Assembly: GCF_000770795.1 (NCBI RefSeq)
Contig: NZ_JRKJ01000004.1
Coordinates: forward strand, 1 to 64,000
Length of the DNA: 64,000 nucleotides
From: Lysobacter dokdonensis DS-58
GTDB taxonomy: Bacteria; Pseudomonadota; Gammaproteobacteria; Xanthomonadales; Xanthomonadaceae
Reading direction: 5' to 3'
This document shows positions 1 through 64,000 of this stretch, in pieces. The notes under the pieces were generated by a model. The model searched no databases. It worked only from the letters and a program-made list of their open reading frames with translations, and was not told the origin of the DNA. Position 1 is the stretch's first letter. Each line of letters starts with the position of its first letter. Made by a program: the position numbers and the translations under genes.

Positions 1-543
1 GTCGACAGCCTGGCGCGCGCGCAGCCGCTCGTAGGAGGCCATGCCCTGAAGGCGGGCATCGGCATCGAGGGCCACCAGGCGCTGAGACAGGGCGGCGGCC
101 ATGTCGGGCCCCTGCGCCGGCGCAGCCTCGGGCCATGCGAGGGCCGGGCTCTCATCGTTCGCGCCGAGTTGCAGGCGCTGGCGCAGGCCGGCGATCTCGT
201 TGCGGCGCTGGTCGTAGTCCGCCTGCGTGGTGGCCGCGCGGCTGCGGGCCAATGCGAGGTCGCCCCAGGCCGACGCCGAGACCGCGAAGCGGCGTGCATC
301 GTCGTCGTCGCGGGCCGACATCGCCGATTGCGCGGCGCCCAGCGCGCTGCGCGCCGAGGCCAGTTCAGCCGCTGCGTACTGGTCCGCATCGGCGCTCTCC
401 GCGCGCGCCACCGACTGTTGCGCACCCGACAGCTCGCCCGTGGGCGGCGGCACGCTGGCGCAGCCGGACAACGCGATTGCGATCACAAGGCCGCAGAGCC
501 TTACGTGTTGCGTTCTGGTGAAGTGTGCGAAGCTTGGGCGCAT
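1..543 (-). CDS. DUF4398-like lipoprotein, C-terminus cut by window edge
   Basis: Reading leftwards on the minus strand, an open frame begins at an ATG at 543 and runs off the window. The protein starts with a basic N-terminus, a hydrophobic stretch and a lipobox (LSGC, Cys28), so it is a predicted lipoprotein. The mature part is Ala-, Arg- and Gln-rich and helical (AAAELASARSALGAAQ-like), which resembles the DUF4398 family often found in front of OmpA-like proteins. An in-frame ATG at 588 would add 15 residues, but the shorter start gives a more normal signal peptide. Neither start has a clear ribosome-binding site. The function is not known. It diverges from pilU. Confidence 0.72.
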   Translation of the reverse strand, partial: MRPSFAHFTRTQHVRLCGLVIAIALSGCASVPPPTGELSGAQQSVARAESADADQYAAAELASARSALGAAQSAMSARDDDDARRFAVSASAWGDLALARSRAATTQADYDQRRNEIAGLRQRLQLGANDESPALAWPEAAPAQGPDMAAALSQRLVALDADARLQGMASYERLRARQAVD

Positions 544-644
544 AAGAGGGGTGCCGTGCGAGTCTTTAGGGGATAAAGCGCGCGTCATCGTGTCAAGCCG
601 GCGCCGCGCACGCAAACGGTCGCCCCAGGGAGAGAGTACGCACT

Positions 645-1751
645 ATGGACATCGGCTATTTCCTGAAGCTGATGACGGAGAAGAACGCCTCCGACATGTT
701 CCTCACCACCGGCGCGCCGGTGTACATCAAGGTCGAAGGCAAGCTGTACCCGCTCGGTAACACGGGCCTGCCTGCCGGCATGGTGAAGAAGATCGCCTAT
801 TCGCTGATGGACGAAGGCCAGGTCCCGCAGTTCGAGCGCGACCTCGAGCTCAACATGGCCATCGCCCTGGCCGACTCGGGCCGCTTCCGCGTGAACGTGT
901 TCAAGCAGCGCGGCGAAGTGGGCATGGTCATCCGCGCGATCCGCAGCGTGATCCCGTCCATCGAGGAGCTGCAGCTGCCGCAGGTGCTCAAGGAAATCAT
1001 CATGGCCCCGCGCGGCCTGGTGCTGATCGTGGGCTCCACCGGTTCGGGCAAGTCGACCACGCTGGCCTCGATGATCGACCACCGCAACAACACCTCGTCG
1101 GGCCACATCCTCACCATCGAGGATCCGATCGAATACCTGCACAAGCACAAGAAGTCGATCGTCAACCAGCGCGAAGTCGGCCTGGACACGCACGCCTTCC
1201 ACAACGCGCTGAAGAACGCGATGCGCGAGGCGCCCGACGTCATCCTCATCGGCGAAATCCTCGACGCGACCACCATGGAAGCGGCGATCGCCTTCGCCGA
1301 AACCGGCCACATCTGCCTGGCGACGCTGCACTCCAACAACGCCGACCAGACCATCGAGCGCATCCTCAACTTCTTCCCCGAGGCCGCGCACAAGAACGTG
1401 CTGATGAACCTCGCGCTGAACCTCAAGGCGGTGGTCTCGCAGCGCCTGGTCATCGGCGTCGACGGCCGGCGCATGCCCGCATGCGAAGTGCTGATCAACA
1501 CGCCGATGATCCGCGACCTGCTGCGCCGCGGTCAGGTGCACGAGCTGAAGCAGGCGATGGAAGAGTCGCTGGAAGCGGGCATGGAATCGTTCGACCAGTG
1601 CCTGTTCCGCCTCTACAAGGAAGGCAAGATCGAAAAGGAATCCGCACTCAACGCCGCGGATTCGCGCGACGGCCTGGCGCTGAAGTTCCGCCTGTCCGAA
1701 GGCGCCACCGGCGAGCACGACCCGTATGCGGACGTGTTCGAGACGCACTGA
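645..1751 (+). CDS. pilU: Type IV pilus retraction ATPase PilU
   Basis: This 368-residue secretion-superfamily ATPase is of the PilT/PilU type and would act as a cytoplasmic hexamer helping PilT retract type IV pili during twitching. Walker A (GSTGSGKSTT) is at residues 130-139, the acidic and Walker B region (DVILIGEI) at about 198-205, and the His box (GHICLATLHSN) at 221-231. The length and the motif FAETGHICLATLHSN favour PilU over PilT. The segment after GE reads ILDATTME, where PilT and most PilU proteins have an Arg (GE-x-R-D). A GGGAGAG ribosome-binding site precedes the ATG. The gene stands alone here and ends at a strong terminator. Confidence 0.93.
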   Translation: MDIGYFLKLMTEKNASDMFLTTGAPVYIKVEGKLYPLGNTGLPAGMVKKIAYSLMDEGQVPQFERDLELNMAIALADSGRFRVNVFKQRGEVGMVIRAIRSVIPSIEELQLPQVLKEIIMAPRGLVLIVGSTGSGKSTTLASMIDHRNNTSSGHILTIEDPIEYLHKHKKSIVNQREVGLDTHAFHNALKNAMREAPDVILIGEILDATTMEAAIAFAETGHICLATLHSNNADQTIERILNFFPEAAHKNVLMNLALNLKAVVSQRLVIGVDGRRMPACEVLINTPMIRDLLRRGQVHELKQAMEESLEAGMESFDQCLFRLYKEGKIEKESALNAADSRDGLALKFRLSEGATGEHDPYADVFETH

Positions 1752-1772
1752 GTCCGACGCAATCCGCGCAAC

Positions 1773-1800
1773 AAAAAGCCCCGCATCGCGGGGCTTTTTT
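1773..1800. terminator. Bidirectional intrinsic terminator between pilU and maiA
   Basis: A perfect 7-bp stem (GCCCCGC/GCGGGGC, loop ATC) is flanked by five A on the left and six T on the right. It therefore works as a stem plus U-tract on both strands and serves the convergent pilU and maiA genes. Confidence 0.9.
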
Positions 1801-1806
1801 CATTCC

Positions 1807-2478
1807 TCAACCCGCGGTTTTCTCGGGCGCGTCGGGTTGCTTCTCGGGTCGCGCTTCGTCGAACGCCGGGTGCGCGAGGCACGCTTGTTCGATGCGGGCG
1901 ATCGTCGGGAAGCGGGCGATGTCCACGCCGAAGCGGCGGGCGTTGTAGAGCTGCGGAATCAGGCACGCGTCGGCGAGCGTCGGCGCGTGGCCGTCGCAGA
2001 AGCTGCCCGTCGAGGGATGGTCGTGCAGCATCGCCTCGAAGGCATCCAGCCCATCGCAGATCCAGTGCCGCACCCATTCGTCGCGCTCGGGTTGCGGGAC
2101 GTGCCATTCGCGTTCGAAGTACTGCAGCACGCGCAGGTTGTTGAGCGGATGGATGTCGCACGCGACGAGTTGCGCGAGCGCGCGCACGCGCTGGCGGTCG
2201 CGCGCGGTGGCGGGCAGCAGCGGCGGATCGGGCCAGACTTCGTCGAGGTATTCGAGGATCGCCATCGACTGGCGCAACATCCGCTGGCCATGCTCCAGCA
2301 CGGGCACCAGCCCCTGGGGATTGGCCGTGCGGAACGCGGGCTTGTGCTGGTCGCCGCCATCGCGCAGCAGGTGCACGGGGAACAGTTCGTACGGCAGGCC
2401 CTTGAGGTTCAGGCCGATGCGCACGCGATACGCGGCGCTGGAGCGCCAGTACGAATACAGACGAAGCCGGTCGTTCAC
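1807..2478 (-). CDS. maiA: Maleylacetoacetate isomerase
   Basis: This 223-residue zeta-class glutathione-S-transferase fold enzyme would isomerise maleylacetoacetate to fumarylacetoacetate in tyrosine/homogentisate breakdown. The N-terminal thioredoxin-like domain begins with the family signature SYWRSSAAYRVRI (residues 9-21), whose Ser pair binds glutathione. NPQGLVPVL (about 53-61) and QSMAILEYL (about 70-78) are the usual GST-N motifs, and the helical GST-C domain follows with the DACLIPQLYNARRF motif. The start is a GTG at 2478. The gene follows the FAH-family gene on the same strand, 86 bp downstream, so the last two steps of the pathway are probably co-transcribed. Confidence 0.93.
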   Translation of the reverse strand: MNDRLRLYSYWRSSAAYRVRIGLNLKGLPYELFPVHLLRDGGDQHKPAFRTANPQGLVPVLEHGQRMLRQSMAILEYLDEVWPDPPLLPATARDRQRVRALAQLVACDIHPLNNLRVLQYFEREWHVPQPERDEWVRHWICDGLDAFEAMLHDHPSTGSFCDGHAPTLADACLIPQLYNARRFGVDIARFPTIARIEQACLAHPAFDEARPEKQPDAPEKTAG

Positions 2479-2564
2479 TGCCGCCCTTCCCCCCGTGCCG
2501 CGGCTGGCGGCACGTTCACATTAGCTTGGCACGGGCGGTCGCGGAAGCCCGCCCGCGTGCGGCC

Positions 2565-3557
2565 TCAGACGGCCGGCACCTGACGTTCGATGCGCTGGTC
2601 GATGGCGCCGAAGATCGAGTCGCCCCGCGCGTCGAACATCTCGATGCGCACGTTGTCCCCGAAGGACATGAAAGGCGTCGACGGCTTGCCGTTGGCCAGG
2701 GTTTCCACGGTGCGCTTCTCGGCGAAGCACGAGGCGCCCTTGGAGGTGTCCTCGTTGGCGATCGTGCCCGAACCCACGATGGTGCCCGCCGACAGCGGCC
2801 GCGTCTTCGCCGCGTGGGCGACGAGCTGCGCGAAGTCGAACTGCATGTCCACGCCCGCCTCCGGCGCACCGAACCACTGCCCGTTGACGTGCGTCACCAG
2901 CGGCAGGTGGACCTTGCTGGACTGCCAGGCATCGGACAGTTCGTCCGGCGTCACGAACACCGGCGACAACGCCGAGCGCGGCTTGGACTGCAGGAAGCCG
3001 AAGCCCTTGGCGAGCTCGCCGGGAATCAGGTTGCGCAGCGAGACGTCGTTGACCAGGCCGATCAACTGGATGTGCGTGGCCGCGCGCTCGGGCGAGACGG
3101 CCATCGGCACGTCGTCGGTGATCACGACGATCTCCGCTTCCAGGTCGATGCCGTAGCCTTCGTCGACGACCTTCACCGCATCGCGCGGTCCGAGGAAACC
3201 GGCGCTGGTCGCCTGGTACATCAGCGGGTCGACGTAGAAGCTTTCCGGGACTTCCGCGCCGCGCGCGCGGCGCACGCGCTCGACGTGAGGCAGGTACGCG
3301 CTGCCGTCGACGAATTCATAGGCGCGGGGCAAGGGCGCGGCGAGCGCGGCCATGTCGATGTCGAAGGCATCGGGCGCGTCGCCGGCGTTGAGTGCGTCGT
3401 ACAGCGCGTTCAGGCGCGGCGCGGCGTTGGACCAGTCTTCCAGCGCGCGCTGCAGCGTCGGGGCCACGGTGGTGGCGCGCACGCCGCGCGTGAGGTCGCG
3501 CGAGACGACGATCAGCGTGCCGTCGCGGCCGCCTTCCTTGAGGGAACCGAGCTTCAT
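2565..3557 (-). CDS. Fumarylacetoacetate hydrolase family protein
   Basis: This 330-residue FAH-superfamily enzyme probably cleaves fumarylacetoacetate to fumarate and acetoacetate, because maiA follows it. The start MKLGSLKEGG (ATG at 3557) is typical of the group; an upstream extension to 3593 is in frame but lacks family similarity. The N-terminal half carries the lid region with the YVDPLMYQ segment. The C-terminal catalytic fold shows the metal-binding pattern (DLEAEIVVITDD) and the GTIVGSGTIANED motif typical of FAH proteins. Related hydrolases act on other acylpyruvates, so the exact substrate rests on the neighbour. Confidence 0.88.
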   Translation of the reverse strand: MKLGSLKEGGRDGTLIVVSRDLTRGVRATTVAPTLQRALEDWSNAAPRLNALYDALNAGDAPDAFDIDMAALAAPLPRAYEFVDGSAYLPHVERVRRARGAEVPESFYVDPLMYQATSAGFLGPRDAVKVVDEGYGIDLEAEIVVITDDVPMAVSPERAATHIQLIGLVNDVSLRNLIPGELAKGFGFLQSKPRSALSPVFVTPDELSDAWQSSKVHLPLVTHVNGQWFGAPEAGVDMQFDFAQLVAHAAKTRPLSAGTIVGSGTIANEDTSKGASCFAEKRTVETLANGKPSTPFMSFGDNVRIEMFDARGDSIFGAIDQRIERQVPAV

Positions 3558-3600
3558 CGCAGGGGCTCTTCCGACAACGTGTGGGCCGCGCATTGTACGG

Positions 3601-3630
3601 AAAAAAGAAAACCCGCCTTGCGGCGGGTTT
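3601..3630 (-). terminator. Intrinsic terminator of tRNA-Gln
   Basis: On the minus strand the arms AACCCGCC and GGCGGGTT form a stem, followed by a T-rich tract (TTTCTTTTTT). It lies just downstream of the tRNA 3' end and ahead of the FAH-family gene. Confidence 0.85.
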
Positions 3631-3639
3631 CTTCGAAGA

Positions 3640-3714
3640 TGGCAGCCCCGGATGGATTCGAACCACCGAATGCCTGAGTCAGAGTCAGGTGCCTTACCGC
3701 TTGGCGACGGGGCT
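3640..3714 (-). tRNA. tRNA-Gln (anticodon CTG)
   Basis: The minus strand folds as a 75-nt cloverleaf with the CCA tail encoded. The acceptor stem is AGCCCCG/CGGGGCT. The D-arm contains CCAAGCGGTAAGG. The anticodon stem is CCTGA/TCAGG with loop CTCTGAC, which places anticodon CTG for codon CAG. The T-loop is GGTTCGAATCC. It is downstream of rpsI on the same strand and has its own terminator. A TACAAT hexamer on the minus strand (3740-3745) may be its -10 box. Confidence 0.95.
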
Positions 3715-3727
3715 GTAGCTGCTGCTT

Positions 3728-3758
3728 GAGCGGACCGCGATTGTACCGCGATCCGCTC
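3728..3758 (-). terminator. Hairpin between rpsI and tRNA-Gln
   Basis: Arms GAGCGGA and TCCGCTC (7 bp), extended inwards by CGCG/CGCG, form a hairpin directly after the rpsI stop. There is no U-tract, so it may act as an RNA-processing or 3'-end stability stem rather than as a true terminator. The loop contains the TACAAT hexamer that could promote the tRNA. Confidence 0.4.
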
Positions 3759-3767
3759 GGTGCCGGA

Positions 3768-4160
3768 TCAACGCTTGGAGAACTGCGTCGCGCGGCGAGC
3801 CTTGTGGAGGCCGACCTTCTTGCGCTCGACTTCGCGCGCGTCGCGGGTCATGAAGCCCGCCTTGCGCAGCTCGGTCTTGAGCGATTCGTCGTACTCCACG
3901 AGCGCGCGGGACAGGCCCAGGCGGATCGCGCCGGCCTGGCCGGTGATGCCGCCGCCTTCGACCGTCACGACGACGTCGAACTTGTCGGTGGACTGCGTGA
4001 GCTCGAGCGGCTGGCGCACGATCATGCGGGCGGTTTCGCGGCCGAAGAAGTCTTCGATCGTGCGCTCGTTGATGGTGATGTTGCCGGTGCCCTTGCGCAG
4101 GAACACGCGGGCGGTCGAGGACTTGCGGCGGCCGGTGCCGTAATTCTGCTGGATAGCCAT
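3768..4160 (-). CDS. rpsI: 30S ribosomal protein S9
   Basis: This 130-residue protein covers the whole S9 family: the N-terminal [14 protein letters not shown] segment, the [19 protein letters not shown] core and the basic tail ending KATQFSKR-like ([10 protein letters not shown]) that reaches the ribosomal P site. It follows rplM by 9 bp, which is the universal rplM-rpsI operon order. Expression should come from the promoter upstream of rplM. Confidence 0.98.
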
Positions 4161-4169
4161 GTCGTTACC

Positions 4170-4598
4170 TTAGATGTCCAGCGGTTGCGGCTGCTGGGCC
4201 GTATGCGGGTGGTTCGGGCCAGCGTAGACCTTGAGCTTGCGATACATCGCACGGCCCAGCGGGTTCTTCGGAAGCATGCCCTTGACGGCGGTCTCGATGA
4301 CGCGCTCGGGGTGGCGCTCAAGCGCCTGCGCGAGGGTCTCGGACTTGAGGTTGCCGATGTAGCCGGTGAACCGGTAGTACATCTTGTCCTGCAGCTTGGT
4401 GCCGGTCACGTGGATCTTCTCGGCGTTGATCACCACGAGGTAATCGCCGGTATCGACGTGCGGGGTGTAGACGGGCTTGTGCTTGCCGCGGAGGCGGCGG
4501 GCGAGCTCGGAGGCGAGGCGGCCCAGGGTCTTGCCCTCGGCGTCGACGATGTACCAGTCGCGCTGGACGGTCTCGTTCTTGGCGGTAAAGGTCTTCAT
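4170..4598 (-). CDS. rplM: 50S ribosomal protein L13
   Basis: This 142-residue protein is a full-length L13. The start [10 protein letters not shown] at 4598 matches the family; upstream in-frame codons belong to the leader. Recognisable segments are [16 protein letters not shown], the [23 protein letters not shown] block and [21 protein letters not shown]13 is an early-assembly protein of the large subunit. The leader of about 80 nt between the predicted promoter and the ATG could carry autogenous control, but no known motif is recognised. Confidence 0.98.
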
Positions 4599-4685
4599 GC
4601 GTGACTCGTTTGGGTACATGGTCGGGCTTGTTCCGGGGTGGCCGGAAGTTTGCCGCGCGATGTAGGGCGGAACAAAAGAGGCGGA

Positions 4686-4714
4686 ATGATAGCGGCGCCC
4701 CGCGGGCGCCGCAA
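4686..4714 (-). promoter_or_regulatory. Predicted sigma-70 promoter of rplM-rpsI
   Basis: On the minus strand a TTGCGG -35 box (4709-4714) is separated by exactly 17 bp from a TATCAT -10 box (4686-4691). Transcription would start near 4679, about 80 nt before rplM. The spacer itself lies within a 9-bp perfect inverted repeat (4692-4712). Confidence 0.6.
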
Positions 4715-4731
4715 CCCTCACCCCGGGGAAA

Positions 4732-5283
4732 TCAGGCCGCGGGGGCCTTTTCGGGCGCCTTCACGATGCCCGGCGCCGGCTGGCGACGGCGCAACGGGGC
4801 GGGCTGGAACAGCTTGGCGCCCTTGAAATACACCGCGCGCAGCTGGTGGCCGCGGGGCGAATAGCCGAGGAACACCGCGCCCGTGCGCGCGCCGACGACG
4901 CCGGAGAACACGCGGGCCAGGCCCGGATTCTCGACTTCCATCAGCACGCCCAGGGCCCGCGGCTGCTCGCGATCGGCCGCTTCCAGGATCTCGCACGCGG
5001 CCTTGAACATCGGCAGCGCCTGCTGCTGGCCGCGATGGGCCGGCGCGATGAACTGGCGGAAGTAGTACATCGGCTGGCGCAGGCGCGGGCGGATCTGCAG
5101 GAACGCGGTGGCCACGCCGCACAGCACGCCGTCGGCGTCGCGCAACACGCACACGGCCTGCTGCGCGCGGAGCTTCGCGCGTTCGGGATCGAGGATCGCC
5201 TTGTTGGAAATCCAGAACTCCGCGAGTTCGGCTTGCAGCTCCGGCGTGATGGCGCGCCAGGTGGGAACGATCGAATACGACAT
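4732..5283 (-). CDS. GNAT-like acetyltransferase, substrate unknown
   Basis: This 183-residue protein resembles the GNAT N-acetyltransferase fold. A helical N-terminus is followed by strands ([19 protein letters not shown]), then a strand leading into [20 protein letters not shown] (about 85-105), which is where GNAT proteins bind acetyl-CoA (R-x-x-G/Q-x-G/A). The motif is degenerate, lacking the second Gly. The C-terminal 25 residues are basic and Pro/Ala-rich. The gene lies between the EF-hand gene and rplM on the same strand and ends just before the rplM promoter. It could be a catalytically altered family member. Confidence 0.6.
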
Positions 5284-5296
5284 CTCGGTGTTCCCC

Positions 5297-5728
5297 TTAC
5301 TTCGCTTTCGGCGCGGCCGCGCGCGGCGGTTGCTGCTGCGCGCCGGCGACCTTGATGAAATCGATGTACTCGGCGAACTGCAGCCCGCCGTCCTTGTTCT
5401 TGTCGAAGGCCGTCATCATCGGCGCCGACTTGCCGGCGCGCTGCACGAGCGCGAGGTTGGCGTATTCGGCGGCTTCGAGCTTGCCGCTCTTGTCCGCGTC
5501 ATGACGCGCGAACTCGGTGTGCAGGCGGCGCAGCGCGAGGTCGTCGCGCGTGGCCATCCAGCCGGCGCGGAATTCGTCCTTCGACAACGTGCCGTTGCCG
5601 TCCTTGTCCCATGCGGCGAACGTCGCGTCGGGGCCGCCCTGCGCGCCGGCGGGCCTGGCGGCCTGCTGCTGCGCGAACGCGGGCGCGGTGGCGATCAGTG
5701 CGAGCGCGAGGAGCATCGTGCGGTTCAT
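5297..5728 (-). CDS. Exported EF-hand calcium-binding protein
   Basis: This 143-residue protein has a cleavable signal peptide (cut after AFA, about residue 19) and three canonical EF-hand loops: DKDGNGTLSKDE at 41-52, DADKSGKLEAAE at 77-88 and DKNKDGGLQFAE at 109-120. All keep Asp at positions 1 and 3 and Glu at position 12, so calcium binding in the periplasm is likely. The start overlaps the stop of the upstream TIGR03032 gene by 4 bp (ATGA), so the two are translationally coupled. The C-terminus is a short Pro/Ala tail. Confidence 0.85.
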   Translation of the reverse strand: MNRTMLLALALIATAPAFAQQQAARPAGAQGGPDATFAAWDKDGNGTLSKDEFRAGWMATRDDLALRRLHTEFARHDADKSGKLEAAEYANLALVQRAGKSAPMMTAFDKNKDGGLQFAEYIDFIKVAGAQQQPPRAAAPKAK

Positions 5729-6909
5729 GCCATCGCCTCCGGCTGCGCCTGCGCTTCGGGTTCGAAGGTGATCAGCTCGCGGATCTCCGCGGTGCGCAGG
5801 CCGATCATCATCGGGTTGACGACATTCGGCAGGAAGCTGATGTCGAAGATCTCGCTGATGTCGCCTTCGAAGCGGATCCAGTTGACCACGTCGCCGTTGG
5901 ACAGGTTCACGATCTGCACGCCGCACCACGGTTCGGCATCGCGCTTCTTCAGTTCTTCATCCAGCTGCAGGCCTTCGAAGCGCTGGTTGCGCGGCTTCGA
6001 CAGACCCACGGCCGCGACGTTGCCGACGATCGACAAGCCGCGCAGGAAGCCCGGGAACCACGCCGTCGGCACGAAGGACTTCGTCGCGAAATCGACGTAA
6101 CCCAGGTGACCGGTGCCGGCGTTGAGCACCCACAACTTGCCGTTCGCCCAACGCGGGCTGTGCGGCATCGACAGGCCTTCGCAGACGATCTCGTCGGTCT
6201 CGACATCGATCACCACGCCGCCGTTCATGCGGCGGTCGCGCCAACCGTCGACGGCGTCGGACTTGCACACCGCGGTGACGTACTTCGGCTTGCCGTCCAC
6301 CATCGCCAGGCCGTTGAGGTGGCAACGGTCTTCCGGTGCGAGCTTGCTGATGAAGGCCGGCTTCCAGATCGGCTTGAAGCTGTGCGTCGTGCTCAATTCG
6401 GCCAGGCACGAGTACTTCGTGTTGACGAATACCACGCGGCCGTCGCTGCGGATGCCGAGCTCGTGGATGTCGAGGTCGCCGATCGTCTGCGCGTTGCGCG
6501 GCACGTAGCACTTGTCGAACTTGCCGTGGATGGTTTCGTTCTGGCGCAGCACGTTCTCGAAGCGCCACAACTGGTACAGGCCGCCGAGGTAGATGCGCTG
6601 CGCGTTCCCGACGATGCCCATCGCGCGTTCGAAGATGCGCTCGAAGAACGACACGCGGCCCTGCGGGTCGCTGCCCACCAGGTACACGCGGCCTGTCTGG
6701 TAGGAGGAGATCGCCAGCGACACGCGATTGCTGGCCAGCCATGTGGCCAGGCCGCGCGAGCAGCTCTTCTCGACCTTGAGTTTGGTGAGGTCCAGCGGTG
6801 CCTTGTCCGCCTTCCCGGCCGCTTCGGCGGCGGGCGCCTGCGCTTGCGCGACTTCGGCGCTCTGCTCGACGGGTACCTGCCCGCCGGGCGTCTTCTTGCT
6901 GCTTGCCAC
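5725..6909 (-). CDS. TIGR03032/DUF4915 family protein, predicted beta-propeller
   Basis: This 394-residue protein matches what I know of the TIGR03032 family of uncharacterised proteins: GGLYQLWRFEN, a DIHELGIRSDGRVVFVNTKYSCLAELS block, the HLNGLAMVDGKPKYVTAVCKSD block, and NAGTGHLGYVD followed by PGFLRGLSIVGNVAAVGLSKPR. Repeated short strands suggest a propeller. The first 35 residues are Ala/Gln-rich, with no clear signal peptide. The start is a GTG at 6909. It lies 140 bp downstream of the giant autotransporter on the same strand and is coupled to the EF-hand gene. The function is unknown. Confidence 0.78.
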   Translation of the reverse strand: MASSKKTPGGQVPVEQSAEVAQAQAPAAEAAGKADKAPLDLTKLKVEKSCSRGLATWLASNRVSLAISSYQTGRVYLVGSDPQGRVSFFERIFERAMGIVGNAQRIYLGGLYQLWRFENVLRQNETIHGKFDKCYVPRNAQTIGDLDIHELGIRSDGRVVFVNTKYSCLAELSTTHSFKPIWKPAFISKLAPEDRCHLNGLAMVDGKPKYVTAVCKSDAVDGWRDRRMNGGVVIDVETDEIVCEGLSMPHSPRWANGKLWVLNAGTGHLGYVDFATKSFVPTAWFPGFLRGLSIVGNVAAVGLSKPRNQRFEGLQLDEELKKRDAEPWCGVQIVNLSNGDVVNWIRFEGDISEIFDISFLPNVVNPMMIGLRTAEIRELITFEPEAQAQPEAMA

Positions 6910-7013
6910 GAACTTCTCCAGATGTCCCCTGCCCCAGCGGGACAGTTGAACGGATTTCCGCGCCGGGAGCCAGCGCTTCGTGCTTCAGGTTTGCCGCGTG
7001 GATCGCTGAATGG

Positions 7014-7039
7014 GTCCCGGCGGCGCTCGCCGCCGGGAC
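7014..7039 (-). terminator. Strong hairpin after the autotransporter gene
   Basis: An 11-bp perfect inverted repeat (GTCCCGGCGGC / GCCGCCGGGAC, 4-nt loop) starts 11 nt after the autotransporter stop. It lacks a U-tract, so it may attenuate or protect the mRNA end rather than stop all transcription into the TIGR03032 gene. Confidence 0.55.
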
Positions 7040-7049
7040 ACCGATCCGA

Positions 7050-10000
7050 TTACCAGGTGTAGCGGATGCCGACCTGGCCGCCCCACACGCCGTCGATGGC
7101 GCCGCCGTCCATGTAGTTCAGGCCGCCCCACACGTCGACGCGCTGGCCGATCTTCGCGTTCACGCCGAACTCCACCTGGCCGCTCGTGCCTTCCGTGGTG
7201 GTGCGGCCGGTGAACGTATCGGCGACGGTGAAGCTGGTCTCGCCGTCGAATTCGCGCACGATGCTCAGCACGCCGTACGGCGTCCACTTCGTGCCCGAGG
7301 CCGAGTCGAAGGTCTGCTCCATTTCCAGGCCGAGGCGGGCGCGCGAGGAGGTGCCGCCGTCGGACACGAAGTCCGCCAGGTCGCCCTCGATGCGGTCCAC
7401 GTTCTCGACGGTGGTGCGCGTGTACTGCACCTGCGGCACCAGCTTCAGGCCGCCGGCCGAGGTCCAGATATTCCAGCCCAGCTCGGCGTTGAAGGCGCCG
7501 GCATCGCCGCCGACTTCACGCACGCCGCCCAGCGAGGTCATGTCGGCGTCGAAATGCATCCAGCGGTACGACACGTCGGCGTACATGCCGTTCTGGCCGA
7601 GCCAGGTGAGGTAGCCGCCGAGCGTCGTGCCGTCGATGTCGTCGTCGCCGAAGCCGTTCGCCAGATCCTGTTTGCCGCGCGACTTCGACAGGCTGGCGCC
7701 GATGTAGAAGCCGTCGGTGATCAGCGCGTTGTAACCCGCTTCGACACCCTGGTTGGTCTGGTCGAAGGCGAAGTTGCTCGAGGCCGGCAGGTTGTCCAGC
7801 TGCGCTTCGGGGTTGATCGTGCCCTTGTCGCCGAACACGCGCACCCACGCGCCCTTGTCGCTGTCGCCCAGCTGCGAGAACACGCCCATGCGCTGGCGGA
7901 ACGTGCCGACCTGCGCCGCCATCAGGCTGTGCGCGCCGGGGACGATCGCCGTGGCGAGCGCACCGGTGTCGTTCAGGCCGCCGAAGCCGAGCGTCAGCGA
8001 GAACATGTCGACCGCACCGTTGGCCGCGGTGATGTGCGGGTTCACGGCGACCTTCAGGTCGAGGAAGTTGTTCGCGTTGAAGTTCACGTTGCCGGCGATG
8101 ATGCTGCCCGCGCGCACGTTGTTCGCCTGCGATTCGCCCGTGACCACGACGACCGGGATGTCGATCTCCGTCGCGCCGGTCAGCATGTCGAGCACGTTGA
8201 TGTTGAGCGACTGCACCGCGTTGTTGGCGAAGTTGCCGTCGACGTAGAGCATGTCGCTCGCCCCGTTGAGCAGCGAGACGTCGACGTTCAGCGCACCCTG
8301 GCCGGCGAAATCGCCGTGGATGGTGAGCGTGTCGTCCGGCGCGCCGTCGAGGAAGCTGATCGTGCCGTTGTTGGTGAAGGCGACCGGGTTGAGTACCGCG
8401 ATCGGCGCCGCGGCCGGATTGGCCGTCAGCGTGACCACGCTGCTGCCCGTACCCATGTCGATCGTGCTGTCGCCGAGGATCGAGAGGGTGCCGGTGTTGG
8501 CGAAGCTGTTGCCCGTCGCGCTGTTGCCGCCCAGGCCGATGCCCGCGTCGTGCAGGACGATCGTGCCGGCATTGACGATGGCATCGTCGCCGTCGCCGAA
8601 GTCGGTCGCGTGGCCGCGCACGGTCCACGTGCCGCCGGCCGCATTCGTCAGGCGGTCGTTGCCCGCGCCCGTCACCAGCGCGCCGACGATGTCGCCGCTG
8701 TTGGTGACCAGGTCGAAGCCGTCGCCGCCGTGGATCGCGATGCTGCCCTCTTCCGACGCCTGCGCGACGATGTCGCCGGTGTTGTTGACCGTGGCGTTGC
8801 CGAAGACATCCAGGCTCAGCGCGACGGCGTAGTCGGCGTGGATCGCGCCGATCGTGCCGCTGTTGGTCACCGTCGCATCGGCATCGCCGCCGACGCGCAG
8901 GCCGATGGTTTCGCCCGCGGCGTGCGCGGCGATGGTGCCGCTGTTGCCGAAGGTGACGTTGCCGCCGTCGTAGGAACCGGCGATCGCACCGATCGCGGCG
9001 CCGTTGTAGGCGATCGCATAGATCTCGCCGCCGTTGGAAGCGAACAGGTCGCCGCCCGCGTACGCACCGAAGCCGATGGCCAGGCCGCCCGCGCCTTCCG
9101 ACGTGGCGGTGATGTGGCCGCCGTTGTCGGCGTGCAGCGTGCCGCCGGCCGCCAGGGCGCCGATGGCGATGCCGCCGTCGCCTTCCGCGAAGGCGGACAG
9201 CGTGCCGTCGTTGCCGAAGGTCACGTCTTCGCCGGAGACGCGCGCGCCGTAGGCCATGCCGTCCGCGCCCGTGGCCGTCGCCGTGGCGTGGCCACCATTG
9301 AACGCGTCGACCGTGTCGCCGTTGGCGAACAGGCCGATCGCATGCGAACCCGCGGTGGCCGTGATGTCGCCGGTGTTGTCGACGTTGGCGGTGGCGCCGA
9401 GCGCGAAGATCGCAACCGCATCGTAGTTGGCGGTCACGGCAATCGAACCGCCGTTGCCGATGCTCGCCACGCCCGTGTCGCTGTACGCCGACGCGCCGTA
9501 CGCATCGCCACTGGCCGCGGTGACCGTGAGGTCGCCCTGGTTGTCGATGTCGGCGGTGGTCGAGGCGAGGACCGCGATGCCGACCGCGTCCTGCTCCATG
9601 CCGGTCACGTTGACCATCATGTGGCCGGTGTTGCCGGCGTTCACGACATCGCCGCTGCCTTCGATGCCCGCTGCGAAGGCGTAGCCCGTGACCTGCGTCG
9701 TACCGCCGTTGGTGACGTCGACGTTGGGGCCGCGCGCCTCGATGCCGATGGCTTCGGCGTACGAAGAGACCACGGAGATCGTGCCGGTGCCGTCGATGAG
9801 GATGTCGCCGTCGCCCATGACCTGGATGCCCAGGGCCACGTCGTGCGCGGTGACGCTGATCGCACCGTCGTTGGTGACGTGCGCCAGGCCGCCTTCGGCG
9901 ACGAACCCGGCGATGCCGATGCCGTTGCCTTCCTCGACGGCGAGCGGCGGGGGCGTGTTGCTGCCGCCGAGCTGCGAGACGGTGATCGAACCGGTGTTGA

Positions 10001-13000
10001 CGATCGTGGCATCGAGCGCGTCGAACGCCACGCCCACCGCGGCCGGGCCGCCGGTGACGAGGACGTCGCCGCCGTTGTCGATCGTGAGGTGCGCACCGTA
10101 GCCGTACAGGCCACCGGCCATGCCGTATTCGTTGTTCGCCGTGACCGTCGCGCCCGCGAGATTGTGGATCGACGCATCGCCGTATTCGGAACCGGCGACC
10201 ACGCCCATCACCATCGCGCCGGTGACCGGGGAACCGACGCCGACATCGATCGTGCCGCTGTTGGTGACCGACACCGCGCCGTCGTACGACGTGGCGAGGA
10301 TGCCCAGGCCCTGGCGGCCGAGCGTGGCGGCCGTGATTGCGCCGCCGTTGACGACCGTGACGTCGCCGCCATCGGCGATGGCGTTGATGCCCGACGCGTA
10401 CTTGCCGGTGGCGAGGATCGAACCATCGCTGTCGATCGCGATGTCGCCGTCGTAGGTCGTCGCGTCGATACCGACGCCGCGGCCGTTGAAGAAGCCGCCG
10501 TACGCGGCGATGTCGCCGGTGTTGCCGATGGTGACGTTGCCGTATTCCGAGTAGCCCACGACGCCGGTGGCGACGCGCCCGTTGTGCGCTTCGACCGAGC
10601 CGCCGTTGGTGATGTCCACGTCGCCGCCGGCGCTGCCGACGATGCCCGCGGAGGTGCCGTACTTGTTGTTGACGTTCGCGTACAGCGTGCCGGTGTTGTC
10701 GATCGACACCGTGCTGCCGTCGTACATCCCGACGCCCTGCAGCGCGACGCCGACGTCGCCGCCGTGCACCGTGATGGCGCCGGCGTTGGTCGCCGTGGTC
10801 ACGTCGCCCGAGGCGATCAGGCCGAACGCGCTGGTGCCGCTGGCGACGATCGAGCCGGTGGCGGTGTTGGTGACGTTGCTGGTTTCGTAACCGATGCCGA
10901 GCAGGCCGATCGCCTGGCCGCTGTTGGCGGTGGCGGTGACCGAGCCGTCGTTGGTCAGGATCGTGCGCGCGCCGTAGCCGAACATGCCGTACGCCGTGCC
11001 GTTGTCGACCGACGAATCGATCGAGCGGCCGGCGAAGTTGAGCACTTCGACGTCGTCGAAGCCGTAGGCGTACATGCCGAACGCGCGGCCGCTGGTGGCG
11101 TGCACGTCGATCGTGCCGTTGTTGACCTGGCGCGTGTCGTGCACCGAGTAGGTGTACAGGCCCGCGGCGATGCCGGAGGCGGCCGTCACGTCCACGTCGC
11201 CGTTGTTGACGATGTTGGCGTGCGCGTAGCCGACGCCTTCGATGCCGACGGCCGTTCCGTTGCCACTGACGGTGATCGTCGCGCTCTGGCTGAGGTCGGC
11301 GTTGTAACCCACGCCGGCCATGCCGAAGGCATTGCCCTGGACGGAGGTCGCGGTGAGCGCGCCACCGTTGGTGAGGATCGCATTGCCGTCGGCCTGCGCG
11401 AACAGACCATACGCATCGCCGGAGTACGACGAAGCGTCGAGGTCGCCGCCGTTGCGCACGGTGGCGTCGTTGTCGGCGCTGGCGAACATGCCGGTCGCGC
11501 GGCCGGAGTAGGCGTACGCGGTGATGTCGGCGCCGGTGTGCGACACCAGCTCGATGTCGCCGCCGGTCGCTTCGACGCCCGCCGCCCAGCCGTCGGCATC
11601 GGCCGACAGCGAACCGGTGTTGCTCACGTATACCGTGGCGCCCGAGGCGAAGACCGCGTCGGCGAGGTTGTAACCGCTGGCGACGATCGTGCCGTCGTTG
11701 GTCAGCGTCGCCGAGACCGCGCCGATGACCTGCGCGCCGTACGCGGCGTTGTTGGACACGCCGAGCAGGTAGCCGGTGTCGGTGTTGGTGACGGTGGCAT
11801 CGCCGCCCAGCGAATAGGCGAGCACGCCGGCGGCGGTGTCGCCCGCGTAGGCGCGGATGTCGCCGGTGTTCTCGATGCTGATCGCGTACGCGCCACCGGC
11901 CAGCGCGCCGTAGGCGACGCCGTAGTCGGAGGTCGAGACGATCGCGCCGTTGTTGTGCACGACCGCATCGCCGGCGCCCGAACGCGCCCACACGCCGTAC
12001 GAGCTGTAGCCGCCGTCGGTGGTGATGGTGCCGTTGTTGGTGATGGTCGCGGTACCGCCGTAGAAGGCGCGCGAGGTGATGCCGCGGTCGAGCACGCCGC
12101 CCATCGTTTCGATGTCGCCGTCGTTGGTGACGTTCGCATCGCCGTACAGCGAGATCGCGCGCAGGCCCGAGGCCGCGTACGCGCCCTGGACGAGCACCTG
12201 CCCGTACTCGGAGTTGGAGACGTTCGCGTCGCCCGTGTAGGTGATCGCGATCGCGCCCGTCGCCGCGCCGTACTTGGCGACGGCCTGCATCTGGCCGTTG
12301 TTCTCGATCTCGACGTCGTTCCACTTCGTCGCGGCGTAGACACCCATCGCCGTGCCTTCGCCGACGGTGACCATCAGGCCGTCGTTGGTGATCGAGATCA
12401 GGCCGTTGTTCGACTGGGTGGCGATGCCGTAGGCGATGCCGTAACCGCGGTTCATCGCGACGGTGGCCATCTGGCCGCCATTGGTGACGTTGATGTCGCC
12501 ATCGGCCGTGAGCGCGAGCATGCCGTAGGCCGAGTCTCCGCCGACGGTGATGAGCTGGCCCTGGTTGTCGATGGACGCGGCGATGTCCGCCGAGGCCACG
12601 AGGCCCTGCGCGGCGCCGTACTTCGCGCCGGCGTAGACGTTGCCGCCGTTGTAGATGCTCGCGTTGCCGAGGTAGCCGCGCGCGATGGCCGCCGCGCCGA
12701 CGGCGAACAGGTCGCCCTCGGCCGTGACGTTGCCGTAGTTCACGACATTGGCGTTGCCGCCCTGACCCATCGCCGAGACGCTGATGCCGGTGACGTCGCC
12801 GCCGTAGGCATGCACGGTGTTGTCGTTGATCGCTTCGCCCGAGGTCGTACCGCGCACGTCGATGCCCGTGGCGAACGCGCCGGTGGCGGTGATCGTGCCG
12901 GTGTTCAGCGCGCTCGCGCCGTCGCCGATCGACAGGACGCCCGCGGCAAATGCGCCGGTGCCCGTCGCGGTGGCGTTGATCGTGCCGCCGTTGACCAGGT

Positions 13001-14717
13001 CGGAGGTCACGACGCCGTAGCCGAGCATGCCGACGCCGGCGGTGCCGCCGGTGGCATTGACCAGGCTGTCGTTCTCGGCGAAGGCGTACACGCCGGCCAC
13101 GCCGATGCCGATGGCATCGCCGTAGGTCGAGGAGACGTCGACCGTCGCCCAGTTGCGGACGTACGCGTCGTAGCCGCCGGCGTAGATGCCGTAGGCGATG
13201 CCGTTGATGGCGTCGACGTCGATGCTGCCCGACGCCGTGTTGACGACGGTGGTGTCGCCGTAGCTCGTCGCCCACACGCCGAACGCGTCGCCGTTGGACG
13301 TGGCGACGACCGAACCGCTGTTGACGACATCGACGCTGCGATTGCCTTCGGCGTCGATGCCGATGGCCTGCGTGAAGCCGTCGGCGCTGAGCGCGCCGCT
13401 GTTGTCCACGATGGCGACGTCGCCGTAGGCGAACGCGCCGCGCGCGATGCCCGCCGCCGAGCTGGCGCTGGCGTTGCCTGCGTTGGTGATCGTGGCCGTG
13501 CCGTTGTACGCGCCCGCGATCAGGCCGGCTGCGCCGTAATAGCCGTTGGCGTTGACCGAGCCGGTCGCGCCGTTGGTGGTCGTGGCGCTGCCATAGGCCG
13601 AGTGGGCCCACGCGCCCTGCGCGAAGTCGCCGTCGACCTTCAGCGTGCCGTCGTTCTGGGCGAACGCGTTGCCGTAGACCGAATACGACTCCAGGCCCGT
13701 GGCGTCGACGCCGGCGACGGTGATCGTTCCTGCGTTGAGGTTGACGGCAGTGCCGTACAGCGACGCGGCGTACAGGCCCGTGGCGTCGAAGCCCGTCACG
13801 TCGATGGTGGCGCCGGCGCGATTTTCGTTGGCGGCGTAGCCGGCCAGCGCGACCGAGGAACCGCCCACGGCGGTGTCGTCGGCGGCGACGTGGATCGAAC
13901 CGACGTTGATCGTGTAGGCATCGCCGTACGGCGAGAAGGCGTACATGCCGAAGGCATCGGCGAGCGCACCGTCGCCGTAGGCGTTGATCGCGGAGGAGTT
14001 CGCCGCGCCGGCCTTGTTGGCGCCGTAGACATACAGGCCGAAGGCGACACCGTCGACACCGGTCGCCGTCGCGGTGATCGCGTCGTAGCTGCCGATCAGG
14101 CCTTCGTCGCCGGATTCCACTTCGATGCCGGCGGCCCAGGTGTAACCGGTGACGCTCAGGCCATCCCAGTAGTTGCGCACCGTAACCGAATCGGCCGTGC
14201 CGAAGAACGCGCCATCGGCAAACCCCGTGTTGGACACCACCGGCGCCGGCGCGTAGCCGTCGACCATCGTCCAGTTGCCACCGGTGCCGATGTTGACGAG
14301 CACCGCGTCGTCGCCGCCGCTCACGCCACCCGGGCCCGGATGGAAGGAGCCCGGCAGGATCGTCGGATCGTCCACCACGCCCAGGCTTTCCGGCTGCGCG
14401 CCGGCAGCGAACATCGTCGCTTCGCTCGCGCCGATGGGCGCGGCGAGGGACTGGAATTCTTCATCGACGACGCTCTTGGGCGTCCATTCGTCCGCGACGC
14501 GGGTCAGGTCGACGACCTTCGCGAATTCATGCGACAGACCGACGCGCTCGACGGGGAGCGGCGCGAGGACCGGCGATTTCGCGAGGACCGCGCCGGTGCC
14601 CGAGAACAGCAGGGCGGCGGTCGAGAGGGTGAGGACGGAGCGGACGGCGCGCGCAACGGGCGAAACGTTGTAGCGACGGGCGGCCTTGCGGCTCGCACGG
14701 GTGCGATCGTTCTTCAA
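7050..14717 (-). CDS. Giant type Va autotransporter with about 28-residue repeats
   Basis: This 2,555-residue surface protein has three parts. Residues 1-47 form a long basic signal peptide ending near AVLA. Residues of about 50-2,285 form a passenger of degenerate repeats of about 28 residues with the pattern N-x-G-x-[IV]-x-[VA]-x-A-3x-G-x-A-x-G-[ILM], roughly 75 copies by length, which predicts a long beta-helix. The last 270 residues form a 12-strand outer-membrane barrel ending in the aromatic residue of IRYTW. The start is TTG at 14717, after an AGGGGA ribosome-binding site, with an in-frame TAA seven codons upstream and no alternative start nearby. The passenger is almost Cys-free. The ligand is unknown; adhesion or biofilm is only an inference. 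Confidence 0.9.
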   Translation of the reverse strand: MKNDRTRASRKAARRYNVSPVARAVRSVLTLSTAALLFSGTGAVLAKSPVLAPLPVERVGLSHEFAKVVDLTRVADEWTPKSVVDEEFQSLAAPIGASEATMFAAGAQPESLGVVDDPTILPGSFHPGPGGVSGGDDAVLVNIGTGGNWTMVDGYAPAPVVSNTGFADGAFFGTADSVTVRNYWDGLSVTGYTWAAGIEVESGDEGLIGSYDAITATATGVDGVAFGLYVYGANKAGAANSSAINAYGDGALADAFGMYAFSPYGDAYTINVGSIHVAADDTAVGGSSVALAGYAANENRAGATIDVTGFDATGLYAASLYGTAVNLNAGTITVAGVDATGLESYSVYGNAFAQNDGTLKVDGDFAQGAWAHSAYGSATTTNGATGSVNANGYYGAAGLIAGAYNGTATITNAGNASASSAAGIARGAFAYGDVAIVDNSGALSADGFTQAIGIDAEGNRSVDVVNSGSVVATSNGDAFGVWATSYGDTTVVNTASGSIDVDAINGIAYGIYAGGYDAYVRNWATVDVSSTYGDAIGIGVAGVYAFAENDSLVNATGGTAGVGMLGYGVVTSDLVNGGTINATATGTGAFAAGVLSIGDGASALNTGTITATGAFATGIDVRGTTSGEAINDNTVHAYGGDVTGISVSAMGQGGNANVVNYGNVTAEGDLFAVGAAAIARGYLGNASIYNGGNVYAGAKYGAAQGLVASADIAASIDNQGQLITVGGDSAYGMLALTADGDINVTNGGQMATVAMNRGYGIAYGIATQSNNGLISITNDGLMVTVGEGTAMGVYAATKWNDVEIENNGQMQAVAKYGAATGAIAITYTGDANVSNSEYGQVLVQGAYAASGLRAISLYGDANVTNDGDIETMGGVLDRGITSRAFYGGTATITNNGTITTDGGYSSYGVWARSGAGDAVVHNNGAIVSTSDYGVAYGALAGGAYAISIENTGDIRAYAGDTAAGVLAYSLGGDATVTNTDTGYLLGVSNNAAYGAQVIGAVSATLTNDGTIVASGYNLADAVFASGATVYVSNTGSLSADADGWAAGVEATGGDIELVSHTGADITAYAYSGRATGMFASADNDATVRNGGDLDASSYSGDAYGLFAQADGNAILTNGGALTATSVQGNAFGMAGVGYNADLSQSATITVSGNGTAVGIEGVGYAHANIVNNGDVDVTAASGIAAGLYTYSVHDTRQVNNGTIDVHATSGRAFGMYAYGFDDVEVLNFAGRSIDSSVDNGTAYGMFGYGARTILTNDGSVTATANSGQAIGLLGIGYETSNVTNTATGSIVASGTSAFGLIASGDVTTATNAGAITVHGGDVGVALQGVGMYDGSTVSIDNTGTLYANVNNKYGTSAGIVGSAGGDVDITNGGSVEAHNGRVATGVVGYSEYGNVTIGNTGDIAAYGGFFNGRGVGIDATTYDGDIAIDSDGSILATGKYASGINAIADGGDVTVVNGGAITAATLGRQGLGILATSYDGAVSVTNSGTIDVGVGSPVTGAMVMGVVAGSEYGDASIHNLAGATVTANNEYGMAGGLYGYGAHLTIDNGGDVLVTGGPAAVGVAFDALDATIVNTGSITVSQLGGSNTPPPLAVEEGNGIGIAGFVAEGGLAHVTNDGAISVTAHDVALGIQVMGDGDILIDGTGTISVVSSYAEAIGIEARGPNVDVTNGGTTQVTGYAFAAGIEGSGDVVNAGNTGHMMVNVTGMEQDAVGIAVLASTTADIDNQGDLTVTAASGDAYGASAYSDTGVASIGNGGSIAVTANYDAVAIFALGATANVDNTGDITATAGSHAIGLFANGDTVDAFNGGHATATATGADGMAYGARVSGEDVTFGNDGTLSAFAEGDGGIAIGALAAGGTLHADNGGHITATSEGAGGLAIGFGAYAGGDLFASNGGEIYAIAYNGAAIGAIAGSYDGGNVTFGNSGTIAAHAAGETIGLRVGGDADATVTNSGTIGAIHADYAVALSLDVFGNATVNNTGDIVAQASEEGSIAIHGGDGFDLVTNSGDIVGALVTGAGNDRLTNAAGGTWTVRGHATDFGDGDDAIVNAGTIVLHDAGIGLGGNSATGNSFANTGTLSILGDSTIDMGTGSSVVTLTANPAAAPIAVLNPVAFTNNGTISFLDGAPDDTLTIHGDFAGQGALNVDVSLLNGASDMLYVDGNFANNAVQSLNINVLDMLTGATEIDIPVVVVTGESQANNVRAGSIIAGNVNFNANNFLDLKVAVNPHITAANGAVDMFSLTLGFGGLNDTGALATAIVPGAHSLMAAQVGTFRQRMGVFSQLGDSDKGAWVRVFGDKGTINPEAQLDNLPASSNFAFDQTNQGVEAGYNALITDGFYIGASLSKSRGKQDLANGFGDDDIDGTTLGGYLTWLGQNGMYADVSYRWMHFDADMTSLGGVREVGGDAGAFNAELGWNIWTSAGGLKLVPQVQYTRTTVENVDRIEGDLADFVSDGGTSSRARLGLEMEQTFDSASGTKWTPYGVLSIVREFDGETSFTVADTFTGRTTTEGTSGQVEFGVNAKIGQRVDVWGGLNYMDGGAIDGVWGGQVGIRYTW

Positions 14718-14791
14718 GATGTTCCCCTGATTGTTTTACGGAAGCCCTGGAACCGCGTCCTGCGGTGCCCCCCGGCTCCAACCCCTGTGAC

Positions 14792-14813
14792 CTGAGTCTC
14801 GGTTCGGACTCAG
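14792..14813. repeat. Inverted repeat upstream of the autotransporter
   Basis: CTGAGTC and GACTCAG form a 7-bp perfect inverted repeat with an 8-nt loop, 75 bp before the TTG start. A third half-copy (CCGAGTC) lies at 14819-14825. It could be an operator or a leader hairpin. The rest of the 240-bp gap up to coq7 shows no gene. Confidence 0.4.
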
Positions 14814-14957
14814 TTCAGCCGAGTCTAAAGTGAATACCCTCACGATTGGAATAGGACGCCGATCACGTTACCGGGAGTGGACATTCAGTGACCTGAAGAC
14901 CCCCGGGAAACGAGATCGCCCCGATCTTGCTTACGAAGGATGCGTAGACTTCCGGCC

Positions 14958-15596
14958 ATGCCGCGTGAAATCAGCCCGCTCGACCGCTTCCTCATCGACG
15001 CCCAGAACGCGCTGTCCACCGTGTTCGGCCGGCCCGACGCCGCGCGCGGCAACCCGGCCGGCGACACGGCCGAAGTGGTCCTCGAAGACGAGGAGCGCCG
15101 GCACGCCGCCGGGCTGATGCGGATCAACCATGTCGGCGAGGTCTGCGCGCAGGCGCTCTACGTCGGCCAGGCCGCCGTGGCCCGCGATCCGGTCACGCGC
15201 CAGGCGCTGCTGGCGGCCGCCGCGGAGGAAACCGACCACCTGGCCTGGTGCGCCGACCGCCTTTCCGAACTCGACGCACGCCCCAGCCTGCTCAACCCGG
15301 TGTGGTACGCCGGCAGCTATGCCATCGGCGTGCTCGCCGGGCTGCGCGGCGACGGCTGGAACCTGGGCTTCGTGGTCGAAACCGAGCGCCAGGTGGAAGC
15401 CCACCTGCACGAACACCTCGAGCGGCTGCCCGCCGCCGACCTGCGCAGCCGCGCGATCCTGGAAACGATGAAGGCCGACGAAGCGCGGCACGCGGACCAT
15501 GCGCAGGCGCAAGGCGCGCGCGTGTTGCCGCAGCCGGTGCCGACGATGATGGCGGCGGCGTCGAACCTGATGAAGGCGATCGCCTACCGCATCTAG
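14958..15596 (+). CDS. coq7: Demethoxyubiquinone hydroxylase Coq7
   Basis: This 212-residue di-iron monooxygenase makes the last ring hydroxylation of ubiquinone, turning demethoxyubiquinol into demethylubiquinol. The two ferritin-like ligand motifs are visible: [12 protein letters not shown] then EETDHLAWC in the first half, and [13 protein letters not shown] then [14 protein letters not shown] in the second. The start [10 protein letters not shown] at 14958 is preferred over an ATG-like codon six residues upstream because family members begin there. Coq7 replaces UbiF in Xanthomonadaceae. The gene is monocistronic and convergent with speD. Confidence 0.95.
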
Positions 15597-15600
15597 GCAG

Positions 15601-15622
15601 AAGGCCGGCTTTCGCCGGCCTT
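15601..15622. terminator. Hairpin between convergent coq7 and speD
   Basis: AAGGCCGGC and GCCGGCCTT form a 9-bp perfect stem with a TTTC loop, 4 nt after the coq7 stop and just before the speD stop. The AA/TT ends make it usable on both strands, although U-tracts are short. Confidence 0.65.
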
Positions 15623-15628
15623 CGTCGC

Positions 15629-16420
15629 TCACTCGGTCAGGTTGCGACCGTGGTAGAGCTCTTCGATCTCGCGCTTGAGGCGCGCTTCGATCTTCATGCG
15701 CTCCTTGAACGAGAGGTTCTTGGCCTTTTCCTCGAACAGGTAGTTGTCGAGGTCGAACTCCTTCAGGTGCATCTTCGTGTGGAAGATGTTTTCCTGGTAG
15801 ACGTTGACGTCGAGCATCTCGTAGCGCGACTTCACGTTCTTGGCCAGGTAGTCCTGGATCGAGTTGATCTTGTGGTCGATGTAATGCTTGCGGCCCTTGA
15901 TGTCGCGGGTGAAGCCGCGCACGCGGTAGTCCATTACCACGATGTCCGACTCCAGGCTCTCGATGAGGTAGTTCAGGGCCTTCAGCGGGGAAATCACGCC
16001 GCAGGTGGCCACGTCGATGTCGGCGCGGAAGGTCGCGATGCCGTTGTCCGGATGGGTTTCCGGATACGTGTGCACCGTGATGTGCGACTTGTCCATGTGC
16101 GCGACCACCGCCTCGGAGATCACGCCCTTGGCGAGCGACTTCTCCACGACCGGCTGTTCGCTGATCAGGATGGTGACCGACGCGCCCTGCGGGTCGTAGT
16201 CCTGGCGGGCCACGTTGAGGATGTTGGCGCCGATGATCTCCGCCACGTCCGTGAGGATCTGCGTGAGGCGGTCGGCGTTGTATTCCTCGTCGATGTATTC
16301 GATGTAGCGCTGGCGCTGCTCTTCCGACACCGCGTAGCAGACGTCGTAGATGTTGAACGACAGCGCCTTGGTGAGGTTGTTGAAGCCCTGGAGCTTGAGG
16401 CGCGGCAGCGGCTTGACCAT
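15629..16420 (-). CDS. speD: S-adenosylmethionine decarboxylase proenzyme
   Basis: This 263-residue protein is of the long bacterial (E. coli) SpeD type and makes decarboxylated SAM for spermidine synthesis. The self-cleavage site lies in [13 protein letters not shown], where Ser112 would become the pyruvoyl group; the surrounding His and Glu and the C140 region (DVATCG) are kept. The start [10 protein letters not shown] at 16420 matches the family; upstream in-frame codons lie in the divergent clp promoter region. With the decarboxylase at 51 kb it is one of two polyamine-related enzymes in the window, but the two are not linked. Confidence 0.95.
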
Positions 16421-16607
16421 CGGTCGAGTCCTTGGGTGGTGCACGGCGAGGGGGTGCCGTCGAGGGGCGCGATTATGCGGCATGCGGCCCGGAAGCGGCA
16501 TCGCGTGGCGTGCACGTATCTACCGCTGCTCCGGAATTGGGCCTAAGCTGCGGCGATCCCCCTGTTCCACACCAAGCTCCAACCACCCGGATCCCCTGAC
16601 CGCGCCC

Positions 16608-17297
16608 ATGAGCCCAACCTACCCGTTGCACTCCACCCCGCTCCGACGCGCCACCAGCCCCCTCGCGCCCGACGCCCAGACGCTCGAGCGCTTCCTCGCG
16701 CAATGCCACCGCCGCCGCTATCCCACGCGCACCGACGTGTTCCGCCCGGGCGATCCGGCCGGCACGCTCTATTACGTGGTCAACGGCTCGGTGAGCATCA
16801 TCACCGAGGAAGACGACGGCCGTGAGCTGGTCCTCGGTTACCTCGGCACCGGCGAGTTCGTCGGCGAGATGGGCCTGTTCATCGAAACCGAGAAGCGCGA
16901 AGTCGCCCTGCGCACGCGCACCCCGTGCGAGCTGGCGGAAATCAGTTACGAGCGCCTGTACCAGCTGCTGCTCGGCCCGCTGGTCAACGATGCGCCCAAG
17001 ATCCTCTACATGATCGGCGCGCAGCTCTCCCGCCGCCTGCTCGACACCAGCCGCAAGGCCGGCCGCCTGGCCTTCCTCGACGTCACCGACCGCATCGTGC
17101 GCACGCTCCACGACCTGGCCCGCGAGCCCGAATCGATGAGCCATCCGCAAGGCACGCAGTTGCGCGTCTCGCGCCAGGAGCTCGCCCGCCTGGTCGGCTG
17201 CTCGCGCGAAATGGCCGGCCGCGTGCTGAAGAAGCTGGAAACCGAGGGCAAGCTGCACGCCCGCGGCAAGACCGTCGTGCTCTACGGAACGCGCTGA
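16608..17297 (+). CDS. clp: CRP-like global regulator Clp
   Basis: This 229-residue CRP/FNR-family protein matches Xanthomonas and Lysobacter Clp, which controls exoenzymes, antibiotics and motility and is switched off by cyclic di-GMP rather than on by cAMP. The N-terminal nucleotide-binding fold has RPGDPAGTLYYVVNGSVSI and GYLGTGEFVGEMGLF. A long dimer helix follows, and then the helix-turn-helix RVSRQELARLVGCSREMAGRVL, identical in style to the family. The start MSPTYPLHST at 16608 is chosen by length (Clp is about 230 residues). The 187-bp gap shared with speD holds both promoters. An acetyltransferase gene begins 3 nt after the stop. Confidence 0.95.
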   Translation: MSPTYPLHSTPLRRATSPLAPDAQTLERFLAQCHRRRYPTRTDVFRPGDPAGTLYYVVNGSVSIITEEDDGRELVLGYLGTGEFVGEMGLFIETEKREVALRTRTPCELAEISYERLYQLLLGPLVNDAPKILYMIGAQLSRRLLDTSRKAGRLAFLDVTDRIVRTLHDLAREPESMSHPQGTQLRVSRQELARLVGCSREMAGRVLKKLETEGKLHARGKTVVLYGTR

Positions 17298-17299
17298 GC

Positions 17300-17755
17300 A
17301 TGACCGCCGACGCATCCGCCATGACCTTGCGGGTGCGCGGCGTCGAGCCGGGCGACGCCGACGCGGTGGCCGACCTGCTCGAAGCCCTCGGGTATCCGTG
17401 CACGAAGGCCGAGGCGAAGGCGCGGGTCGCGCACTTCCGTGAAGAAGCCCGGCAATTCCTGGTGCTCGCCGAACGCGATGGCGAACCGGCGGGCCTGGCC
17501 GCGATGCAACTGAATTACTCGCTCACGCGGGGCGCGGACGTCGCGCGCCTCACCGCGCTGGTCGTCGCGCAGGATTGCCACGGCCACGGCATCGGCCGCC
17601 GGTTGCTGCGCGAAATGGAAACGCTCGCCCGCCGCAACGGCGCGGTGCGCCTGGAAGTCACCAGCAATCCCACGCGCACCGGCGCGCATGCCTTCTACCA
17701 CGCATGCGGCTACACCGACGGCTCGCGCCACTTCGTCAAGCTGCTCGGCGATTAG
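17300..17755 (+). CDS. GNAT family N-acetyltransferase
   Basis: This 151-residue protein is a standard single-domain GNAT. It begins with the RGVEPGDADAVADLLEALGYP segment, has the central strands, and shows the acetyl-CoA motif QDCHGHGIGRRLLREME (R/Q-x-x-G-x-G/A) near residues 93-109. A C-terminal HAFYHACGYTDGSRHFVK block is typical of aminoglycoside-like or small-molecule acetyltransferases. It starts 3 nt after clp, so it is probably transcribed with it. The substrate is unknown. Confidence 0.85.
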   Translation: MTADASAMTLRVRGVEPGDADAVADLLEALGYPCTKAEAKARVAHFREEARQFLVLAERDGEPAGLAAMQLNYSLTRGADVARLTALVVAQDCHGHGIGRRLLREMETLARRNGAVRLEVTSNPTRTGAHAFYHACGYTDGSRHFVKLLGD

Positions 17756-18444
17756 ACCGGGTCGCCGGCACGCTCGACGCATCCCCAGTTGAGGATCGGC
17801 GTCCCCGGCGGCAACACCTTGCGGAACATCTCCACGCGCCCCGCCTTCGGGTTCACCACGACCGGCGCGCGCGCCGCCAGCAACAACGGCAAGTCCGCCG
17901 CGCTGTCGGAATACGCGACTTCGATCGGTCCGTAACCCGCCGCGCGCACCATGCGCATCTTGTTCTCGTGGTGGCAGTGGTCGCGTGTCACGAGCCCGCC
18001 GAGGAACGGACGCGACACGCTGCCGATCACCGGCAGATCCTTGTGCGCCACGAAGTCGAGGATCGCGCGCGCCAGCTCCGGCGGCGCGCCGGTGGCGACG
18101 AGCACGCGATCGCCCGCGTCCCGGTGCCGCTGCAGCACCGCCAGCGCCTTCGGCAACAGGCGCGAGCGGATGCGCTCCGCATCGTGCGCGACGTACTGAT
18201 CGATCAGCGCGTCGAGCGCGCGGCGCTCGTGCAGACCCAACGTGCCGATCCACAAGTAGCCGGAAATCCCGAACCGCCGCGTCGGCAGGAACGCCACCAA
18301 CGGCAACAACAAAGGGGTGGCCAGCAGCGCGGCGATGCGCCGCGGCCAACTGCGCTTGAGCAGCCACAGCACGAGATGGCCGCCGGAATCGCCGTCGTAC
18401 AGCGTGTGGTCGAAATCGAAGACGACCAGGGGGGCGTCGGTCAT
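17752..18444 (-). CDS. HAD-IB family phosphatase
   Basis: This 230-residue HAD-superfamily hydrolase has motif [13 protein letters not shown] (residues 8-19, nucleophile Asp), motif II VATGAP and motif [14 protein letters not shown], the pattern of SerB-like phosphatases. A hydrophobic stretch ([18 protein letters not shown]) after motif I suggests membrane association of the cap, as in some bacterial phosphatidylglycerophosphatase-like members. The start overlaps the trpC stop by 4 bp (ATGA), so it is coupled to the trp genes. Its tail overlaps the convergent acetyltransferase by 4 bp. The physiological substrate is unknown. Confidence 0.82.
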
Positions 18445-19229
18445 GCGAACAACTCGCGCAAGGCGGCGCCTGGATCGGCCGCGCGCATGAAGGTTTCGCC
18501 GACGAGGAAGGCATTCACCGACGCCTCGCGCATGCGCTGCACGTCGGCGCGCGTGGCGATGCCGCTTTCGGTGACGAGGATGCGATCGGCCGGCACGGCG
18601 TCGCGCAGCGCCAGCGTGGTGTCGAGCGAAACGTCGAACGTGCGCAGGTTGCGATTGTTCACGCCCAGCAAGGGCGCGGGCACCTGCAACGCGCGTTCGA
18701 GTTCGTCGAGGTCGTGCACTTCGACGAGCACGTCCATGCCCAGCTCCATTGCGCGCACCGTGAGATCGGCCAGGCGCAGGTCGTCCAGCGCGGCGACGAT
18801 CAGCAGGATGCAGTCCGCGCCGAGCGCACGCGACTCGTAGACCTGGTATTCGTCGATCGTGAAGTCCTTGCGCAACACCGGGAGCGAACACGCCTCGCGC
18901 GCCTGCTGCAGGAACGCATCGCTGCCCTGGAAATAATCGACGTCGGTCAGCACGGACAGGCAGGCGGCGCCGCCAGCTTCGTAGCTGCGCGCGATGGCCG
19001 CCGGGTCGAAGTCCGCGCGGATCAGGCCTTTCGACGGGCTGGCCTTCTTCACTTCGGCGATCACGGCCGGCAAGTCCTGCATGCGCTTGGCCCGCAACGC
19101 CTGCGCGAAGCCGCGCGGTTCGGGCATCGCGAGCGCGGCCTGACGCACCGCTTCGAGTGGCCGCGCCAGTTTGCGTTCGGCGACTTCCTCGGCCTTGCGC
19201 GCGAGGATTGTGTGCAACACGTCCTTCAT
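18441..19229 (-). CDS. trpC: Indole-3-glycerol-phosphate synthase
   Basis: This 262-residue single-function TrpC closes the indole ring from CdRP in tryptophan synthesis. The TIM-barrel signatures are present: [15 protein letters not shown] (with the two catalytic Lys), [52 protein letters not shown] and VTESGI. It is not fused to TrpF, unlike in E. coli. The start [12 protein letters not shown] is at 19229, 2 nt after the ABM-family gene. The gene is followed by the coupled HAD phosphatase. Confidence 0.97.
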
Positions 19230-19230
19230 C

Positions 19231-19572
19231 TCATCCCTTCGTCGGCTTGCCGTACGCGCGCTCGACCTTCGCCACGCGCAGTTCGAAATGCTCGTACCAG
19301 AACTTGCGGCCATGATTGCGGGTGGCGGCGTGTTCGGCATGGTGCTTCCACGCGGCGATCGCCGCCTCGCTGGCCCAGTACGAGACCGTGATTCCGAACC
19401 CGTCGCTGCCGCGCGTGCTTTCCGCACCGAGGTAGCCCGGTTGCGTGGCGGCGAGTTCCAGCATGCGATCGGCGGCCGCCGCGTAGCCCGCTTCATCGTC
19501 GCCGTTGCGCAGCGACGAGAAGATCACCGCGTAATACGGCGGTTCGGGGAGCCTGGCGAATCCGGCGTGCAT
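19231..19572 (-). CDS. ABM-family (antibiotic biosynthesis monooxygenase-like) protein
   Basis: This 113-residue ferredoxin-like protein resembles the ABM/YdhR group: [54 protein letters not shown] and [14 protein letters not shown]. Such proteins are small dimeric oxidoreductases or degradation enzymes of uncertain role. The ATG at 19572 shares its last base with the trpD stop (TGATG), and the gene ends 1 nt before trpC, so it sits inside the trp operon. A direct role in tryptophan synthesis is not suggested by its family. Confidence 0.78.
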
Positions 19573-20612
19573 CAGGCAGCCACGCCGGCCAGCGTCCGCG
19601 TGGCCGAAATGAATTCGTCGAGCTTCGCGCGCGCCGCGCCCGAAGCGATGGTGCGCCGCGCGAGCGCGATGCCCGCTTCCAGCGATTCGGCCTTGCCGGC
19701 GACATACAACGCCGCGCCCGCGTTGAGCGCGACGATCTCGCGCGGCAATCCCGGCATGTCCTCCAGCGCGGCGAGCAGCATCACCTTCGATTCGGCCGCG
19801 TCGTTGACGCGCAGGTTGCGCGAGGCCGCCATCGCGATGCCGAAATCCTCCGGATGCACGTCGTACTCGCGCACGACGCCGTCGCGCAATTCGCCGACCA
19901 GCGTGCCCGCGCCGAGCGAGAGCTCGTCCATGCCGTCGCGGCCCCACACCACCAGCGCGCGCTGCGCACCGAGCTCCTGCAGCACGCGCACCTGGATGCC
20001 GACGAGGTCGGGATGGAACACGCCCATCAGGATGTTCGGCGCATCGGCCGGATTGGTGAGCGGGCCGAGGATGTTGAACATCGTGCGCACGCCCATTTCC
20101 TTGCGCACCGGCGCGACGACCTTCATCGCCGGATGGTGCACGGGCGCGAACATGAAACCGATGCCGGTGCGTTCGATGCACTCGGCGACCGCGTCGGGCG
20201 CCAGTTCGATCTGCACGCCGAGCGCCTCGAGCACGTCGGCGCTGCCCGACTTCGACGACACGCTCCGGTTGCCGTGCTTGGCCACGCGCGCGCCGGCCGC
20301 GGCGACGACGAACATCGACGCGGTGGAAATGTTGAACGTGTGCGCGCCGTCGCCGCCCGTGCCGACGATGTCGACCATGTGCGTGCGATCGCGCACCGGC
20401 ACCGGGCGCGCGAACTCGCGCAGCACGCTCGCCGCGCCGGCGATCTCGCCGACGGTTTCCTTCTTGACGCGCAGGCCGGTGAGGATGGCCGCCGTCATCG
20501 TCGGCGACACCTCGCCGCGCATGATCGCGCGCATCAGGTCCACCATTTCGTCGTGGAAGATCTCGCGATGCTCGATCGTCCGCTGCAATGCTTCCTGCGG
20601 CGTGATGGCCAT
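19572..20612 (-). CDS. trpD: Anthranilate phosphoribosyltransferase
   Basis: This 346-residue TrpD joins anthranilate to PRPP. The N-terminal helical domain is followed by the PRPP loop [17 protein letters not shown], then [21 protein letters not shown] and the [11 protein letters not shown] and [11 protein letters not shown] motifs. The start [10 protein letters not shown] is at 20612, 2 nt after the trpG stop. It is separate from TrpG, unlike the E. coli fusion. Confidence 0.97.
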
Positions 20613-20614
20613 CG

Positions 20615-21193
20615 TCAACGCTCCAGGAAATTGCGCAGCAGCGCGTGGCCGTGCTCGGTGAGGATGGACTCGGGGTGGAACTGCACGCCTTCCACCGGAT
20701 GCGCGCGATGGCGCAGGCCCATGATCTCGTCGAAGCCACCGTCGGCGTCTTCGGTCCACGCCGTGATTTCCAGGCACTCGGGCAACGTGTCCTTCGCGAC
20801 GACCAGCGAGTGATAGCGCGTGGCTTCGTACCCGTCGGGCAACCCGGCGAACACGCCCTGGCCTTCATGCCGGATCCGCGAGGTCTTGCCGTGCATGATC
20901 GTCTTGGCGCGCACGACGTCGCCGCCGTACACCTGCCCGAGCGTCTGGTGCCCGAGGCACACGCCGAATACCGGGATGCGCGGGCCGAGCTCGCGGATCA
21001 CGTCGAGCGATACGCCCGCATCGTGCGGCGTCCCCGGCCCCGGCGAAATCATGATGCGTTCCGGCGCGAGTTTCTCGATCTGCTCGACGGACATCGCATC
21101 GTTGCGTACGACCTGGACTTCCGCCCCCAACGTCTGCAGGTACTGCACGAGGTTGAAGGTGAAGCTGTCGTAGTTGTCGATCATCAACAGCAT
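20615..21193 (-). CDS. trpG: Anthranilate synthase glutamine amidotransferase subunit
   Basis: This 192-residue class I amidotransferase supplies ammonia to TrpE. The start is [15 protein letters not shown]. The oxyanion motif SPGPGTP, the nucleophile elbow [11 protein letters not shown] and the catalytic GVQFHPESI are intact. An AGGAAG ribosome-binding site lies 13 nt upstream. Its partner trpE is 41 kb away in this window. Such subunits can double as PabA for folate synthesis. Confidence 0.96.
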
Positions 21194-21219
21194 GACAGGG
21201 CTAACTTCCTGTGGCCAAA

Positions 21220-21238
21220 GGCTTTTCCGTGAAAAGCC
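21220..21238 (-). promoter_or_regulatory. Hairpin in the trpG leader
   Basis: GGCTTTT and AAAAGCC form a 7-bp stem with a 5-nt loop, 27 nt before the trpG start. No Trp-rich leader peptide accompanies it, so a classical attenuator is not supported. The 146-bp gap between the hybrid kinase and trpG holds no other visible feature. Confidence 0.35.
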
Positions 21239-21339
21239 GGGCGCGTGGGGGCCGCGGTGGACGCCCATGATGCCCTGTCGCCGATCGGGGCGTCACGCAG
21301 GCGCCCTCGGCAACGCCCCGTACACCGACGCGCGCGTTC

Positions 21340-23286
21340 TCACGCCACCCCGGCAGGCGCCTCCATGGCCGCCAGCATGCCGGCGATGCGGGCGAGCAGC
21401 GCCTGTGCATCGTACGGCTTGGTCATCATGTCCATGCCCTGGCTGAGGAATTGGCGCAGCTCGAGCGAATGCGGCGTGTAGCCGGTGATGAACAACACCG
21501 GCAGCGCGGGGCGGGCGATGCGGGCGGCGCGCGCGAGTTCGCGGCCGTCCATGCCGGGGAGGCCGACGTCGGTGAGCAGCAGGTCGATGCGCTCGTCCGA
21601 GCGCAACAAGGTGAGCGCGCGTTCGACATCCGGCGCCTGCAGGCAGCGATAACCGGACAGCGACAGCAAGGTCGCGGTGAGCTCGCGCACCGAGTCGGCA
21701 TCCTCGACGATGAGGATGCGTTGACCGTCGCCGGAGACGGGCGCGCTCGCCGATGCCGTGCCGCTCGCATGCTCGACGTGCGCCGCATCGCCGACGGGCA
21801 GCAGCAACGAAATCGTCGTGCCCACGCCCGGCGTGCTCGCGATGCGCACATCCCCGCCGCTCTGGCGCGCGAACCCGTAGGTCATCGACAGGCCCAGGCC
21901 CGTGCCCTGCCCCAGCGGCTTGGTGGTGAAGAACGGCTCGAAGACTTTCTGCAACACGTCTTCTGGAATGCCGGTGCCGTCATCCTGCACGAAGACTTCG
22001 ACGAACTCCGGCGCGTCGTCGGGCACGCGCGTGCCGATGCGGATGGTGCCGCCGCCGGGCAGCGCATCGCGTGCGTTCACGACGAGGTTGAGGATCGTGT
22101 TCTCGAGTTGTCCCGCGTCGACGCGGGCGATCGCCGCATCGGCATCGAGCGTGATGTCCAGCGCGATGCGCTCGCCGATGGTCCGCCGCAGCAGTTCTTC
22201 CAGCGACGTGATGCGCGCATTGATGTCCACCGTGCGCGCATCCAGCGGTTGCCGGCGCGCGAACGCGAGCAGCCGGTGCGTGAGCGAGGCGGCGCGGCGC
22301 GCAGCGTCCAGCGCAGTGTCGGCGTATTGGCGCACGGCTTGCGTGCGGCCTTCCGCCGCTTCATCCGTGAGCAGCCCGAGCGAGGTGATGATGCTGGTCA
22401 ACAGGTTGTTGAAGTCGTGCGCGATGCCGCCGGTGAGCTGGCCGAGCGCATCCATCTTCTGCGATTGCACCAGCGCTTCCTCGGTGGCCGCGCGCGCCGA
22501 GATCGCTTCGGCCAGCTGCGAACGCGCCGATTGCAGGCGTTCGTTCTGCTGCCGCTCGCGCACGCGGTGCCGGGTGACGTCCTCGACGAACACGAGGCCC
22601 TGGCCGTTGCCGTAAGGGACGACGCGCCATTCCAGTTCGCGCACCGAATCGCCCGCCACCGTCGCGAGTGCGCCGTGCCAGCGTTCGCCGCGCTGCACGT
22701 GTTCGCGCAATTGCGCGAGCGCCACGTCCTGCCCGGGCGCCAGGCGCGACGCAAGATGTTCGTCGCCCCCATGCAGGGCATCGAAGGCGGCGTTGCGCTC
22801 GTGCACGCGCAGGGCGGCGTCCACCACGGCGATGGGTGCTGCGACGTTCTGCAGGATGTCCCGCTGCCGCTGCTCGCTCGTGCGCAGGGCGTCTTCGGCG
22901 TTGCGTACGCGCAGCAGCGCGCGCAAGGTCGCGACCAGCACGCCCGGGTCGACGGGATGGATCAGGTACGAGTCCGCGCCGCTCTCCAGGCCCGCGATCA
23001 TGTCCTTCGTGTGGATGGACGCGGCGGTGACGTGCACGATCGGTAGCAGCCGATGGCTGTCTTCTTCGCGCAGGCGGCGGGCGAGATCGAAGCCGGTCAT
23101 GTCGGGCAGGTTGACGTCGAGCACGAGTACGTCGACGCGCGCGGTGCGAAGCGCGGCCAGGCCGTCCTCGCCCGTCGCCGCTTCCAGCACGCGCCATTGC
23201 TGGCGCTCCACCACGCGGCGCATCGCGTAGCGCGTCGCGGCGTTGTCGTCGACGATGAGGATCGTCGGCATCGGGGCCTCAACCAT
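21340..23286 (-). CDS. Hybrid histidine kinase, REC-PAS-like-HisKA-HATPase-REC
   Basis: This 648-residue protein is the last gene of the stressosome operon. REC1 (about 6-125) has phospho-acceptor Asp57, but the conserved Lys is replaced by His (YLIHPVD, H110). A PAS-like region (about 140-240) and coiled coil follow. HisKA has His290 in [13 protein letters not shown]. HATPase carries [17 protein letters not shown] and [14 protein letters not shown]2 (about 530-645) has [12 protein letters not shown] and TKPYD intact. No transmembrane helix is seen, so it is cytosolic. The ATG at 23286 has a GGAG ribosome-binding site and overlaps the upstream gene by 8 bp. An ATG at 23271 is an alternative start. 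Confidence 0.9.
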
Positions 23287-24157
23287 CGGCGTTCTCCGTC
23301 GGCGCATCGGCTTCGAGCCGCAGCGGCAAGCACACCCAGAATTCCGAACCGGCGCCGACTTCGCTGCGCATGCCCACCGTACCGCCAAGCAACTCGGCGA
23401 AGCGCTTGCACAAGGACAGCCCCAAGCCGGTGCCGCGCACGCGGCGCTGCTGCGGCCCGTCGACCTGCGCGAAGTCCTGGAACAACTGCGCCTGCATGTC
23501 CTGCGGGATGCCGATGCCGGTATCGGTGACGCTGAAGCGCGCCCATTTGTCGTCGACGCATACCGCGCCAACGCGCACGTGGCCCTTCGGGGTGAATTTC
23601 AGCGCGTTGGAAATGTAGTTGCGCAGGATCTGCGCGACCTTCTTGTCGTCGGTGTACATCGCGGGCATGCCGACGGGTTCCTCGAATACGAGATCCACGC
23701 CCGCTTCTTCGACGATCGGCCGGAACATGCCGCGCAACGCGGAGAACAGGTCGACCATCTCGAACCAGCCGGGCGAAATCGTCACGCGCCCGGCCTCGAT
23801 CTTCGCCAGATCGAGTAGATCGTCGACCATGTCGGCGAGCTCGCGCGCAGCCGTGCTGATGAACTGCACCTGCTGGTGTTGCTCACCACTGAGCGGGCCA
23901 TCGAGCTCGTCGTGGAGCAGGCGCGTCATGCTGAGGATGGACCCCAGCGGCGTGCGGAACTCGTGGCTCATGTACGACAGGAAACGGCTCTTGAGCTCGG
24001 AGGCTTCGCGCAGTTGTTCGGCCTGCGTGTCGAGTTCGGCGTAGAGCGCGAGCACGCCCTGGTTGGTCTCGTCGAGTTCCGCGCGCAGGCTCGCGTTCTC
24101 CACGCGCAGGCGCTCGGTTTCGATCCTGTCGTCCATCGGCGTTTCCACGTGCGTCAT
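23279..24157 (-). CDS. Cytosolic histidine kinase with coiled-coil N-terminus
   Basis: This 292-residue kinase starts with a coiled coil (about 15-58), then HisKA with His65 in FLSYMSHEFRTPLGS, then HATPase with the N-box NYISNALKF, DTGIGIP and GTGLGLSLCKR. It has no membrane segment and no sensor domain of its own, so input probably comes from protein contact, for example with the upstream RsbT or phosphatase. It starts within the stop of the SpoIIE gene (ATGA overlap) and its own stop overlaps the hybrid kinase, whose REC domains are the obvious phosphoryl acceptors. Confidence 0.9.
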   Translation of the reverse strand: MTHVETPMDDRIETERLRVENASLRAELDETNQGVLALYAELDTQAEQLREASELKSRFLSYMSHEFRTPLGSILSMTRLLHDELDGPLSGEQHQQVQFISTAARELADMVDDLLDLAKIEAGRVTISPGWFEMVDLFSALRGMFRPIVEEAGVDLVFEEPVGMPAMYTDDKKVAQILRNYISNALKFTPKGHVRVGAVCVDDKWARFSVTDTGIGIPQDMQAQLFQDFAQVDGPQQRRVRGTGLGLSLCKRFAELLGGTVGMRSEVGAGSEFWVCLPLRLEADAPTENADG

Positions 24158-25167
24158 CGGCGGTCTCCGAGGGCCAGCGCGAGGACGGTGGCGTCGTCGC
24201 GGCCGCGGTCGAAATCGCGCAGCAGCACGGCGGCGACCACCGCCGGATGCCGCAGGGCCAGGCCCGGGTAATCGGACAGGCTCCAGCGCGTCTGCAACCC
24301 ATCGCTGTGGAGGATGAGCAGCTTGCCGCCCGCGTCGGGGAAGTCGAACGCGCGTGCACCGCGATACTGCGCGCCGACGATGCCCGGGTGGGAGGCGAGC
24401 CCGCGCGAGCCTTCCAGCGAATGCAGCGCGGCGGAAATGTTGCCGATGCCGGCGAAGCGCAGGTTGCGCGGGCCATCGTCGAACTTCGCGACCGCCACCG
24501 CGCCGCCGCGCGTGCCCGACATCGCCGAATGCAGTTGATCCATCGAAGACACCGGATCTCCCGCATGGTCTTCGACGAACCCGCGGATCGCCGCCACGGC
24601 AGCGTCATGCGCGGCGATGCCATGGCCGAGGCCATCGACGACCATCGCGATGCGGGACGCGCCGTTGTACGACACGGCCCATCCATCGCCGCACACCGGC
24701 TCGCCGCCGTAGGCGCGCTGGCTCGCGCCATAACGCAGGTCGCGTTGCGCACGCTGGCGCGGATGCAGGCGCGCCATCACCACGGCGCCGCGAGCGTCGG
24801 CGAACATGTCGACCACCTGGGCCTGCCGCGTCACCGCGCCCAGGCCGATGCCCTGCGTGCCCGTCGTGGACATGCCGTCGTGCAGGCACGCGGTGAAATC
24901 GAAGCCGGGCCCCTGGTCGACCGCGATCAGCTCGATGCCGCGGCCGCCGTCGTTCGTGATCGCCTGGATCTGCAACTCGCCGCGTTGCGCATGCTTGAGG
25001 ATGTTCGTCGACAACTCGGTGGCGACCAGTGCGACACGGCCGGTGTCGTCATGGTCGAAGCCGATGTCGTGCGCGATCTGCGTCGCGAGCCGGCGCGCCT
25101 GCCCGACGCGCGAGGCATCGTCGATGGGCACGGCGTGCACCATGCCGCCGGCGTGCAGGGCCTGCAT
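24154..25167 (-). CDS. RsbW/T-like ATPase fused to SpoIIE-type PP2C phosphatase
   Basis: This 337-residue protein has an anti-sigma-like ATP-binding domain (about 15-135; ELSTNILKHA at 51-60, DQGPG at 84-88, GIGLG at 107-110) followed by a PP2C-family domain (about 145-335) with metal-site motifs VCGDGW (Asp161), VVDGLGHG (Asp178) and HSDGLQ. It corresponds to RsbX, the phosphatase that resets phosphorylated RsbR and RsbS, with an added kinase-like domain. The start ATG at 25167 shares a base with the RsbT stop (TGATG). Confidence 0.88.
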   Translation of the reverse strand: MQALHAGGMVHAVPIDDASRVGQARRLATQIAHDIGFDHDDTGRVALVATELSTNILKHAQRGELQIQAITNDGGRGIELIAVDQGPGFDFTACLHDGMSTTGTQGIGLGAVTRQAQVVDMFADARGAVVMARLHPRQRAQRDLRYGASQRAYGGEPVCGDGWAVSYNGASRIAMVVDGLGHGIAAHDAAVAAIRGFVEDHAGDPVSSMDQLHSAMSGTRGGAVAVAKFDDGPRNLRFAGIGNISAALHSLEGSRGLASHPGIVGAQYRGARAFDFPDAGGKLLILHSDGLQTRWSLSDYPGLALRHPAVVAAVLLRDFDRGRDDATVLALALGDRR

Positions 25168-25586
25168 CAGGCCCACTTCACCAACGTGATGCGCGTGCCG
25201 CGGCCCGCCGCCGTGTCGATGTCGAATTCGTCGACCAGGCGCTTCGCGCCGGACAGCCCGAGGCCGAGCCCGTTGCCCGAGGTCCAGCCATCCGACATCG
25301 CCAGCTTCAGGTCGGGGATGCCCGGGCCCTCGTCGCGGAACAGCAGGCGCAGTCCCTTGCGCACGCCCTTCTCGACCACCGACCAATCCATGTGCCCGCC
25401 GCCGCCGTAGATCACGGTGTTGCGCGCCAGTTCGCTGGCCGCGGTGATCAACTTGGTCTGGTCGACCAGGCGCATGCCGCATTGCGTGGCGAGCTTGCGC
25501 ACGGTCTGGCGCGCGACGACGACGTCCTGTTCGACCTGCACCGCCTGGGTACCGCTGTCGAGGGTGCCGCCTGCGAAGGAGGTCAT
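25167..25586 (-). CDS. rsbT: RsbT-like serine/threonine kinase of the stressosome
   Basis: This 139-residue single-domain GHKL kinase has an N-box ELARNTVIYGGGG (53-65), a G1 box DEGPGIPD (85-92) and a G2 box NGLGLGLSGAKRL (105-117). The family phosphorylates RsbS and RsbR when stress is sensed, then leaves the complex to activate a downstream partner. Here the coupled ATPase-phosphatase and kinase are candidate partners. It begins inside the RsbS stop (ATGA overlap). Confidence 0.9.
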   Translation of the reverse strand: MTSFAGGTLDSGTQAVQVEQDVVVARQTVRKLATQCGMRLVDQTKLITAASELARNTVIYGGGGHMDWSVVEKGVRKGLRLLFRDEGPGIPDLKLAMSDGWTSGNGLGLGLSGAKRLVDEFDIDTAAGRGTRITLVKWA

Positions 25587-25945
25587 GCGGCGCTCATTTT
25601 CTTGCGCAGCCGCGCCATGCCGCGCTCGGCGTCGAGCGCGGTGGTCACGCCGGGCAGCGAGAGCCCGAGTTCCACCAACGTGATCGCCACCGCCGGCTGC
25701 ATGCCGACGAGCACCGTCTCGGCATCCATGATGCGCGCCACGCCGGCGATGGTGCTGATCATGCGGCCGATGAACGAGTCGACGATCTCCAGTGCGGAGA
25801 TGTCGATCATCACGCCCTTGGCGCTGGTCTTGCGGATCCGCTCGGCCAGGTCGTCCTGCAGCGTCAGCGCGAGCTGGTCGTGCATGTCGACCTGGATGGT
25901 GACGAGCAGGAACTCGCCCATGCGCAGGATGGGGATGCGTTCCAT
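25583..25945 (-). CDS. rsbS: RsbS-like STAS scaffold protein
   Basis: This 120-residue protein is a single STAS domain. The DISALEIVDSFIGR segment carries Ser57 at the place where RsbS is phosphorylated by RsbT (Ser59 in Bacillus subtilis, aligned from memory). RsbS and RsbR together form the stressosome core, and RsbS holds RsbT inactive. It begins 2 nt after the rsbR stop. Confidence 0.9.
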   Translation of the reverse strand: MERIPILRMGEFLLVTIQVDMHDQLALTLQDDLAERIRKTSAKGVMIDISALEIVDSFIGRMISTIAGVARIMDAETVLVGMQPAVAITLVELGLSLPGVTTALDAERGMARLRKKMSAA

Positions 25946-25947
25946 GC

Positions 25948-26808
25948 TCAGGCCTCGGCCTTCGACACGCGGAAGTCCAGGCGGCGCATCGCCAGCGCGA
26001 GCGCATCGGCGAGGTTGGCCTTGGTGACGATGCCCTGCAGATCCAGGCCCAGGTGGACGATGGTCTGCGCGATCTGCGGACGCACGCCGCTGATGATCGC
26101 GTCGGCGCCCATCAGGCGGATCGCGGTGACGGTCTTGAGCAGGTGCTGCGCGACCAGCGTGTCGACGGTCGGCACGCCGGTGATGTCGATGATGGCGATC
26201 TCCGCGCCCGTTTCGACGATGCGCTCCAGCAACGATTCCATCACGACTTGCGTACGCGCCGAATCCAGCGTGCCGATCATCGGCAGCGCCAGCACGCCTT
26301 CCCACAGCTTCACCACCGGCGTGGAGAGTTCGAGCAGGTCTTCCTGCTGGCGCACGATGACTTCCTCGCGCGACTTCTGGAACGTGCGGATGGTGTGCAT
26401 GCCAAGCGCGTCGAGCATCTCCGACACGAGCCACAGCTGGTTCGCGAGTTCCTTCGGGTCGTCGGCGTACTCGCGCTGCAGTTCCTCGAACAGCGCGCGC
26501 TTGAGCGAGAAGATGAAGCCGGCGGTGCTCTGCGAATCGAAGCCCTGCAGTGCGCGAGTGCGCGAGAGGTTCTCGAGGAAGCCGCGCGTGTCGGCCCACT
26601 CGCGCTCTTCGAGGTTCGCCGAATCGGCGGTCGACGAAGCGGCGACCAGCAGGCGCAGGAAATCGCGCGACTGGTTGTTGATCTCTTCGGGCGAGATGCG
26701 CGCGTCGCGCATCGCGCCGATGTCTTCGAGATTGCGGGTCCAACGGGTGAGCAGAGACGATTCGTTCTTGCGCACCGCATCCACGGTACGCGCGTGCAGG
26801 ACGGCCAT
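25948..26808 (-). CDS. rsbR: RsbR-like stressosome sensor, helical N-domain plus STAS
   Basis: This 286-residue protein has a helical N-terminal sensor region (about 10-150; NESSLLTRWTRNL and REWADTRGFLENL segments resemble RsbRD_N) and a C-terminal STAS domain (about 160-280). The phospho-site region MIGTLDSART and DITGVPTVDTLVA place Ser183 and Thr217 34 residues apart, matching the spacing of Thr171 and Thr205 in B. subtilis RsbRA. It is the first gene of the six-gene operon. The start at 26808 has an AGGGGA ribosome-binding site; an upstream in-frame start lacks similarity. The sensed signal is unknown, and no heme or flavin motif is evident. Confidence 0.9.
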   Translation of the reverse strand: MAVLHARTVDAVRKNESSLLTRWTRNLEDIGAMRDARISPEEINNQSRDFLRLLVAASSTADSANLEEREWADTRGFLENLSRTRALQGFDSQSTAGFIFSLKRALFEELQREYADDPKELANQLWLVSEMLDALGMHTIRTFQKSREEVIVRQQEDLLELSTPVVKLWEGVLALPMIGTLDSARTQVVMESLLERIVETGAEIAIIDITGVPTVDTLVAQHLLKTVTAIRLMGADAIISGVRPQIAQTIVHLGLDLQGIVTKANLADALALAMRRLDFRVSKAEA

Positions 26809-26932
26809 GCTTGGTTTCCCCTGTGAAAGGCGGGCATCATGCGGCCCGCGCTTTCGCATTGGAAGCCCTTGATTTACAAGGAATTTGACGCTTCCGTCAC
26901 GCGCTCGGCTGTATCGCGCGCGCGTTGCCGGT

Positions 26933-27361
26933 TCACTCCGGAATCGTTTCCCCGCTGCCGCCCAACTCCTTCGGGAAATCCCGCATCTTCGGCAGGCCGT
27001 CCTTCATCGGCAGCACGGTCTCCGCGTAGTTGACGTGCACGCCGGGTTCGAACTTCAACGTCGGCAACGTGGCTGCATAGACATCGATCAGCCCGAACGG
27101 CGGATGGTTGGTCATCAAGTGTCCGCCGCATTGCGTGCAGTAGCGGCGTTCGCTCGTCGGATTCTTGCTGTATTCGCCGACCGATTCCGCGCCGCGCGTC
27201 ACGCGCACGGCGTCGGGCTGCCACAGCGTGAACGCGTTCACCGGCGCGGCGGCCCAACTGCGGCACGAGCTGCAATGGCAATAGCCCATGCCGACCGGCG
27301 CGCCGGTCGCTTCGACTTCGACGGCGCCGCAGAAGCAGGTGCCGCGGTACGTGGTGGTCAT
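26933..27361 (-). CDS. GFA-family zinc protein (CENP-V/GFA fold)
   Basis: This 142-residue protein is a glutathione-dependent formaldehyde-activating family member, with zinc-binding cysteines C9-x-C11, C28-x-C30-x-x-C33 and C75-x-x-C78 in order (TCFCGAV, YCHCSSC, YCTQCGG). Members can bind aldehyde-glutathione adducts, but most have unproven activity. The start overlaps the tetR stop by 4 bp (ATGA), so it is co-transcribed with its likely repressor, whose operator is at 27981-27996. Confidence 0.9.
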   Translation of the reverse strand: MTTTYRGTCFCGAVEVEATGAPVGMGYCHCSSCRSWAAAPVNAFTLWQPDAVRVTRGAESVGEYSKNPTSERRYCTQCGGHLMTNHPPFGLIDVYAATLPTLKFEPGVHVNYAETVLPMKDGLPKMRDFPKELGGSGETIPE

Positions 27362-27969
27362 GACGATCTCCTGGGGGAAGGGCGCCGTGACGCCGGCGCC
27401 GTGCGTTGCGGGGTGAGCGACTGCATCGCGGCATCGAACGCGCGCAGCATCGTCGCCGGTTCATCGAGCGCCCAGGCGACGAAGCTGCCGCCTTCGAGCG
27501 CGCCGAGCAGCAGGTGCGCGGTGTCGTTCGCATCGACGCGCGCGTCGATCGTGCCGGCGGCGATGCCGGCATCGAGTTGTTCGATCAGCCAGTCCAGGTG
27601 CAACCGGAAGAAGCGCGCGACGACCGGGCGCATCGAATCGGGCAGCGCGGCGCGTTCGGCGGCCAATGCACCGCACAACGGCAGCAGGCCGTGTTCGATG
27701 CCGTCGAGGAACAGGTGCGCGTACGCGCGGAGGCGATCGCGCACGTCGTCGTGCGCATGCGCGATTTCCGCGAGCTTCGCGACGAAGCGCGCGAGGTACT
27801 CATCCACCAGCGCGGCGAGCAGCGCTTCCTTCGTCGGGAAGTGGTGGTGGATGCTGGCCTTGCGGATCGCGATGCGATCGGCGAGGTCGGCGTAACTGAA
27901 GGCCGCGTAGCCGCGGGTCCGCAGGAGGACCTCGGCTTCCGCGAGCAACCTGGCGCGCGTTTCGGGCAT
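27358..27969 (-). CDS. TetR-family repressor of the GFA gene
   Basis: This 203-residue regulator has the TetR N-terminal helix-turn-helix (GYAAFSYADLADRIAIRKASIHHHFPTKEALL, shown here in parts: SYADLADRIAIRKASIHHHF) and a helical ligand domain with LPLCGALAAERAALP. The C-terminal 20 residues are basic and disordered. A perfect 16-bp palindrome 11 bp upstream of its ATG is the likely autoregulatory operator. The inducer is unknown; aldehydes or quinones are plausible from the linked GFA gene. Confidence 0.9.
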   Translation of the reverse strand: MPETRARLLAEAEVLLRTRGYAAFSYADLADRIAIRKASIHHHFPTKEALLAALVDEYLARFVAKLAEIAHAHDDVRDRLRAYAHLFLDGIEHGLLPLCGALAAERAALPDSMRPVVARFFRLHLDWLIEQLDAGIAAGTIDARVDANDTAHLLLGALEGGSFVAWALDEPATMLRAFDAAMQSLTPQRTAPASRRPSPRRSS

Positions 27970-27980
27970 GCGCCCATTTG

Positions 27981-27996
27981 CCTACCAATTGGTAGG
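27981..27996. promoter_or_regulatory. Palindromic operator of the tetR-GFA operon
   Basis: CCTACCAATTGGTAGG is a perfect 16-bp palindrome located 11 bp before the TetR start codon. Size, symmetry and place fit a TetR dimer site covering the promoter or leader of tetR-GFA. Confidence 0.75.
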
Positions 27997-28034
27997 GAGG
28001 GCAAGCGAGGGCGTGTGTGGGTATGGGTCTTGCA

Positions 28035-28062
28035 TCCCTCCCCTGCTTTCGCAGGGGAGGGA
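28035..28062 (-). terminator. Strong hairpin after katG
   Basis: Arms TCCCTCCCCTGC and GCAGGGGAGGGA form a 12-bp perfect stem with a TTTC loop, 8 nt after the katG stop. It lacks a U-tract. The polypyrimidine/polypurine make-up resembles dispersed intergenic repeats seen in GC-rich proteobacteria, so it may be a repeat used as an mRNA end. Confidence 0.6.
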
Positions 28063-28070
28063 GAACTTCG

Positions 28071-30284
<2,214 letters not shown>

Positions 30285-30387
30285 TTATGCCTGTGCTTCC
30301 CATCGGGAAAATCGAATGTTCGAATCGAGCCGATAGCCGCGCTGAATCGCCATCGTGCCTTCACGCGCGCACTGGCTTGCTGGGGCC

Positions 30388-31332
30388 ATGGCAAAACTCG
30401 CGAAAGCCCTCGATCCGACCAAAGCCACGGCGCCGCGCGAGCGCAGCGGCCGTTCGAAACGCAAACCCTCCGTCGCGGCCATCGTCCGCCGCGCGCAGGG
30501 GAGCGTCGCGGGCGCCATGTTGCGCCGCTTCCTCGACGCCGATGTGATGACCCAATCGGCGGCGCTGGCCCTGTATGCGTTGCTCTCGCTCGCGCCGTTG
30601 CTGCTGTTGCTGGTGTGGTTGGTGTCGGCGTTGTTGCCCGGCGCGCAGGACGCGGTGATGGGGCAGATCGCATTGCTGGTGGGCGCGGAGGCCGAAGGCG
30701 TCGCGCGCACCATCATCGCGAACGCGGAAGCGCGGCCTGATACCGGTTCGATCGCGGGATGGTGGAGCCTGGCGTTGTTGTTCGTCGGCGCCACGGCGGT
30801 GTTCGCGCAGTTGCAGGACGCGCTCAACAAGATCTTCCGCACGGAGGCCGCGCACCTGGAAGGCATCAAGGCGTGGCTGCGCAAGCGCGTGTTCTCGCTG
30901 GGGCTGGTGTTCGCGCTGGGCTTCCTGTTGTTGATCTCGATGACGATCACCACGGTGCTGCAGGTCGCGTTCGGGCGGTTCGAATGGATGCTGCCGGTGG
31001 TGGCGAGCATTGCGGCGGGCCTGGTGTACGCCATCGGCTTCGCATTGATGTACCAGTACCTGCCCGACCGCAACGTCGGATGGCGGCGTTCGTTGCAGGG
31101 CGGCGCGATCACGGCGTTGTTGTTCGTGCTCGGCCGCGCGGCGATCGCGTGGTACCTCGCGCGATCCTCGCCGGGCGTGGCATACGGCTCGATGGGCACG
31201 CTCGTGCTCGCGCTGGTGTGGATCTATTACGCGGCGGTGATCGTGTTCCTCGGCGCGCTGGTCACCGCGGTGCTCGACGAACACGGTGGGGCGAAAGCGG
31301 GTGCGAAGGCGAAGATGAAAACCGGCGCGTGA
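30388..31332 (+). CDS. YihY/BrkB-family inner-membrane protein
   Basis: This 314-residue protein has a basic cytoplasmic N-terminus of about 50 residues, then five or six membrane helices: SAALALYALLSLAPLLLLLVWLV, the ALLFVGATAVFAQLQDALNKI segment, VFALGFLLLISMTITTVL, VASIAAGLVYAIGFALMY and LVLALVWIYYAAVIVFLGAL (given as landmarks). FAQLQDALNKIF and SPGVAYGSMG are hallmark YihY motifs. The role of the family is unknown despite the old name ribonuclease BN. The tail is Lys/Ala-rich. The start at 30388 follows a GGGG ribosome-binding site. Confidence 0.9.
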   Translation: MAKLAKALDPTKATAPRERSGRSKRKPSVAAIVRRAQGSVAGAMLRRFLDADVMTQSAALALYALLSLAPLLLLLVWLVSALLPGAQDAVMGQIALLVGAEAEGVARTIIANAEARPDTGSIAGWWSLALLFVGATAVFAQLQDALNKIFRTEAAHLEGIKAWLRKRVFSLGLVFALGFLLLISMTITTVLQVAFGRFEWMLPVVASIAAGLVYAIGFALMYQYLPDRNVGWRRSLQGGAITALLFVLGRAAIAWYLARSSPGVAYGSMGTLVLALVWIYYAAVIVFLGALVTAVLDEHGGAKAGAKAKMKTGA

Positions 31333-31346
31333 CGGTCGACGGCCGA

Positions 31347-31721
31347 TCAGTCGGAACGGCGTAGCAGGAGCCCGTCGTCCGGCAGCGCGAAAGGACACGC
31401 ATGTTCGGCGAGCACGACCCACTTGTCGCCTTCCGCGACCTTGATGTTCACCCAGCAATCGCGCGCGTCGATGAACTGGCGCGCCGGCACGTAGTTCAAC
31501 TCACCGTCCTCGATGATTTCCGGGTCGCCTGCGACCAGGTCCGCGGTGCCTGCGTGGTTGGCGCCTTCGACGGTGAGCGCGTAAGCGACGCGGCGCGCAT
31601 CGCGCAGATCCAGGCGCAGCGCGATCTTCCCGTCCGGCGAACGATAGTCGGCGGTCTTCGCTTCGCCGGCGCTGCAACAGGCAGCGGCAGCCGCCAGCAG
31701 CGCGGCGACGGCGAGGCGCAT
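31347..31721 (-). CDS. Small exported protein of unknown function
   Basis: This protein of about 124 residues has a signal peptide (MRLAVAALLAAAAACCSAGEA) that may be lipoprotein-type, with two adjacent Cys at the end of the hydrophobic core. The mature part alternates strands (KIALRLDLRDARRVAYALTV, CWVNIKVAEGDKWVVL) and ends at DDGLLLRRSD. I recognise no family. The start at 31721 is preferred to 31736 because it places the signal sequence at the N-terminus. It overlaps no neighbour and lies 8 bp after the SDR gene. Confidence 0.65.
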   Translation of the reverse strand: MRLAVAALLAAAAACCSAGEAKTADYRSPDGKIALRLDLRDARRVAYALTVEGANHAGTADLVAGDPEIIEDGELNYVPARQFIDARDCWVNIKVAEGDKWVVLAEHACPFALPDDGLLLRRSD

Positions 31722-31729
31722 CGACGGGC

Positions 31730-32395
31730 TCACCACGGCAGGCTCGACCCGTTCGCATGCTGGAACGTGCCGGAACGCTCGGGCGTCAGCGCGTCGATGC
31801 GCGCGATCAGTTGCGAAGCCGCCTGGTCGGGCGTGACATCGCCTGCGCCGCCGACCATGTCGGTGGCCACGTATCCCGGATGCAGCAGCACGACCGACAC
31901 GCCGCGCGGCGCGAGGTCGAGCGACAGCGACTTGCCGATCGCGTTGAGCGCCGCCTTCGACGCGCGATAGCCGTAGTAGCCGCCCGACGTGTTGTCTTCC
32001 ATCGAGCCCATGCGGCTGGTCATCAGCGCGACCTTCGCGCCGGTGGCGAGGGAATCGCGCAACGCGCGCACCACGATCAGCGGGCCGAGCGCGTTGACTT
32101 CGAACTGGCGGCGGATCGCGTCGATGTCCAGCGGATCGAGCCCATCGCGTTCGAGGATGCCGGCGTTGGCGACGAGCACGTCGATGCGTTCATCGCGCAG
32201 GCGTTGCGCGAGCTGTTGCACGGCCGCCTGGTCGGTGACGTCGACGCCCGCCTCGACGCGCGCGCCGGTCGACGCCAGCGCATCGCTCGCGTTTCGGCAG
32301 ACGCCGATCACGCGGTCGCCGCGCGATGCGAACTGCCGAGCCAGCGCCAATCCGATACCGCGATTCGCGCCCGTGACCAGGATTGTCTTGCCCAT
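31730..32395 (-). CDS. Short-chain dehydrogenase/reductase
   Basis: This 221-residue Rossmann enzyme has the cofactor motif TGANRGIG (8-15), the NAG motif (VANAGIL), catalytic Ser in LMTSRMGS and YGYRASK (Tyr-x-x-x-Lys). The PGYVATDM segment follows as in classical SDRs of the carbonyl reductase/C-factor group. An Arg after the second Gly-rich strand (CRNASDA) suggests NADP(H). It starts 3 nt after the metallo-hydrolase stop on the same strand. The substrate is unknown. Confidence 0.9.
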   Translation of the reverse strand: MGKTILVTGANRGIGLALARQFASRGDRVIGVCRNASDALASTGARVEAGVDVTDQAAVQQLAQRLRDERIDVLVANAGILERDGLDPLDIDAIRRQFEVNALGPLIVVRALRDSLATGAKVALMTSRMGSMEDNTSGGYYGYRASKAALNAIGKSLSLDLAPRGVSVVLLHPGYVATDMVGGAGDVTPDQAASQLIARIDALTPERSGTFQHANGSSLPW

Positions 32396-32398
32396 CGT

Positions 32399-33127
32399 TC
32401 ACCGCGCCAGTTCGCCCGCGAGGGCCCGCAGCAAGGATGCCCCATCGCCGCGCCACGCACTACCGTGCATGCACGCGAGCGTCGTCGGGTTGTGGCGCGC
32501 GAGCTTTTCCAGCAATTCGCCCGCGTTCTTGCTGTGCGAGAAATAATCCATCGCGCCGCGGAAGGCTTCGCTCGGCCCGAGGATGTCGGTGTCCGTGAGC
32601 GCGGGCAGGCCGCGGCCGGGTTGCGTGAACAGGTCGCCGGACAACATCGTGCCCGTGCGTTCCTCCATCAGGAATCCGCATTCCCATCCGTGCGGCAGGT
32701 GCGGCGCGTCGATCCAGCGCACGGTGTGCTGGCCGAGCGACAACGCTTCGCCGTCGGCGAGCGCGCGCGGTGCCCGGTCGGCGAGGTCGTTGACGGACAC
32801 GATGGCCGCGATCGTCCCGCACAACGGCGCGGCCTGCGGCGCGACCGCCAGCCAATCGTTGAGCGCGCCGCACTCGTCGGCCTCGACGTGCGAGAAGGCG
32901 ACGTGCCGCAACCGCGTCACGGGCAGGATGCTCTCGACGCCTTCGAGCACGAACGGAAACAGCTGCCGCAGGCCCGTATGGAAGAGCAAGGGTTCGTCGT
33001 CGTCGATGAGGTACTGGTTGAACGAAAACGCGGTCCCGTCCGGCAGGTCGATGGGCGTGCTGATGCGATAGATGCGCTCGGCGATCTCGTGGACGTTGGT
33101 CCCGGTCTCGGGGTTGATGACGGACAT
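32399..33127 (-). CDS. Flavodiiron/ODP-like metallo-beta-lactamase-fold protein
   Basis: This 242-residue protein has a metallo-beta-lactamase fold in which the usual HxHxDH is H80-x-E82-x-D84 (FSHVEADECGAL), the ligand set of flavodiiron proteins and oxygen-binding di-iron proteins. Further likely ligands are the His of DAPHLPHGWE, Asp of SGDLF and His of CMHGSAW. No flavodoxin domain follows. A role in oxygen or NO handling is plausible because it is divergent from fnr across 94 bp. The start MSVINPETGT is at 33127. Confidence 0.82.
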   Translation of the reverse strand: MSVINPETGTNVHEIAERIYRISTPIDLPDGTAFSFNQYLIDDDEPLLFHTGLRQLFPFVLEGVESILPVTRLRHVAFSHVEADECGALNDWLAVAPQAAPLCGTIAAIVSVNDLADRAPRALADGEALSLGQHTVRWIDAPHLPHGWECGFLMEERTGTMLSGDLFTQPGRGLPALTDTDILGPSEAFRGAMDYFSHSKNAGELLEKLARHNPTTLACMHGSAWRGDGASLLRALAGELAR

Positions 33128-33221
33128 CGCGCGGCCTCGCTGGTGGGGTCGGACAGCTGTTGCAAACGTCCCTTGCGCGATCTTCCGGCCCGCCCTGGCG
33201 CGGGGGGCTACAATCTCATCC

Positions 33222-33980
33222 GTGGCCGCCCCCGTCCTCGACCTCCAGATGCTCCGCAAGGGATGCGCGCACTGCTCCCTGCAGCAGTTGTGCCTGCCCG
33301 CGGGCATCGGCGTGGAGGGGTTGAAGCAGCTGGACTCGATCGTGCGGCGCAGGCGGCCCATCGCGCGCGGAGAGTCGTTGTTCCGCATGGGCGATCCGCT
33401 CGAGGCGGTGTACGTGGCGCGCGATGGCGCGTTCAAGACCGTGTCGATCAGCGAAGACGGCGAGGAGCGCGTCGTCGGCTTTCATTTGCCGGGCGAATTG
33501 ATCGGCCTGGATGCGCTCGGGGCGGACCTGCATCGATGCGATGCGGTCGCGCTGACGACGGCGAACGTGTGCGAGGTGCCGTTCGACCAGCTGGCCGACA
33601 TCGCTTCGCAGGTGCCCGGCCTGCAGCATCAGTTGCTGCGCGTCATCGGTCGCAGCGTGGGACGCGACCAGGATCACCTCGACATGCTCGCGCGCCGGCA
33701 GGCGTCCGAGCGCATCGCCTTGTTCCTGCATGGGCTGTCGGAGCGCTTCCGCCACATCGGCCAATCCGCGCTGGAGTTCCGCCTGCCGATGAGCCGCGAG
33801 GACATCGCGCGCTTCCTCGGGCTCGCGCTGGAAACGGTGAGCCGCGGCTTCACGCGTTTGCAGGACGACGGCGTCATTGCGGTGGAAGGGCGGCGCGTGG
33901 AGATCCGCGACCGTGCGGCGCTGGAACGCCTCGCCCATCACCCCGAACCGATCGAGCCGCGCAACCGCCTCCACGGCTGA
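33222..33980 (+). CDS. fnr: Fnr-type oxygen-sensing transcription factor
   Basis: This CRP/FNR-family regulator keeps all four cysteines for an oxygen-labile 4Fe-4S cluster: C15, C18 and C24 (GCAHCSLQQLC) and C106 (LHRCDAV), counted from the GTG at 33222. The sensor beta-roll is RRRPIARGESLFRMGDPLE and following. The recognition helix ETVSRGF keeps the Glu and Ser-Arg that read TTGAT half-sites. An ATG at 33249 is an alternative start that keeps every cysteine. A perfect FNR box before ccoN at 42.87 kb identifies the nearby cbb3 operon as a target. Confidence 0.92.
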   Translation: MAAPVLDLQMLRKGCAHCSLQQLCLPAGIGVEGLKQLDSIVRRRRPIARGESLFRMGDPLEAVYVARDGAFKTVSISEDGEERVVGFHLPGELIGLDALGADLHRCDAVALTTANVCEVPFDQLADIASQVPGLQHQLLRVIGRSVGRDQDHLDMLARRQASERIALFLHGLSERFRHIGQSALEFRLPMSREDIARFLGLALETVSRGFTRLQDDGVIAVEGRRVEIRDRAALERLAHHPEPIEPRNRLHG

Positions 33981-34700
33981 TCACGCCAGGCTGCGGCATC
34001 CCAGGGCTTGCAATGCCCCGTGCAACGCGGGCACTTGCACGAGCCACGGTCCGGCGAGCGTCGCCAGTCCCGCGAACAACACGACCATCGCCGATCCGGT
34101 GCGCCACGCGCCGCGTTGCAATCGTTGCCCGAACCGCGCGCCAGCCCACGTGAGGGGCAGCATCACCGGCAAGGTCGCCAGGCCGAAAGCGAGCATCGTC
34201 AGCGCGCCGTGCCAGGCACTCGCCTGCAGCCACGCGGCGACGAGCAATTGCGTGCTCAGCCCGCACGGCATCCAGCCCCACAGCACGCCGAGCCCGATGC
34301 GCTTGCCCGCGGTGTCCGCTGGCAACAACCGGCGTTGCAACGGACGCAGGCGTTGCCACAGGCCCGCGCCCGGCAGCGCGAGGAACGACAAGCGCCCGCT
34401 GCGATCGAGCAACCGCAACGCCGCAAGTACCAGCACGATGCCCACGGCCGCGCGCGAGGCGACCACCAGTCCCGGCACGCGCGCGACATCGAGCACGGCC
34501 TGGCCGACGCCGCCGGCCAGCGCGCCGGCGATGACGTAGCCCGCGATGCGCCCGAGGTTCGGTTGCGCCGCGATCCACCATCCACCGCGTTGTCCGATCG
34601 ACAGCCCGGTCGCGATGCCGCCGCACATCGCGGCGCAATGCGCGCCGCCGAGCAGGCCGGTAAGCAGCGCACCGCCGAGCACGAGCCAGTCAAGCGTCAT
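33981..34700 (-). CDS. TauE/SafE-like (DsbD-type) membrane protein of the cbb3 cluster
   Basis: This 239-residue protein has about six membrane helices and the N-terminal motif GGAHCAAMCGG, with a Cys-x-x-x-Cys pair in the first helix. A second conserved segment is LWGWMPCGLSTQLL. This family (sulfite exporter-like, urease accessory-like) is commonly the last gene of cco clusters and is implicated in copper delivery to cbb3 oxidase. It overlaps ccoS by 11 bp. Its stop directly abuts the convergent fnr stop. Confidence 0.85.
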   Translation of the reverse strand: MTLDWLVLGGALLTGLLGGAHCAAMCGGIATGLSIGQRGGWWIAAQPNLGRIAGYVIAGALAGGVGQAVLDVARVPGLVVASRAAVGIVLVLAALRLLDRSGRLSFLALPGAGLWQRLRPLQRRLLPADTAGKRIGLGVLWGWMPCGLSTQLLVAAWLQASAWHGALTMLAFGLATLPVMLPLTWAGARFGQRLQRGAWRTGSAMVVLFAGLATLAGPWLVQVPALHGALQALGCRSLA

Positions 34701-34860
34701 CGCGCGGCTCCTGCGGCGGCGCGTCTTCGTCCGCGAGGATCGACAGCGCGGGCGTGTCGAGATCCTCGAACTGCCCGCCGCGCACCGCCCACGCGAACGC
34801 GACGATCGCCACGATCAGCAACATCAACGCCAACGGCACGAGCAGCAACAGGATGTTCAT
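34690..34860 (-). CDS. ccoS: cbb3 oxidase assembly protein CcoS
   Basis: This 56-residue protein consists of one membrane helix (ILLLLVPLALMLLIVAIVAFAW) followed by AVRGGQFEDLDTPALSILAD, the diagnostic CcoS motif with F-x-D-x-x-x-P. CcoS is needed to insert heme and CuB into CcoN. It overlaps the ccoI stop by 4 bp (ATGA). Confidence 0.93.
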   Translation of the reverse strand: MNILLLLVPLALMLLIVAIVAFAWAVRGGQFEDLDTPALSILADEDAPPQEPRDDA

Positions 34861-37268
34861 GCGCGGAGCGCCTTTCGGTCGCGGCCCAGGCGCAGCGCGT
34901 TGAGCGTCACCGTCAGCGACGACAGCGCCATGCCGAGCGCCGCGATCCACGGCGTGACCAGGCCGAACGCCGCGACCGGCAACGCGACGAGGTTCCAGCC
35001 GACCGCCCAGGCGAGATTCTGCCGAATGATGCGACGCGTATCGCGTGCGAGCGCGAACGCCTCGGGAATGCGCTGCAGCGATCGCGTCGCGAGCACGAGA
35101 TCCGCCGCGCGTTGCGCGAGCGCCGCGCCATCGGCCACGGCGATGGAGACGTCGGCGCCGGCGAGCACCGGCGCATCGTTCAATCCGTCGCCGACCATCG
35201 CCACGCGGCGTCCTTGCGACTGCAGCGCGCGTACGAATGCGAGCTTGTCTTCCGGCGCCTGGCGCGCGCGCGTGTCGTCGAAGCGCAACGTCTCCGCGAA
35301 ACGCGCGACCGCCGCGTGGCCATCGCCGCTGCACAGGTGCAGCGCAAGGCCCTGCGCGCGCAATGCGTCGAGCGTCGACGCGGCATCCGCCCGCGGACGC
35401 TCGCGCACGTCGAACCGTGCGGACGCCTTCGCGCCATCGCCTAGCCACAACGCGCCGTCGTCGATGCCGCCCGTCGCGAACGGTGCATGGCCCAGGCGCC
35501 AGCCGATGCCATCGACGATGCCCTGCACGCCCTGCCCCGGCAGCGTGCGCGTGGTTTCGATCCGGCACGCCACGTCGCGATACGGTGCGAAGGTCGACGC
35601 CAGCGGATGATGACTGTCGCGTTCGAGCGCCGCCGCGATCTGCAGTGCGCGGTCGCGCGTCATGTCGCCGAACACCGCGGCTTGCGCGAGCGTCGGCACC
35701 GCATCGCCCAGCGTGCCGGTCTTGTCGAACACCACGTCCGTCGCGCGGGCGAGTCGATCCAGCGCATCGGCGCCCGCAGGCAACACGCCCATGCGCGCCA
35801 ACGCCCCGTTGGCCGCCGCGAGCGCCGTCGGGATCGCGAGCGACAACGCGCAAGGGCAACTGACGACGAGCAGCGCGAGCACGACATCCAGCGCGCGATC
35901 CGGCGCGTGCGCACGCCATGCGAAGTAGACGAGCGTCGCGACGACAAGCAGCACCGCGACGAATCCCATCGCGACGCGATCGGCCATCCGCGCGATCGCG
36001 GGCCGATGGGCCTGCGCGCGTTCGACGAGGGCCGCAAGTTGCGACAAGCGCGTCGCCGTGCCGACGGACGCGACGCGCACGCGCGCCGGCACGTCGCGGC
36101 ACGCGGTGCCCGCGAACACCGGATCGCCGGCCCGTTTGTGCACGGGCGTCGATTCGCCGGTCAGCAGCGATTCCTCGAACCACGCCTGCGCGTCGAGCAG
36201 GTCGCCATCCGCGGGAACGCCCGCGCCCGCGGCAACGCAGGCGATGTCGCCCGGCTGCAACGCATCGAGCGGAATCGTCTCGCGGTGTCCGTCGCGTTCG
36301 CGCACGGCGAATGCGGGACGCGCGCGCGCCAGCGCATCGACGCGCGCCGTCGCGGCCGCACGCGCGCGTTGTTCCAGCATGCGCGCGGCCAGCAACAGGA
36401 AGACGAACATCACCGCCGCGTCGTACCAGACGTGCGGCGCGCCGGTCAGCGTCGCGTACAGACTCGCGAAGTACGCAAGCAGCACCGAGGTGGCGACCAG
36501 CGTGTCCGCACCGAGCCGTCGTTCGCGCAACTCGCGCAGGCATCCGGAAAGGAACGTCCAGCCGGACCAGAACACGACGGGCGTGGCGACGAGGAACGCG
36601 ATCCAGCGCAGGAAATCGCGCATCGGGTGCGACATCGCGCCGGTGGTATCGAGGTACAAGGCTTCGGTGAACATCATTGCCTGCACGGCGCCGAGGCCGG
36701 CGACGCCCAGGCGCAGCAGCGCGCGATTGCGTTCGGCGATGCGCGCGCGTTCGCGTTCCGTGCCCGTCGCGAGCCACGGCCGATAGCCGAGCGACGCCAG
36801 TCGACGCAGCGGCGCCGACAAGGCGGTGCGCGCCGGATCCCAGGCGATGCGGATGCGTCCGGTGACGGCGTTGGCGGACACGTCGAGCACGCCGGGTTCG
36901 CGGCGCAGCGCGCGGTCGATCAACCATGCGCACGCCGCGCAGCGCATGCCGTCGGTGAGCAGGATCAGTTCGCGGCCGCCCGGCACCGCGCGCGCGTGGC
37001 CGGCGAGGATGTCTTCGCGATCCCAGCACGTCAGGTCCCCGGCGTCCGCATCGACGCGGCCCGCGGCTTCACTGCGCAAGCGGTAGTAATCGCCCAGACG
37101 CGCGTCGCGAATCCATTGCGCGGCGGCGGCGCACCCTTCGCAACAGAAGGCACGCTCGACACCGTCGATCGCGACTCGGGGCGACAGGGCGGACGTCGGT
37201 TCGTTGCAATGGAAGCATGCGGCGTCGGCGTCGGCGCCGGCCTGCGCCGTGGCGGCGATCGCGTTCAT
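34857..37268 (-). CDS. ccoI: Copper-exporting P1B ATPase for cbb3 assembly
   Basis: This 803-residue P-type ATPase has an N-terminal cysteine-rich module (CFHC ... CCEGC), a heavy-metal-associated domain with GMRCAACAW, the transmembrane copper site VSCPCALSLA, the phosphorylation loop DKTGTLGD and the hinge VGDGLNDAPVLAG. CcoI/FixI supplies copper to the periplasm for oxidase assembly rather than for detoxification. The start MNAIAATAQA at 37268 overlaps the ccoH stop by 4 bp. Confidence 0.95.
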   Translation of the reverse strand: MNAIAATAQAGADADAACFHCNEPTSALSPRVAIDGVERAFCCEGCAAAAQWIRDARLGDYYRLRSEAAGRVDADAGDLTCWDREDILAGHARAVPGGRELILLTDGMRCAACAWLIDRALRREPGVLDVSANAVTGRIRIAWDPARTALSAPLRRLASLGYRPWLATGTERERARIAERNRALLRLGVAGLGAVQAMMFTEALYLDTTGAMSHPMRDFLRWIAFLVATPVVFWSGWTFLSGCLRELRERRLGADTLVATSVLLAYFASLYATLTGAPHVWYDAAVMFVFLLLAARMLEQRARAAATARVDALARARPAFAVRERDGHRETIPLDALQPGDIACVAAGAGVPADGDLLDAQAWFEESLLTGESTPVHKRAGDPVFAGTACRDVPARVRVASVGTATRLSQLAALVERAQAHRPAIARMADRVAMGFVAVLLVVATLVYFAWRAHAPDRALDVVLALLVVSCPCALSLAIPTALAAANGALARMGVLPAGADALDRLARATDVVFDKTGTLGDAVPTLAQAAVFGDMTRDRALQIAAALERDSHHPLASTFAPYRDVACRIETTRTLPGQGVQGIVDGIGWRLGHAPFATGGIDDGALWLGDGAKASARFDVRERPRADAASTLDALRAQGLALHLCSGDGHAAVARFAETLRFDDTRARQAPEDKLAFVRALQSQGRRVAMVGDGLNDAPVLAGADVSIAVADGAALAQRAADLVLATRSLQRIPEAFALARDTRRIIRQNLAWAVGWNLVALPVAAFGLVTPWIAALGMALSSLTVTLNALRLGRDRKALRA

Positions 37269-37762
37269 CGTCCACCCAACGCGGGCCCGACCTCCGCTTG
37301 CGCCGCGTGCGCCTGCCAGCGTCCGCGCAATCGCCAGCGGCGATCCGGCGGCGCCAGTTCGAGCACCCAATCGTGTTCGTCGTCGAATCCGTCGATGCGC
37401 CCGCTCCACCCCGCCACCGATGGCGACAGCGCGACGCGCCGGTCCTGCGCGGCGGCCACCGGATGGCGCAACACCAGATCGAGCCGAGCCGCGCGGTCGA
37501 AGCCGGCACCCATCGGAATGACATCGAGCACGAACCCGACGCGGTGGATGCGCGCCGACAACCCCATCCGTCGCGCTTCGAGGTCCGGGGAGAGATCGGC
37601 GTCCTGCACCTGTGCCGTGCGCTGCACGGGGTCGGCGACGGAGTCGACAGGCCCTTGCGCCAGCGCCAGCAGTGCGAAGCCGGCCACGATCGACATCGCC
37701 GGAAGCGAAAAGACCAGCCAGACCAGGGGCTGGCGCCAAGCCGAAGGCGGACGACGATTCAT
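37265..37762 (-). CDS. ccoH: FixH/CcoH-family cbb3 assembly protein
   Basis: This 165-residue protein has one membrane helix (about 12-36) and a periplasmic immunoglobulin-like domain with RRVALSPSVAGWSGRIDGFD and DWVLELAPPDRRWRLRGRW, the pattern of FixH. CcoH contacts CcoN/CcoP and stabilises the complex. It overlaps ccoG and ccoI by 4 bp on each side, so the assembly genes are translated as a chain. Confidence 0.9.
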   Translation of the reverse strand: MNRRPPSAWRQPLVWLVFSLPAMSIVAGFALLALAQGPVDSVADPVQRTAQVQDADLSPDLEARRMGLSARIHRVGFVLDVIPMGAGFDRAARLDLVLRHPVAAAQDRRVALSPSVAGWSGRIDGFDDEHDWVLELAPPDRRWRLRGRWQAHAAQAEVGPALGGR

Positions 37763-39309
37763 CGCGACACGGGCCCGAAAAACGTGCTGTCTACTATTTG
37801 GGTGGTACGCGGATCGCCGTCGAGCGCGGACACCTCGAAGCGCACGTCGCGCCGGCCCGAGAGCGTCGAGGGGCCGGCCACGGTGACCGGCACCGTGGCC
37901 ACCTCGCCGGCGGGAATCGTGAGGACGGGCGCGCGGCGCAGGGCCAGGCCCGGCGTGCCGGAGGACAACGTGATCGCGAACCGGTGCGCTTCATCGCGCT
38001 TGTTGGCGATCTTCAGCGTGTATCCGTTCTCGATGCCGGCGTCCGTCGTGCGATACAGCGCGTTGCGATCGCGCAGCGCTTCGACCGTGAACGGTGCGCG
38101 CATCGCGATGCCCGCCACGAACGCGATGCACATCGCCGCGAGGATCCCGCCGTAGAGGAACACCCGCGGCCGCAACAGGCGCGTGCGCTTGCCGTCCACC
38201 GCATGTTGCGTCGTGTAGCGGATGAGCCCGCGCGGATACCCGAGCTTGCCCATCACCTGGTCGCACGCATCCACGCATGCACCACACGCGATGCACTCGT
38301 ATTGCAGGCCGTTGCGGATGTCGATGCCGGTCGGGCACACCTGCACGCACATCGTGCAGTCGATGCAATCGCCCAGCTCCACGGGTTCGAATTTCGGCAG
38401 CGGTTCGGCCGGGCCCGCATCGAAGGTGATCGTGCCGCGCGCATGCAGGCTCGCGGTGGCCGCCGACGGGAACAACGCGGCACGGCGCACGTACTCCGTC
38501 GCGTCGGGCAACGACAGCAGGCCGCGCGCGCGTTCGAGCACGCTCGCCAACCCACGGCGACGCGGGCCGCGCGGTTCGCCGCGCATCGGGTCGTAGGCGA
38601 TGAGCAGCGTGTCGCGGTCGAACATCGCGCTCTGGAAGCGCGCGTACGGACACATGTACTTGCACACCTGTTCGCGCAGGAAGCCGGCGTTTCCCCAGGT
38701 CGCCAACGCGTAGAACAACACCCAGAAGGTTTCCCATCCGCCCCACGCGAAGGGCACCGCACGCGCGGCGAGGTCGCGGATGGGGGTGAAGAAGCCGACG
38801 AAGGTGAACCCCGTCCACAGTGCGAACACGGCCCACGCGACGTGCTTGCCGCCCTTGCGCCACAGCTTGTCGAACGACCACGGCGCCGCGTCGAGTTTCA
38901 TGCGCGCGCCGCGATCGCCTTCGAAGCGACGCTCGATCCACAGGAACGCTTCGGTCCATACCGTCTGCGGGCACGCGTACCCGCACCACAGGCGCCCGGC
39001 GATCGCGGTGAAGAAGAACAGCCCGACGCCCGCGACGATCAACAGCAACGCGAGGAAAAAGAAATCCTGCGGCCAGAACGACAGCCCGAACACATGGAAC
39101 TTGCGCGCCGGCAGGTCGAACAACACCGCCTGGCGCCCGCCCCAGCGCAGCCACGGGAAGACGTAGAACATGCCGAGCAACCACACCACCGCGAGGACGC
39201 GCAGGCGCCCGAAGCGTCCCGGCGCATCGCGCGGATACACCTTGCGCTCGCTGACGTAGAACGTCCCCGCCTCTTCGACGAGCGCCGCGTCGATGGCCTT
39301 CGACATCAT
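37759..39309 (-). CDS. ccoG: Cytochrome c oxidase accessory protein CcoG
   Basis: This 516-residue membrane iron-sulfur protein (FixG/RdxA) has membrane helices in the first half, CGYACPQTVW and CKYMCPYARFQ in loops, two ferredoxin motifs (CIDCTMCVQVCPTGID and CIACGACVDACD) and a C-terminal immunoglobulin-like domain after the last helix near residue 400. CcoG reduces Cu(II) for cbb3 assembly. The start is the first of two tandem ATG codons at 39309, sharing a base with the upstream stop. Confidence 0.95.
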   Translation of the reverse strand: MMSKAIDAALVEEAGTFYVSERKVYPRDAPGRFGRLRVLAVVWLLGMFYVFPWLRWGGRQAVLFDLPARKFHVFGLSFWPQDFFFLALLLIVAGVGLFFFTAIAGRLWCGYACPQTVWTEAFLWIERRFEGDRGARMKLDAAPWSFDKLWRKGGKHVAWAVFALWTGFTFVGFFTPIRDLAARAVPFAWGGWETFWVLFYALATWGNAGFLREQVCKYMCPYARFQSAMFDRDTLLIAYDPMRGEPRGPRRRGLASVLERARGLLSLPDATEYVRRAALFPSAATASLHARGTITFDAGPAEPLPKFEPVELGDCIDCTMCVQVCPTGIDIRNGLQYECIACGACVDACDQVMGKLGYPRGLIRYTTQHAVDGKRTRLLRPRVFLYGGILAAMCIAFVAGIAMRAPFTVEALRDRNALYRTTDAGIENGYTLKIANKRDEAHRFAITLSSGTPGLALRRAPVLTIPAGEVATVPVTVAGPSTLSGRRDVRFEVSALDGDPRTTQIVDSTFFGPVSR

Positions 39310-39593
39310 CAGGCGTCCGGCAGGGGGCGATTGAACCGGCTGCCCGGCCGCAGCAACCACCAGGTGAACAGGCTCGACGACGCGGTGGCCGCCCAGAACA
39401 GGAAGAAGCCGATCGTGTACCCCAGCTCGCGGCCGACCGCGACGTGCGGGAAGGTGATGTCGCGCAGCGCCATCGGGTCGACGAAGGCGAAGAACACCAT
39501 CGTCGCGATGCACGCGGCGAAGAAACTCGGCCACGCGATGGCGCCGATGCGTTGCGCCACGGGGCGCGGCGGATGATCGAAGGTGGCGCTCAT
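39309..39593 (-). CDS. Small two-helix membrane protein in the cco operon
   Basis: This 94-residue protein has two predicted membrane helices (SFFAACIATMVFFAFV at about 23-38 and LGYTIGFFLFWAATASSSLF at about 57-76) and a basic C-terminus. It overlaps the ccoP stop by 4 bp and ccoG by 1 bp, so it is an integral part of the operon. I do not recognise a named family, and the standard cco set has no gene here. A structural or assembly role in cbb3 oxidase is inferred from position alone. Confidence 0.75.
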   Translation of the reverse strand: MSATFDHPPRPVAQRIGAIAWPSFFAACIATMVFFAFVDPMALRDITFPHVAVGRELGYTIGFFLFWAATASSSLFTWWLLRPGSRFNRPLPDA

Positions 39594-40540
39594 CGTTGCG
39601 CTCCCGCGGCGGCGGTGCGCGCCGGTTCCTGGTGCGACAGCGACCACACGTATGCGGCCACCAGCCGTGCGCGCGTTTCGCCGAGCAACGCGCGGTGCGG
39701 CGGCATGCTGCCCTTGCGGCCGTTCGCGATCGTCGCCTGCAGCGTCGCGCTGTCGTCGCCGTACAACCAGTAATCGTCGGTGAGATCGGGCGCGCCGATG
39801 TCGGTCTTGCCCTTGCCGTCCTTGCCGTGGCAACCGGCGCAGACGTTCTCGAACAATTCCTTGCCGCGCGTGGCGCCGTAGTTGTTCTGCATGCGATTGG
39901 CCGGATCCGGCAACGCGCGCACATAGGCCGCCACGTCGCTCACTGCGTGCGGGCCGCCCATGCCCGTGAGCACCTTGCCCCATTCGGGCATCACGCCTTC
40001 GCGGCCGTCGAGCACCGTCTGCAGCACGCGGTCGGGCGTACCGCCCCAATGCCAGATGTCGTCGGTGAGGTTGGGATAGCCGATCGCGCCCTGCGCCGAC
40101 GAGCCGTGGCACGTCGCGCAGGTGTTGTTGAAGATCGCGCGGCCCAACTGGCGCGCGGCGGGATCGCGCGCGATGACGTCGATCGGCTTGCCGCGATACG
40201 GCGCGAAGGTTTCCTCCAGGCGCGCGTTGTCCGCCGACTGCTGGAACGCGTGTTCCTCCGACGACGTCCACTTGCCGTAACCGGCGAACGACCCGAGCCC
40301 CGGGAACCACAACAGATAACCGACGCTGAAGGCGATCGTGATCCAGAACAGGTTGATCCACCACTTCGGCAGCGGCTTGTTGTATTCGGTGATGTCGCCG
40401 TCGTCCCAGTAGTGACTGGTGTCTTCCGGCTTCGGGTCGCCCGGGCGGCGCTTGGCCGTCCACCACAGCAGCCAGCCGCAGCCGACGATGTTGAGCGCGA
40501 CCAGCGCGATCACGAACCACGACCAGCCCGAGGTCATCAT
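39590..40540 (-). CDS. ccoP: cbb3 oxidase diheme subunit CcoP
   Basis: This 316-residue subunit has two N-terminal membrane helices (WSWFVIALVALNIVGCGWLL and WWINLFWITIAFSVGYLLWF) and two cytochrome c domains with heme sites CATCH and CAGCH, each followed by a Met-ligand segment (VMPEWG, SMPPHR). It brings electrons from soluble cytochromes to CcoO/CcoN. It starts at a tandem ATG overlapping the ccoQ stop. Confidence 0.96.
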   Translation of the reverse strand: MMTSGWSWFVIALVALNIVGCGWLLWWTAKRRPGDPKPEDTSHYWDDGDITEYNKPLPKWWINLFWITIAFSVGYLLWFPGLGSFAGYGKWTSSEEHAFQQSADNARLEETFAPYRGKPIDVIARDPAARQLGRAIFNNTCATCHGSSAQGAIGYPNLTDDIWHWGGTPDRVLQTVLDGREGVMPEWGKVLTGMGGPHAVSDVAAYVRALPDPANRMQNNYGATRGKELFENVCAGCHGKDGKGKTDIGAPDLTDDYWLYGDDSATLQATIANGRKGSMPPHRALLGETRARLVAAYVWSLSHQEPARTAAAGAQR

Positions 40541-40683
40541 GGCGCGTCTCCTTCGCCGCCGTCGTCTTTCAGCGGCAATCGTGCGGCGGCGTCGAACGCA
40601 TCGCGCCGGCGCGGGCTCCACGCCCACGCCCATCCGCCGATGAACACGGCCAGCAACAACCCGGTCACGATGCCGGCGACCAT
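40537..40683 (-). CDS. ccoQ: cbb3 oxidase subunit CcoQ
   Basis: This 48-residue protein has one membrane helix (MVAGIVTGLLLAVFIGGWAW) and the short motif WSPRRRDAFDAAARLPL typical of CcoQ, which stabilises the oxidase. It begins 1 nt after ccoO and overlaps ccoP by 4 bp. Confidence 0.92.
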   Translation of the reverse strand: MVAGIVTGLLLAVFIGGWAWAWSPRRRDAFDAAARLPLKDDGGEGDAP

Positions 40684-40684
40684 C

Positions 40685-41320
40685 TCAGTTCCCCCTCGGC
40701 GCGTGCTTGCCGAGCGCCTGCAGGTAGGCGACGACGGCATCCAGTTCGGTCTTGTCGGCGACATCGCTTTGCGCGCGCGCGATCTGCGCGTCGGTGTACG
40801 GATCGCCGATCGCCTTGAGCGTGCGCATGTGCGCGGCGATGTCCTTCCCGTTTACCGGCGTGTGCTCGAGCCAGGGGAAGGAGGGCATGTTCGACTCGGG
40901 TACGACCGCGCGCGGGTCGATCAAGTGCACGCGGTGCCAATCGTCCGAATAGCGGCCGCCGACGCGCGCCAGGTCCGGACCCGTGCGCTTGCTGCCCCAC
41001 TGGAAGGGGTGGTCGTAGACCGATTCGCCGGCGAGCGAATAGTGGCCGTAGCGTTCGGTTTCGAAACGCAGGGTGCGCACCATCTGCGAATGGCAGTTGT
41101 AGCAACCTTCGCGCACGTAGACGTCGCGGCCGGCCAGTTGCAGCGCCGGATACGGCACGACGCCGGGCAGCGGCTTGATCGCGTCGGCCTGGTACATCAG
41201 CGGCACGATCTCGGCCAGGCCGCCGAAGGACACGACGACGGCCACCAGCACCGCCATCAGGCCGATGTTCTTCTCGATCTTCTCGTGCGGGTTGTTCGGC
41301 TTGGGAACGTGCGTTGCCAT
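40685..41320 (-). CDS. ccoO: cbb3 oxidase monoheme subunit CcoO
   Basis: This 211-residue membrane-anchored cytochrome c has one N-terminal helix (about 19-37), the heme site [12 protein letters not shown], and the Met-ligand region [10 protein letters not shown]. The [21 protein letters not shown] block is family-typical. It lies 7 bp after ccoN. Confidence 0.97.
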
Positions 41321-41327
41321 GTCGGCC

Positions 41328-42809
41328 TCAGGCGGGTGCGTTGACGGTCAATGCGTTGCCGCCGGCGGGCGACTTCGCGAGGGCCCAGGTCTTCCAGGCG
41401 TTCAACGCCATCAGGAACATGCCCGAGAGCACGAGCGCGCCGCCGGTGAAACGCACCAGGTAATAGGGATACGTCGCGTTGAGCGCTTCGACGAAGCTGT
41501 AGGTCAGCGTCCCGTCGGGATTGGTCGCGCGCCACATCAGGCCCTGCATCACGCCGGCGATCCACATCGAGGCGATGTAGAACACCACGCCGAGCGTGTG
41601 CAGCCAGAAGTGCGTGTCGATCCACTTCACCGAGTACATCCGCGGCGCGCCCATCAGGCGCGGCAACATCGCGTAGATCGCGCCGACCGAAATCATCGCC
41701 ACCCAGCCGAGCGCGCCGGCGTGCACGTGGCCGACGGTCCAGTCGGTGTAGTGCGACAGCGAGTTGACCGTCTTGATCGACATCATCGGCCCCTCGAAGG
41801 TGGCGATCATGTAGAAGCTGATCGCGACGATGAGGAACTTCAGGATCGGGTCGGTGCGCAGTTTGTGCCAAACGCCCGAGAGTGTCAGGATGCCGTTGAG
41901 CGCGCCGCCCCACGAGGGCGCGAGCAGGATCAGCGAGAACACCATGCCCAGCGACTGCGCCCAGTCCGGCAGCGCCGTGTATTGCAGATGGTGCGGGCCG
42001 GCCCACATGTACACGGCGATCAGCGCCCAGAAGTGCACGATCGACAACCGGTAGGAATACACCGGGCGCCCGGCCTGCTTGGGCACGTAGTAGTACATCA
42101 TCCCCAGGAACCCGGCGGTCAGGAAAAACCCGACCGCGTTGTGCCCGTACCACCACTGCACCATCGCATCCACCGCGCCGGTGTAGACGATGTACGACTT
42201 GGTCAGGCTCACCGGTAGCGCGATGTTGTTGACGATGTGCAGCAGGGCGATCGCGATGATCATGCTGCCGTAGAACCAGTTCGCCACGTAGATGTGGCGT
42301 TCCTGGCGCTTGGTGATCGTGCCGAAGAACAACACGCCGTAGGCCACCCACACCACCGCGATCGCGATGTCGATGGGCCATTCGAGCTCGGCGTACTCCT
42401 TGCTCTGCGTGATGCCGAGCGGCAGCGTCACCGCCGCCGCCACGATGATCGCCTGCCAGCCCCAGAACACGAAGCTGGACAACTTGTCGGAAATCAGCCG
42501 CGCGCCGCAGGTGCGTTGCACGACATGCAGCGAAGTCGCCATCAACGCGCAGCCGCCGAAGGCGAAGATCACGGCGTTCGTATGCAACGGACGCAGGCGC
42601 CCGTACGACAACCACGGGATGCCTTCACCGAGCGTTGGCCAGTACAACTGCGCGGCGATGAACAACCCCACCGCCATGCCGACGATGCCCCAGAGGATCG
42701 TCGCGATCGAGAATTGCAGGACGACGCGGTCGTTGTAGGCCACCGCCGGGCGCACGACCTGCGCCGCCCTGGGCGGCGCGGATGCGGGACGTTGCAGCAC
42801 TTCGTTCAT
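41328..42809 (-). CDS. ccoN: cbb3 oxidase catalytic subunit CcoN
   Basis: This 493-residue heme-copper oxidase subunit has about 12 membrane helices and the expected His ligands: [12 protein letters not shown] near residue 75, the CuB pair region [31 protein letters not shown], and [17 protein letters not shown] with the low-spin and high-spin heme ligands. It reduces oxygen with high affinity and pumps protons under microaerobic conditions. It is the first gene of the ccoNOQP operon, 51 nt downstream of a perfect FNR box. Confidence 0.97.
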
Positions 42810-42860
42810 GGGGCGACCCCGCTGTGGATGCGAGCAGTCTCCCGGACTCGGCCACGGGCC

Positions 42861-42880
42861 GATTTGATCCGGATCAAATC
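42861..42880. promoter_or_regulatory. FNR box controlling ccoN
   Basis: GATTTGATCCGGATCAAATC is a perfect 20-bp palindrome with the exact FNR consensus TTGAT-N4-ATCAA at 42864-42877. It lies 51 nt before the ccoN start, as expected for an activated (class II) promoter. The fnr gene in the same cluster encodes a four-cysteine regulator with a matching recognition helix. Confidence 0.9.
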
Positions 42881-42908
42881 CGCGCCGTCCGTGGCGCGTT
42901 CCGTGCGG

Positions 42909-43736
42909 TCACCAGCGGTAGATGTAACCCACCTTCAGGCCGCTATCGACGAAGTCCAGGTTGCCGATGAAGTCCGACGTATCGGCGTCCACGCCGATCT
43001 TGCTCACGGTGTAGTCGAGCGTGAATCCCGAGCGTTCCCACGGGAAGAACTCGGCGCCGATGCGGCCGAAGACCACGTCGCCGTCGATGTCGTTGACGTT
43101 CGCCTTGAAGTAGCCGACGTCCGCGCCGATGCGCCACTTGCCGTGCCCGCCCGGTGTCCAGCGCCATGCGCCGCCGATGGTCAGCGTCGGCAGGTCGGCC
43201 GAGGCCTCTTCGCGGAACGCGCCGCCGACCGGATTGCCGTTGACGTCGGCCTGCAGCGCCATCGCCATGTCGAGGCGATACCAGATCAGGCCCACGCGCG
43301 GGCCGAGCGACCAGTTTTCCTTGTTCGCCGCCCACCAGACGTAATAGCCCTCGTAGGCGTCGATGCCGACATCGACGCTGACGGTGCTGTTCGCCGTGTA
43401 GGTCGTGTCCTGGAAGGTGATGTCGCGCGAGATCGTGCGCGTGCTGTCGGCATCGTCCTGGTAGTAGGTCAGGCCGAATTCGTGGTGCTCCCACGGGCGC
43501 CAGGTCAGGCCGACGTAGCCGATGGTGGCGCTGTCGTCGAGACCGAAGTCGCGCTTGAAGTCGATATCGGTGCCGCGGCGCGTGGTGCCGTCGGCACGCA
43601 CCTCGGTGTCCCACGAGGTGACGTAACCGCCGATGCGGAAACTGAAAGTGTCGAGGGGTTCGACGGCGTGCGCCTGCGTCGGTGCGAACAGGCCCAGGGA
43701 CGCGAGCGACAGCAACGACAACGTGGCGATCTTCAT
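42909..43736 (-). CDS. Outer-membrane beta-barrel protein
   Basis: This 275-residue protein has a signal peptide (cut after AHA, about residue 24) and alternating amphipathic strands (FSFRIGGYVTSWDTEV, TIGYVGLTWRPWEHHEFGLTYY, NWSLGPRVGLIWYRLDMAMAL, KVGYIYRW) ending in Trp, the sorting signal for BAM. About 8-10 strands fit an OmpW- or OmpA-sized barrel. The exact family is not recognised. It stands alone between the K+-channel operon and the FNR box and is not obviously regulated with either. Confidence 0.8.
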   Translation of the reverse strand: MKIATLSLLSLASLGLFAPTQAHAVEPLDTFSFRIGGYVTSWDTEVRADGTTRRGTDIDFKRDFGLDDSATIGYVGLTWRPWEHHEFGLTYYQDDADSTRTISRDITFQDTTYTANSTVSVDVGIDAYEGYYVWWAANKENWSLGPRVGLIWYRLDMAMALQADVNGNPVGGAFREEASADLPTLTIGGAWRWTPGGHGKWRIGADVGYFKANVNDIDGDVVFGRIGAEFFPWERSGFTLDYTVSKIGVDADTSDFIGNLDFVDSGLKVGYIYRW

Positions 43737-43831
43737 GACCTCTCCTCGTACACCGTGGTTGGACGCCTGCCTGCCCTTCCTCCGTTGACAACGGTCGCGC
43801 CGCCGTCACCCGGACAGGCCGGGCACATGAC

Positions 43832-44518
43832 CTATGGGGGATCGTCGCGGGCCAGCACGGCGATGCGCAGGCTGACCAGCCGCGCCACCATGATCGCCAG
43901 GTACAACTGCCCGAACACCACCTCGAACACCGCCAGGCCGCGCGCGATGGGCGTGGCCGGCGTGAAGTCGCCGTATCCCAGCGAGGCCAGCGTGACGAAG
44001 CTGAAATAGATCCCGTCGGGCAGCACCATCGCGTCGATGGGCGCACCGCCCAGCAACAGGGACCGCGGCATCGCCTTTTCCATCGCGACCCAGATCGCGC
44101 CGAAGAACACGCCGACCAGCAGGTACGTGTTCAAGCCCGCGAGCAGGTGTTCCCTGTCGACGCGCGCACTCGACATCGCGTAGCGGAACGAGCGCGTGGC
44201 GGCGACGAACGCGATGGCCGACCACAGCGCCAGCGTGAGCGGCCCGGTTTCGCCGAACCCCGTGCGGATCGGCGCCAGCCCGAGCACGATGGCCGCGACG
44301 GCGAGGACGAGCAGGCCGCGCCGGCGCACCCGATCCCGCGTGGGCGCCACGGCCGCCGCGAGCAGCGTGAGCCCCAGCGAGGCATTCAACAGCCAGCCGC
44401 CCGACCCGGTCACCGAGAGCAGCGGCCCCATCGCGATCGTCGCGATCAGCAACGCGAACAAGATCGCGTGGCGGTTGCGGCCCCACCATTGCACCGTGTC
44501 GGCGAGCGCGCGGCGCAT
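43832..44518 (-). CDS. Potassium-channel-like membrane protein
   Basis: This 228-residue protein has about four N-terminal hydrophobic segments and a C-terminal pore unit: outer helix NTYLLVGVFFGAIWVAM, pore loop with filter TLASLGYGDFTP (residues 176-187, the GYGD of K+ channels) and inner helix GLAVFEVVFGQLYLAIMVARL. It lacks a cytosolic RCK or cyclic-nucleotide domain. It is the last gene of the operon, 3 nt after the cation exchanger, so paired movement of K+ and Ca2+/H+ is conceivable. Confidence 0.85.
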   Translation of the reverse strand: MRRALADTVQWWGRNRHAILFALLIATIAMGPLLSVTGSGGWLLNASLGLTLLAAAVAPTRDRVRRRGLLVLAVAAIVLGLAPIRTGFGETGPLTLALWSAIAFVAATRSFRYAMSSARVDREHLLAGLNTYLLVGVFFGAIWVAMEKAMPRSLLLGGAPIDAMVLPDGIYFSFVTLASLGYGDFTPATPIARGLAVFEVVFGQLYLAIMVARLVSLRIAVLARDDPP

Positions 44519-44521
44519 CGC

Positions 44522-45592
44522 TCATTCCGACGCGCCGGGCGCGTAGAAGAACACCGCCGCGAGGATCAGGTACACCGCCAGCAGTTGCGCGCCGCGGAAC
44601 CAGTCGGTGCGACCGTCGGTGGAGACTTGCGCGCTGATCATCGTCGCCAGGAGGACGCTCACCACCAGGCTCGGTGCGAATACCAGCGGCATGGGATGCG
44701 GGCCGACGAAATAACTGAGCAACACCAGCAGCGGCGCGATCAGCAAGGCCAGTTGCACGCTGGCGCCCTGCGCGATCGACATCGCCAGGTCCATGCGGTT
44801 CCCGCGCGCGGCCATGATGGCGCTCACCGCTTCGGCTGCGCCCCCGAGCACCGCGAGCACGAACACACCGGAGAACGCCGGCGACAGGCCGAGCGATTCG
44901 GTCGCCGGCTCGATCACCGCGACGAGGATCTCGCTCATGACCACGACGCCGAACGTCGCGGTGCCGAGGATCAGCGCGGCGCGCTTCGGGCTCCATGCGG
45001 GGACGTCGTGGCCGCCGTGCGCGTCGTGCGCGTCGCCGTCGCCCGATGCGGGCGACTTCGCGGCCCGCAACGTCTGGATCACGCTGCACGCGTAGATGGC
45101 CAGCAGCACGACGGCGATCCACACGCTGATCGAATCGATGGCCGCCGATTCGGTCGGGACCACCGCGCGATAGGCCGCCGGCATGATCATCGAGATCACC
45201 GCGAGCGTGAGCATCGCCGCCAGCGAGCGCGACATCGTCGTGTCGTAACGCTGCGTGCCCCAGCGACGGCCACCGACCACCATCGCGATGCCCATCACCA
45301 GCAGGATGTTGCCGATGATCGCGCCGGCGAGCGAAGCCATCACCATTGCATGCAGGCCTTCGCGCAGCGCCGCGAGGCAGATGATGAATTCGGCGGCGTT
45401 GCCGAAGGTCGCGTTGAGCAATCCGCCGATCGACGGACCCACGCGCTCGGCGAGCACGCCGGTGGCCTGCGCCATGATTCCCGCCAGCGGCACGATCGCG
45501 ACCGCCGCGGTGCCGAAGATGAGCAGCGTGCGGTCCGGCGCGAATTGCTCCAGGAGGAGCGCGATCGGCGCGAAGACCAGCAGCCATTTCAT
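44522..45592 (-). CDS. CaCA-family calcium/cation-proton exchanger (Cax-like)
   Basis: This 356-residue protein has about 11 membrane helices in two inverted halves. Alpha-repeat 1 holds GNAAEF (65-70) and alpha-repeat 2 holds GGAAEA (250-255), the ion-binding Glu motifs of Ca2+/H+ antiporters. A His/Asp-rich cytosolic loop (GDGDAHDAHGGHD, 184-196) separates them. The start MKWLLVFAPI at 45592 overlaps the TolC-like gene stop by 4 bp. Direction and ion (Ca2+, Na+ or K+) are not certain from sequence. Confidence 0.88.
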   Translation of the reverse strand: MKWLLVFAPIALLLEQFAPDRTLLIFGTAAVAIVPLAGIMAQATGVLAERVGPSIGGLLNATFGNAAEFIICLAALREGLHAMVMASLAGAIIGNILLVMGIAMVVGGRRWGTQRYDTTMSRSLAAMLTLAVISMIMPAAYRAVVPTESAAIDSISVWIAVVLLAIYACSVIQTLRAAKSPASGDGDAHDAHGGHDVPAWSPKRAALILGTATFGVVVMSEILVAVIEPATESLGLSPAFSGVFVLAVLGGAAEAVSAIMAARGNRMDLAMSIAQGASVQLALLIAPLLVLLSYFVGPHPMPLVFAPSLVVSVLLATMISAQVSTDGRTDWFRGAQLLAVYLILAAVFFYAPGASE

Positions 45593-47019
45593 CTGGCTTC
45601 TCCCGGACCGGGCGTTTCGCCGGTCGTGGGCGGCGCGGCCGCGACAAAATCGCCGCCGAGCGCGAGGTGGAGATCGACGCGCCGCACGAGGCGTTCGCGC
45701 CGCACGGCGAGCAACGCCACTTCCGATGCATTCGCCGACAACTGGCGGCCCATGACGTCGCGCAAATCGCTCTTGCCGATGCGGTACGACGTTTCGGTGA
45801 GGCCGGCGGCGCGGCGGCTGTCTTCCGCCGACACGCGCAGCAATTCCTCGCGCGTGGCGAGCGTGGCTTCGGCGTCGAGCGCGCTCTCGACTTCGTCCAG
45901 CGCCTGCAACGCCAGGCGCGCGTAATTCGCGACGGCCTCGCGTTGTTCGGCCGTGCGCAAGCGCACCTGCCCCGTCAGCATCCCGCCGGTGTACAGCGGG
46001 ATCACGGTGGTCGCGCTGGCGCTGGCGGTGTTCTGCGTGATGTTGCGCTGCACGTTGATGGCATCGCGCGAGACGCGCCCGTAGCCGCCCGACAAGGTGA
46101 GCGTCGGCCAGAACGAGGCTTTCGCTTCGCCGACGAGGTCGAACGCCGCGGCCACGCGCCGTTCCGCCGCGAGGAGGTCGGGCCTGCGATCCAGCGCATC
46201 GGCCGGCATGCCCGCGGGCACCGGGCCGGGGAAGGGAACGAGATCCTCGCGCGCGGCGATGGCCGCCGCCGGATAACGCCCGACGAGGGTTTCCAGCGCG
46301 CGCAACGCCTGCCGGTGCGCGAGTTCCACCTGGCGTGCGGCGTCGCGGTAGTTCGCCGCGCTCGCACGCGCGGCGAGCACGTCGGTTTCGTTGCCCGCGC
46401 CGATGCGCAGGCGGTCGTCGGCCAACCCGGTGAGGCGTTCGGCATCCTCGGCCATGCGATTGGCGAGCTTCGCCTGTTGCGCGGTTTCCGTCGCAAGGAA
46501 CCAGGTGCGCGCGACCGACGCTGCGAGCGACTGCCGTGCGAAGCGCCAATCGGCGCTGCTCGCATCGCGCGAGGCCATCGCCGCGTTGCGCGCATACCGC
46601 ATGCGCCCCCACAGATCGATTTCCCATGCGACCCGCAACATCACGCCGCTGAGCATCGCTACGAGATCGGAGACGGGCTTGGATCCTGCGCGCCCGAGGA
46701 TGCCGATCGCGGGTTTGAGTTGCGCCGTGGCGAGATCCACCTGCGCCTCCGCCTGCTCCATGCGCGCGGCGGCGATGGCGAGGTCGGGATTGTGTTCGAG
46801 CGCTTCGGCCACGAGCGCTTCGAGCTGCGGATCACCGAACGTCGCGAGCCACCCCGCTTCCACGGGCGCGGCGTTGGCGCCGGTGCGCCAGCCCTGGGGC
46901 ACTTCGACGTGGCCGAGTGCTTGCGCTTGCACCTCGTCGCTGGTCGGCTCGGGCGCGGTTGCGCACCCGGCGAGCAGCGCCGCCGCGAATGCCGATGCGA
47001 ACGTCAGGCGGCTGCGCAT
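45589..47019 (-). CDS. NodT/TolC-family outer-membrane factor lipoprotein
   Basis: This 476-residue outer-membrane channel has a lipoprotein signal (AALLAGCAT, Cys19) and two OEP repeats: AALVAEALEHNPDLAIAAARMEQAEAQVD and the matching ANYARLALQALDEVESALDAE (landmarks only). The DALDRRPDLLAAERRVAAA motif is standard in the family. It would form the exit duct for the HlyD-type adaptor encoded next to it. It is separated by 7 bp from that gene. Confidence 0.92.
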   Translation of the reverse strand: MRSRLTFASAFAAALLAGCATAPEPTSDEVQAQALGHVEVPQGWRTGANAAPVEAGWLATFGDPQLEALVAEALEHNPDLAIAAARMEQAEAQVDLATAQLKPAIGILGRAGSKPVSDLVAMLSGVMLRVAWEIDLWGRMRYARNAAMASRDASSADWRFARQSLAASVARTWFLATETAQQAKLANRMAEDAERLTGLADDRLRIGAGNETDVLAARASAANYRDAARQVELAHRQALRALETLVGRYPAAAIAAREDLVPFPGPVPAGMPADALDRRPDLLAAERRVAAAFDLVGEAKASFWPTLTLSGGYGRVSRDAINVQRNITQNTASASATTVIPLYTGGMLTGQVRLRTAEQREAVANYARLALQALDEVESALDAEATLATREELLRVSAEDSRRAAGLTETSYRIGKSDLRDVMGRQLSANASEVALLAVRRERLVRRVDLHLALGGDFVAAAPPTTGETPGPGEAR

Positions 47020-47026
47020 GGCGGCC

Positions 47027-48208
47027 TCAGTGCAACTTCAGCACGAGCATGTCGATCTTGGTGCCGACACGCAGGATCACCTTGCGGATGATGTGCACGA
47101 TCGCGCCGTGCTGCGTATAGACCGCACCGACGCCCTGCGCGCCCATCGGCAGGAAGGCCTTCTCGTCGCGTCCGGACGGCCGCAGGCGCACCGCGAAGCG
47201 GCCCGGCGGAATCGGATTGGTGCCGGTCTGCGGAACGGTGCCGGACAACGGCAGCTGCCCCGTGCCCGACGACCACACGATGGAATCGACCGTCGTCTTG
47301 ATGATGCGGTTGGGGAAGGCCTTCAGCGCGATCTCCGCCTCGTCCCCGGGACGGATGTTGCGCAGTTCGTTCTGCGAGAACATCGCCAGCACCATCTGCT
47401 CGTTCTCGACGAACGACATCACCGGCACCAGCGGCAGCTGCGCGGCGAAGGACCCTTCCCGCAACTGCAGGTTCACCACCGTGCCATCGGCCGGCGCATA
47501 GAACACCGTTTGATCGAGCTCCCACTTGGCGTAGGCGATCTGCGCTTTCAATTGCTCGACCGCGGCGCGCGCCTGCGCCACTTCCGACAACTCGCCCTGC
47601 TTGTTGCGCGCCGACAGCTTCTGCTGTACCTGCGCGACGTTGGCCGTGGTCTGCGCCAGGTCCGCGCGCAGGCTGCGCACGTCGGTCTGCGCCTGTTCGT
47701 AATCGAACTTGGTGCCCGCGCCTGTCGTCGACAGATCGCGCGTCTGGCCTTCGCGGCGCAGCGCGAGTGCGAGTTTGGCGTTCAACGCTTCGCGCGTGGA
47801 GCGCGCAGCGCGCAGTTGCTCGTCGAGTTCGCGCTGGTAGGCGCTCGCACTATCCAGCTTGGCCGAGAACTCGGGCAGCTTGGCCTGCAGTTCGCCGAGC
47901 TTCTGCTGGAAGGGCAGCGGGTCGATGCGGAACAGCACCTGCCCCTTCTTGATCGGGCGATTGGGCTCGATCGGCACTTCGATCACGCGCCCGGTGACGC
48001 GCGGCGTGACCTGCACGACGTAGTTGATCACGCGCACGTCGGAGGACGACGGCGCGACGACATTGAGGTACAGGATCAACGCGGTCAGGCCGAAGATCGG
48101 CAGCGTGAACACGATGATCTGGCTGACGAAATTCCATGGCAGCAGCTTGAACTTGAAGAAGATCAGCCAGCAGATGCCCGCGTAGATCAGGAGGAGGATG
48201 ATTTCCAT
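47027..48208 (-). CDS. HlyD/EmrA-type membrane-fusion protein (YibH-like)
   Basis: This 393-residue adaptor has two N-terminal hydrophobic segments (about 2-20 and 31-50), a biotinyl-lipoyl half-motif (VTPRVTGRVIEVPIEPNRPIKKGQ-like, residues 68-90), a long coiled-coil hairpin (about 105-215) and the second half-motif with YAPADGTVVNL, then a beta-barrel domain. The arrangement resembles E. coli YibH. It starts on the stop of the DUF3302 gene (TGATG). It would bridge an inner-membrane partner to the TolC-like protein. Confidence 0.9.
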   Translation of the reverse strand: MEIILLLIYAGICWLIFFKFKLLPWNFVSQIIVFTLPIFGLTALILYLNVVAPSSSDVRVINYVVQVTPRVTGRVIEVPIEPNRPIKKGQVLFRIDPLPFQQKLGELQAKLPEFSAKLDSASAYQRELDEQLRAARSTREALNAKLALALRREGQTRDLSTTGAGTKFDYEQAQTDVRSLRADLAQTTANVAQVQQKLSARNKQGELSEVAQARAAVEQLKAQIAYAKWELDQTVFYAPADGTVVNLQLREGSFAAQLPLVPVMSFVENEQMVLAMFSQNELRNIRPGDEAEIALKAFPNRIIKTTVDSIVWSSGTGQLPLSGTVPQTGTNPIPPGRFAVRLRPSGRDEKAFLPMGAQGVGAVYTQHGAIVHIIRKVILRVGTKIDMLVLKLH

Positions 48209-48612
48209 CAGGCGCCCCGCTCGCCCGCCGGCTCGAGGTCCGGCGCCTTCAGGGATACCGCGTCGCCGCCGTGGCCGTGCGGGTCTTCGGTGTCGCGGCC
48301 GTAGGCGAGTTTGTAGAGCACGGGCTTCGAGTACGCCCACACCCATGCGATCGGCCAGAGCATCCCGCCGAAGACCAGCGAGAGCAGGCACACGATCTTG
48401 ATGGCCTGGAGCTGCGGATGGTGGCGCTTCTCCGCGATCTTCTCCGGCATGATGTGGACCCACCAGAACGCAGCGACCAGCACCACCGGCACGATGATGA
48501 TCGCGATCCACGCGATGACGTTGGCCATGGTGTCGAGGGCGTCGCCCTCCAGCAGCGAGGCGTGCGCGGGCGCGGCCCACGCGACCGCCAGGAAGGCGCA
48601 GAGCGCACGCAT
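48208..48612 (-). CDS. DUF3302 inner-membrane protein (YibI-like)
   Basis: This protein of about 134 residues has a signal-like N-terminus (ending AHA) followed by two membrane helices (NVIAWIAIIIVPVVLVAAFW and IVCLLSLVFGGMLWPIAWVW) and a His/Asp-containing tail. The HIMPEKIAEKRHHPQLQAIK loop is the DUF3302 signature as I know it from YibI, the partner of YibH. A start at 48645 would add 11 residues. It is the promoter-proximal gene of the minus-strand operon. Confidence 0.8.
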   Translation of the reverse strand: MRALCAFLAVAWAAPAHASLLEGDALDTMANVIAWIAIIIVPVVLVAAFWWVHIMPEKIAEKRHHPQLQAIKIVCLLSLVFGGMLWPIAWVWAYSKPVLYKLAYGRDTEDPHGHGGDAVSLKAPDLEPAGERGA

Positions 48613-48730
48613 GCGTCTTGGTAGCACGGCTACTCCCAAGGGCATCGGCTGATGGCCGACGAACGGTTCGATCCTAGGGACGCGTCCGATGGGCGGATAT
48701 TGTCCCTTGGGGCAACTCGGCGGATTCTCC

Positions 48731-48813
48731 TCATGCGCACCGCACTCCCCCGGACAGGTGGCCCTGTCCGCTGAGCTTCGATGTCCCCGTTGGGAAATGT
48801 GCAGTGCGCATGA
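48731..48813. repeat. Nested inverted repeat in a divergent promoter region
   Basis: Outer arms TCATGCGCACCGCAC (48731-48745) and GTGCAGTGCGCATGA (48799-48813) pair at 14 of 15 positions. They enclose an 8-bp perfect hairpin, CGGACAGG/CCTGTCCG, at 48751-48770. The element fills much of the 234-bp gap between the DUF3302 operon and the histidine kinase operon and ends 33 nt before the kinase ATG. Confidence 0.6.
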
Positions 48814-48846
48814 AGTGCCCCCTCTCCCCCGAAGTCGGACAATGCA

Positions 48847-50025
48847 ATGGGCCACGCGAACCAACCAGGCGAAGGCGTCGACAACGTCGTGATCCACGGC
48901 GTTGCGTTCGGGCACGGGCGCCAGCGCGGTGCGTTCTTCGATCACGTGCGCGAGGCCGCGCGCGGGCTGCTCAGTCCCCATCCGCGCGAGCTTCCGCTCG
49001 CCGACATGCGCGCACTGCTCGATGCGGTCCCCACCGCGCTGCTGCTGGCAGGCGATGATGGACGCGTATTGCTCGCCAACGACGCGGCGGAAAAGTTGTT
49101 CGGCTACCCGCGCGATGCGATGCCGCATGTCTTCGCGGACACGCTCGTGCCGTCGTTCGACGAAGGCGCACGCGAGTTGTTCGCGACGCGTGCGGACGGC
49201 TCGGAACTGCCGGTCGACGTGGAATGTCGCCAGGTCCGCCTCGGTGAGTCCATCGCGTTGTTGCTGACCGTCGCCGATGCGACGCAGCGCCGCCGGATGG
49301 AGCGCGAGGCCGTCCTCCAGCGCGATGAGCTGGCGCATCTGTCCCGCGTGGCGATGCTCGGCGAGTTGTCGGGCGCGCTGGCGCACGAGATCAACCAGCC
49401 GTTGTCGGCGATCCTGAGCAACGCGCAGGCCGCGCAGCGGCTGTTGCGCTCCGAACCGCCGGACCTGACGGAAATCAAGGACATCATCGACGACATCGTG
49501 GTCGACGACCGCCATGCCGGCGAAGTCATCCATCGGCTGCGCAAGTGGCTGCGCAAGGAGCACGTCGAACACGTGCCGCTCGGGATCAACGGCGTGGTGC
49601 TCGACGCGTTGCACCTGGTGCGCGGCGATCTGCTGCATCGCGGCGTCGACGTGCAGCTGGAACTGGCCGGCGACCTGCCGCACGTCGCGGGGGATCGCAT
49701 CCAGCTGCAGCAGGTCGTGCTCAACCTCGTGATGAATGGTTGCGATGCCATGGAGCAGCTGCAGAAGCCGCGGATGCTGCGGATCCTCACGCAGCAGGTG
49801 GGTGCCAACGTGCGCCTGGAAGTGATCGACAACGGGCGCGGCATCGAGCCGGCGATCGCGATGACGATGTTCGAGCCGTTCGAGACCACCAAGGCCGACG
49901 GCATGGGGATGGGGCTGGCGATCTGCCGGACCATCGTGGAATCGCACGGCGGGCGCGTGTGGGCGCGGACGCTCGACTACGGCGGCGCGCGCGTCGCCTT
50001 CGAACTGCCGGGACTGCCGCCATGA
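48847..50025 (+). CDS. PAS-domain histidine kinase (FixL-like architecture)
   Basis: This 392-residue soluble kinase has a PAS domain (about 54-145; LLDAVPTALLLAGDDGRVLLANDAAEKLFGY is the region, with ANDAAEKLFGY diagnostic), HisKA with His180 in LSGALAHEINQPLSAIL, and HATPase with NLVMNGCDAM, DNGRGIEP and GMGMGLAICR. The PAS core lacks a clear heme-ligand motif, so oxygen sensing is not supported. It is coupled by a 4-bp overlap to a FixJ-type regulator. No strong ribosome-binding site is seen, and an internal ATG at residue 54 is an alternative start. Confidence 0.9.
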   Translation: MGHANQPGEGVDNVVIHGVAFGHGRQRGAFFDHVREAARGLLSPHPRELPLADMRALLDAVPTALLLAGDDGRVLLANDAAEKLFGYPRDAMPHVFADTLVPSFDEGARELFATRADGSELPVDVECRQVRLGESIALLLTVADATQRRRMEREAVLQRDELAHLSRVAMLGELSGALAHEINQPLSAILSNAQAAQRLLRSEPPDLTEIKDIIDDIVVDDRHAGEVIHRLRKWLRKEHVEHVPLGINGVVLDALHLVRGDLLHRGVDVQLELAGDLPHVAGDRIQLQQVVLNLVMNGCDAMEQLQKPRMLRILTQQVGANVRLEVIDNGRGIEPAIAMTMFEPFETTKADGMGMGLAICRTIVESHGGRVWARTLDYGGARVAFELPGLPP

Positions 50026-50675
50026 ACGACACCGCCGCCGTCGTTCACCTCGTCGACAACGATCCGCGCGTGCTCAAGTCCGTCGCACGGCTGCTCGCGA
50101 GCGTGGGCATCGAAACCCGCGCCAGCACGTCCACCGACGAATTCCTCGCGCACTACGATGCCGATGTCCCCGGTTGCGTGGTGCTCGATCTGGCGATGCC
50201 GGGCCGCACGGGCCTGGATCTGCAACGCTCCCTGCAAGACCGCCACGTCGACGTGCCCATCGTCTTCCTGACCGGTTGCGCGGACGTGCCCACCTCGGTA
50301 CGCGCGATGAAGGCCGGCGCGCTCGATTTCCTCGTCAAGCCCGTGGACGGCGATGCGCTGATCGCCGCCGTGCGCGACGGCATCGCCGTCGATCGCCGCC
50401 AGCGCGAGCGCATCGACGCCGACCGCGCATTGCACGAACGCCTGTCGACGCTCACGCCGCGCGAGCACGAACTGCTGCCGCACCTGATCTCCGGCAAGCT
50501 CAACAAGCAGATCGCCGCCGACCTGGGCGTGGTCGAAAAGACCGTCAAGGTGCACCGCGCGCACGTGATGCAGAAGCTGGGCGTGCGCCGTCTCGCCGAT
50601 CTCGTGCGCCTGGCCTCGCGCGCGTCGATCGAACCGTCGGACGCGCCGCGCCCCATTGGTCCAACGGCCAATTGA
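50022..50675 (+). CDS. FixJ/NarL-type response regulator
   Basis: This 217-residue regulator has a receiver (about 5-120) with Asp56 (CVVLDLAMPG), Thr84 and Lys106 (LVKPVDG) and a LuxR-type helix-turn-helix (LTPREHELLPHLISGKLNKQ then IAADLGVVEKTVKVHRAHVM). It is the partner of the upstream kinase (ATGA overlap). The most likely target is the operon it heads or the divergent exporter operon. The nested inverted repeat between them is a candidate site. Confidence 0.93.
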   Translation: MNDTAAVVHLVDNDPRVLKSVARLLASVGIETRASTSTDEFLAHYDADVPGCVVLDLAMPGRTGLDLQRSLQDRHVDVPIVFLTGCADVPTSVRAMKAGALDFLVKPVDGDALIAAVRDGIAVDRRQRERIDADRALHERLSTLTPREHELLPHLISGKLNKQIAADLGVVEKTVKVHRAHVMQKLGVRRLADLVRLASRASIEPSDAPRPIGPTAN

Positions 50676-50708
50676 AGCCCCCTTCCTGCGGGGGATAGCG
50701 TCGCCCCA

Positions 50709-51092
50709 ATGACCGGGCGCACGCCAACAGTCGCAGTGCTCGACGACGAAGCTCCGGTCCGGCGCGCGTTGCAGCGCCTGCTGCGCGCCGCGGGGTTCGA
50801 CGTGCGCCTGTTCGCGACCGGAGCCGACTTCATGGCACACCTGGACGGCATCGATTGCGTGATCCTCGATCTGCACCTGCCGGGGATGTCGGGCTTCGAC
50901 GTACAGGACGCGTTGACCGACAGGCAGTCGCAGATCCCCGTGGTCGTGCTCACCGGCAACGACACGCCCGCCAACCGCACGCGCAGCCTCGCACATGGCG
51001 CGCGCGCATTCCTCGCCAAACCCGTGGACGACAAGGTGTTGCTGGATGCATTGCGCCCGCTGACGTCTCCAACGCACCCGAGGCTCTCATGA
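50709..51092 (+). CDS. Stand-alone receiver-domain protein
   Basis: This 127-residue protein is a receiver domain only: acidic pair DDE at 12-14, Asp54 (VILDLHLPGM), Thr83 (VVLTGND) and Lys104 (FLAKPVDD) are intact. It has no output domain, so it may act as a phosphate sink or as a protein-contact switch. The stop overlaps the decarboxylase start by 4 bp, which ties it directly to that enzyme. Confidence 0.88.
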   Translation: MTGRTPTVAVLDDEAPVRRALQRLLRAAGFDVRLFATGADFMAHLDGIDCVILDLHLPGMSGFDVQDALTDRQSQIPVVVLTGNDTPANRTRSLAHGARAFLAKPVDDKVLLDALRPLTSPTHPRLS

Positions 51093-53845
51093 ACGACATC
51101 GTCCAACCCGGCTCCGCCCAACTGGGCACCGTCTTCGCCGCGGCCGTCTCGCGCGAGGATCAATGGCGCCAATTGTCGGCATACGCACGCGCGTGGGCCG
51201 AGGCCAGCGCGAATGGCGGGGCGACGGAAGACCTGCGCACGAACTGCCGCACGCAATTGGCGCAGATCTCGCGCCTGGAGCATTGCTGGGCCTATCCGGG
51301 CACACGCTTGCTCGACACCTTGCGCGATCTGCTGGAGGCCGGCGACGCATCGAGCGTCGCGCGCCTGGCGCGAAAGCTGTCGGCCGCGCTGATGTCCGGC
51401 GACTACCGCCGCGACGAAAGCGCGTGGGACGCCGCCGAAGCCAGCGATGCGCGCCTGCTCGACACACTGCCGCCGGACCTGGATTCCGGCGCGCAGGGCA
51501 AGCCCTATTTCGAAGTACTCGTCGTGACGCCCTCGGATCCGGCGCAATGGCTGCGCTCGGCCGACGAAGTGCGCCACATGCGGCGTGGCGAGGATCCGTT
51601 CGAGTACGCGGTGCTGCACGTCGGCAGCTTCGAGGATGGCGCGCTCGCGGTGATGGTGAACCCGAACATCCAGTCCGTCGTGCTCGTCGACGGGTTCCAG
51701 TACACATCGAAGCACGACCTGCCCGACCTCAAGCAGTTCCTCGCGCGCAACATGGACATCGACGCGAAGAGCATCGAACCCGGCGCGATTTCCACGCGCC
51801 TTGCGCGCGCCATCGACGGCTACCGTCCGGAGATCGACCTCTACCTGCTCTCCGACCGCTCGCCCGAACTGCTGGCCGCCAGCGAGGAAGCCGCGCCGAT
51901 CCGCCGCATCTTCCACGGCATCGAAGAGCCGATGGAACTGCACCTGGCCATCCTGGACGGCATCAAGGACCGCTACGAAACGCCGTACTTCGACAACCTC
52001 AAGAAGTACGCGATGCGCCCGATCGGCACGTTCCATGCGCTGCCCGTCGCGCGCGGCAAGTCGGTGTTCGGATCGAACTGGATCCGCGACATGGGCGTGT
52101 TCTACGGCACCAACATCCTGTTCGCCGAGTCCTCCGCGACGACCGGCGGGCTGGACTCACTGCTCGAACCGACGGGCAACATCAAGAAGATGCAGGAGGC
52201 CACCGCGCGCGCGTTCGGCGCAAAGAAGGCCTACCTCGGCACGAACGGCACCTCGACGTCCAACAAGATCGTCGTGCAGGCGATCTGCAAGCCCGGCGAC
52301 ATCGTCATCGTGGACCGCAATTGCCACAAGTCGCACCACTACGGCTTCGTGCTGACCGGCGCACAGCCCTACTACGTGGAAGCCTTCCCGCTGACGCAGT
52401 ACTCGATGTACGGCGCGGTTCCGCTGCGCACGATCAAGCAGGCGTTGCTGGACTGCAAGGCCGAAGGCAAGCTCGACCGCGTGAAGGTGATCGACCTCAC
52501 CAACTGCACGTTCGACGGGCACATGTACAACCCGCGGCGGGTGATGGAAGAGTGCCTGGCGATCAAGCCGGACCTGGTGTTCCTGTGGGATGAGGCGTGG
52601 TTCGGTTTCGCGCGCTTCAATCCGCTGCACCGGGCGCGCACCGCGATGGGCGCGGCGGCGGCGCTGACGCGTCGCTATCGCAGCGAGGCCTATCGCGACG
52701 AATACAAGGCGTGGAAGGAAAAGAACCCCAACCCCGACGATGCCACGTTGCTCGACAGCGGCGCTCTGCCCGATCCCGAGCGCGTGCGAATCCGTGCGTA
52801 CCAGACCAACTCGACGCACAAATCGATGTCGGCGTTCCGCCAGGGGTCGATGATGCTGGTGTGGGACGAGGACTTCCACCAGGTGGAAGGCCCGTTCGAG
52901 GAGGCGTTCTTCGCGCACACCTCCACCTCGCCGAACCTGCAGCTGATCGCCTCGCTCGACCTTGCGCGCCGCCAGATGGAACTCGAAGGCTACGCGCTCA
53001 CGATGCGCATGACCGAGCTCGCGCTGCGCCTGCGCCAGACGATCAACGCCCACCCGCTGATCTCGAAGTATTTCCACGTCGCCACGCCCGCCGACATGAT
53101 CCCGGCGGAATTCCGCGAGTCGGGCATCACCGACTACGGCCCGCCGCACGGCACGTGGGCGGACATGGTGGATGCGTGGCACAACGACGAATTCGCGCTC
53201 GACCCCACGCGCATCACGCTGATCTGCGGCAGCGCGGGCTTCGACGGCACGCAGTTCAAGGGCTTGCTGGCCGAGAAGTTCGACATCCAGATCAACAAGA
53301 CCTCGCGCAATTCCATCCTCGTCCAGACCAACATCAACAACACGCACTCCGATGCGGCGCTGCTGATCAAGGCGCTGGCCGACATGGCGCGCGACATCGA
53401 GAAGCGCCTGGCGCATGAAGGCAAGACCGGGCGCGAGGTCTTCGACGCGCGCGTCAAGTCGCTGATGACCGACGTGCCGGATTTGCCGAACTTCAGCCGC
53501 TTCCATGATGGCTTCCGCGAGAACCCGAAGGCCGCGAGCAACGAAGGCCACATGCGGCCGGCGTTCTTCATGGCCTACGACGAGGACAACTGCGAGTTCG
53601 TGCGATTGAACAGCGAGGACGTGGAGCGCCGCCTCAAGGACGGCCCGGAAATGGTGTCGGCCAACTTCGTGATCCCGTATCCGCCCGGCTTCCCGATCAT
53701 GGTGCCGGGCCAGGTGATCACGGCCGACACGATCGCGTTCATGCGCAAGCTCGACGTCAAGGAAATCCACGGCTACCACGCGGCCGTCGGCATCAAGTTG
53801 ATCAAGCCGTCGGTCCTCTCGGGCCGCGCGTCCTCCATGCACTAA
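51089..53845 (+). CDS. Orn/Lys/Arg decarboxylase with extended N-terminus
   Basis: This 918-residue fold-type I PLP enzyme of the major-domain Orn/Lys/Arg decarboxylase family would consume a proton while turning a basic amino acid into a diamine. The PLP Lys is K578 (NSTHKSMSAFRQGS) and the cofactor Asp is D501 (WDEAWFG); GTNGTSTSNK at 385-394 binds phosphate. Usual members have about 710-760 residues. Here the first 130 residues are an extra helical region (RTNCRTQLAQISRLEHC, LDTLRDLLEAGD). The substrate cannot be told from sequence. It is followed by an AspT-type exchanger. Confidence 0.9.
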   Translation: MNDIVQPGSAQLGTVFAAAVSREDQWRQLSAYARAWAEASANGGATEDLRTNCRTQLAQISRLEHCWAYPGTRLLDTLRDLLEAGDASSVARLARKLSAALMSGDYRRDESAWDAAEASDARLLDTLPPDLDSGAQGKPYFEVLVVTPSDPAQWLRSADEVRHMRRGEDPFEYAVLHVGSFEDGALAVMVNPNIQSVVLVDGFQYTSKHDLPDLKQFLARNMDIDAKSIEPGAISTRLARAIDGYRPEIDLYLLSDRSPELLAASEEAAPIRRIFHGIEEPMELHLAILDGIKDRYETPYFDNLKKYAMRPIGTFHALPVARGKSVFGSNWIRDMGVFYGTNILFAESSATTGGLDSLLEPTGNIKKMQEATARAFGAKKAYLGTNGTSTSNKIVVQAICKPGDIVIVDRNCHKSHHYGFVLTGAQPYYVEAFPLTQYSMYGAVPLRTIKQALLDCKAEGKLDRVKVIDLTNCTFDGHMYNPRRVMEECLAIKPDLVFLWDEAWFGFARFNPLHRARTAMGAAAALTRRYRSEAYRDEYKAWKEKNPNPDDATLLDSGALPDPERVRIRAYQTNSTHKSMSAFRQGSMMLVWDEDFHQVEGPFEEAFFAHTSTSPNLQLIASLDLARRQMELEGYALTMRMTELALRLRQTINAHPLISKYFHVATPADMIPAEFRESGITDYGPPHGTWADMVDAWHNDEFALDPTRITLICGSAGFDGTQFKGLLAEKFDIQINKTSRNSILVQTNINNTHSDAALLIKALADMARDIEKRLAHEGKTGREVFDARVKSLMTDVPDLPNFSRFHDGFRENPKAASNEGHMRPAFFMAYDEDNCEFVRLNSEDVERRLKDGPEMVSANFVIPYPPGFPIMVPGQVITADTIAFMRKLDVKEIHGYHAAVGIKLIKPSVLSGRASSMH

Positions 53846-53869
53846 GAGCGCGATTCGAGGAGAACCGCC

Positions 53870-55570
53870 ATGCAAGGTTTCTTCCAGTTCCTCTCAGAAA
53901 ACCCGTACATCCTGTTGTTCTTCACCGTGGGCATGGCCGTGTGGGTCGGCAAGTTCTCGGTGAAGGGCTACGGCCTGGGCATGGTCGCCGCGGCAGTGGT
54001 CGTCGGTGCGGCGCTCGCGACGTGGGCGTCGACCTACGGCGTCAAGCTGCAACTCGACAACTTCGCCAAGTCGCTCTTCTATTACCTGTTCATGTACGGC
54101 GTCGGCTTGCGCGTCGGTCCTGCGTTCTTCAACAGCCTGAAGAAGGACGGCATCACCTTCACCATCCTCGCCGTGGTGTGCGCGTGCCTGGGCCTGGCGC
54201 TGGTGGTGATCACCGCGAAGATGCTCTCGCTGCCGCCGGGCGCGGCGGGCGGCATCCTCGCCGGTTCGCAGACGATGTCCGCCGCGATCGGCACCGCGGA
54301 AATGGCCGTGGAACAGGGCGCGTACAAACTGCCCGCAGGCTCCACCGCCGAATCGGTCTCCGGCATGATCGCGCTCGGTTACGGCGTGACCTACATCTGG
54401 GGTACGGTCGGCATCATCCTGGTGTGCAAGTACCTGCCGCGCTGGTGGGGCGTCGATGCGCGCAAGGCCGCCAAGGAATACGAAAAGGCGCACGGCGTGC
54501 AGAACGTCGACGACATCGGCCTGACCGGCTATCGCGCGGGCGGCATCCGTGCCTATCGCGTCGAGAATGCGTCCACCGCGGGCCAGAGCATCGCCTCGCT
54601 CCGCAAGACCTATCCGCAATACCGCGTGGCCAACGTCGTGCGCAACGGCGAATCGCTCGGCGCCGATCCGGAGATCGTGCTGCAGCGGGGCGACGTGGTC
54701 GCGCTCGGTGGTCGCCTCGAAGAGCTCACCGCCAACCTCGGCCTGCTGGGTCCTGAAGTCGCCGACGCCGGCGCGCTGAACATCCCGCTCGACCAGGCCG
54801 AAGTACTCGTGACCAACAAGGCGCTGGAAGGCAAGCCGCTGGTGTCCTTCGCGCAGGAAGCCTTTGCCGGCCAGATCGGCGTGAGCCGCCTGGAGCGCAG
54901 CGGCGAACCGGTTCCGCTGGGCACCGACACCACGCTCAAGCGCTTCGACGTGCTCTATCTCACCGGGCTGAAGAGCGCGGTGGACAAGGTCGCGGGCATG
55001 TTCGGAAAGGTCGCGCGCCCCAGTACGTCGACCGATCTGCTCACGCTGTCGGGCGGCATGGTGCTCGGACTGCTGATCGGCAAGATCAACGTGCCCGTTG
55101 GGGATTTCTCGGTGGGCCTGGGCAACGCCGGCGGCTTACTCTTGTCGGGAATCTTCGTCTCCTCGATCGTCTCGCGCCTGCGCTATTTCGGCAGTACGCC
55201 GAATGCCGCGCGCAACATCCTGGAGGACCTAGGCCTGGTCACATTCATCGCCATCGTCGGCATCAACGCCGGCGCGACGCTGCTCGAACAGCTGACCGGC
55301 GCGATCGCGGTCAAGATCTTCATCGCCGGTTTCATCGCGAGCACGATTCCGCCGTTCATCACCTGGGCGATCGGTTACCACGTCTTCAAGATCAACCCGG
55401 CGGTGCTGATGGGCGGCGTGGCGGGTTCGCGGTCGCACTCGGGTCCCGCGCGCGAAGCCGCCAAGGAGATCGACAGCAGCGTGCCGTGGGTCGGATTCCC
55501 GGTCGGTTACGCGGTGTCGGGCGTGCTCTACACCGTGTTCGGCTACTTCGCGATGGTCCTGTCGCAATGA
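53870..55570 (+). CDS. AspT-family aspartate:alanine-type exchanger
   Basis: This 566-residue AAEx-family transporter has two membrane halves (about 10-195 and 385-565) of five helices each around a cytosolic region with two TrkA-C-like domains (about 210-375; GYRAGGIRAYRVEN, GDVVALGGRLEELT, KRFDVLYLTG). The GSQTMSAAIGTAEMAV and GVAGSRSHSGPAREAA segments match the family Gly-Ser/Thr motifs. AspT swaps a substrate for its decarboxylation product, so with the upstream enzyme it could build a proton-motive, acid-protective cycle. A GGAGAA ribosome-binding site precedes the ATG. Confidence 0.92.
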   Translation: MQGFFQFLSENPYILLFFTVGMAVWVGKFSVKGYGLGMVAAAVVVGAALATWASTYGVKLQLDNFAKSLFYYLFMYGVGLRVGPAFFNSLKKDGITFTILAVVCACLGLALVVITAKMLSLPPGAAGGILAGSQTMSAAIGTAEMAVEQGAYKLPAGSTAESVSGMIALGYGVTYIWGTVGIILVCKYLPRWWGVDARKAAKEYEKAHGVQNVDDIGLTGYRAGGIRAYRVENASTAGQSIASLRKTYPQYRVANVVRNGESLGADPEIVLQRGDVVALGGRLEELTANLGLLGPEVADAGALNIPLDQAEVLVTNKALEGKPLVSFAQEAFAGQIGVSRLERSGEPVPLGTDTTLKRFDVLYLTGLKSAVDKVAGMFGKVARPSTSTDLLTLSGGMVLGLLIGKINVPVGDFSVGLGNAGGLLLSGIFVSSIVSRLRYFGSTPNAARNILEDLGLVTFIAIVGINAGATLLEQLTGAIAVKIFIAGFIASTIPPFITWAIGYHVFKINPAVLMGGVAGSRSHSGPAREAAKEIDSSVPWVGFPVGYAVSGVLYTVFGYFAMVLSQ

Positions 55571-56910
55571 GGGCCGCACGCACATCGATGATCGCCGGCG
55601 TTCTCGGCGCACTGATCGCCGGTCCCGTCGCCGCACAGCAGGCCACGGTGCCGGCGACGGAGGTCGACGAGGAACATCCCGGCGATTCCAACGAAGACAC
55701 CGCCACGCACCTGGACGAGAGCTTCGGCCCGCAGACCTACGACGAGTGGGTGCGCGAAACGCGGCGCCAGGCGTGGGCCGACACCGACTGGAACGTGCAG
55801 ATCCGCTCGTACTATCTCGGGCGCGAGAAATACGACGACAGCGAGAGCGAAGCCTGGGCGCTCGGTGGTTCGGCCGGTTTCAAGACCGGCTACTTCCGCG
55901 AGCGCTTCTCCTTCGGCGCCACGCTCTACGGCTCGGCGCCGTTGTACGCACCGGATGAGAAGGACGGCACCTTGTTGCTCAAGCCGGGGCAGGAAGGCTA
56001 CGCGGTGCTCGGCGAGGCGTACGGCGAAGTGCTGTTCACGCCCGACGTGCACATGACCATCGGCGCGCGCGCGTTCGACACGCCGTACATCAACAAGAAC
56101 GACAGCCGCATGTCGCCCAACACCTTCCTCGGCGCGGTCGTGCAGGGGTTGCACGGCGACCCGAAGACCAGCCGCGGCCAGTGGCGCTGGGGCGCTGGGT
56201 ATCTCGACAAGATCAAGGAGCGCAACGCCGACGAATTCGTCTCGATGTCCGACGACGCCGGCGCATCGATCAAGCGCGGCGTGTACGCGGCCGGCGCCAA
56301 CTACACGCGCGGCGAGCTCTCGGTGGGCGCGGTGAACTACTGGAGCAGCAACGTCATCAACATCTTCTATACCGAGGCCAGGTACGCGGTGCCGATCGGT
56401 GCGAACGCCAAACTGCGCTTCGCGGGCCAGTACTCCGACCAGCAGAGCGTGGGCGACGACAGGCTGACGGGCAGCGACTTCCACGCCAAGCAATTCGGCC
56501 TGAAGGCCGAGCTCGCCGCGGGCGGCGCGTTGTTGACCGGCGCCTACACCAAGGCCAGCGGCGACCGCGACATGACCGCGCCGTGGAGCGGCTATCCCGG
56601 CTACACGAGCGTGCAGGTCGAGGATTTCAACCGCGCGGGCGAAGACGCCTGGTTGTTGCGCGCGCAATACACCTGGCCGAAGGACACAGGCATGAGCGCG
56701 TACGTGTTGTACGTCGCCGGCTCCGATCCCGATTCGGCGAGCGCGTTCGGCCGCGGCGAGACCGACTTCAACCTGCAATGGTCGCCGCCGGAAGGAAACC
56801 TCAAGGGTTTGATGGTCCGCCTGCGCTACGCGCATGTCGCGCAGGACGATCCGGGCGATACGGATCTCAACGACTTGCGCGTGATGGTCTATTACGACCT
56901 GCCGTTCTGA
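55567..56910 (+). CDS. OprD-like outer-membrane porin
   Basis: This 447-residue protein has a signal peptide (cut after VAA), a short acidic linker, and repeated amphipathic strands (WNVQIRSYYLGREKYD, AWALGGSAGFKTGYF, FSFGATLYGSAPLY, LSVGAVNYWSSNVINIFYTEARY) ending in Phe (VMVYYDLPF). RSYYLGRE and the LNDLRVMVYYDL end are characteristic of OprD-type channels for basic amino acids and small acids. The ATG overlaps the exchanger stop by 4 bp. It could admit the decarboxylase substrate or release its product. Confidence 0.85.
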   Translation: MRAARTSMIAGVLGALIAGPVAAQQATVPATEVDEEHPGDSNEDTATHLDESFGPQTYDEWVRETRRQAWADTDWNVQIRSYYLGREKYDDSESEAWALGGSAGFKTGYFRERFSFGATLYGSAPLYAPDEKDGTLLLKPGQEGYAVLGEAYGEVLFTPDVHMTIGARAFDTPYINKNDSRMSPNTFLGAVVQGLHGDPKTSRGQWRWGAGYLDKIKERNADEFVSMSDDAGASIKRGVYAAGANYTRGELSVGAVNYWSSNVINIFYTEARYAVPIGANAKLRFAGQYSDQQSVGDDRLTGSDFHAKQFGLKAELAAGGALLTGAYTKASGDRDMTAPWSGYPGYTSVQVEDFNRAGEDAWLLRAQYTWPKDTGMSAYVLYVAGSDPDSASAFGRGETDFNLQWSPPEGNLKGLMVRLRYAHVAQDDPGDTDLNDLRVMVYYDLPF

Positions 56911-56917
56911 GGAGAGG

Positions 56918-58270
56918 ATGATGGCGATGCAACGCACGATCCTGGCATTGGCCTGCATGCTGACGGTGGCGGGAGGCGCCGCCGCGCAGACGGCGCCGAC
57001 CGAACGCGCATCGTCGTCGCAGTCCGCACCGGCCGCAACGCAAAGCGCGGCGTTCGCAAAGGAGGAGATCGCCGCGCTCGTCGCACCGGTCGCGCTGTAT
57101 CCCGACTCGCTGCTCGCGCAAGTGCTGATGGCCTCCACGTACCCCGGCGACGTGGCCGATGCGGCCGCGTGGGCGAAGGCCCATCCCGACATGAAGGGCG
57201 ACGCCGCGGTGAAGGCGGTCGCGAAGGAAGACTGGGACGCGAGCGTGCAATCGCTGGTCGCCTTCCCCGCCGCGATCCTGATGATGGGCCAGGACATCGC
57301 GTGGGTGCAGAAGCTCGGCGATGCGTTCCTCGCGCAGCCCAATGACGTGATGGCCACGGCGCAGGAACTGCGCAAGAAGGCGCAATCCACCGGGAACCTG
57401 AAGTCAAACGAGTACCAGACAGTCTCCAGCGAAGGCCAGAACGTCGTCATCCAGCCCACGCAGACCAACACGGTCTACGTGCCGGCCTACGACACCAACG
57501 TCGTCTACGGCAGCTGGGGCTACGGGTACCCGCCCTACTACTACCCGCCGGCTGCGTACTACCCGGGCTACGCGTTCGCGTCGGGCGTGTTCTGGGGCGC
57601 GGCCATCGGCATTTCGATCGGCTTCTGGGGCGATTGCGATTGGGGCGGCGGCGACGTCAACATCAATTCCAATCGCTACAACGAGTTCAACCGAAACATC
57701 GATCGCGGCGATCGGCAGACGGGCGATCGCGGCAACCAGCGCTTCCAGCACGACGGATCGCGCCGCGATGGCGTGCCCTATCGCGACCAGGCCAGTCGCG
57801 AGAAGTACGGCAACCGGCAGGCGGGCGGCGAGTCGCGCGGTCAGTTCCGCGGCGAGGACGCGGGGCGCACGCAATCGCGCGAACAGGCGCGGCAACAGAT
57901 GGAACGCCAGGGCATGGACCCGGCGCGCAACAACCAGCAGGCGCGCGATCGTGCGCAGACGGCCTCGCGCGATCCGCGTTCGTCGATGGCCGAGGGTGGG
58001 CGCGTCGATCGCGGTCCCGGCGGCTCGGCGTCGCAATATCGCCAGAGCGGCGCGAACAACGCCGGCTCGCGCGATCTCGCGCGCAGCAGCGGCGGACGCG
58101 GCGATTACGGCAACTCGCGCAACAACGCGTTCTCCGGCGCGAGCAATTCGGGAGCGTCGCGCCAGGCGGCCAGCCGCGGGCGTTCGAGCCAGGGCATGTC
58201 GCGCGGCAGCAGCGCCGGGCGTTCGATGAGCCGTCCTTCGCGGGGCGGCGGTGGAGGGCGTCGTCGATGA
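56918..58270 (+). CDS. DUF3300 protein with Arg/Gly/Ser-rich tail
   Basis: This 450-residue exported protein has a signal peptide, a DUF3300 domain (about 40-180; IAALVAPVALYPDSLLAQVLMA and WDASVQSLVAFPAAILMM regions), a Tyr/Pro-rich segment (GYPPYYYPPAAYYPGY) and, from about residue 255 on, a low-complexity, basic Arg/Gly/Ser/Gln tail ending SRGGGGGRRR. GGAGAGG is the ribosome-binding site. It overlaps the DUF2950 gene by 4 bp. DUF3300 and DUF2950 genes are commonly paired. Function is unknown. Confidence 0.88.
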   Translation: MMAMQRTILALACMLTVAGGAAAQTAPTERASSSQSAPAATQSAAFAKEEIAALVAPVALYPDSLLAQVLMASTYPGDVADAAAWAKAHPDMKGDAAVKAVAKEDWDASVQSLVAFPAAILMMGQDIAWVQKLGDAFLAQPNDVMATAQELRKKAQSTGNLKSNEYQTVSSEGQNVVIQPTQTNTVYVPAYDTNVVYGSWGYGYPPYYYPPAAYYPGYAFASGVFWGAAIGISIGFWGDCDWGGGDVNINSNRYNEFNRNIDRGDRQTGDRGNQRFQHDGSRRDGVPYRDQASREKYGNRQAGGESRGQFRGEDAGRTQSREQARQQMERQGMDPARNNQQARDRAQTASRDPRSSMAEGGRVDRGPGGSASQYRQSGANNAGSRDLARSSGGRGDYGNSRNNAFSGASNSGASRQAASRGRSSQGMSRGSSAGRSMSRPSRGGGGGRRR

Positions 58271-59166
58271 ACACGTTCGCGAAAACAACGTTGTGCCTGG
58301 CCCTTGCGGCGCTCGCGTTTCCCGCGCTCGCGCAACAGGCCTATCCCACGCCGCAGGCGGCGGCCGATGCGCTCGTCGATGCGCTCGGCACGACCAAGGC
58401 CGACGCGACCAAGCTCGCGCAGGTGTTCGGTAACGACTGGCGCGACTACGTGCCGGAGGACAGCATCGACCGCAAGGATGTCGATGCCTTCCTCGAAAAA
58501 TATCGCGCCTCGCATGCGTTCACCGAAGGCAAGCCCGGAAGCCGCACGCTCGTGGCCGGCGCCGACAAATGGACCTTCCCGGTGCCGCTCGAACACGGTG
58601 AAGGCGGCTGGCGCTTCGACCTCGCCGCCGGCGCCGACGAAATCCGCGCGCGACGCATCGGCCGCAACGAGCTCGATGTGGAACAGGCGATCCGGGCCTA
58701 CCACGACGCGCAGATGGATTACGCCGAGGCCGATCGCGATGGCGACGGCGTGCTCGAATACGCGCAGAAACTGGTGAGCACCGACGGCACGCACGACGGC
58801 CTGTTCTGGGCGCCCGACGACAGCGGGCAAGTCAGTCCGTTGGGGCCGCTGTTCGGCGACGACACGCCGAAGGGCGATTACCTTGGCTACCACTACAAGA
58901 TCCTGACGAAGCAGGGGCCGTCGGCGCCCGGTGGCGCGCGCGACTTCATGGTCGGCAAGGACATGATGCGCGGCTTCGCGCTGGTCGCCTGGCCCGCGAA
59001 GTACGGCGACACCGGCCTGGTCACCTTCGTCATCGGTTACGACGGGCAGGTGTTCGAGCGCAACCTTGGCGACGACACCGAGTCCATCGTGCGCGCGATG
59101 ACGCAATACGATCCGGACAGCGAGTGGAAGGACGTGCCCGAAGTGAAAGTCGCGGGCGCCGACTAA
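58267..59166 (+). CDS. DUF2950 exported protein
   Basis: This 299-residue protein has a signal peptide (cut after ALA) and the DUF2950 features YPTPQAAADALVDAL, WTFPVPLEHGEGGWRFDLAAG, DYAEADRDGDGVLEYAQKL (calcium-loop-like) and GPLFGDDTPKGDYLGYHYKIL. It is the last gene of the plus-strand operon. Its stop overlaps that of the convergent MscS gene. Function is unknown, but pairing with DUF3300 suggests one envelope complex. Confidence 0.9.
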   Translation: MNTFAKTTLCLALAALAFPALAQQAYPTPQAAADALVDALGTTKADATKLAQVFGNDWRDYVPEDSIDRKDVDAFLEKYRASHAFTEGKPGSRTLVAGADKWTFPVPLEHGEGGWRFDLAAGADEIRARRIGRNELDVEQAIRAYHDAQMDYAEADRDGDGVLEYAQKLVSTDGTHDGLFWAPDDSGQVSPLGPLFGDDTPKGDYLGYHYKILTKQGPSAPGGARDFMVGKDMMRGFALVAWPAKYGDTGLVTFVIGYDGQVFERNLGDDTESIVRAMTQYDPDSEWKDVPEVKVAGAD

Positions 59167-60806
59167 CCGTCGGCGCTGCCTTCCCAATGCGCCCTGGGGA
59201 CGACCTTCGCCGTCTCCGGGTCGCCTTCGTAATGCGGCGTCATGATCTGCACGCCGGCGCCGTTGAACACGTCCTGGATCTGCGCGTGCAACGCGCTCAG
59301 CGCGATCCAGCGTTGCTGCACGTCGCCGATGCGCGCGCGCAGGCGGTATTCGATGCCGAAGTCGCCGAGCGCGGTCTGCAACACCATCGGCGGCGGCGTT
59401 TCGATCACGTCGGGCGTGCCGCGCGCGGCGTCGAGCAACAGGCGATGCACCTGGCGCCACGGCACGTCGTAACCGATCACCACGACGGCCTGCAGCCAGA
59501 CGCCCGGCCCTTCCGGCGCGCGCGACAGATTCTCCAGCTTGCCCGCCATCACCACGCTGTTCGGGAAACTCACCTCCACGCCCAGCGGCGTGCGAATGCG
59601 CGTGGTGAACAACGCGATTTGCTGCACCGTGCCCTCGACGTCACCGACGCGCACGACGTCGCCGACGCTCATCATGCGTGAGTACAGCAGCGTGAAGCCG
59701 CCCGCCGCCTGCCCGACGATGCTCGACGCGCCGAGCGACACCATCAATCCGACGAACAGGCTCAAGCCCTTGAACGCATCGGTTTCCGCGCCGGGCAGGT
59801 ACGGATAGGCCATCGCGAGCGCGAACAGCCAGACGATCGCGACGACGATCTTGCGCGTGGGTTCGGCGAGCTGCGAGTCGATGCCGACCAACCGGAAGCG
59901 CCCGTGCTCGACGCCCTGGAACGCCAGGCGGATGGCCTGCACGAACACGCGCGCGACCAGCAGGATGACGATCGCCGTGACCAGTCCGGGGACCGCGTGC
60001 AGGATGGCGTTGCCCCACTTCGACAGCCGGCCCGCCATCCATTGCGTCATCGCGCCGGCCCACGGCTGCGTCCAGACGAATTGCGCGAAGCAGAACCGCA
60101 GCCATTCCTCGATGACGAAGAGCACGAGGATCCAGGCGAACACGCGCGCAAGGCCGCGCCCGCTGGCGAGGAAGGCGAGTGCCATCTGGCGCGCGGATTC
60201 GTTGGGGATGCGCGTCAGTCGCGCGGTCGCCCACGCATCCACCCGCGAACGCAGGCGCGCGAGCGACCAGCGCAGGATCCACAACCCGAGCAGCATCGCG
60301 ACGGTCGCGATCAGGCTCCAGCCGATGCCGCGCGCCAGGCGTGCCGGCGCGCGCGCGGTTTCGGAGGCGCGGACGGCGTCGGTCAGGCGCGCGAGGATCG
60401 CATCGCGGGCGCCGGCCAGCGTTTCGTTGCGCAAGGTGTCGACATCGGCCGGCGTCACGACGGTCACCAGTTGCCCGTCGAGCAGGATGACCACGCCCTG
60501 CGGCGCGTCCTGGGACGTCGCCTTCGCCACGCCGTGGTGTTCGACGATGCGCTCGATGTTGGCTTCCGCGGCGCGCGCGCGCATCTGCGGCGTGTTGCCC
60601 AGGAAGCGGGAGCGGAAGGTGACGATGTCGCGGTTGAAGAAACGCGCGGTGGCGGTGTCCTGGAGACTGGCGGCAGGCGCGGTGGTCGCCGGCGTGGGAA
60701 CGCTCGTCGCGGGCGTCGCGTGCGCGAGCCCGGCCACGAGCACGACGCAGGCCAGCGCGAGCCCGCGCAGCCAGCCGATCCGCCCGATGGAAGTGCGTCC
60801 CCGCAT
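59163..60806 (-). CDS. MscS-family mechanosensitive channel
   Basis: This protein of about 547 residues has a signal peptide (ending AHA), a periplasmic N-terminal domain, about five membrane helices, and the MscS pore helix and vestibule: FVGLMVSLGASSIVGQAAGG, then LLYSRMMSVGDVVRVGDVEG and FPNSVVMAGKLENLSR. It relieves osmotic downshock by passing solutes. The larger size and periplasmic domain place it with MscK/YbdG-like members rather than small MscS. A start at 60824 adds six residues. Confidence 0.9.
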   Translation of the reverse strand: MRGRTSIGRIGWLRGLALACVVLVAGLAHATPATSVPTPATTAPAASLQDTATARFFNRDIVTFRSRFLGNTPQMRARAAEANIERIVEHHGVAKATSQDAPQGVVILLDGQLVTVVTPADVDTLRNETLAGARDAILARLTDAVRASETARAPARLARGIGWSLIATVAMLLGLWILRWSLARLRSRVDAWATARLTRIPNESARQMALAFLASGRGLARVFAWILVLFVIEEWLRFCFAQFVWTQPWAGAMTQWMAGRLSKWGNAILHAVPGLVTAIVILLVARVFVQAIRLAFQGVEHGRFRLVGIDSQLAEPTRKIVVAIVWLFALAMAYPYLPGAETDAFKGLSLFVGLMVSLGASSIVGQAAGGFTLLYSRMMSVGDVVRVGDVEGTVQQIALFTTRIRTPLGVEVSFPNSVVMAGKLENLSRAPEGPGVWLQAVVVIGYDVPWRQVHRLLLDAARGTPDVIETPPPMVLQTALGDFGIEYRLRARIGDVQQRWIALSALHAQIQDVFNGAGVQIMTPHYEGDPETAKVVPRAHWEGSADG

Positions 60807-60928
60807 GGCGGATGGAACGGGCAATCGGTGCGCCGGCGGCCGTGTTGCTTCGGGTTTCTGCTACGCAACGCATGCCCGGCGCGCGGGGTTGGCGCTACGC
60901 TTCACGCCAGACCACGGGGAGAACCACG

Positions 60929-61696
60929 ATGCACCGTTTCCTGTTTGCCCTGGCGCTGGCCGGCGCCTGCGCGTCCGCCTGCGCCCAGGACGCGCCGACG
61001 CCCACCGAACAGGAAACCGATGCGCTCGCCACCGCTGCCACGCGGGGCGTGGCCCTGTGGCGCCTGGATCGCGCGGCCGTCGCCGCCGAAGTCGTCGCCA
61101 ACGACACGCGCAAGTTCCGCAAGGACGAGCGCGTCACCGGTTTCACCACCCGGCAGGACGGCGATGCGATCGTCGTGTCGTGGGTCGACACGACCCCGGT
61201 CGCGCTCTACCGCGTGCGCGTCGGCGCAGACGGCGTGGCCGGTGAGCTGGAAACACTGGAAACCCCCGCGGCGCTCACGCCCGACGAGGCGGCGCAGGCC
61301 CGCGCCCTCGCGGTCGCGGTGCCGCTCGTGCAGCCGACGTGCACGGAAAGCTACCGCAGCCTTGCATTGCCCTCGGGCGATGCGCGCTGGTCCGTCTATC
61401 TATTGCCCGTGACCACGAAGGAAGCCGTCGTGCCCTTCGGAGGTTCGTATCGCATCGATGTCGCCGACGGCGCGGTGGCGTCCCAGCGCGCATACGCGAA
61501 GACCTGCATCACCCTCGACACCAAGCCCGGCACGGTGGCGACCATGGTGACGAGCGAGGGCGACGCGACGCCGACCGACGTGCACGTGTTCTGGCAACTG
61601 TGGTCGAAGACCCCGATGTACGTGCATACGCCGCGCGGCCTCTGGGCGATCCAGGAAGGCCACGCCGCGTTGCTGGAACGCCCGAAGGGGCAGTGA
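60929..61696 (+). CDS. Exported protein of unknown function
   Basis: This 255-residue protein has a signal peptide (MHRFLFALALAGACASACA, cut before Q or D) and a mature part of mixed strands with two Cys (CTESYR and KTCITLD) that may form a disulfide. VHTPRGLWAIQEGHAALLER closes the chain. I recognise no family. GGGGAGAA is a good ribosome-binding site. It is divergent from mscS and convergent with the PepSY gene (3-bp gap). Confidence 0.75.
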   Translation: MHRFLFALALAGACASACAQDAPTPTEQETDALATAATRGVALWRLDRAAVAAEVVANDTRKFRKDERVTGFTTRQDGDAIVVSWVDTTPVALYRVRVGADGVAGELETLETPAALTPDEAAQARALAVAVPLVQPTCTESYRSLALPSGDARWSVYLLPVTTKEAVVPFGGSYRIDVADGAVASQRAYAKTCITLDTKPGTVATMVTSEGDATPTDVHVFWQLWSKTPMYVHTPRGLWAIQEGHAALLERPKGQ

Positions 61697-61699
61697 CGG

Positions 61700-62137
61700 T
61701 CAGCAGCCGTCGGGCAGGCGTTGCACGATCGACTGCGACCCCGCGTCCACGCGCAGCGACACACAGCGTCCCTGTGCATCCATCGCGTCGACTTCCCACA
61801 AGCCGCCTTCGTATTCGGCGAGCTCCATCATCGTGTAGCCCTTGTCGGCGACGAGTTGCGAGACCGAATTGAGCGCGTCGATGGACCGCGTGCCGGCGCC
61901 GTCGAAGATGCGCCCGGTCTGCGGGTCGACCGCCACCTCGCGCCACGTCACGCTGCCCGACTTGCGGACCTTGGCTTCCCACAGGCCATCGTCGAGATCG
62001 ATGTCGAAGACGTTGTGGTAGCCGGCGGCGTGCAGCACCGCTTGGAGCTGCGTCGGAGTGCGGACCGGCGCGGCCGCGGGCGTGGTCGCGATCGCGACGA
62101 GGGGAACCAGGAGCGAGGCGAACAGGAACATGCGCAT
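61700..62137 (-). CDS. Exported protein with two PepSY-like domains
   Basis: This 145-residue protein has a signal peptide (cut near ATTPAAA) and two related units: LQAVLHAAGYHNVFDIDLDD with WEAKVRKSGSVTWREVAVD, and LVADKGYTMMELAEYEGG with WEVDAMDAQGRCVSLRVD. This is the PepSY pattern of strand-helix-strand domains thought to modulate periplasmic proteases. It lies 104 bp downstream of trpE on the same strand. The gap between them shows nothing of note. Confidence 0.8.
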   Translation of the reverse strand: MRMFLFASLLVPLVAIATTPAAAPVRTPTQLQAVLHAAGYHNVFDIDLDDGLWEAKVRKSGSVTWREVAVDPQTGRIFDGAGTRSIDALNSVSQLVADKGYTMMELAEYEGGLWEVDAMDAQGRCVSLRVDAGSQSIVQRLPDGC

Positions 62138-62241
62138 GGGGGAATCTCCACGGGGGGCGCCGCACGTTGCGTCCCCGCGGACGATGCGATCAACGCGATT
62201 GTTCTCGGCTTGTCGGCCTGCTTTCCCGCCACCATCACGCG

Positions 62242-63723
62242 CTACAAGCCCTTGGCCGCTTCCGACACCGCACGGAACAACGCGCGTCCCTTGTTCATCG
62301 TCTCCTCCCATTCCTTCTCGGGGTCGGAGTCGTAGACGATGCCCGCGCCGGCCTGCACGTGCAGGCGGCCGTCCTGGATGACGGCGGTGCGGATGGCGAT
62401 CGCGGTATCGGCGTCGCCATGCCAGCCGATGTATCCCACCGCGCCGGAATAGACGTTGCGGCGGATCGGTTCGAGTTCGGCGATCACTTCGAGCGCGCGC
62501 ACTTTCGGCGCGCCGCTGACGGTGCCGGCGGGGAAGGTCGCGCGCAGCACGTCCGCGTAGCCCAGGCCGTCCTGCAACTGGCCCGTCACTTCGCTGACGA
62601 TGTGCATGACGTGGCTGTAGCGCTCGATGACGAATTGCTCGCCGACTTTCACCGTGCCCGGCTTCGCGACACGGCCCACGTCGTTGCGGCCGAGGTCGAT
62701 GAGCATCAGGTGCTCGGCGCGTTCCTTCGGGTCGGCGAGCAGTTCGGCTTCCAGTGCGAGGTCTTCTTCCGGCGTGCGGCCGCGCGGGCGCGTGCCCGCG
62801 ATCGGGCGCACGGTGATTTCGCCACCCTGCAGGCGCACGAGGATCTCCGGGGACGAACCGACGACCTGCGTCCCGCCGACATCGAGGAAATACATGTAGG
62901 GCGAAGGATTGAGCGCCCGCAGCGCGCGGTACACATCGACCGGCCGCGCCTGGAAGGGCACCGACAACCGTTGCGACAACACGACCTGGAAAATGTCGCC
63001 GGCGCGGATCAGCTCCTTGCTCTTCTCCACGGCCGCGATGAACCCCTCGCGCGTGAAGCCGCTGACGAAATGGCTTTCGTCGAGCGCGGCGGGTACCAGC
63101 GTCTCGGGATAACTCGCACCGGCGTGGCGCAGGCGATGCGTGAGCGCGTCGAGCCGGCGATTCGCCTTCGCCCACGCCTGGGGTTCGCGCGGGTCCGCGT
63201 GCACGATGAGATACAGGCGGCCCTTGAGGTTGTCGAACACGGCGACTTCCTCGCTGAGCATCAGCAGGATGTCGGGCGTGCCCAGTTCGTCGGTCTTTTC
63301 GTTGCCGGTCTTCAGGCGCGGCTCGATGTACTGCACGCACTCGAAACCGAACCACCCCACCAGCCCGCCCGTGAATCCCGGCAACCCCGGGATCTCCGGC
63401 ACGCGGTGCTCGGCGCGCAGGCGCTCGATTTCGGCGAACGGATCGTCGATCTCGCGGAAGTCGACGAGTTCGCCCAGTTCGGTCGCATAGAACGTGTTGC
63501 CCGCGAAGGCGTACACGCGTCGCGCGGGAAGACCGATGATCGAGTAACGCCCGAAGCGTTCGCCGCCTTCGACCGATTCGAACAGGTAGGTGTGCGGGCC
63601 ATCGGCCAGCTTCAGATAGACGGATAACGGCGTATCGAGGTCGGACAGGACTTCGCGCACGACGGGGATGCGCGTGTAACCGTCTTCAGTCAATTGCTGG
63701 AATCGTTCGGGCGAAATTGTCAC
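62242..63723 (-). CDS. trpE: Anthranilate synthase component I
   Basis: This 493-residue chorismate-using enzyme makes anthranilate with TrpG. The C-terminal catalytic motifs are intact: PIAGTRPRGRTPEEDL, EHLMLIDLGRNDVGRV, TFPAGTVSGAPKVRALE and AGAGIVYDSDPEKEW. The N-terminal feedback site region includes LFESVEGGERFGRYS, where Ser40-type contacts occur. The start is a GTG at 63723 (VTISPERFQQL). An upstream TTG at 63765 is in frame. No leader peptide with tandem Trp codons is visible. The partner trpG lies at 21 kb. Confidence 0.96.
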   Translation of the reverse strand: MTISPERFQQLTEDGYTRIPVVREVLSDLDTPLSVYLKLADGPHTYLFESVEGGERFGRYSIIGLPARRVYAFAGNTFYATELGELVDFREIDDPFAEIERLRAEHRVPEIPGLPGFTGGLVGWFGFECVQYIEPRLKTGNEKTDELGTPDILLMLSEEVAVFDNLKGRLYLIVHADPREPQAWAKANRRLDALTHRLRHAGASYPETLVPAALDESHFVSGFTREGFIAAVEKSKELIRAGDIFQVVLSQRLSVPFQARPVDVYRALRALNPSPYMYFLDVGGTQVVGSSPEILVRLQGGEITVRPIAGTRPRGRTPEEDLALEAELLADPKERAEHLMLIDLGRNDVGRVAKPGTVKVGEQFVIERYSHVMHIVSEVTGQLQDGLGYADVLRATFPAGTVSGAPKVRALEVIAELEPIRRNVYSGAVGYIGWHGDADTAIAIRTAVIQDGRLHVQAGAGIVYDSDPEKEWEETMNKGRALFRAVSEAAKGL

Positions 63724-63776
63724 GCGGGCGTCACGCTGTGTCCGGAAAATCGAAGGCCATCGCAAGGACGACGGAC

Positions 63777-63831
63777 GGAAGCGGGATTGCTTCCACGAGG
63801 GCCGATACCGAAAGGTGTCGGCTTTCTTTTT
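63777..63831 (+). ncRNA. Candidate small RNA between trpE and rpe
   Basis: On the plus strand two hairpins follow each other: GGAAGC/GCTTCC (63777-63794) and a 9-bp stem with GAAA tetraloop (63801-63822) followed by TTTCTTTTT. No plus-strand gene lies upstream, since trpE and rpe are both on the minus strand, so the terminator would end a non-coding transcript. No clear promoter is seen; the 5' end is unknown. Confidence 0.35.
63801..63831 (+). terminator. Intrinsic terminator facing rpe
   Basis: GCCGATACC and GGTGTCGGC form a 9-bp stem (one G-T pair) closed by GAAA, followed by TTTCTTTTT. The U-tract is on the plus strand only; on the minus strand the stem is preceded by A-rich sequence, so it does not terminate rpe. 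Confidence 0.7.
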
Positions 63832-63834
63832 GCG

Positions 63835-64000
63835 TCAACGGCGCGTCGCCGCCACTGCGTCTTTCATGCGCCTCACCACGTCGGCGTAATCGGGCTGGCC
63901 GAAGATCGCCGAACCGGCGACGAACGTATCCGCGCCCGCCGCCGCGATTTCCGCGATGTTGTCGGGTTTGACGCCGCCATCGATCTCCAGGCGGATCGCC
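63835..64000 (-). CDS. rpe: Ribulose-phosphate 3-epimerase, C-terminal part
   Basis: The last 54 residues of an Rpe TIM barrel are present, starting outside the window. Key segments are [12 protein letters not shown] (catalytic Asp and the phosphate-site Gly pair), [14 protein letters not shown] and [10 protein letters not shown]. It interconverts ribulose-5-phosphate and xylulose-5-phosphate. The rpe-trpE order on one strand is common in proteobacteria. Confidence 0.93.

What the first reader, a model, noticed from the sequence alone, without database searches (positions are those of the whole stretch)
21340..26808. Six-gene stressosome operon ending in two kinases and double receivers
RsbR, RsbS and RsbT homologs with phospho-site residues in place are translationally chained to an RsbX-like phosphatase, a soluble histidine kinase and a REC-kinase-REC hybrid. 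In Bacillus the output is sigma-B; gammaproteobacteria lack it. The gene order suggests that freed RsbT or the phosphatase feeds a phosphorelay. The final output (DNA-binding protein or cyclic-di-GMP enzyme) is not in this operon, so the pathway end is unknown. Vibrio-type Rsb modules with a two-component system are the nearest precedent known to me.
Basis: partly seen in the sequence, partly recalled or inferred. Interest (0 to 1): 0.72.

Follow-up and report, generated by a model that had tools for sequence, protein, structure and literature searches.

The report
Stressosome wired to two histidine kinases
This is a widespread six-gene stress-sensing operon in which a stressosome, a large protein cage that senses stress, appears to control a sensorless histidine kinase through a short helix so far seen only in such operons; that suggests a testable answer to how such cages talk to two-component systems when no sigma-B is present.

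Summary
At 26808-21340 (minus strand) six tightly packed genes encode RsbR, RsbS, RsbT, an RsbX-type phosphatase, a soluble histidine kinase (HK) and a REC-HK-REC hybrid, with RsbR Ser183/Thr217, RsbS Ser57 and HK His65 in place. Corrections: the phosphatase carries a second RsbT-like kinase domain, and the operon is common: 109 loci (mostly Pseudomonas; also Lysobacter, Luteibacter, Dyella, Stutzerimonas, unnamed relatives) keep the order, while flanks change. The genome has no other STAS protein, no RsbU_N domain and no SigB above cut-off, so the switch looks self-contained. New here: the HK has no sensor domain, only a helix with the motif TNxGVxALYxEL. It occurs in 109/109 of these HKs and in 14 operons where an RsbT-like domain is fused directly in front of it (12 exact, two variants); it was absent from the 12 next-best kinases sampled and from five RsbU_N-type operons. 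Best reading: freed RsbT grips this helix, much as RsbT grips the RsbU linker in Bacillus, and switches a two-kinase phosphorelay whose final output stays unknown. Stressosome membership is firm by sequence; RsbT-helix docking is inferred. Verdict: a new variant of a known kind.

The parts
25948..26808 (-). rsbR: sensor/scaffold, globin-like N-terminal domain (Pfam RsbRD_N) + STAS; phospho-sites Ser183 and Thr217
   Evidence: AlphaFold model matched to 3zta Z 15.0 and 2bnl Z 13.4
25583..25945 (-). rsbS: STAS scaffold, phospho-site Ser57
25167..25586 (-). rsbT: GHKL serine/threonine switch kinase, overlaps rsbS by 4 nt
24154..25167 (-). RsbT2-RsbX fusion: N-terminal RsbT/RsbW-like HATPase (about residues 18-131) + PP2C phosphatase (about 144-331)
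23279..24157 (-). soluble histidine kinase without sensor domain: predicted helix 7-82 with the coil motif and His65, then HATPase_c
24032..24067 (-). codons of the coil motif TNQGVLALYAEL (HK residues 31-42), proposed RsbT docking helix
   Evidence: coordinates counted from the HK start
21340..23286 (-). hybrid kinase REC1-(PAS)-HisKA-HATPase_c-REC2; REC1 has His where the conserved Lys usually is

Best explanation
A Gram-negative stressosome whose direct client is a histidine kinase. RsbR and RsbS form the cage and hold RsbT. A signal sensed by the globin-like RsbR domain makes RsbT phosphorylate RsbR/RsbS and leave. Free RsbT then docks on the N-terminal coiled helix (motif TNxGVxALYxEL) of the sensorless HK and sets its activity, the counterpart of RsbT gripping the RsbU linker in Bacillus. 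The HK phosphorylates REC1 of the hybrid, whose own kinase passes phosphate to REC2 and from there to an unlinked partner. The RsbT2-RsbX fusion resets the cage; with no other STAS match in the genome its likely substrates are RsbS and RsbR. Shown here by sequence: the parts, their residues, gene order, self-containment, the motif and its restriction to such operons in the sets tested. Inferred: every binding and phosphotransfer step, the cage itself included. Unknown: final output and signal.
For: Parts and residues. Six-gene order in 109 loci (hybrid gene in 108, one contig ends before it), flanks changing between genera in the 106 loci tabulated. HK orthologue in 29 genomes, all among the 31 of 299 order genomes with RsbS and in none of the other 268; scores fall from 284 to 190 bits. 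Motif in 109/109 HKs of the operon; of 1812 genes called in the surveyed loci 94 carry it, and the only one whose motif does not match a six-gene-type HK is the L125 stressosome HK. A 48-residue coil query without the catalytic region hit 24 of 72,556 plasmid records, all 24 in an Rsb operon. Natural fusions of an RsbT-like domain immediately before the same coil in 14 loci, 8 of them found with an HK query and not with Rsb scaffold proteins; where both score, the fused domain scores higher against RsbT than against the RsbX N-domain. In L229, L232 and L235 the coil leads into a different transmitter type, so coil and RsbT-like domain travel together. Relatives with RsbU_N on the HK (5 of 5) lack the motif. 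No RsbU_N or SigB above cut-off in the genome. One continuous predicted helix 7-82 carries motif and His65. RsbT acts on a coiled-coil linker in Bacillus (PMC12143880, passages).
Against: No binding or phosphotransfer was measured. [quoted passage not shown] The RsbX N-domain could be the HK partner instead. In three fused lineages (Nonomuraea, Embleya, Caballeronia) the RsbT-like domain has lost the N-box Asn (read by eye), so it may be a structural rather than a switching part. The fused domain might bind the cage rather than the coil. Two of the 14 fused loci depart from the motif (L232, L238). Only monomer models were possible. The output is unidentified.
Confidence: 0.55

Rival explanations
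1. RsbT controls the HK by phosphorylating it transiently rather than by docking on the coil.
For: Heinz 2022 proposes this for downstream kinases without RsbU_N and gives the failed interaction test as consistent with it (passages).
Against: Does not explain why an RsbT-like domain is repeatedly fused directly before the coil, nor why the N-box Asn was lost in three fused lineages (by eye).
Confidence: 0.15
2. The RsbT-like domain of the RsbX fusion, not RsbT, is the HK partner, so the phosphatase carries the signal.
For: The fusion gene is directly upstream of the HK gene and overlaps it in 107 of 109 loci (starts chosen by my script).
Against: In the loci where both score above 40 bits, the fused HK domain scores about twice as high against RsbT as against the RsbX N-domain: 87 v 44 (L230), 89 v 45 (L231), 87 v 43 (L233). 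RsbX-N groups with separate RsbT2 genes (support only 58-72), which occur with RsbU_N-type HKs.
Confidence: 0.17
3. The kinases belong to an unrelated pathway and share only transcription with the stressosome.
For: No output gene and no measured link.
Against: HK orthologue never found without RsbS in 299 genomes; overlapping genes in over 100 loci across several genera; fusions.
Confidence: 0.04

Closest known systems
Gram-negative rsbRSTX stressosome modules with two-component genes (Heinz 2022, PMC9237108; passages only)
   Same: R-S-T-X order, no sigma-B cascade, followed by HK/REC proteins
   Different: Their survey covers globin-coupled RsbR with a single-domain RsbX; here RsbR has an RsbRD_N domain without a haem-holding His, RsbX is fused to a second kinase domain, and the HK carries a coil seen only in such operons
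Vibrio vulnificus stressosome with VvD1/VvD2 (PMC10014275, passages)
   Same: RSTX plus sensor kinase and regulator
   Different: VvD1/VvD2 are thought to act on cyclic-di-GMP; the window operon encodes no GGDEF, EAL or HD domain
RsbU_N-histidine kinases in stressosome operons (PMC12143880 and PMC9237108, passages; seen here in L126, L127, L129, L130, L131)
   Same: Kinase encoded after RST and RsbX, presumed RsbT client
   Different: The window HK has no RsbU_N (0 of 41 orthologues scanned) but a conserved coil
Bacillus subtilis RsbRST-RsbU (PMC12143880, passages)
   Same: RsbT freed from the cage acts on a coiled-coil linker
   Different: Client there is a PP2C phosphatase feeding RsbV-RsbW-SigB; here a histidine kinase
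HsbR/SypE-type kinase-phosphatase fusions acting on a STAS protein (recalled, no call)
   Same: RsbW-like kinase and PP2C in one protein
   Different: Domain order and partners differ as recalled; not compared here

Membership tests
Stressosome RSTX module | adjacent RsbR, RsbS, RsbT and RsbX-type genes in that order | tested here: met
   RsbX fused to a second kinase domain
Stressosome RSTX module | phosphorylatable residues in RsbR (two) and RsbS (one) STAS domains | tested here: met
   RsbR Ser183, Thr217; RsbS Ser57; identical in at least 98% of 109 sequences each
Stressosome RSTX module | RsbR N-terminal globin-like sensor fold | tested here: met
   model pLDDT 80.3; 3zta Z 15.0 rmsd 2.4 over 139, 2bnl Z 13.4 rmsd 2.7 over 134; helical folds score high in general and other globin-like proteins tie
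Stressosome RSTX module | megadalton RsbR-RsbS-RsbT complex | not testable with these tools
   needs purification and cryo-EM
SigB general stress cascade | RsbU, RsbV, RsbW and SigB homologues in the genome | tested here: not met
   only the operon's two STAS at E 0.001; no RsbU_N at E<=1; no SigBFG over cut-off, best 136 of 234 bits
Vibrio-type O2-sensing stressosome | haem-binding globin RsbR with proximal His | tested here: not met
   residues 1-150 of the window RsbR have His only at 5 and 138 (sequence)
Stressosome with cyclic-di-GMP output | GGDEF/EAL/HD protein in the operon | tested here: not met
   no recurrent downstream gene across genera
RsbU_N-histidine kinase systems | RsbU_N (PF08673) on the kinase | tested here: not met
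   0 of 41 orthologues scanned; 5 of 5 related-type HKs have it
Hybrid-kinase phosphorelay | phospho-accepting His and receiver Asp residues intact | tested here: met
   HK His65; hybrid motif IAHDFNN 107/108 and REC1 LDVNLPD 105/108; REC2 Asp motif 99/104 by pattern and the five others by eye
Hybrid-kinase phosphorelay | phosphotransfer along HK-REC1-HK-REC2 | not testable with these tools
   needs radiolabel or Phos-tag assay

The most novel reading that the evidence does not exclude
The coil TNxGVxALYxEL is a dedicated docking helix for RsbT-family switch proteins, so a whole class of histidine kinases in Pseudomonadota, Deinococcota and Actinomycetota have a stressosome as their only sensor; evolution has wired the link three ways (RsbU_N, fused RsbT-like domain, bare coil).
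Probability: 0.5. Interest if true: 0.72.

Novelty: new variant of a known kind. Interest (0 to 1): 0.56.

Why it matters
How stressosomes signal in bacteria without sigma-B is open: Heinz 2022 notes that for the majority of downstream signalling proteins in its survey, the Vibrio ones included, no RsbU_N was detected, and reports no positive VvRsbT-VvD1 interaction (passages). The signature described here names a 12-residue element to mutate, may predict which kinases are stressosome clients from sequence alone, and offers natural fusions as ready reagents. If true, partner-switching (Ser/Thr) and His-Asp signalling meet at one helix in many Pseudomonas and Lysobacter relatives.

Tried and rejected
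Looked for the output gene. Neighbours (up to three genes before and five after the operon, as far as the stretches reach) in 106 of the 109 loci: no gene recurs across genera after the hybrid. A single-receiver gene lies divergent from rsbR in nine loci, eight genomes (cluster c15), but no clear orthologue showed among the 30 best receiver loci of this genome (36 of the 66 receiver hits were not compared). Sigma-B route rejected. A second SpoIIE-type hit in the genome reads as a housekeeping PP2C (by eye). Promoter and terminator scan gave nothing above chance. The cluster c5 of hybrid kinases near Pseudomonas operons is a mixed set, not one orthologue (by eye). Phage records: 3 RsbS matches, all under 60% identity. 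Literature: nine searches listed no paper whose title or abstract start concerns this coil or an experimental Pseudomonas stressosome; the held library lacks most subscription papers, and the 2005 and 2017 Pane-Farre reviews, known to me only as cited in passages and from recall, were not looked up, so absence from print is not claimed. Papers seen as passages only: PMC9237108, PMC10014275, PMC4976288, PMC12143880, PMC6469090, PMC6848086; others as listings. VIA-align caution: helical matches of Z 12-15 are partly a common arrangement; many globin-like proteins tie.

Limits. The tree has weak support for RsbX-N with RsbT2 (58-72), so that point is likely, not shown. In one search, L061 (decayed operon) and L062 (another type) were left out beforehand; L167, L187 and L180 have short hybrid frames, L201 a short HK frame, L167 a short RsbT, L218 no hybrid; start codons were chosen by my script, so overlap counts depend on it. 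Of the 24 coil-positive plasmid records 15 are Deinococcus radiodurans. The own-genome motif control covered 30 of 66 receiver hits and 8 of 16 HATPase_c_2 hits; the order control covered 12 of 42 second-tier HK matches.
Full report
OBSERVATION. The six open reading frames are present at the stated coordinates and packed head to tail on the minus strand. Phospho-site residues are RsbS Ser57, RsbR Ser183 and Thr217, and HK His65. The first RsbR site is Thr in Listeria and Ser in the Vibrio chain. The proteins look soluble.

The fourth protein is not a plain RsbX: residues 18-131 match HATPase_c_2 (E 4e-11), and residues from about 144 match the PP2C of RsbX and SpoIIE (Pfam SpoIIE 174-331, slightly below its cut-off; RsbX in the PDB at E 2e-12). 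Both halves keep recognisable catalytic motifs across 109 sequences (motif names recalled). In related operons (L126, L127, L129; L128 also shows two frames) the extra kinase is a separate second RsbT gene before the phosphatase, and the RsbX N-domain groups with the L126/L127 RsbT2 proteins in the tree, though weakly (72; 58 for the clade holding all RsbT2), while RsbT groups with their RsbT1 at 99. So the gene is most likely an RsbT2-RsbX fusion.

DISTRIBUTION. In the order, 31 of 299 genomes have RsbS. Of 111 loci (80 named, 31 from the order survey including the window's own genome), 109 were counted; L061 (a decayed operon) and L062 (another type) were set aside. Their gene order is the same (hybrid in 108) and four of the five junctions overlap in nearly all (RsbS-RsbT 109/109, RsbT-RsbX 106/109, RsbX-HK 107/109, HK-hybrid 105/108, starts chosen by my script). 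The 80 are mainly Pseudomonas, with Stutzerimonas, Luteibacter, Dyella, Lysobacter, one unplaced gammaproteobacterium and one contig filed under Eremiobacteraeota. A Xanthomonas vasicola plasmid of 29 kb carries all six genes. Flanks differ from genus to genus and no seventh gene recurs across genera in the 106 loci tabulated: the operon behaves as a self-contained cassette.

SELF-CONTAINMENT. At E 0.001 the whole genome has two STAS matches, both in this operon; RsbU_N gives nothing even at E 1; no SigB/F/G homologue passes the cut-off; HATPase_c_2 passes its cut-off at four places, the operon's two and two others that I take, from the receiver hits next to them, to be histidine kinases; the only other SpoIIE-type hit reads as a housekeeping PP2C (by eye). 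So no STAS substrate other than RsbR and RsbS was found for the RsbT2-RsbX fusion, and no RsbU-like client for RsbT.

THE COIL. The HK has 20-40 residues before the motif TNxGVxALYxEL in 107 of 109 sequences (66 in two) and no sensor domain in Pfam (41 of 41 scanned). AlphaFold gives one helix, residues 7-82, carrying motif and His65 (mean pLDDT 82.8). The motif is present in 109 of 109 HKs of the operon. A 48-residue query without the catalytic region matched 24 of 72,556 plasmid records, and all 24 lie in Rsb operons: 23 by the listed positions (one across the record start) and Nonomuraea by direct reading. Fifteen of these are Deinococcus radiodurans, so ten species-level names stand behind the number.

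FUSIONS. Searching 398 genomes of the phylum with the first 260 residues of the L125 HK (RsbT-like domain, coil, HisKA) gave eight genomes at E 1e-40; all eight hits lie in R-S-T-X operons. With L125, Sphingomonas, Deinococcus, Nonomuraea, Caballeronia and Embleya there are 14 loci in which an RsbT-like domain sits directly before the coil; 12 have the exact motif, L232 has one change and L238 two. In L229, L232 and L235 the same coil leads into a transmitter of the hybrid's type instead. In Nonomuraea, Embleya and Caballeronia the fused domain has lost the N-box Asn (by eye). Five related operons instead put RsbU_N on the HK, and no motif is found in those stretches nor in L062. Two of these (L130, L131) have a gene after the HK that reads as a LuxR-type response regulator (by eye). 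One class of client, three wirings: RsbU_N, fused RsbT-like domain, bare coil.

MECHANISM. In Bacillus, RsbT turns on RsbU by ordering a coiled-coil linker (PMC12143880, passages), and that paper already extends the principle to RsbU_N-HKs. The simplest reading here is that RsbT does the same to the bare coil. HK then phosphorylates REC1 of the hybrid, and REC2 is the exit: its Asp is intact in 104 of 104 sequences of 600 residues or more (99 by pattern, five by eye). REC1 carries His where the conserved Lys usually is in 105 of 108 (the role of that Lys is recalled). The final output is unknown. A single receiver gene divergent from rsbR in nine loci, eight genomes, and another after the hybrid in L231 suggest exit through a stand-alone receiver in some lineages.

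SENSOR. The RsbR N-domain is globin-like: best matches among RsbR proteins are Moorella 3zta Z 15.0 (rmsd 2.4, 139 residues) and Bacillus RsbR 2bnl Z 13.4 (rmsd 2.7, 134); haem globin sensors and other globin-like proteins score 12-14. It has His only at positions 5 and 138 of the first 150, so a Vibrio-like haem is unlikely. The signal is unknown.

PRIOR WORK AND NOVELTY. rsbRSTX with two-component genes is known (PMC9237108, PMC10014275), and the first of these cites phosphorylation of Xanthomonas campestris RsbR (passage). In nine searches of the held library I saw no listing on the coil signature, on the RsbT-like domain fused to HKs, or on the RsbT2-RsbX fusion; full texts were not read through and the 2005 and 2017 reviews were not seen. 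Hence a new variant of a known kind.

RESULTS AGAINST. Heinz 2022 reports no positive VvRsbT-VvD1 interaction. No complex could be modelled. The tree support for RsbT2 is weak. Two fused loci depart from the motif. The survey is not independent sampling: L037 and L185 are probably the same genome, and most named loci are Pseudomonas.

Noticed in passing
window 21193-18441 (-): trpG, trpD and what reads as trpC follow the operon on the same strand, 146 nt from the hybrid stop to the likely trpG start, with no terminator-like site listed between. TrpG/TrpD gave no match in the stretches of the other 30 order loci.
   Followed up: partly
L034:2651-3001 (-) and equivalents: A stand-alone receiver gene lies divergent from rsbR in nine loci of eight genomes (cluster c15); possible phosphorelay exit.
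   Followed up: partly
L170, L171, L176, L177, L204 downstream of the hybrid: In five Pseudomonas loci the operon is followed on the same strand by what reads like a bacteriophytochrome kinase, a receiver and a further receiver protein (identity by eye).
   Followed up: no
L061: One relative (G292) has what looks like a decayed copy of the operon: matches to rsbR, rsbS and HK are partial or split.
   Followed up: no
hybrid REC1, window 22924-23262: REC1 has an almost invariant His (YLxHPxD) at the place of the usual Lys in 105 of 108 hybrids.
   Followed up: partly
L239, L240, L241: RsbT-like domains fused to HKs in Nonomuraea, Caballeronia and Embleya have lost the N-box Asn and look like pseudo-kinases (by eye).
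   Followed up: no
L192 between rsbR and rsbS: About 1.3 kb of extra sequence separates rsbR from rsbS in a Stutzerimonas genome; not examined.
   Followed up: no
L227 (pXVH29): The complete six-gene operon sits on a 29-kb Xanthomonas vasicola plasmid.
   Followed up: partly
L230 (Deinococcus radiodurans MP1): R-S-T-(kinase-PP2C)-(RsbT-like-HK)-HK operon DR_RS15570 to DR_RS15595 with transposase and partition genes nearby.
   Followed up: partly
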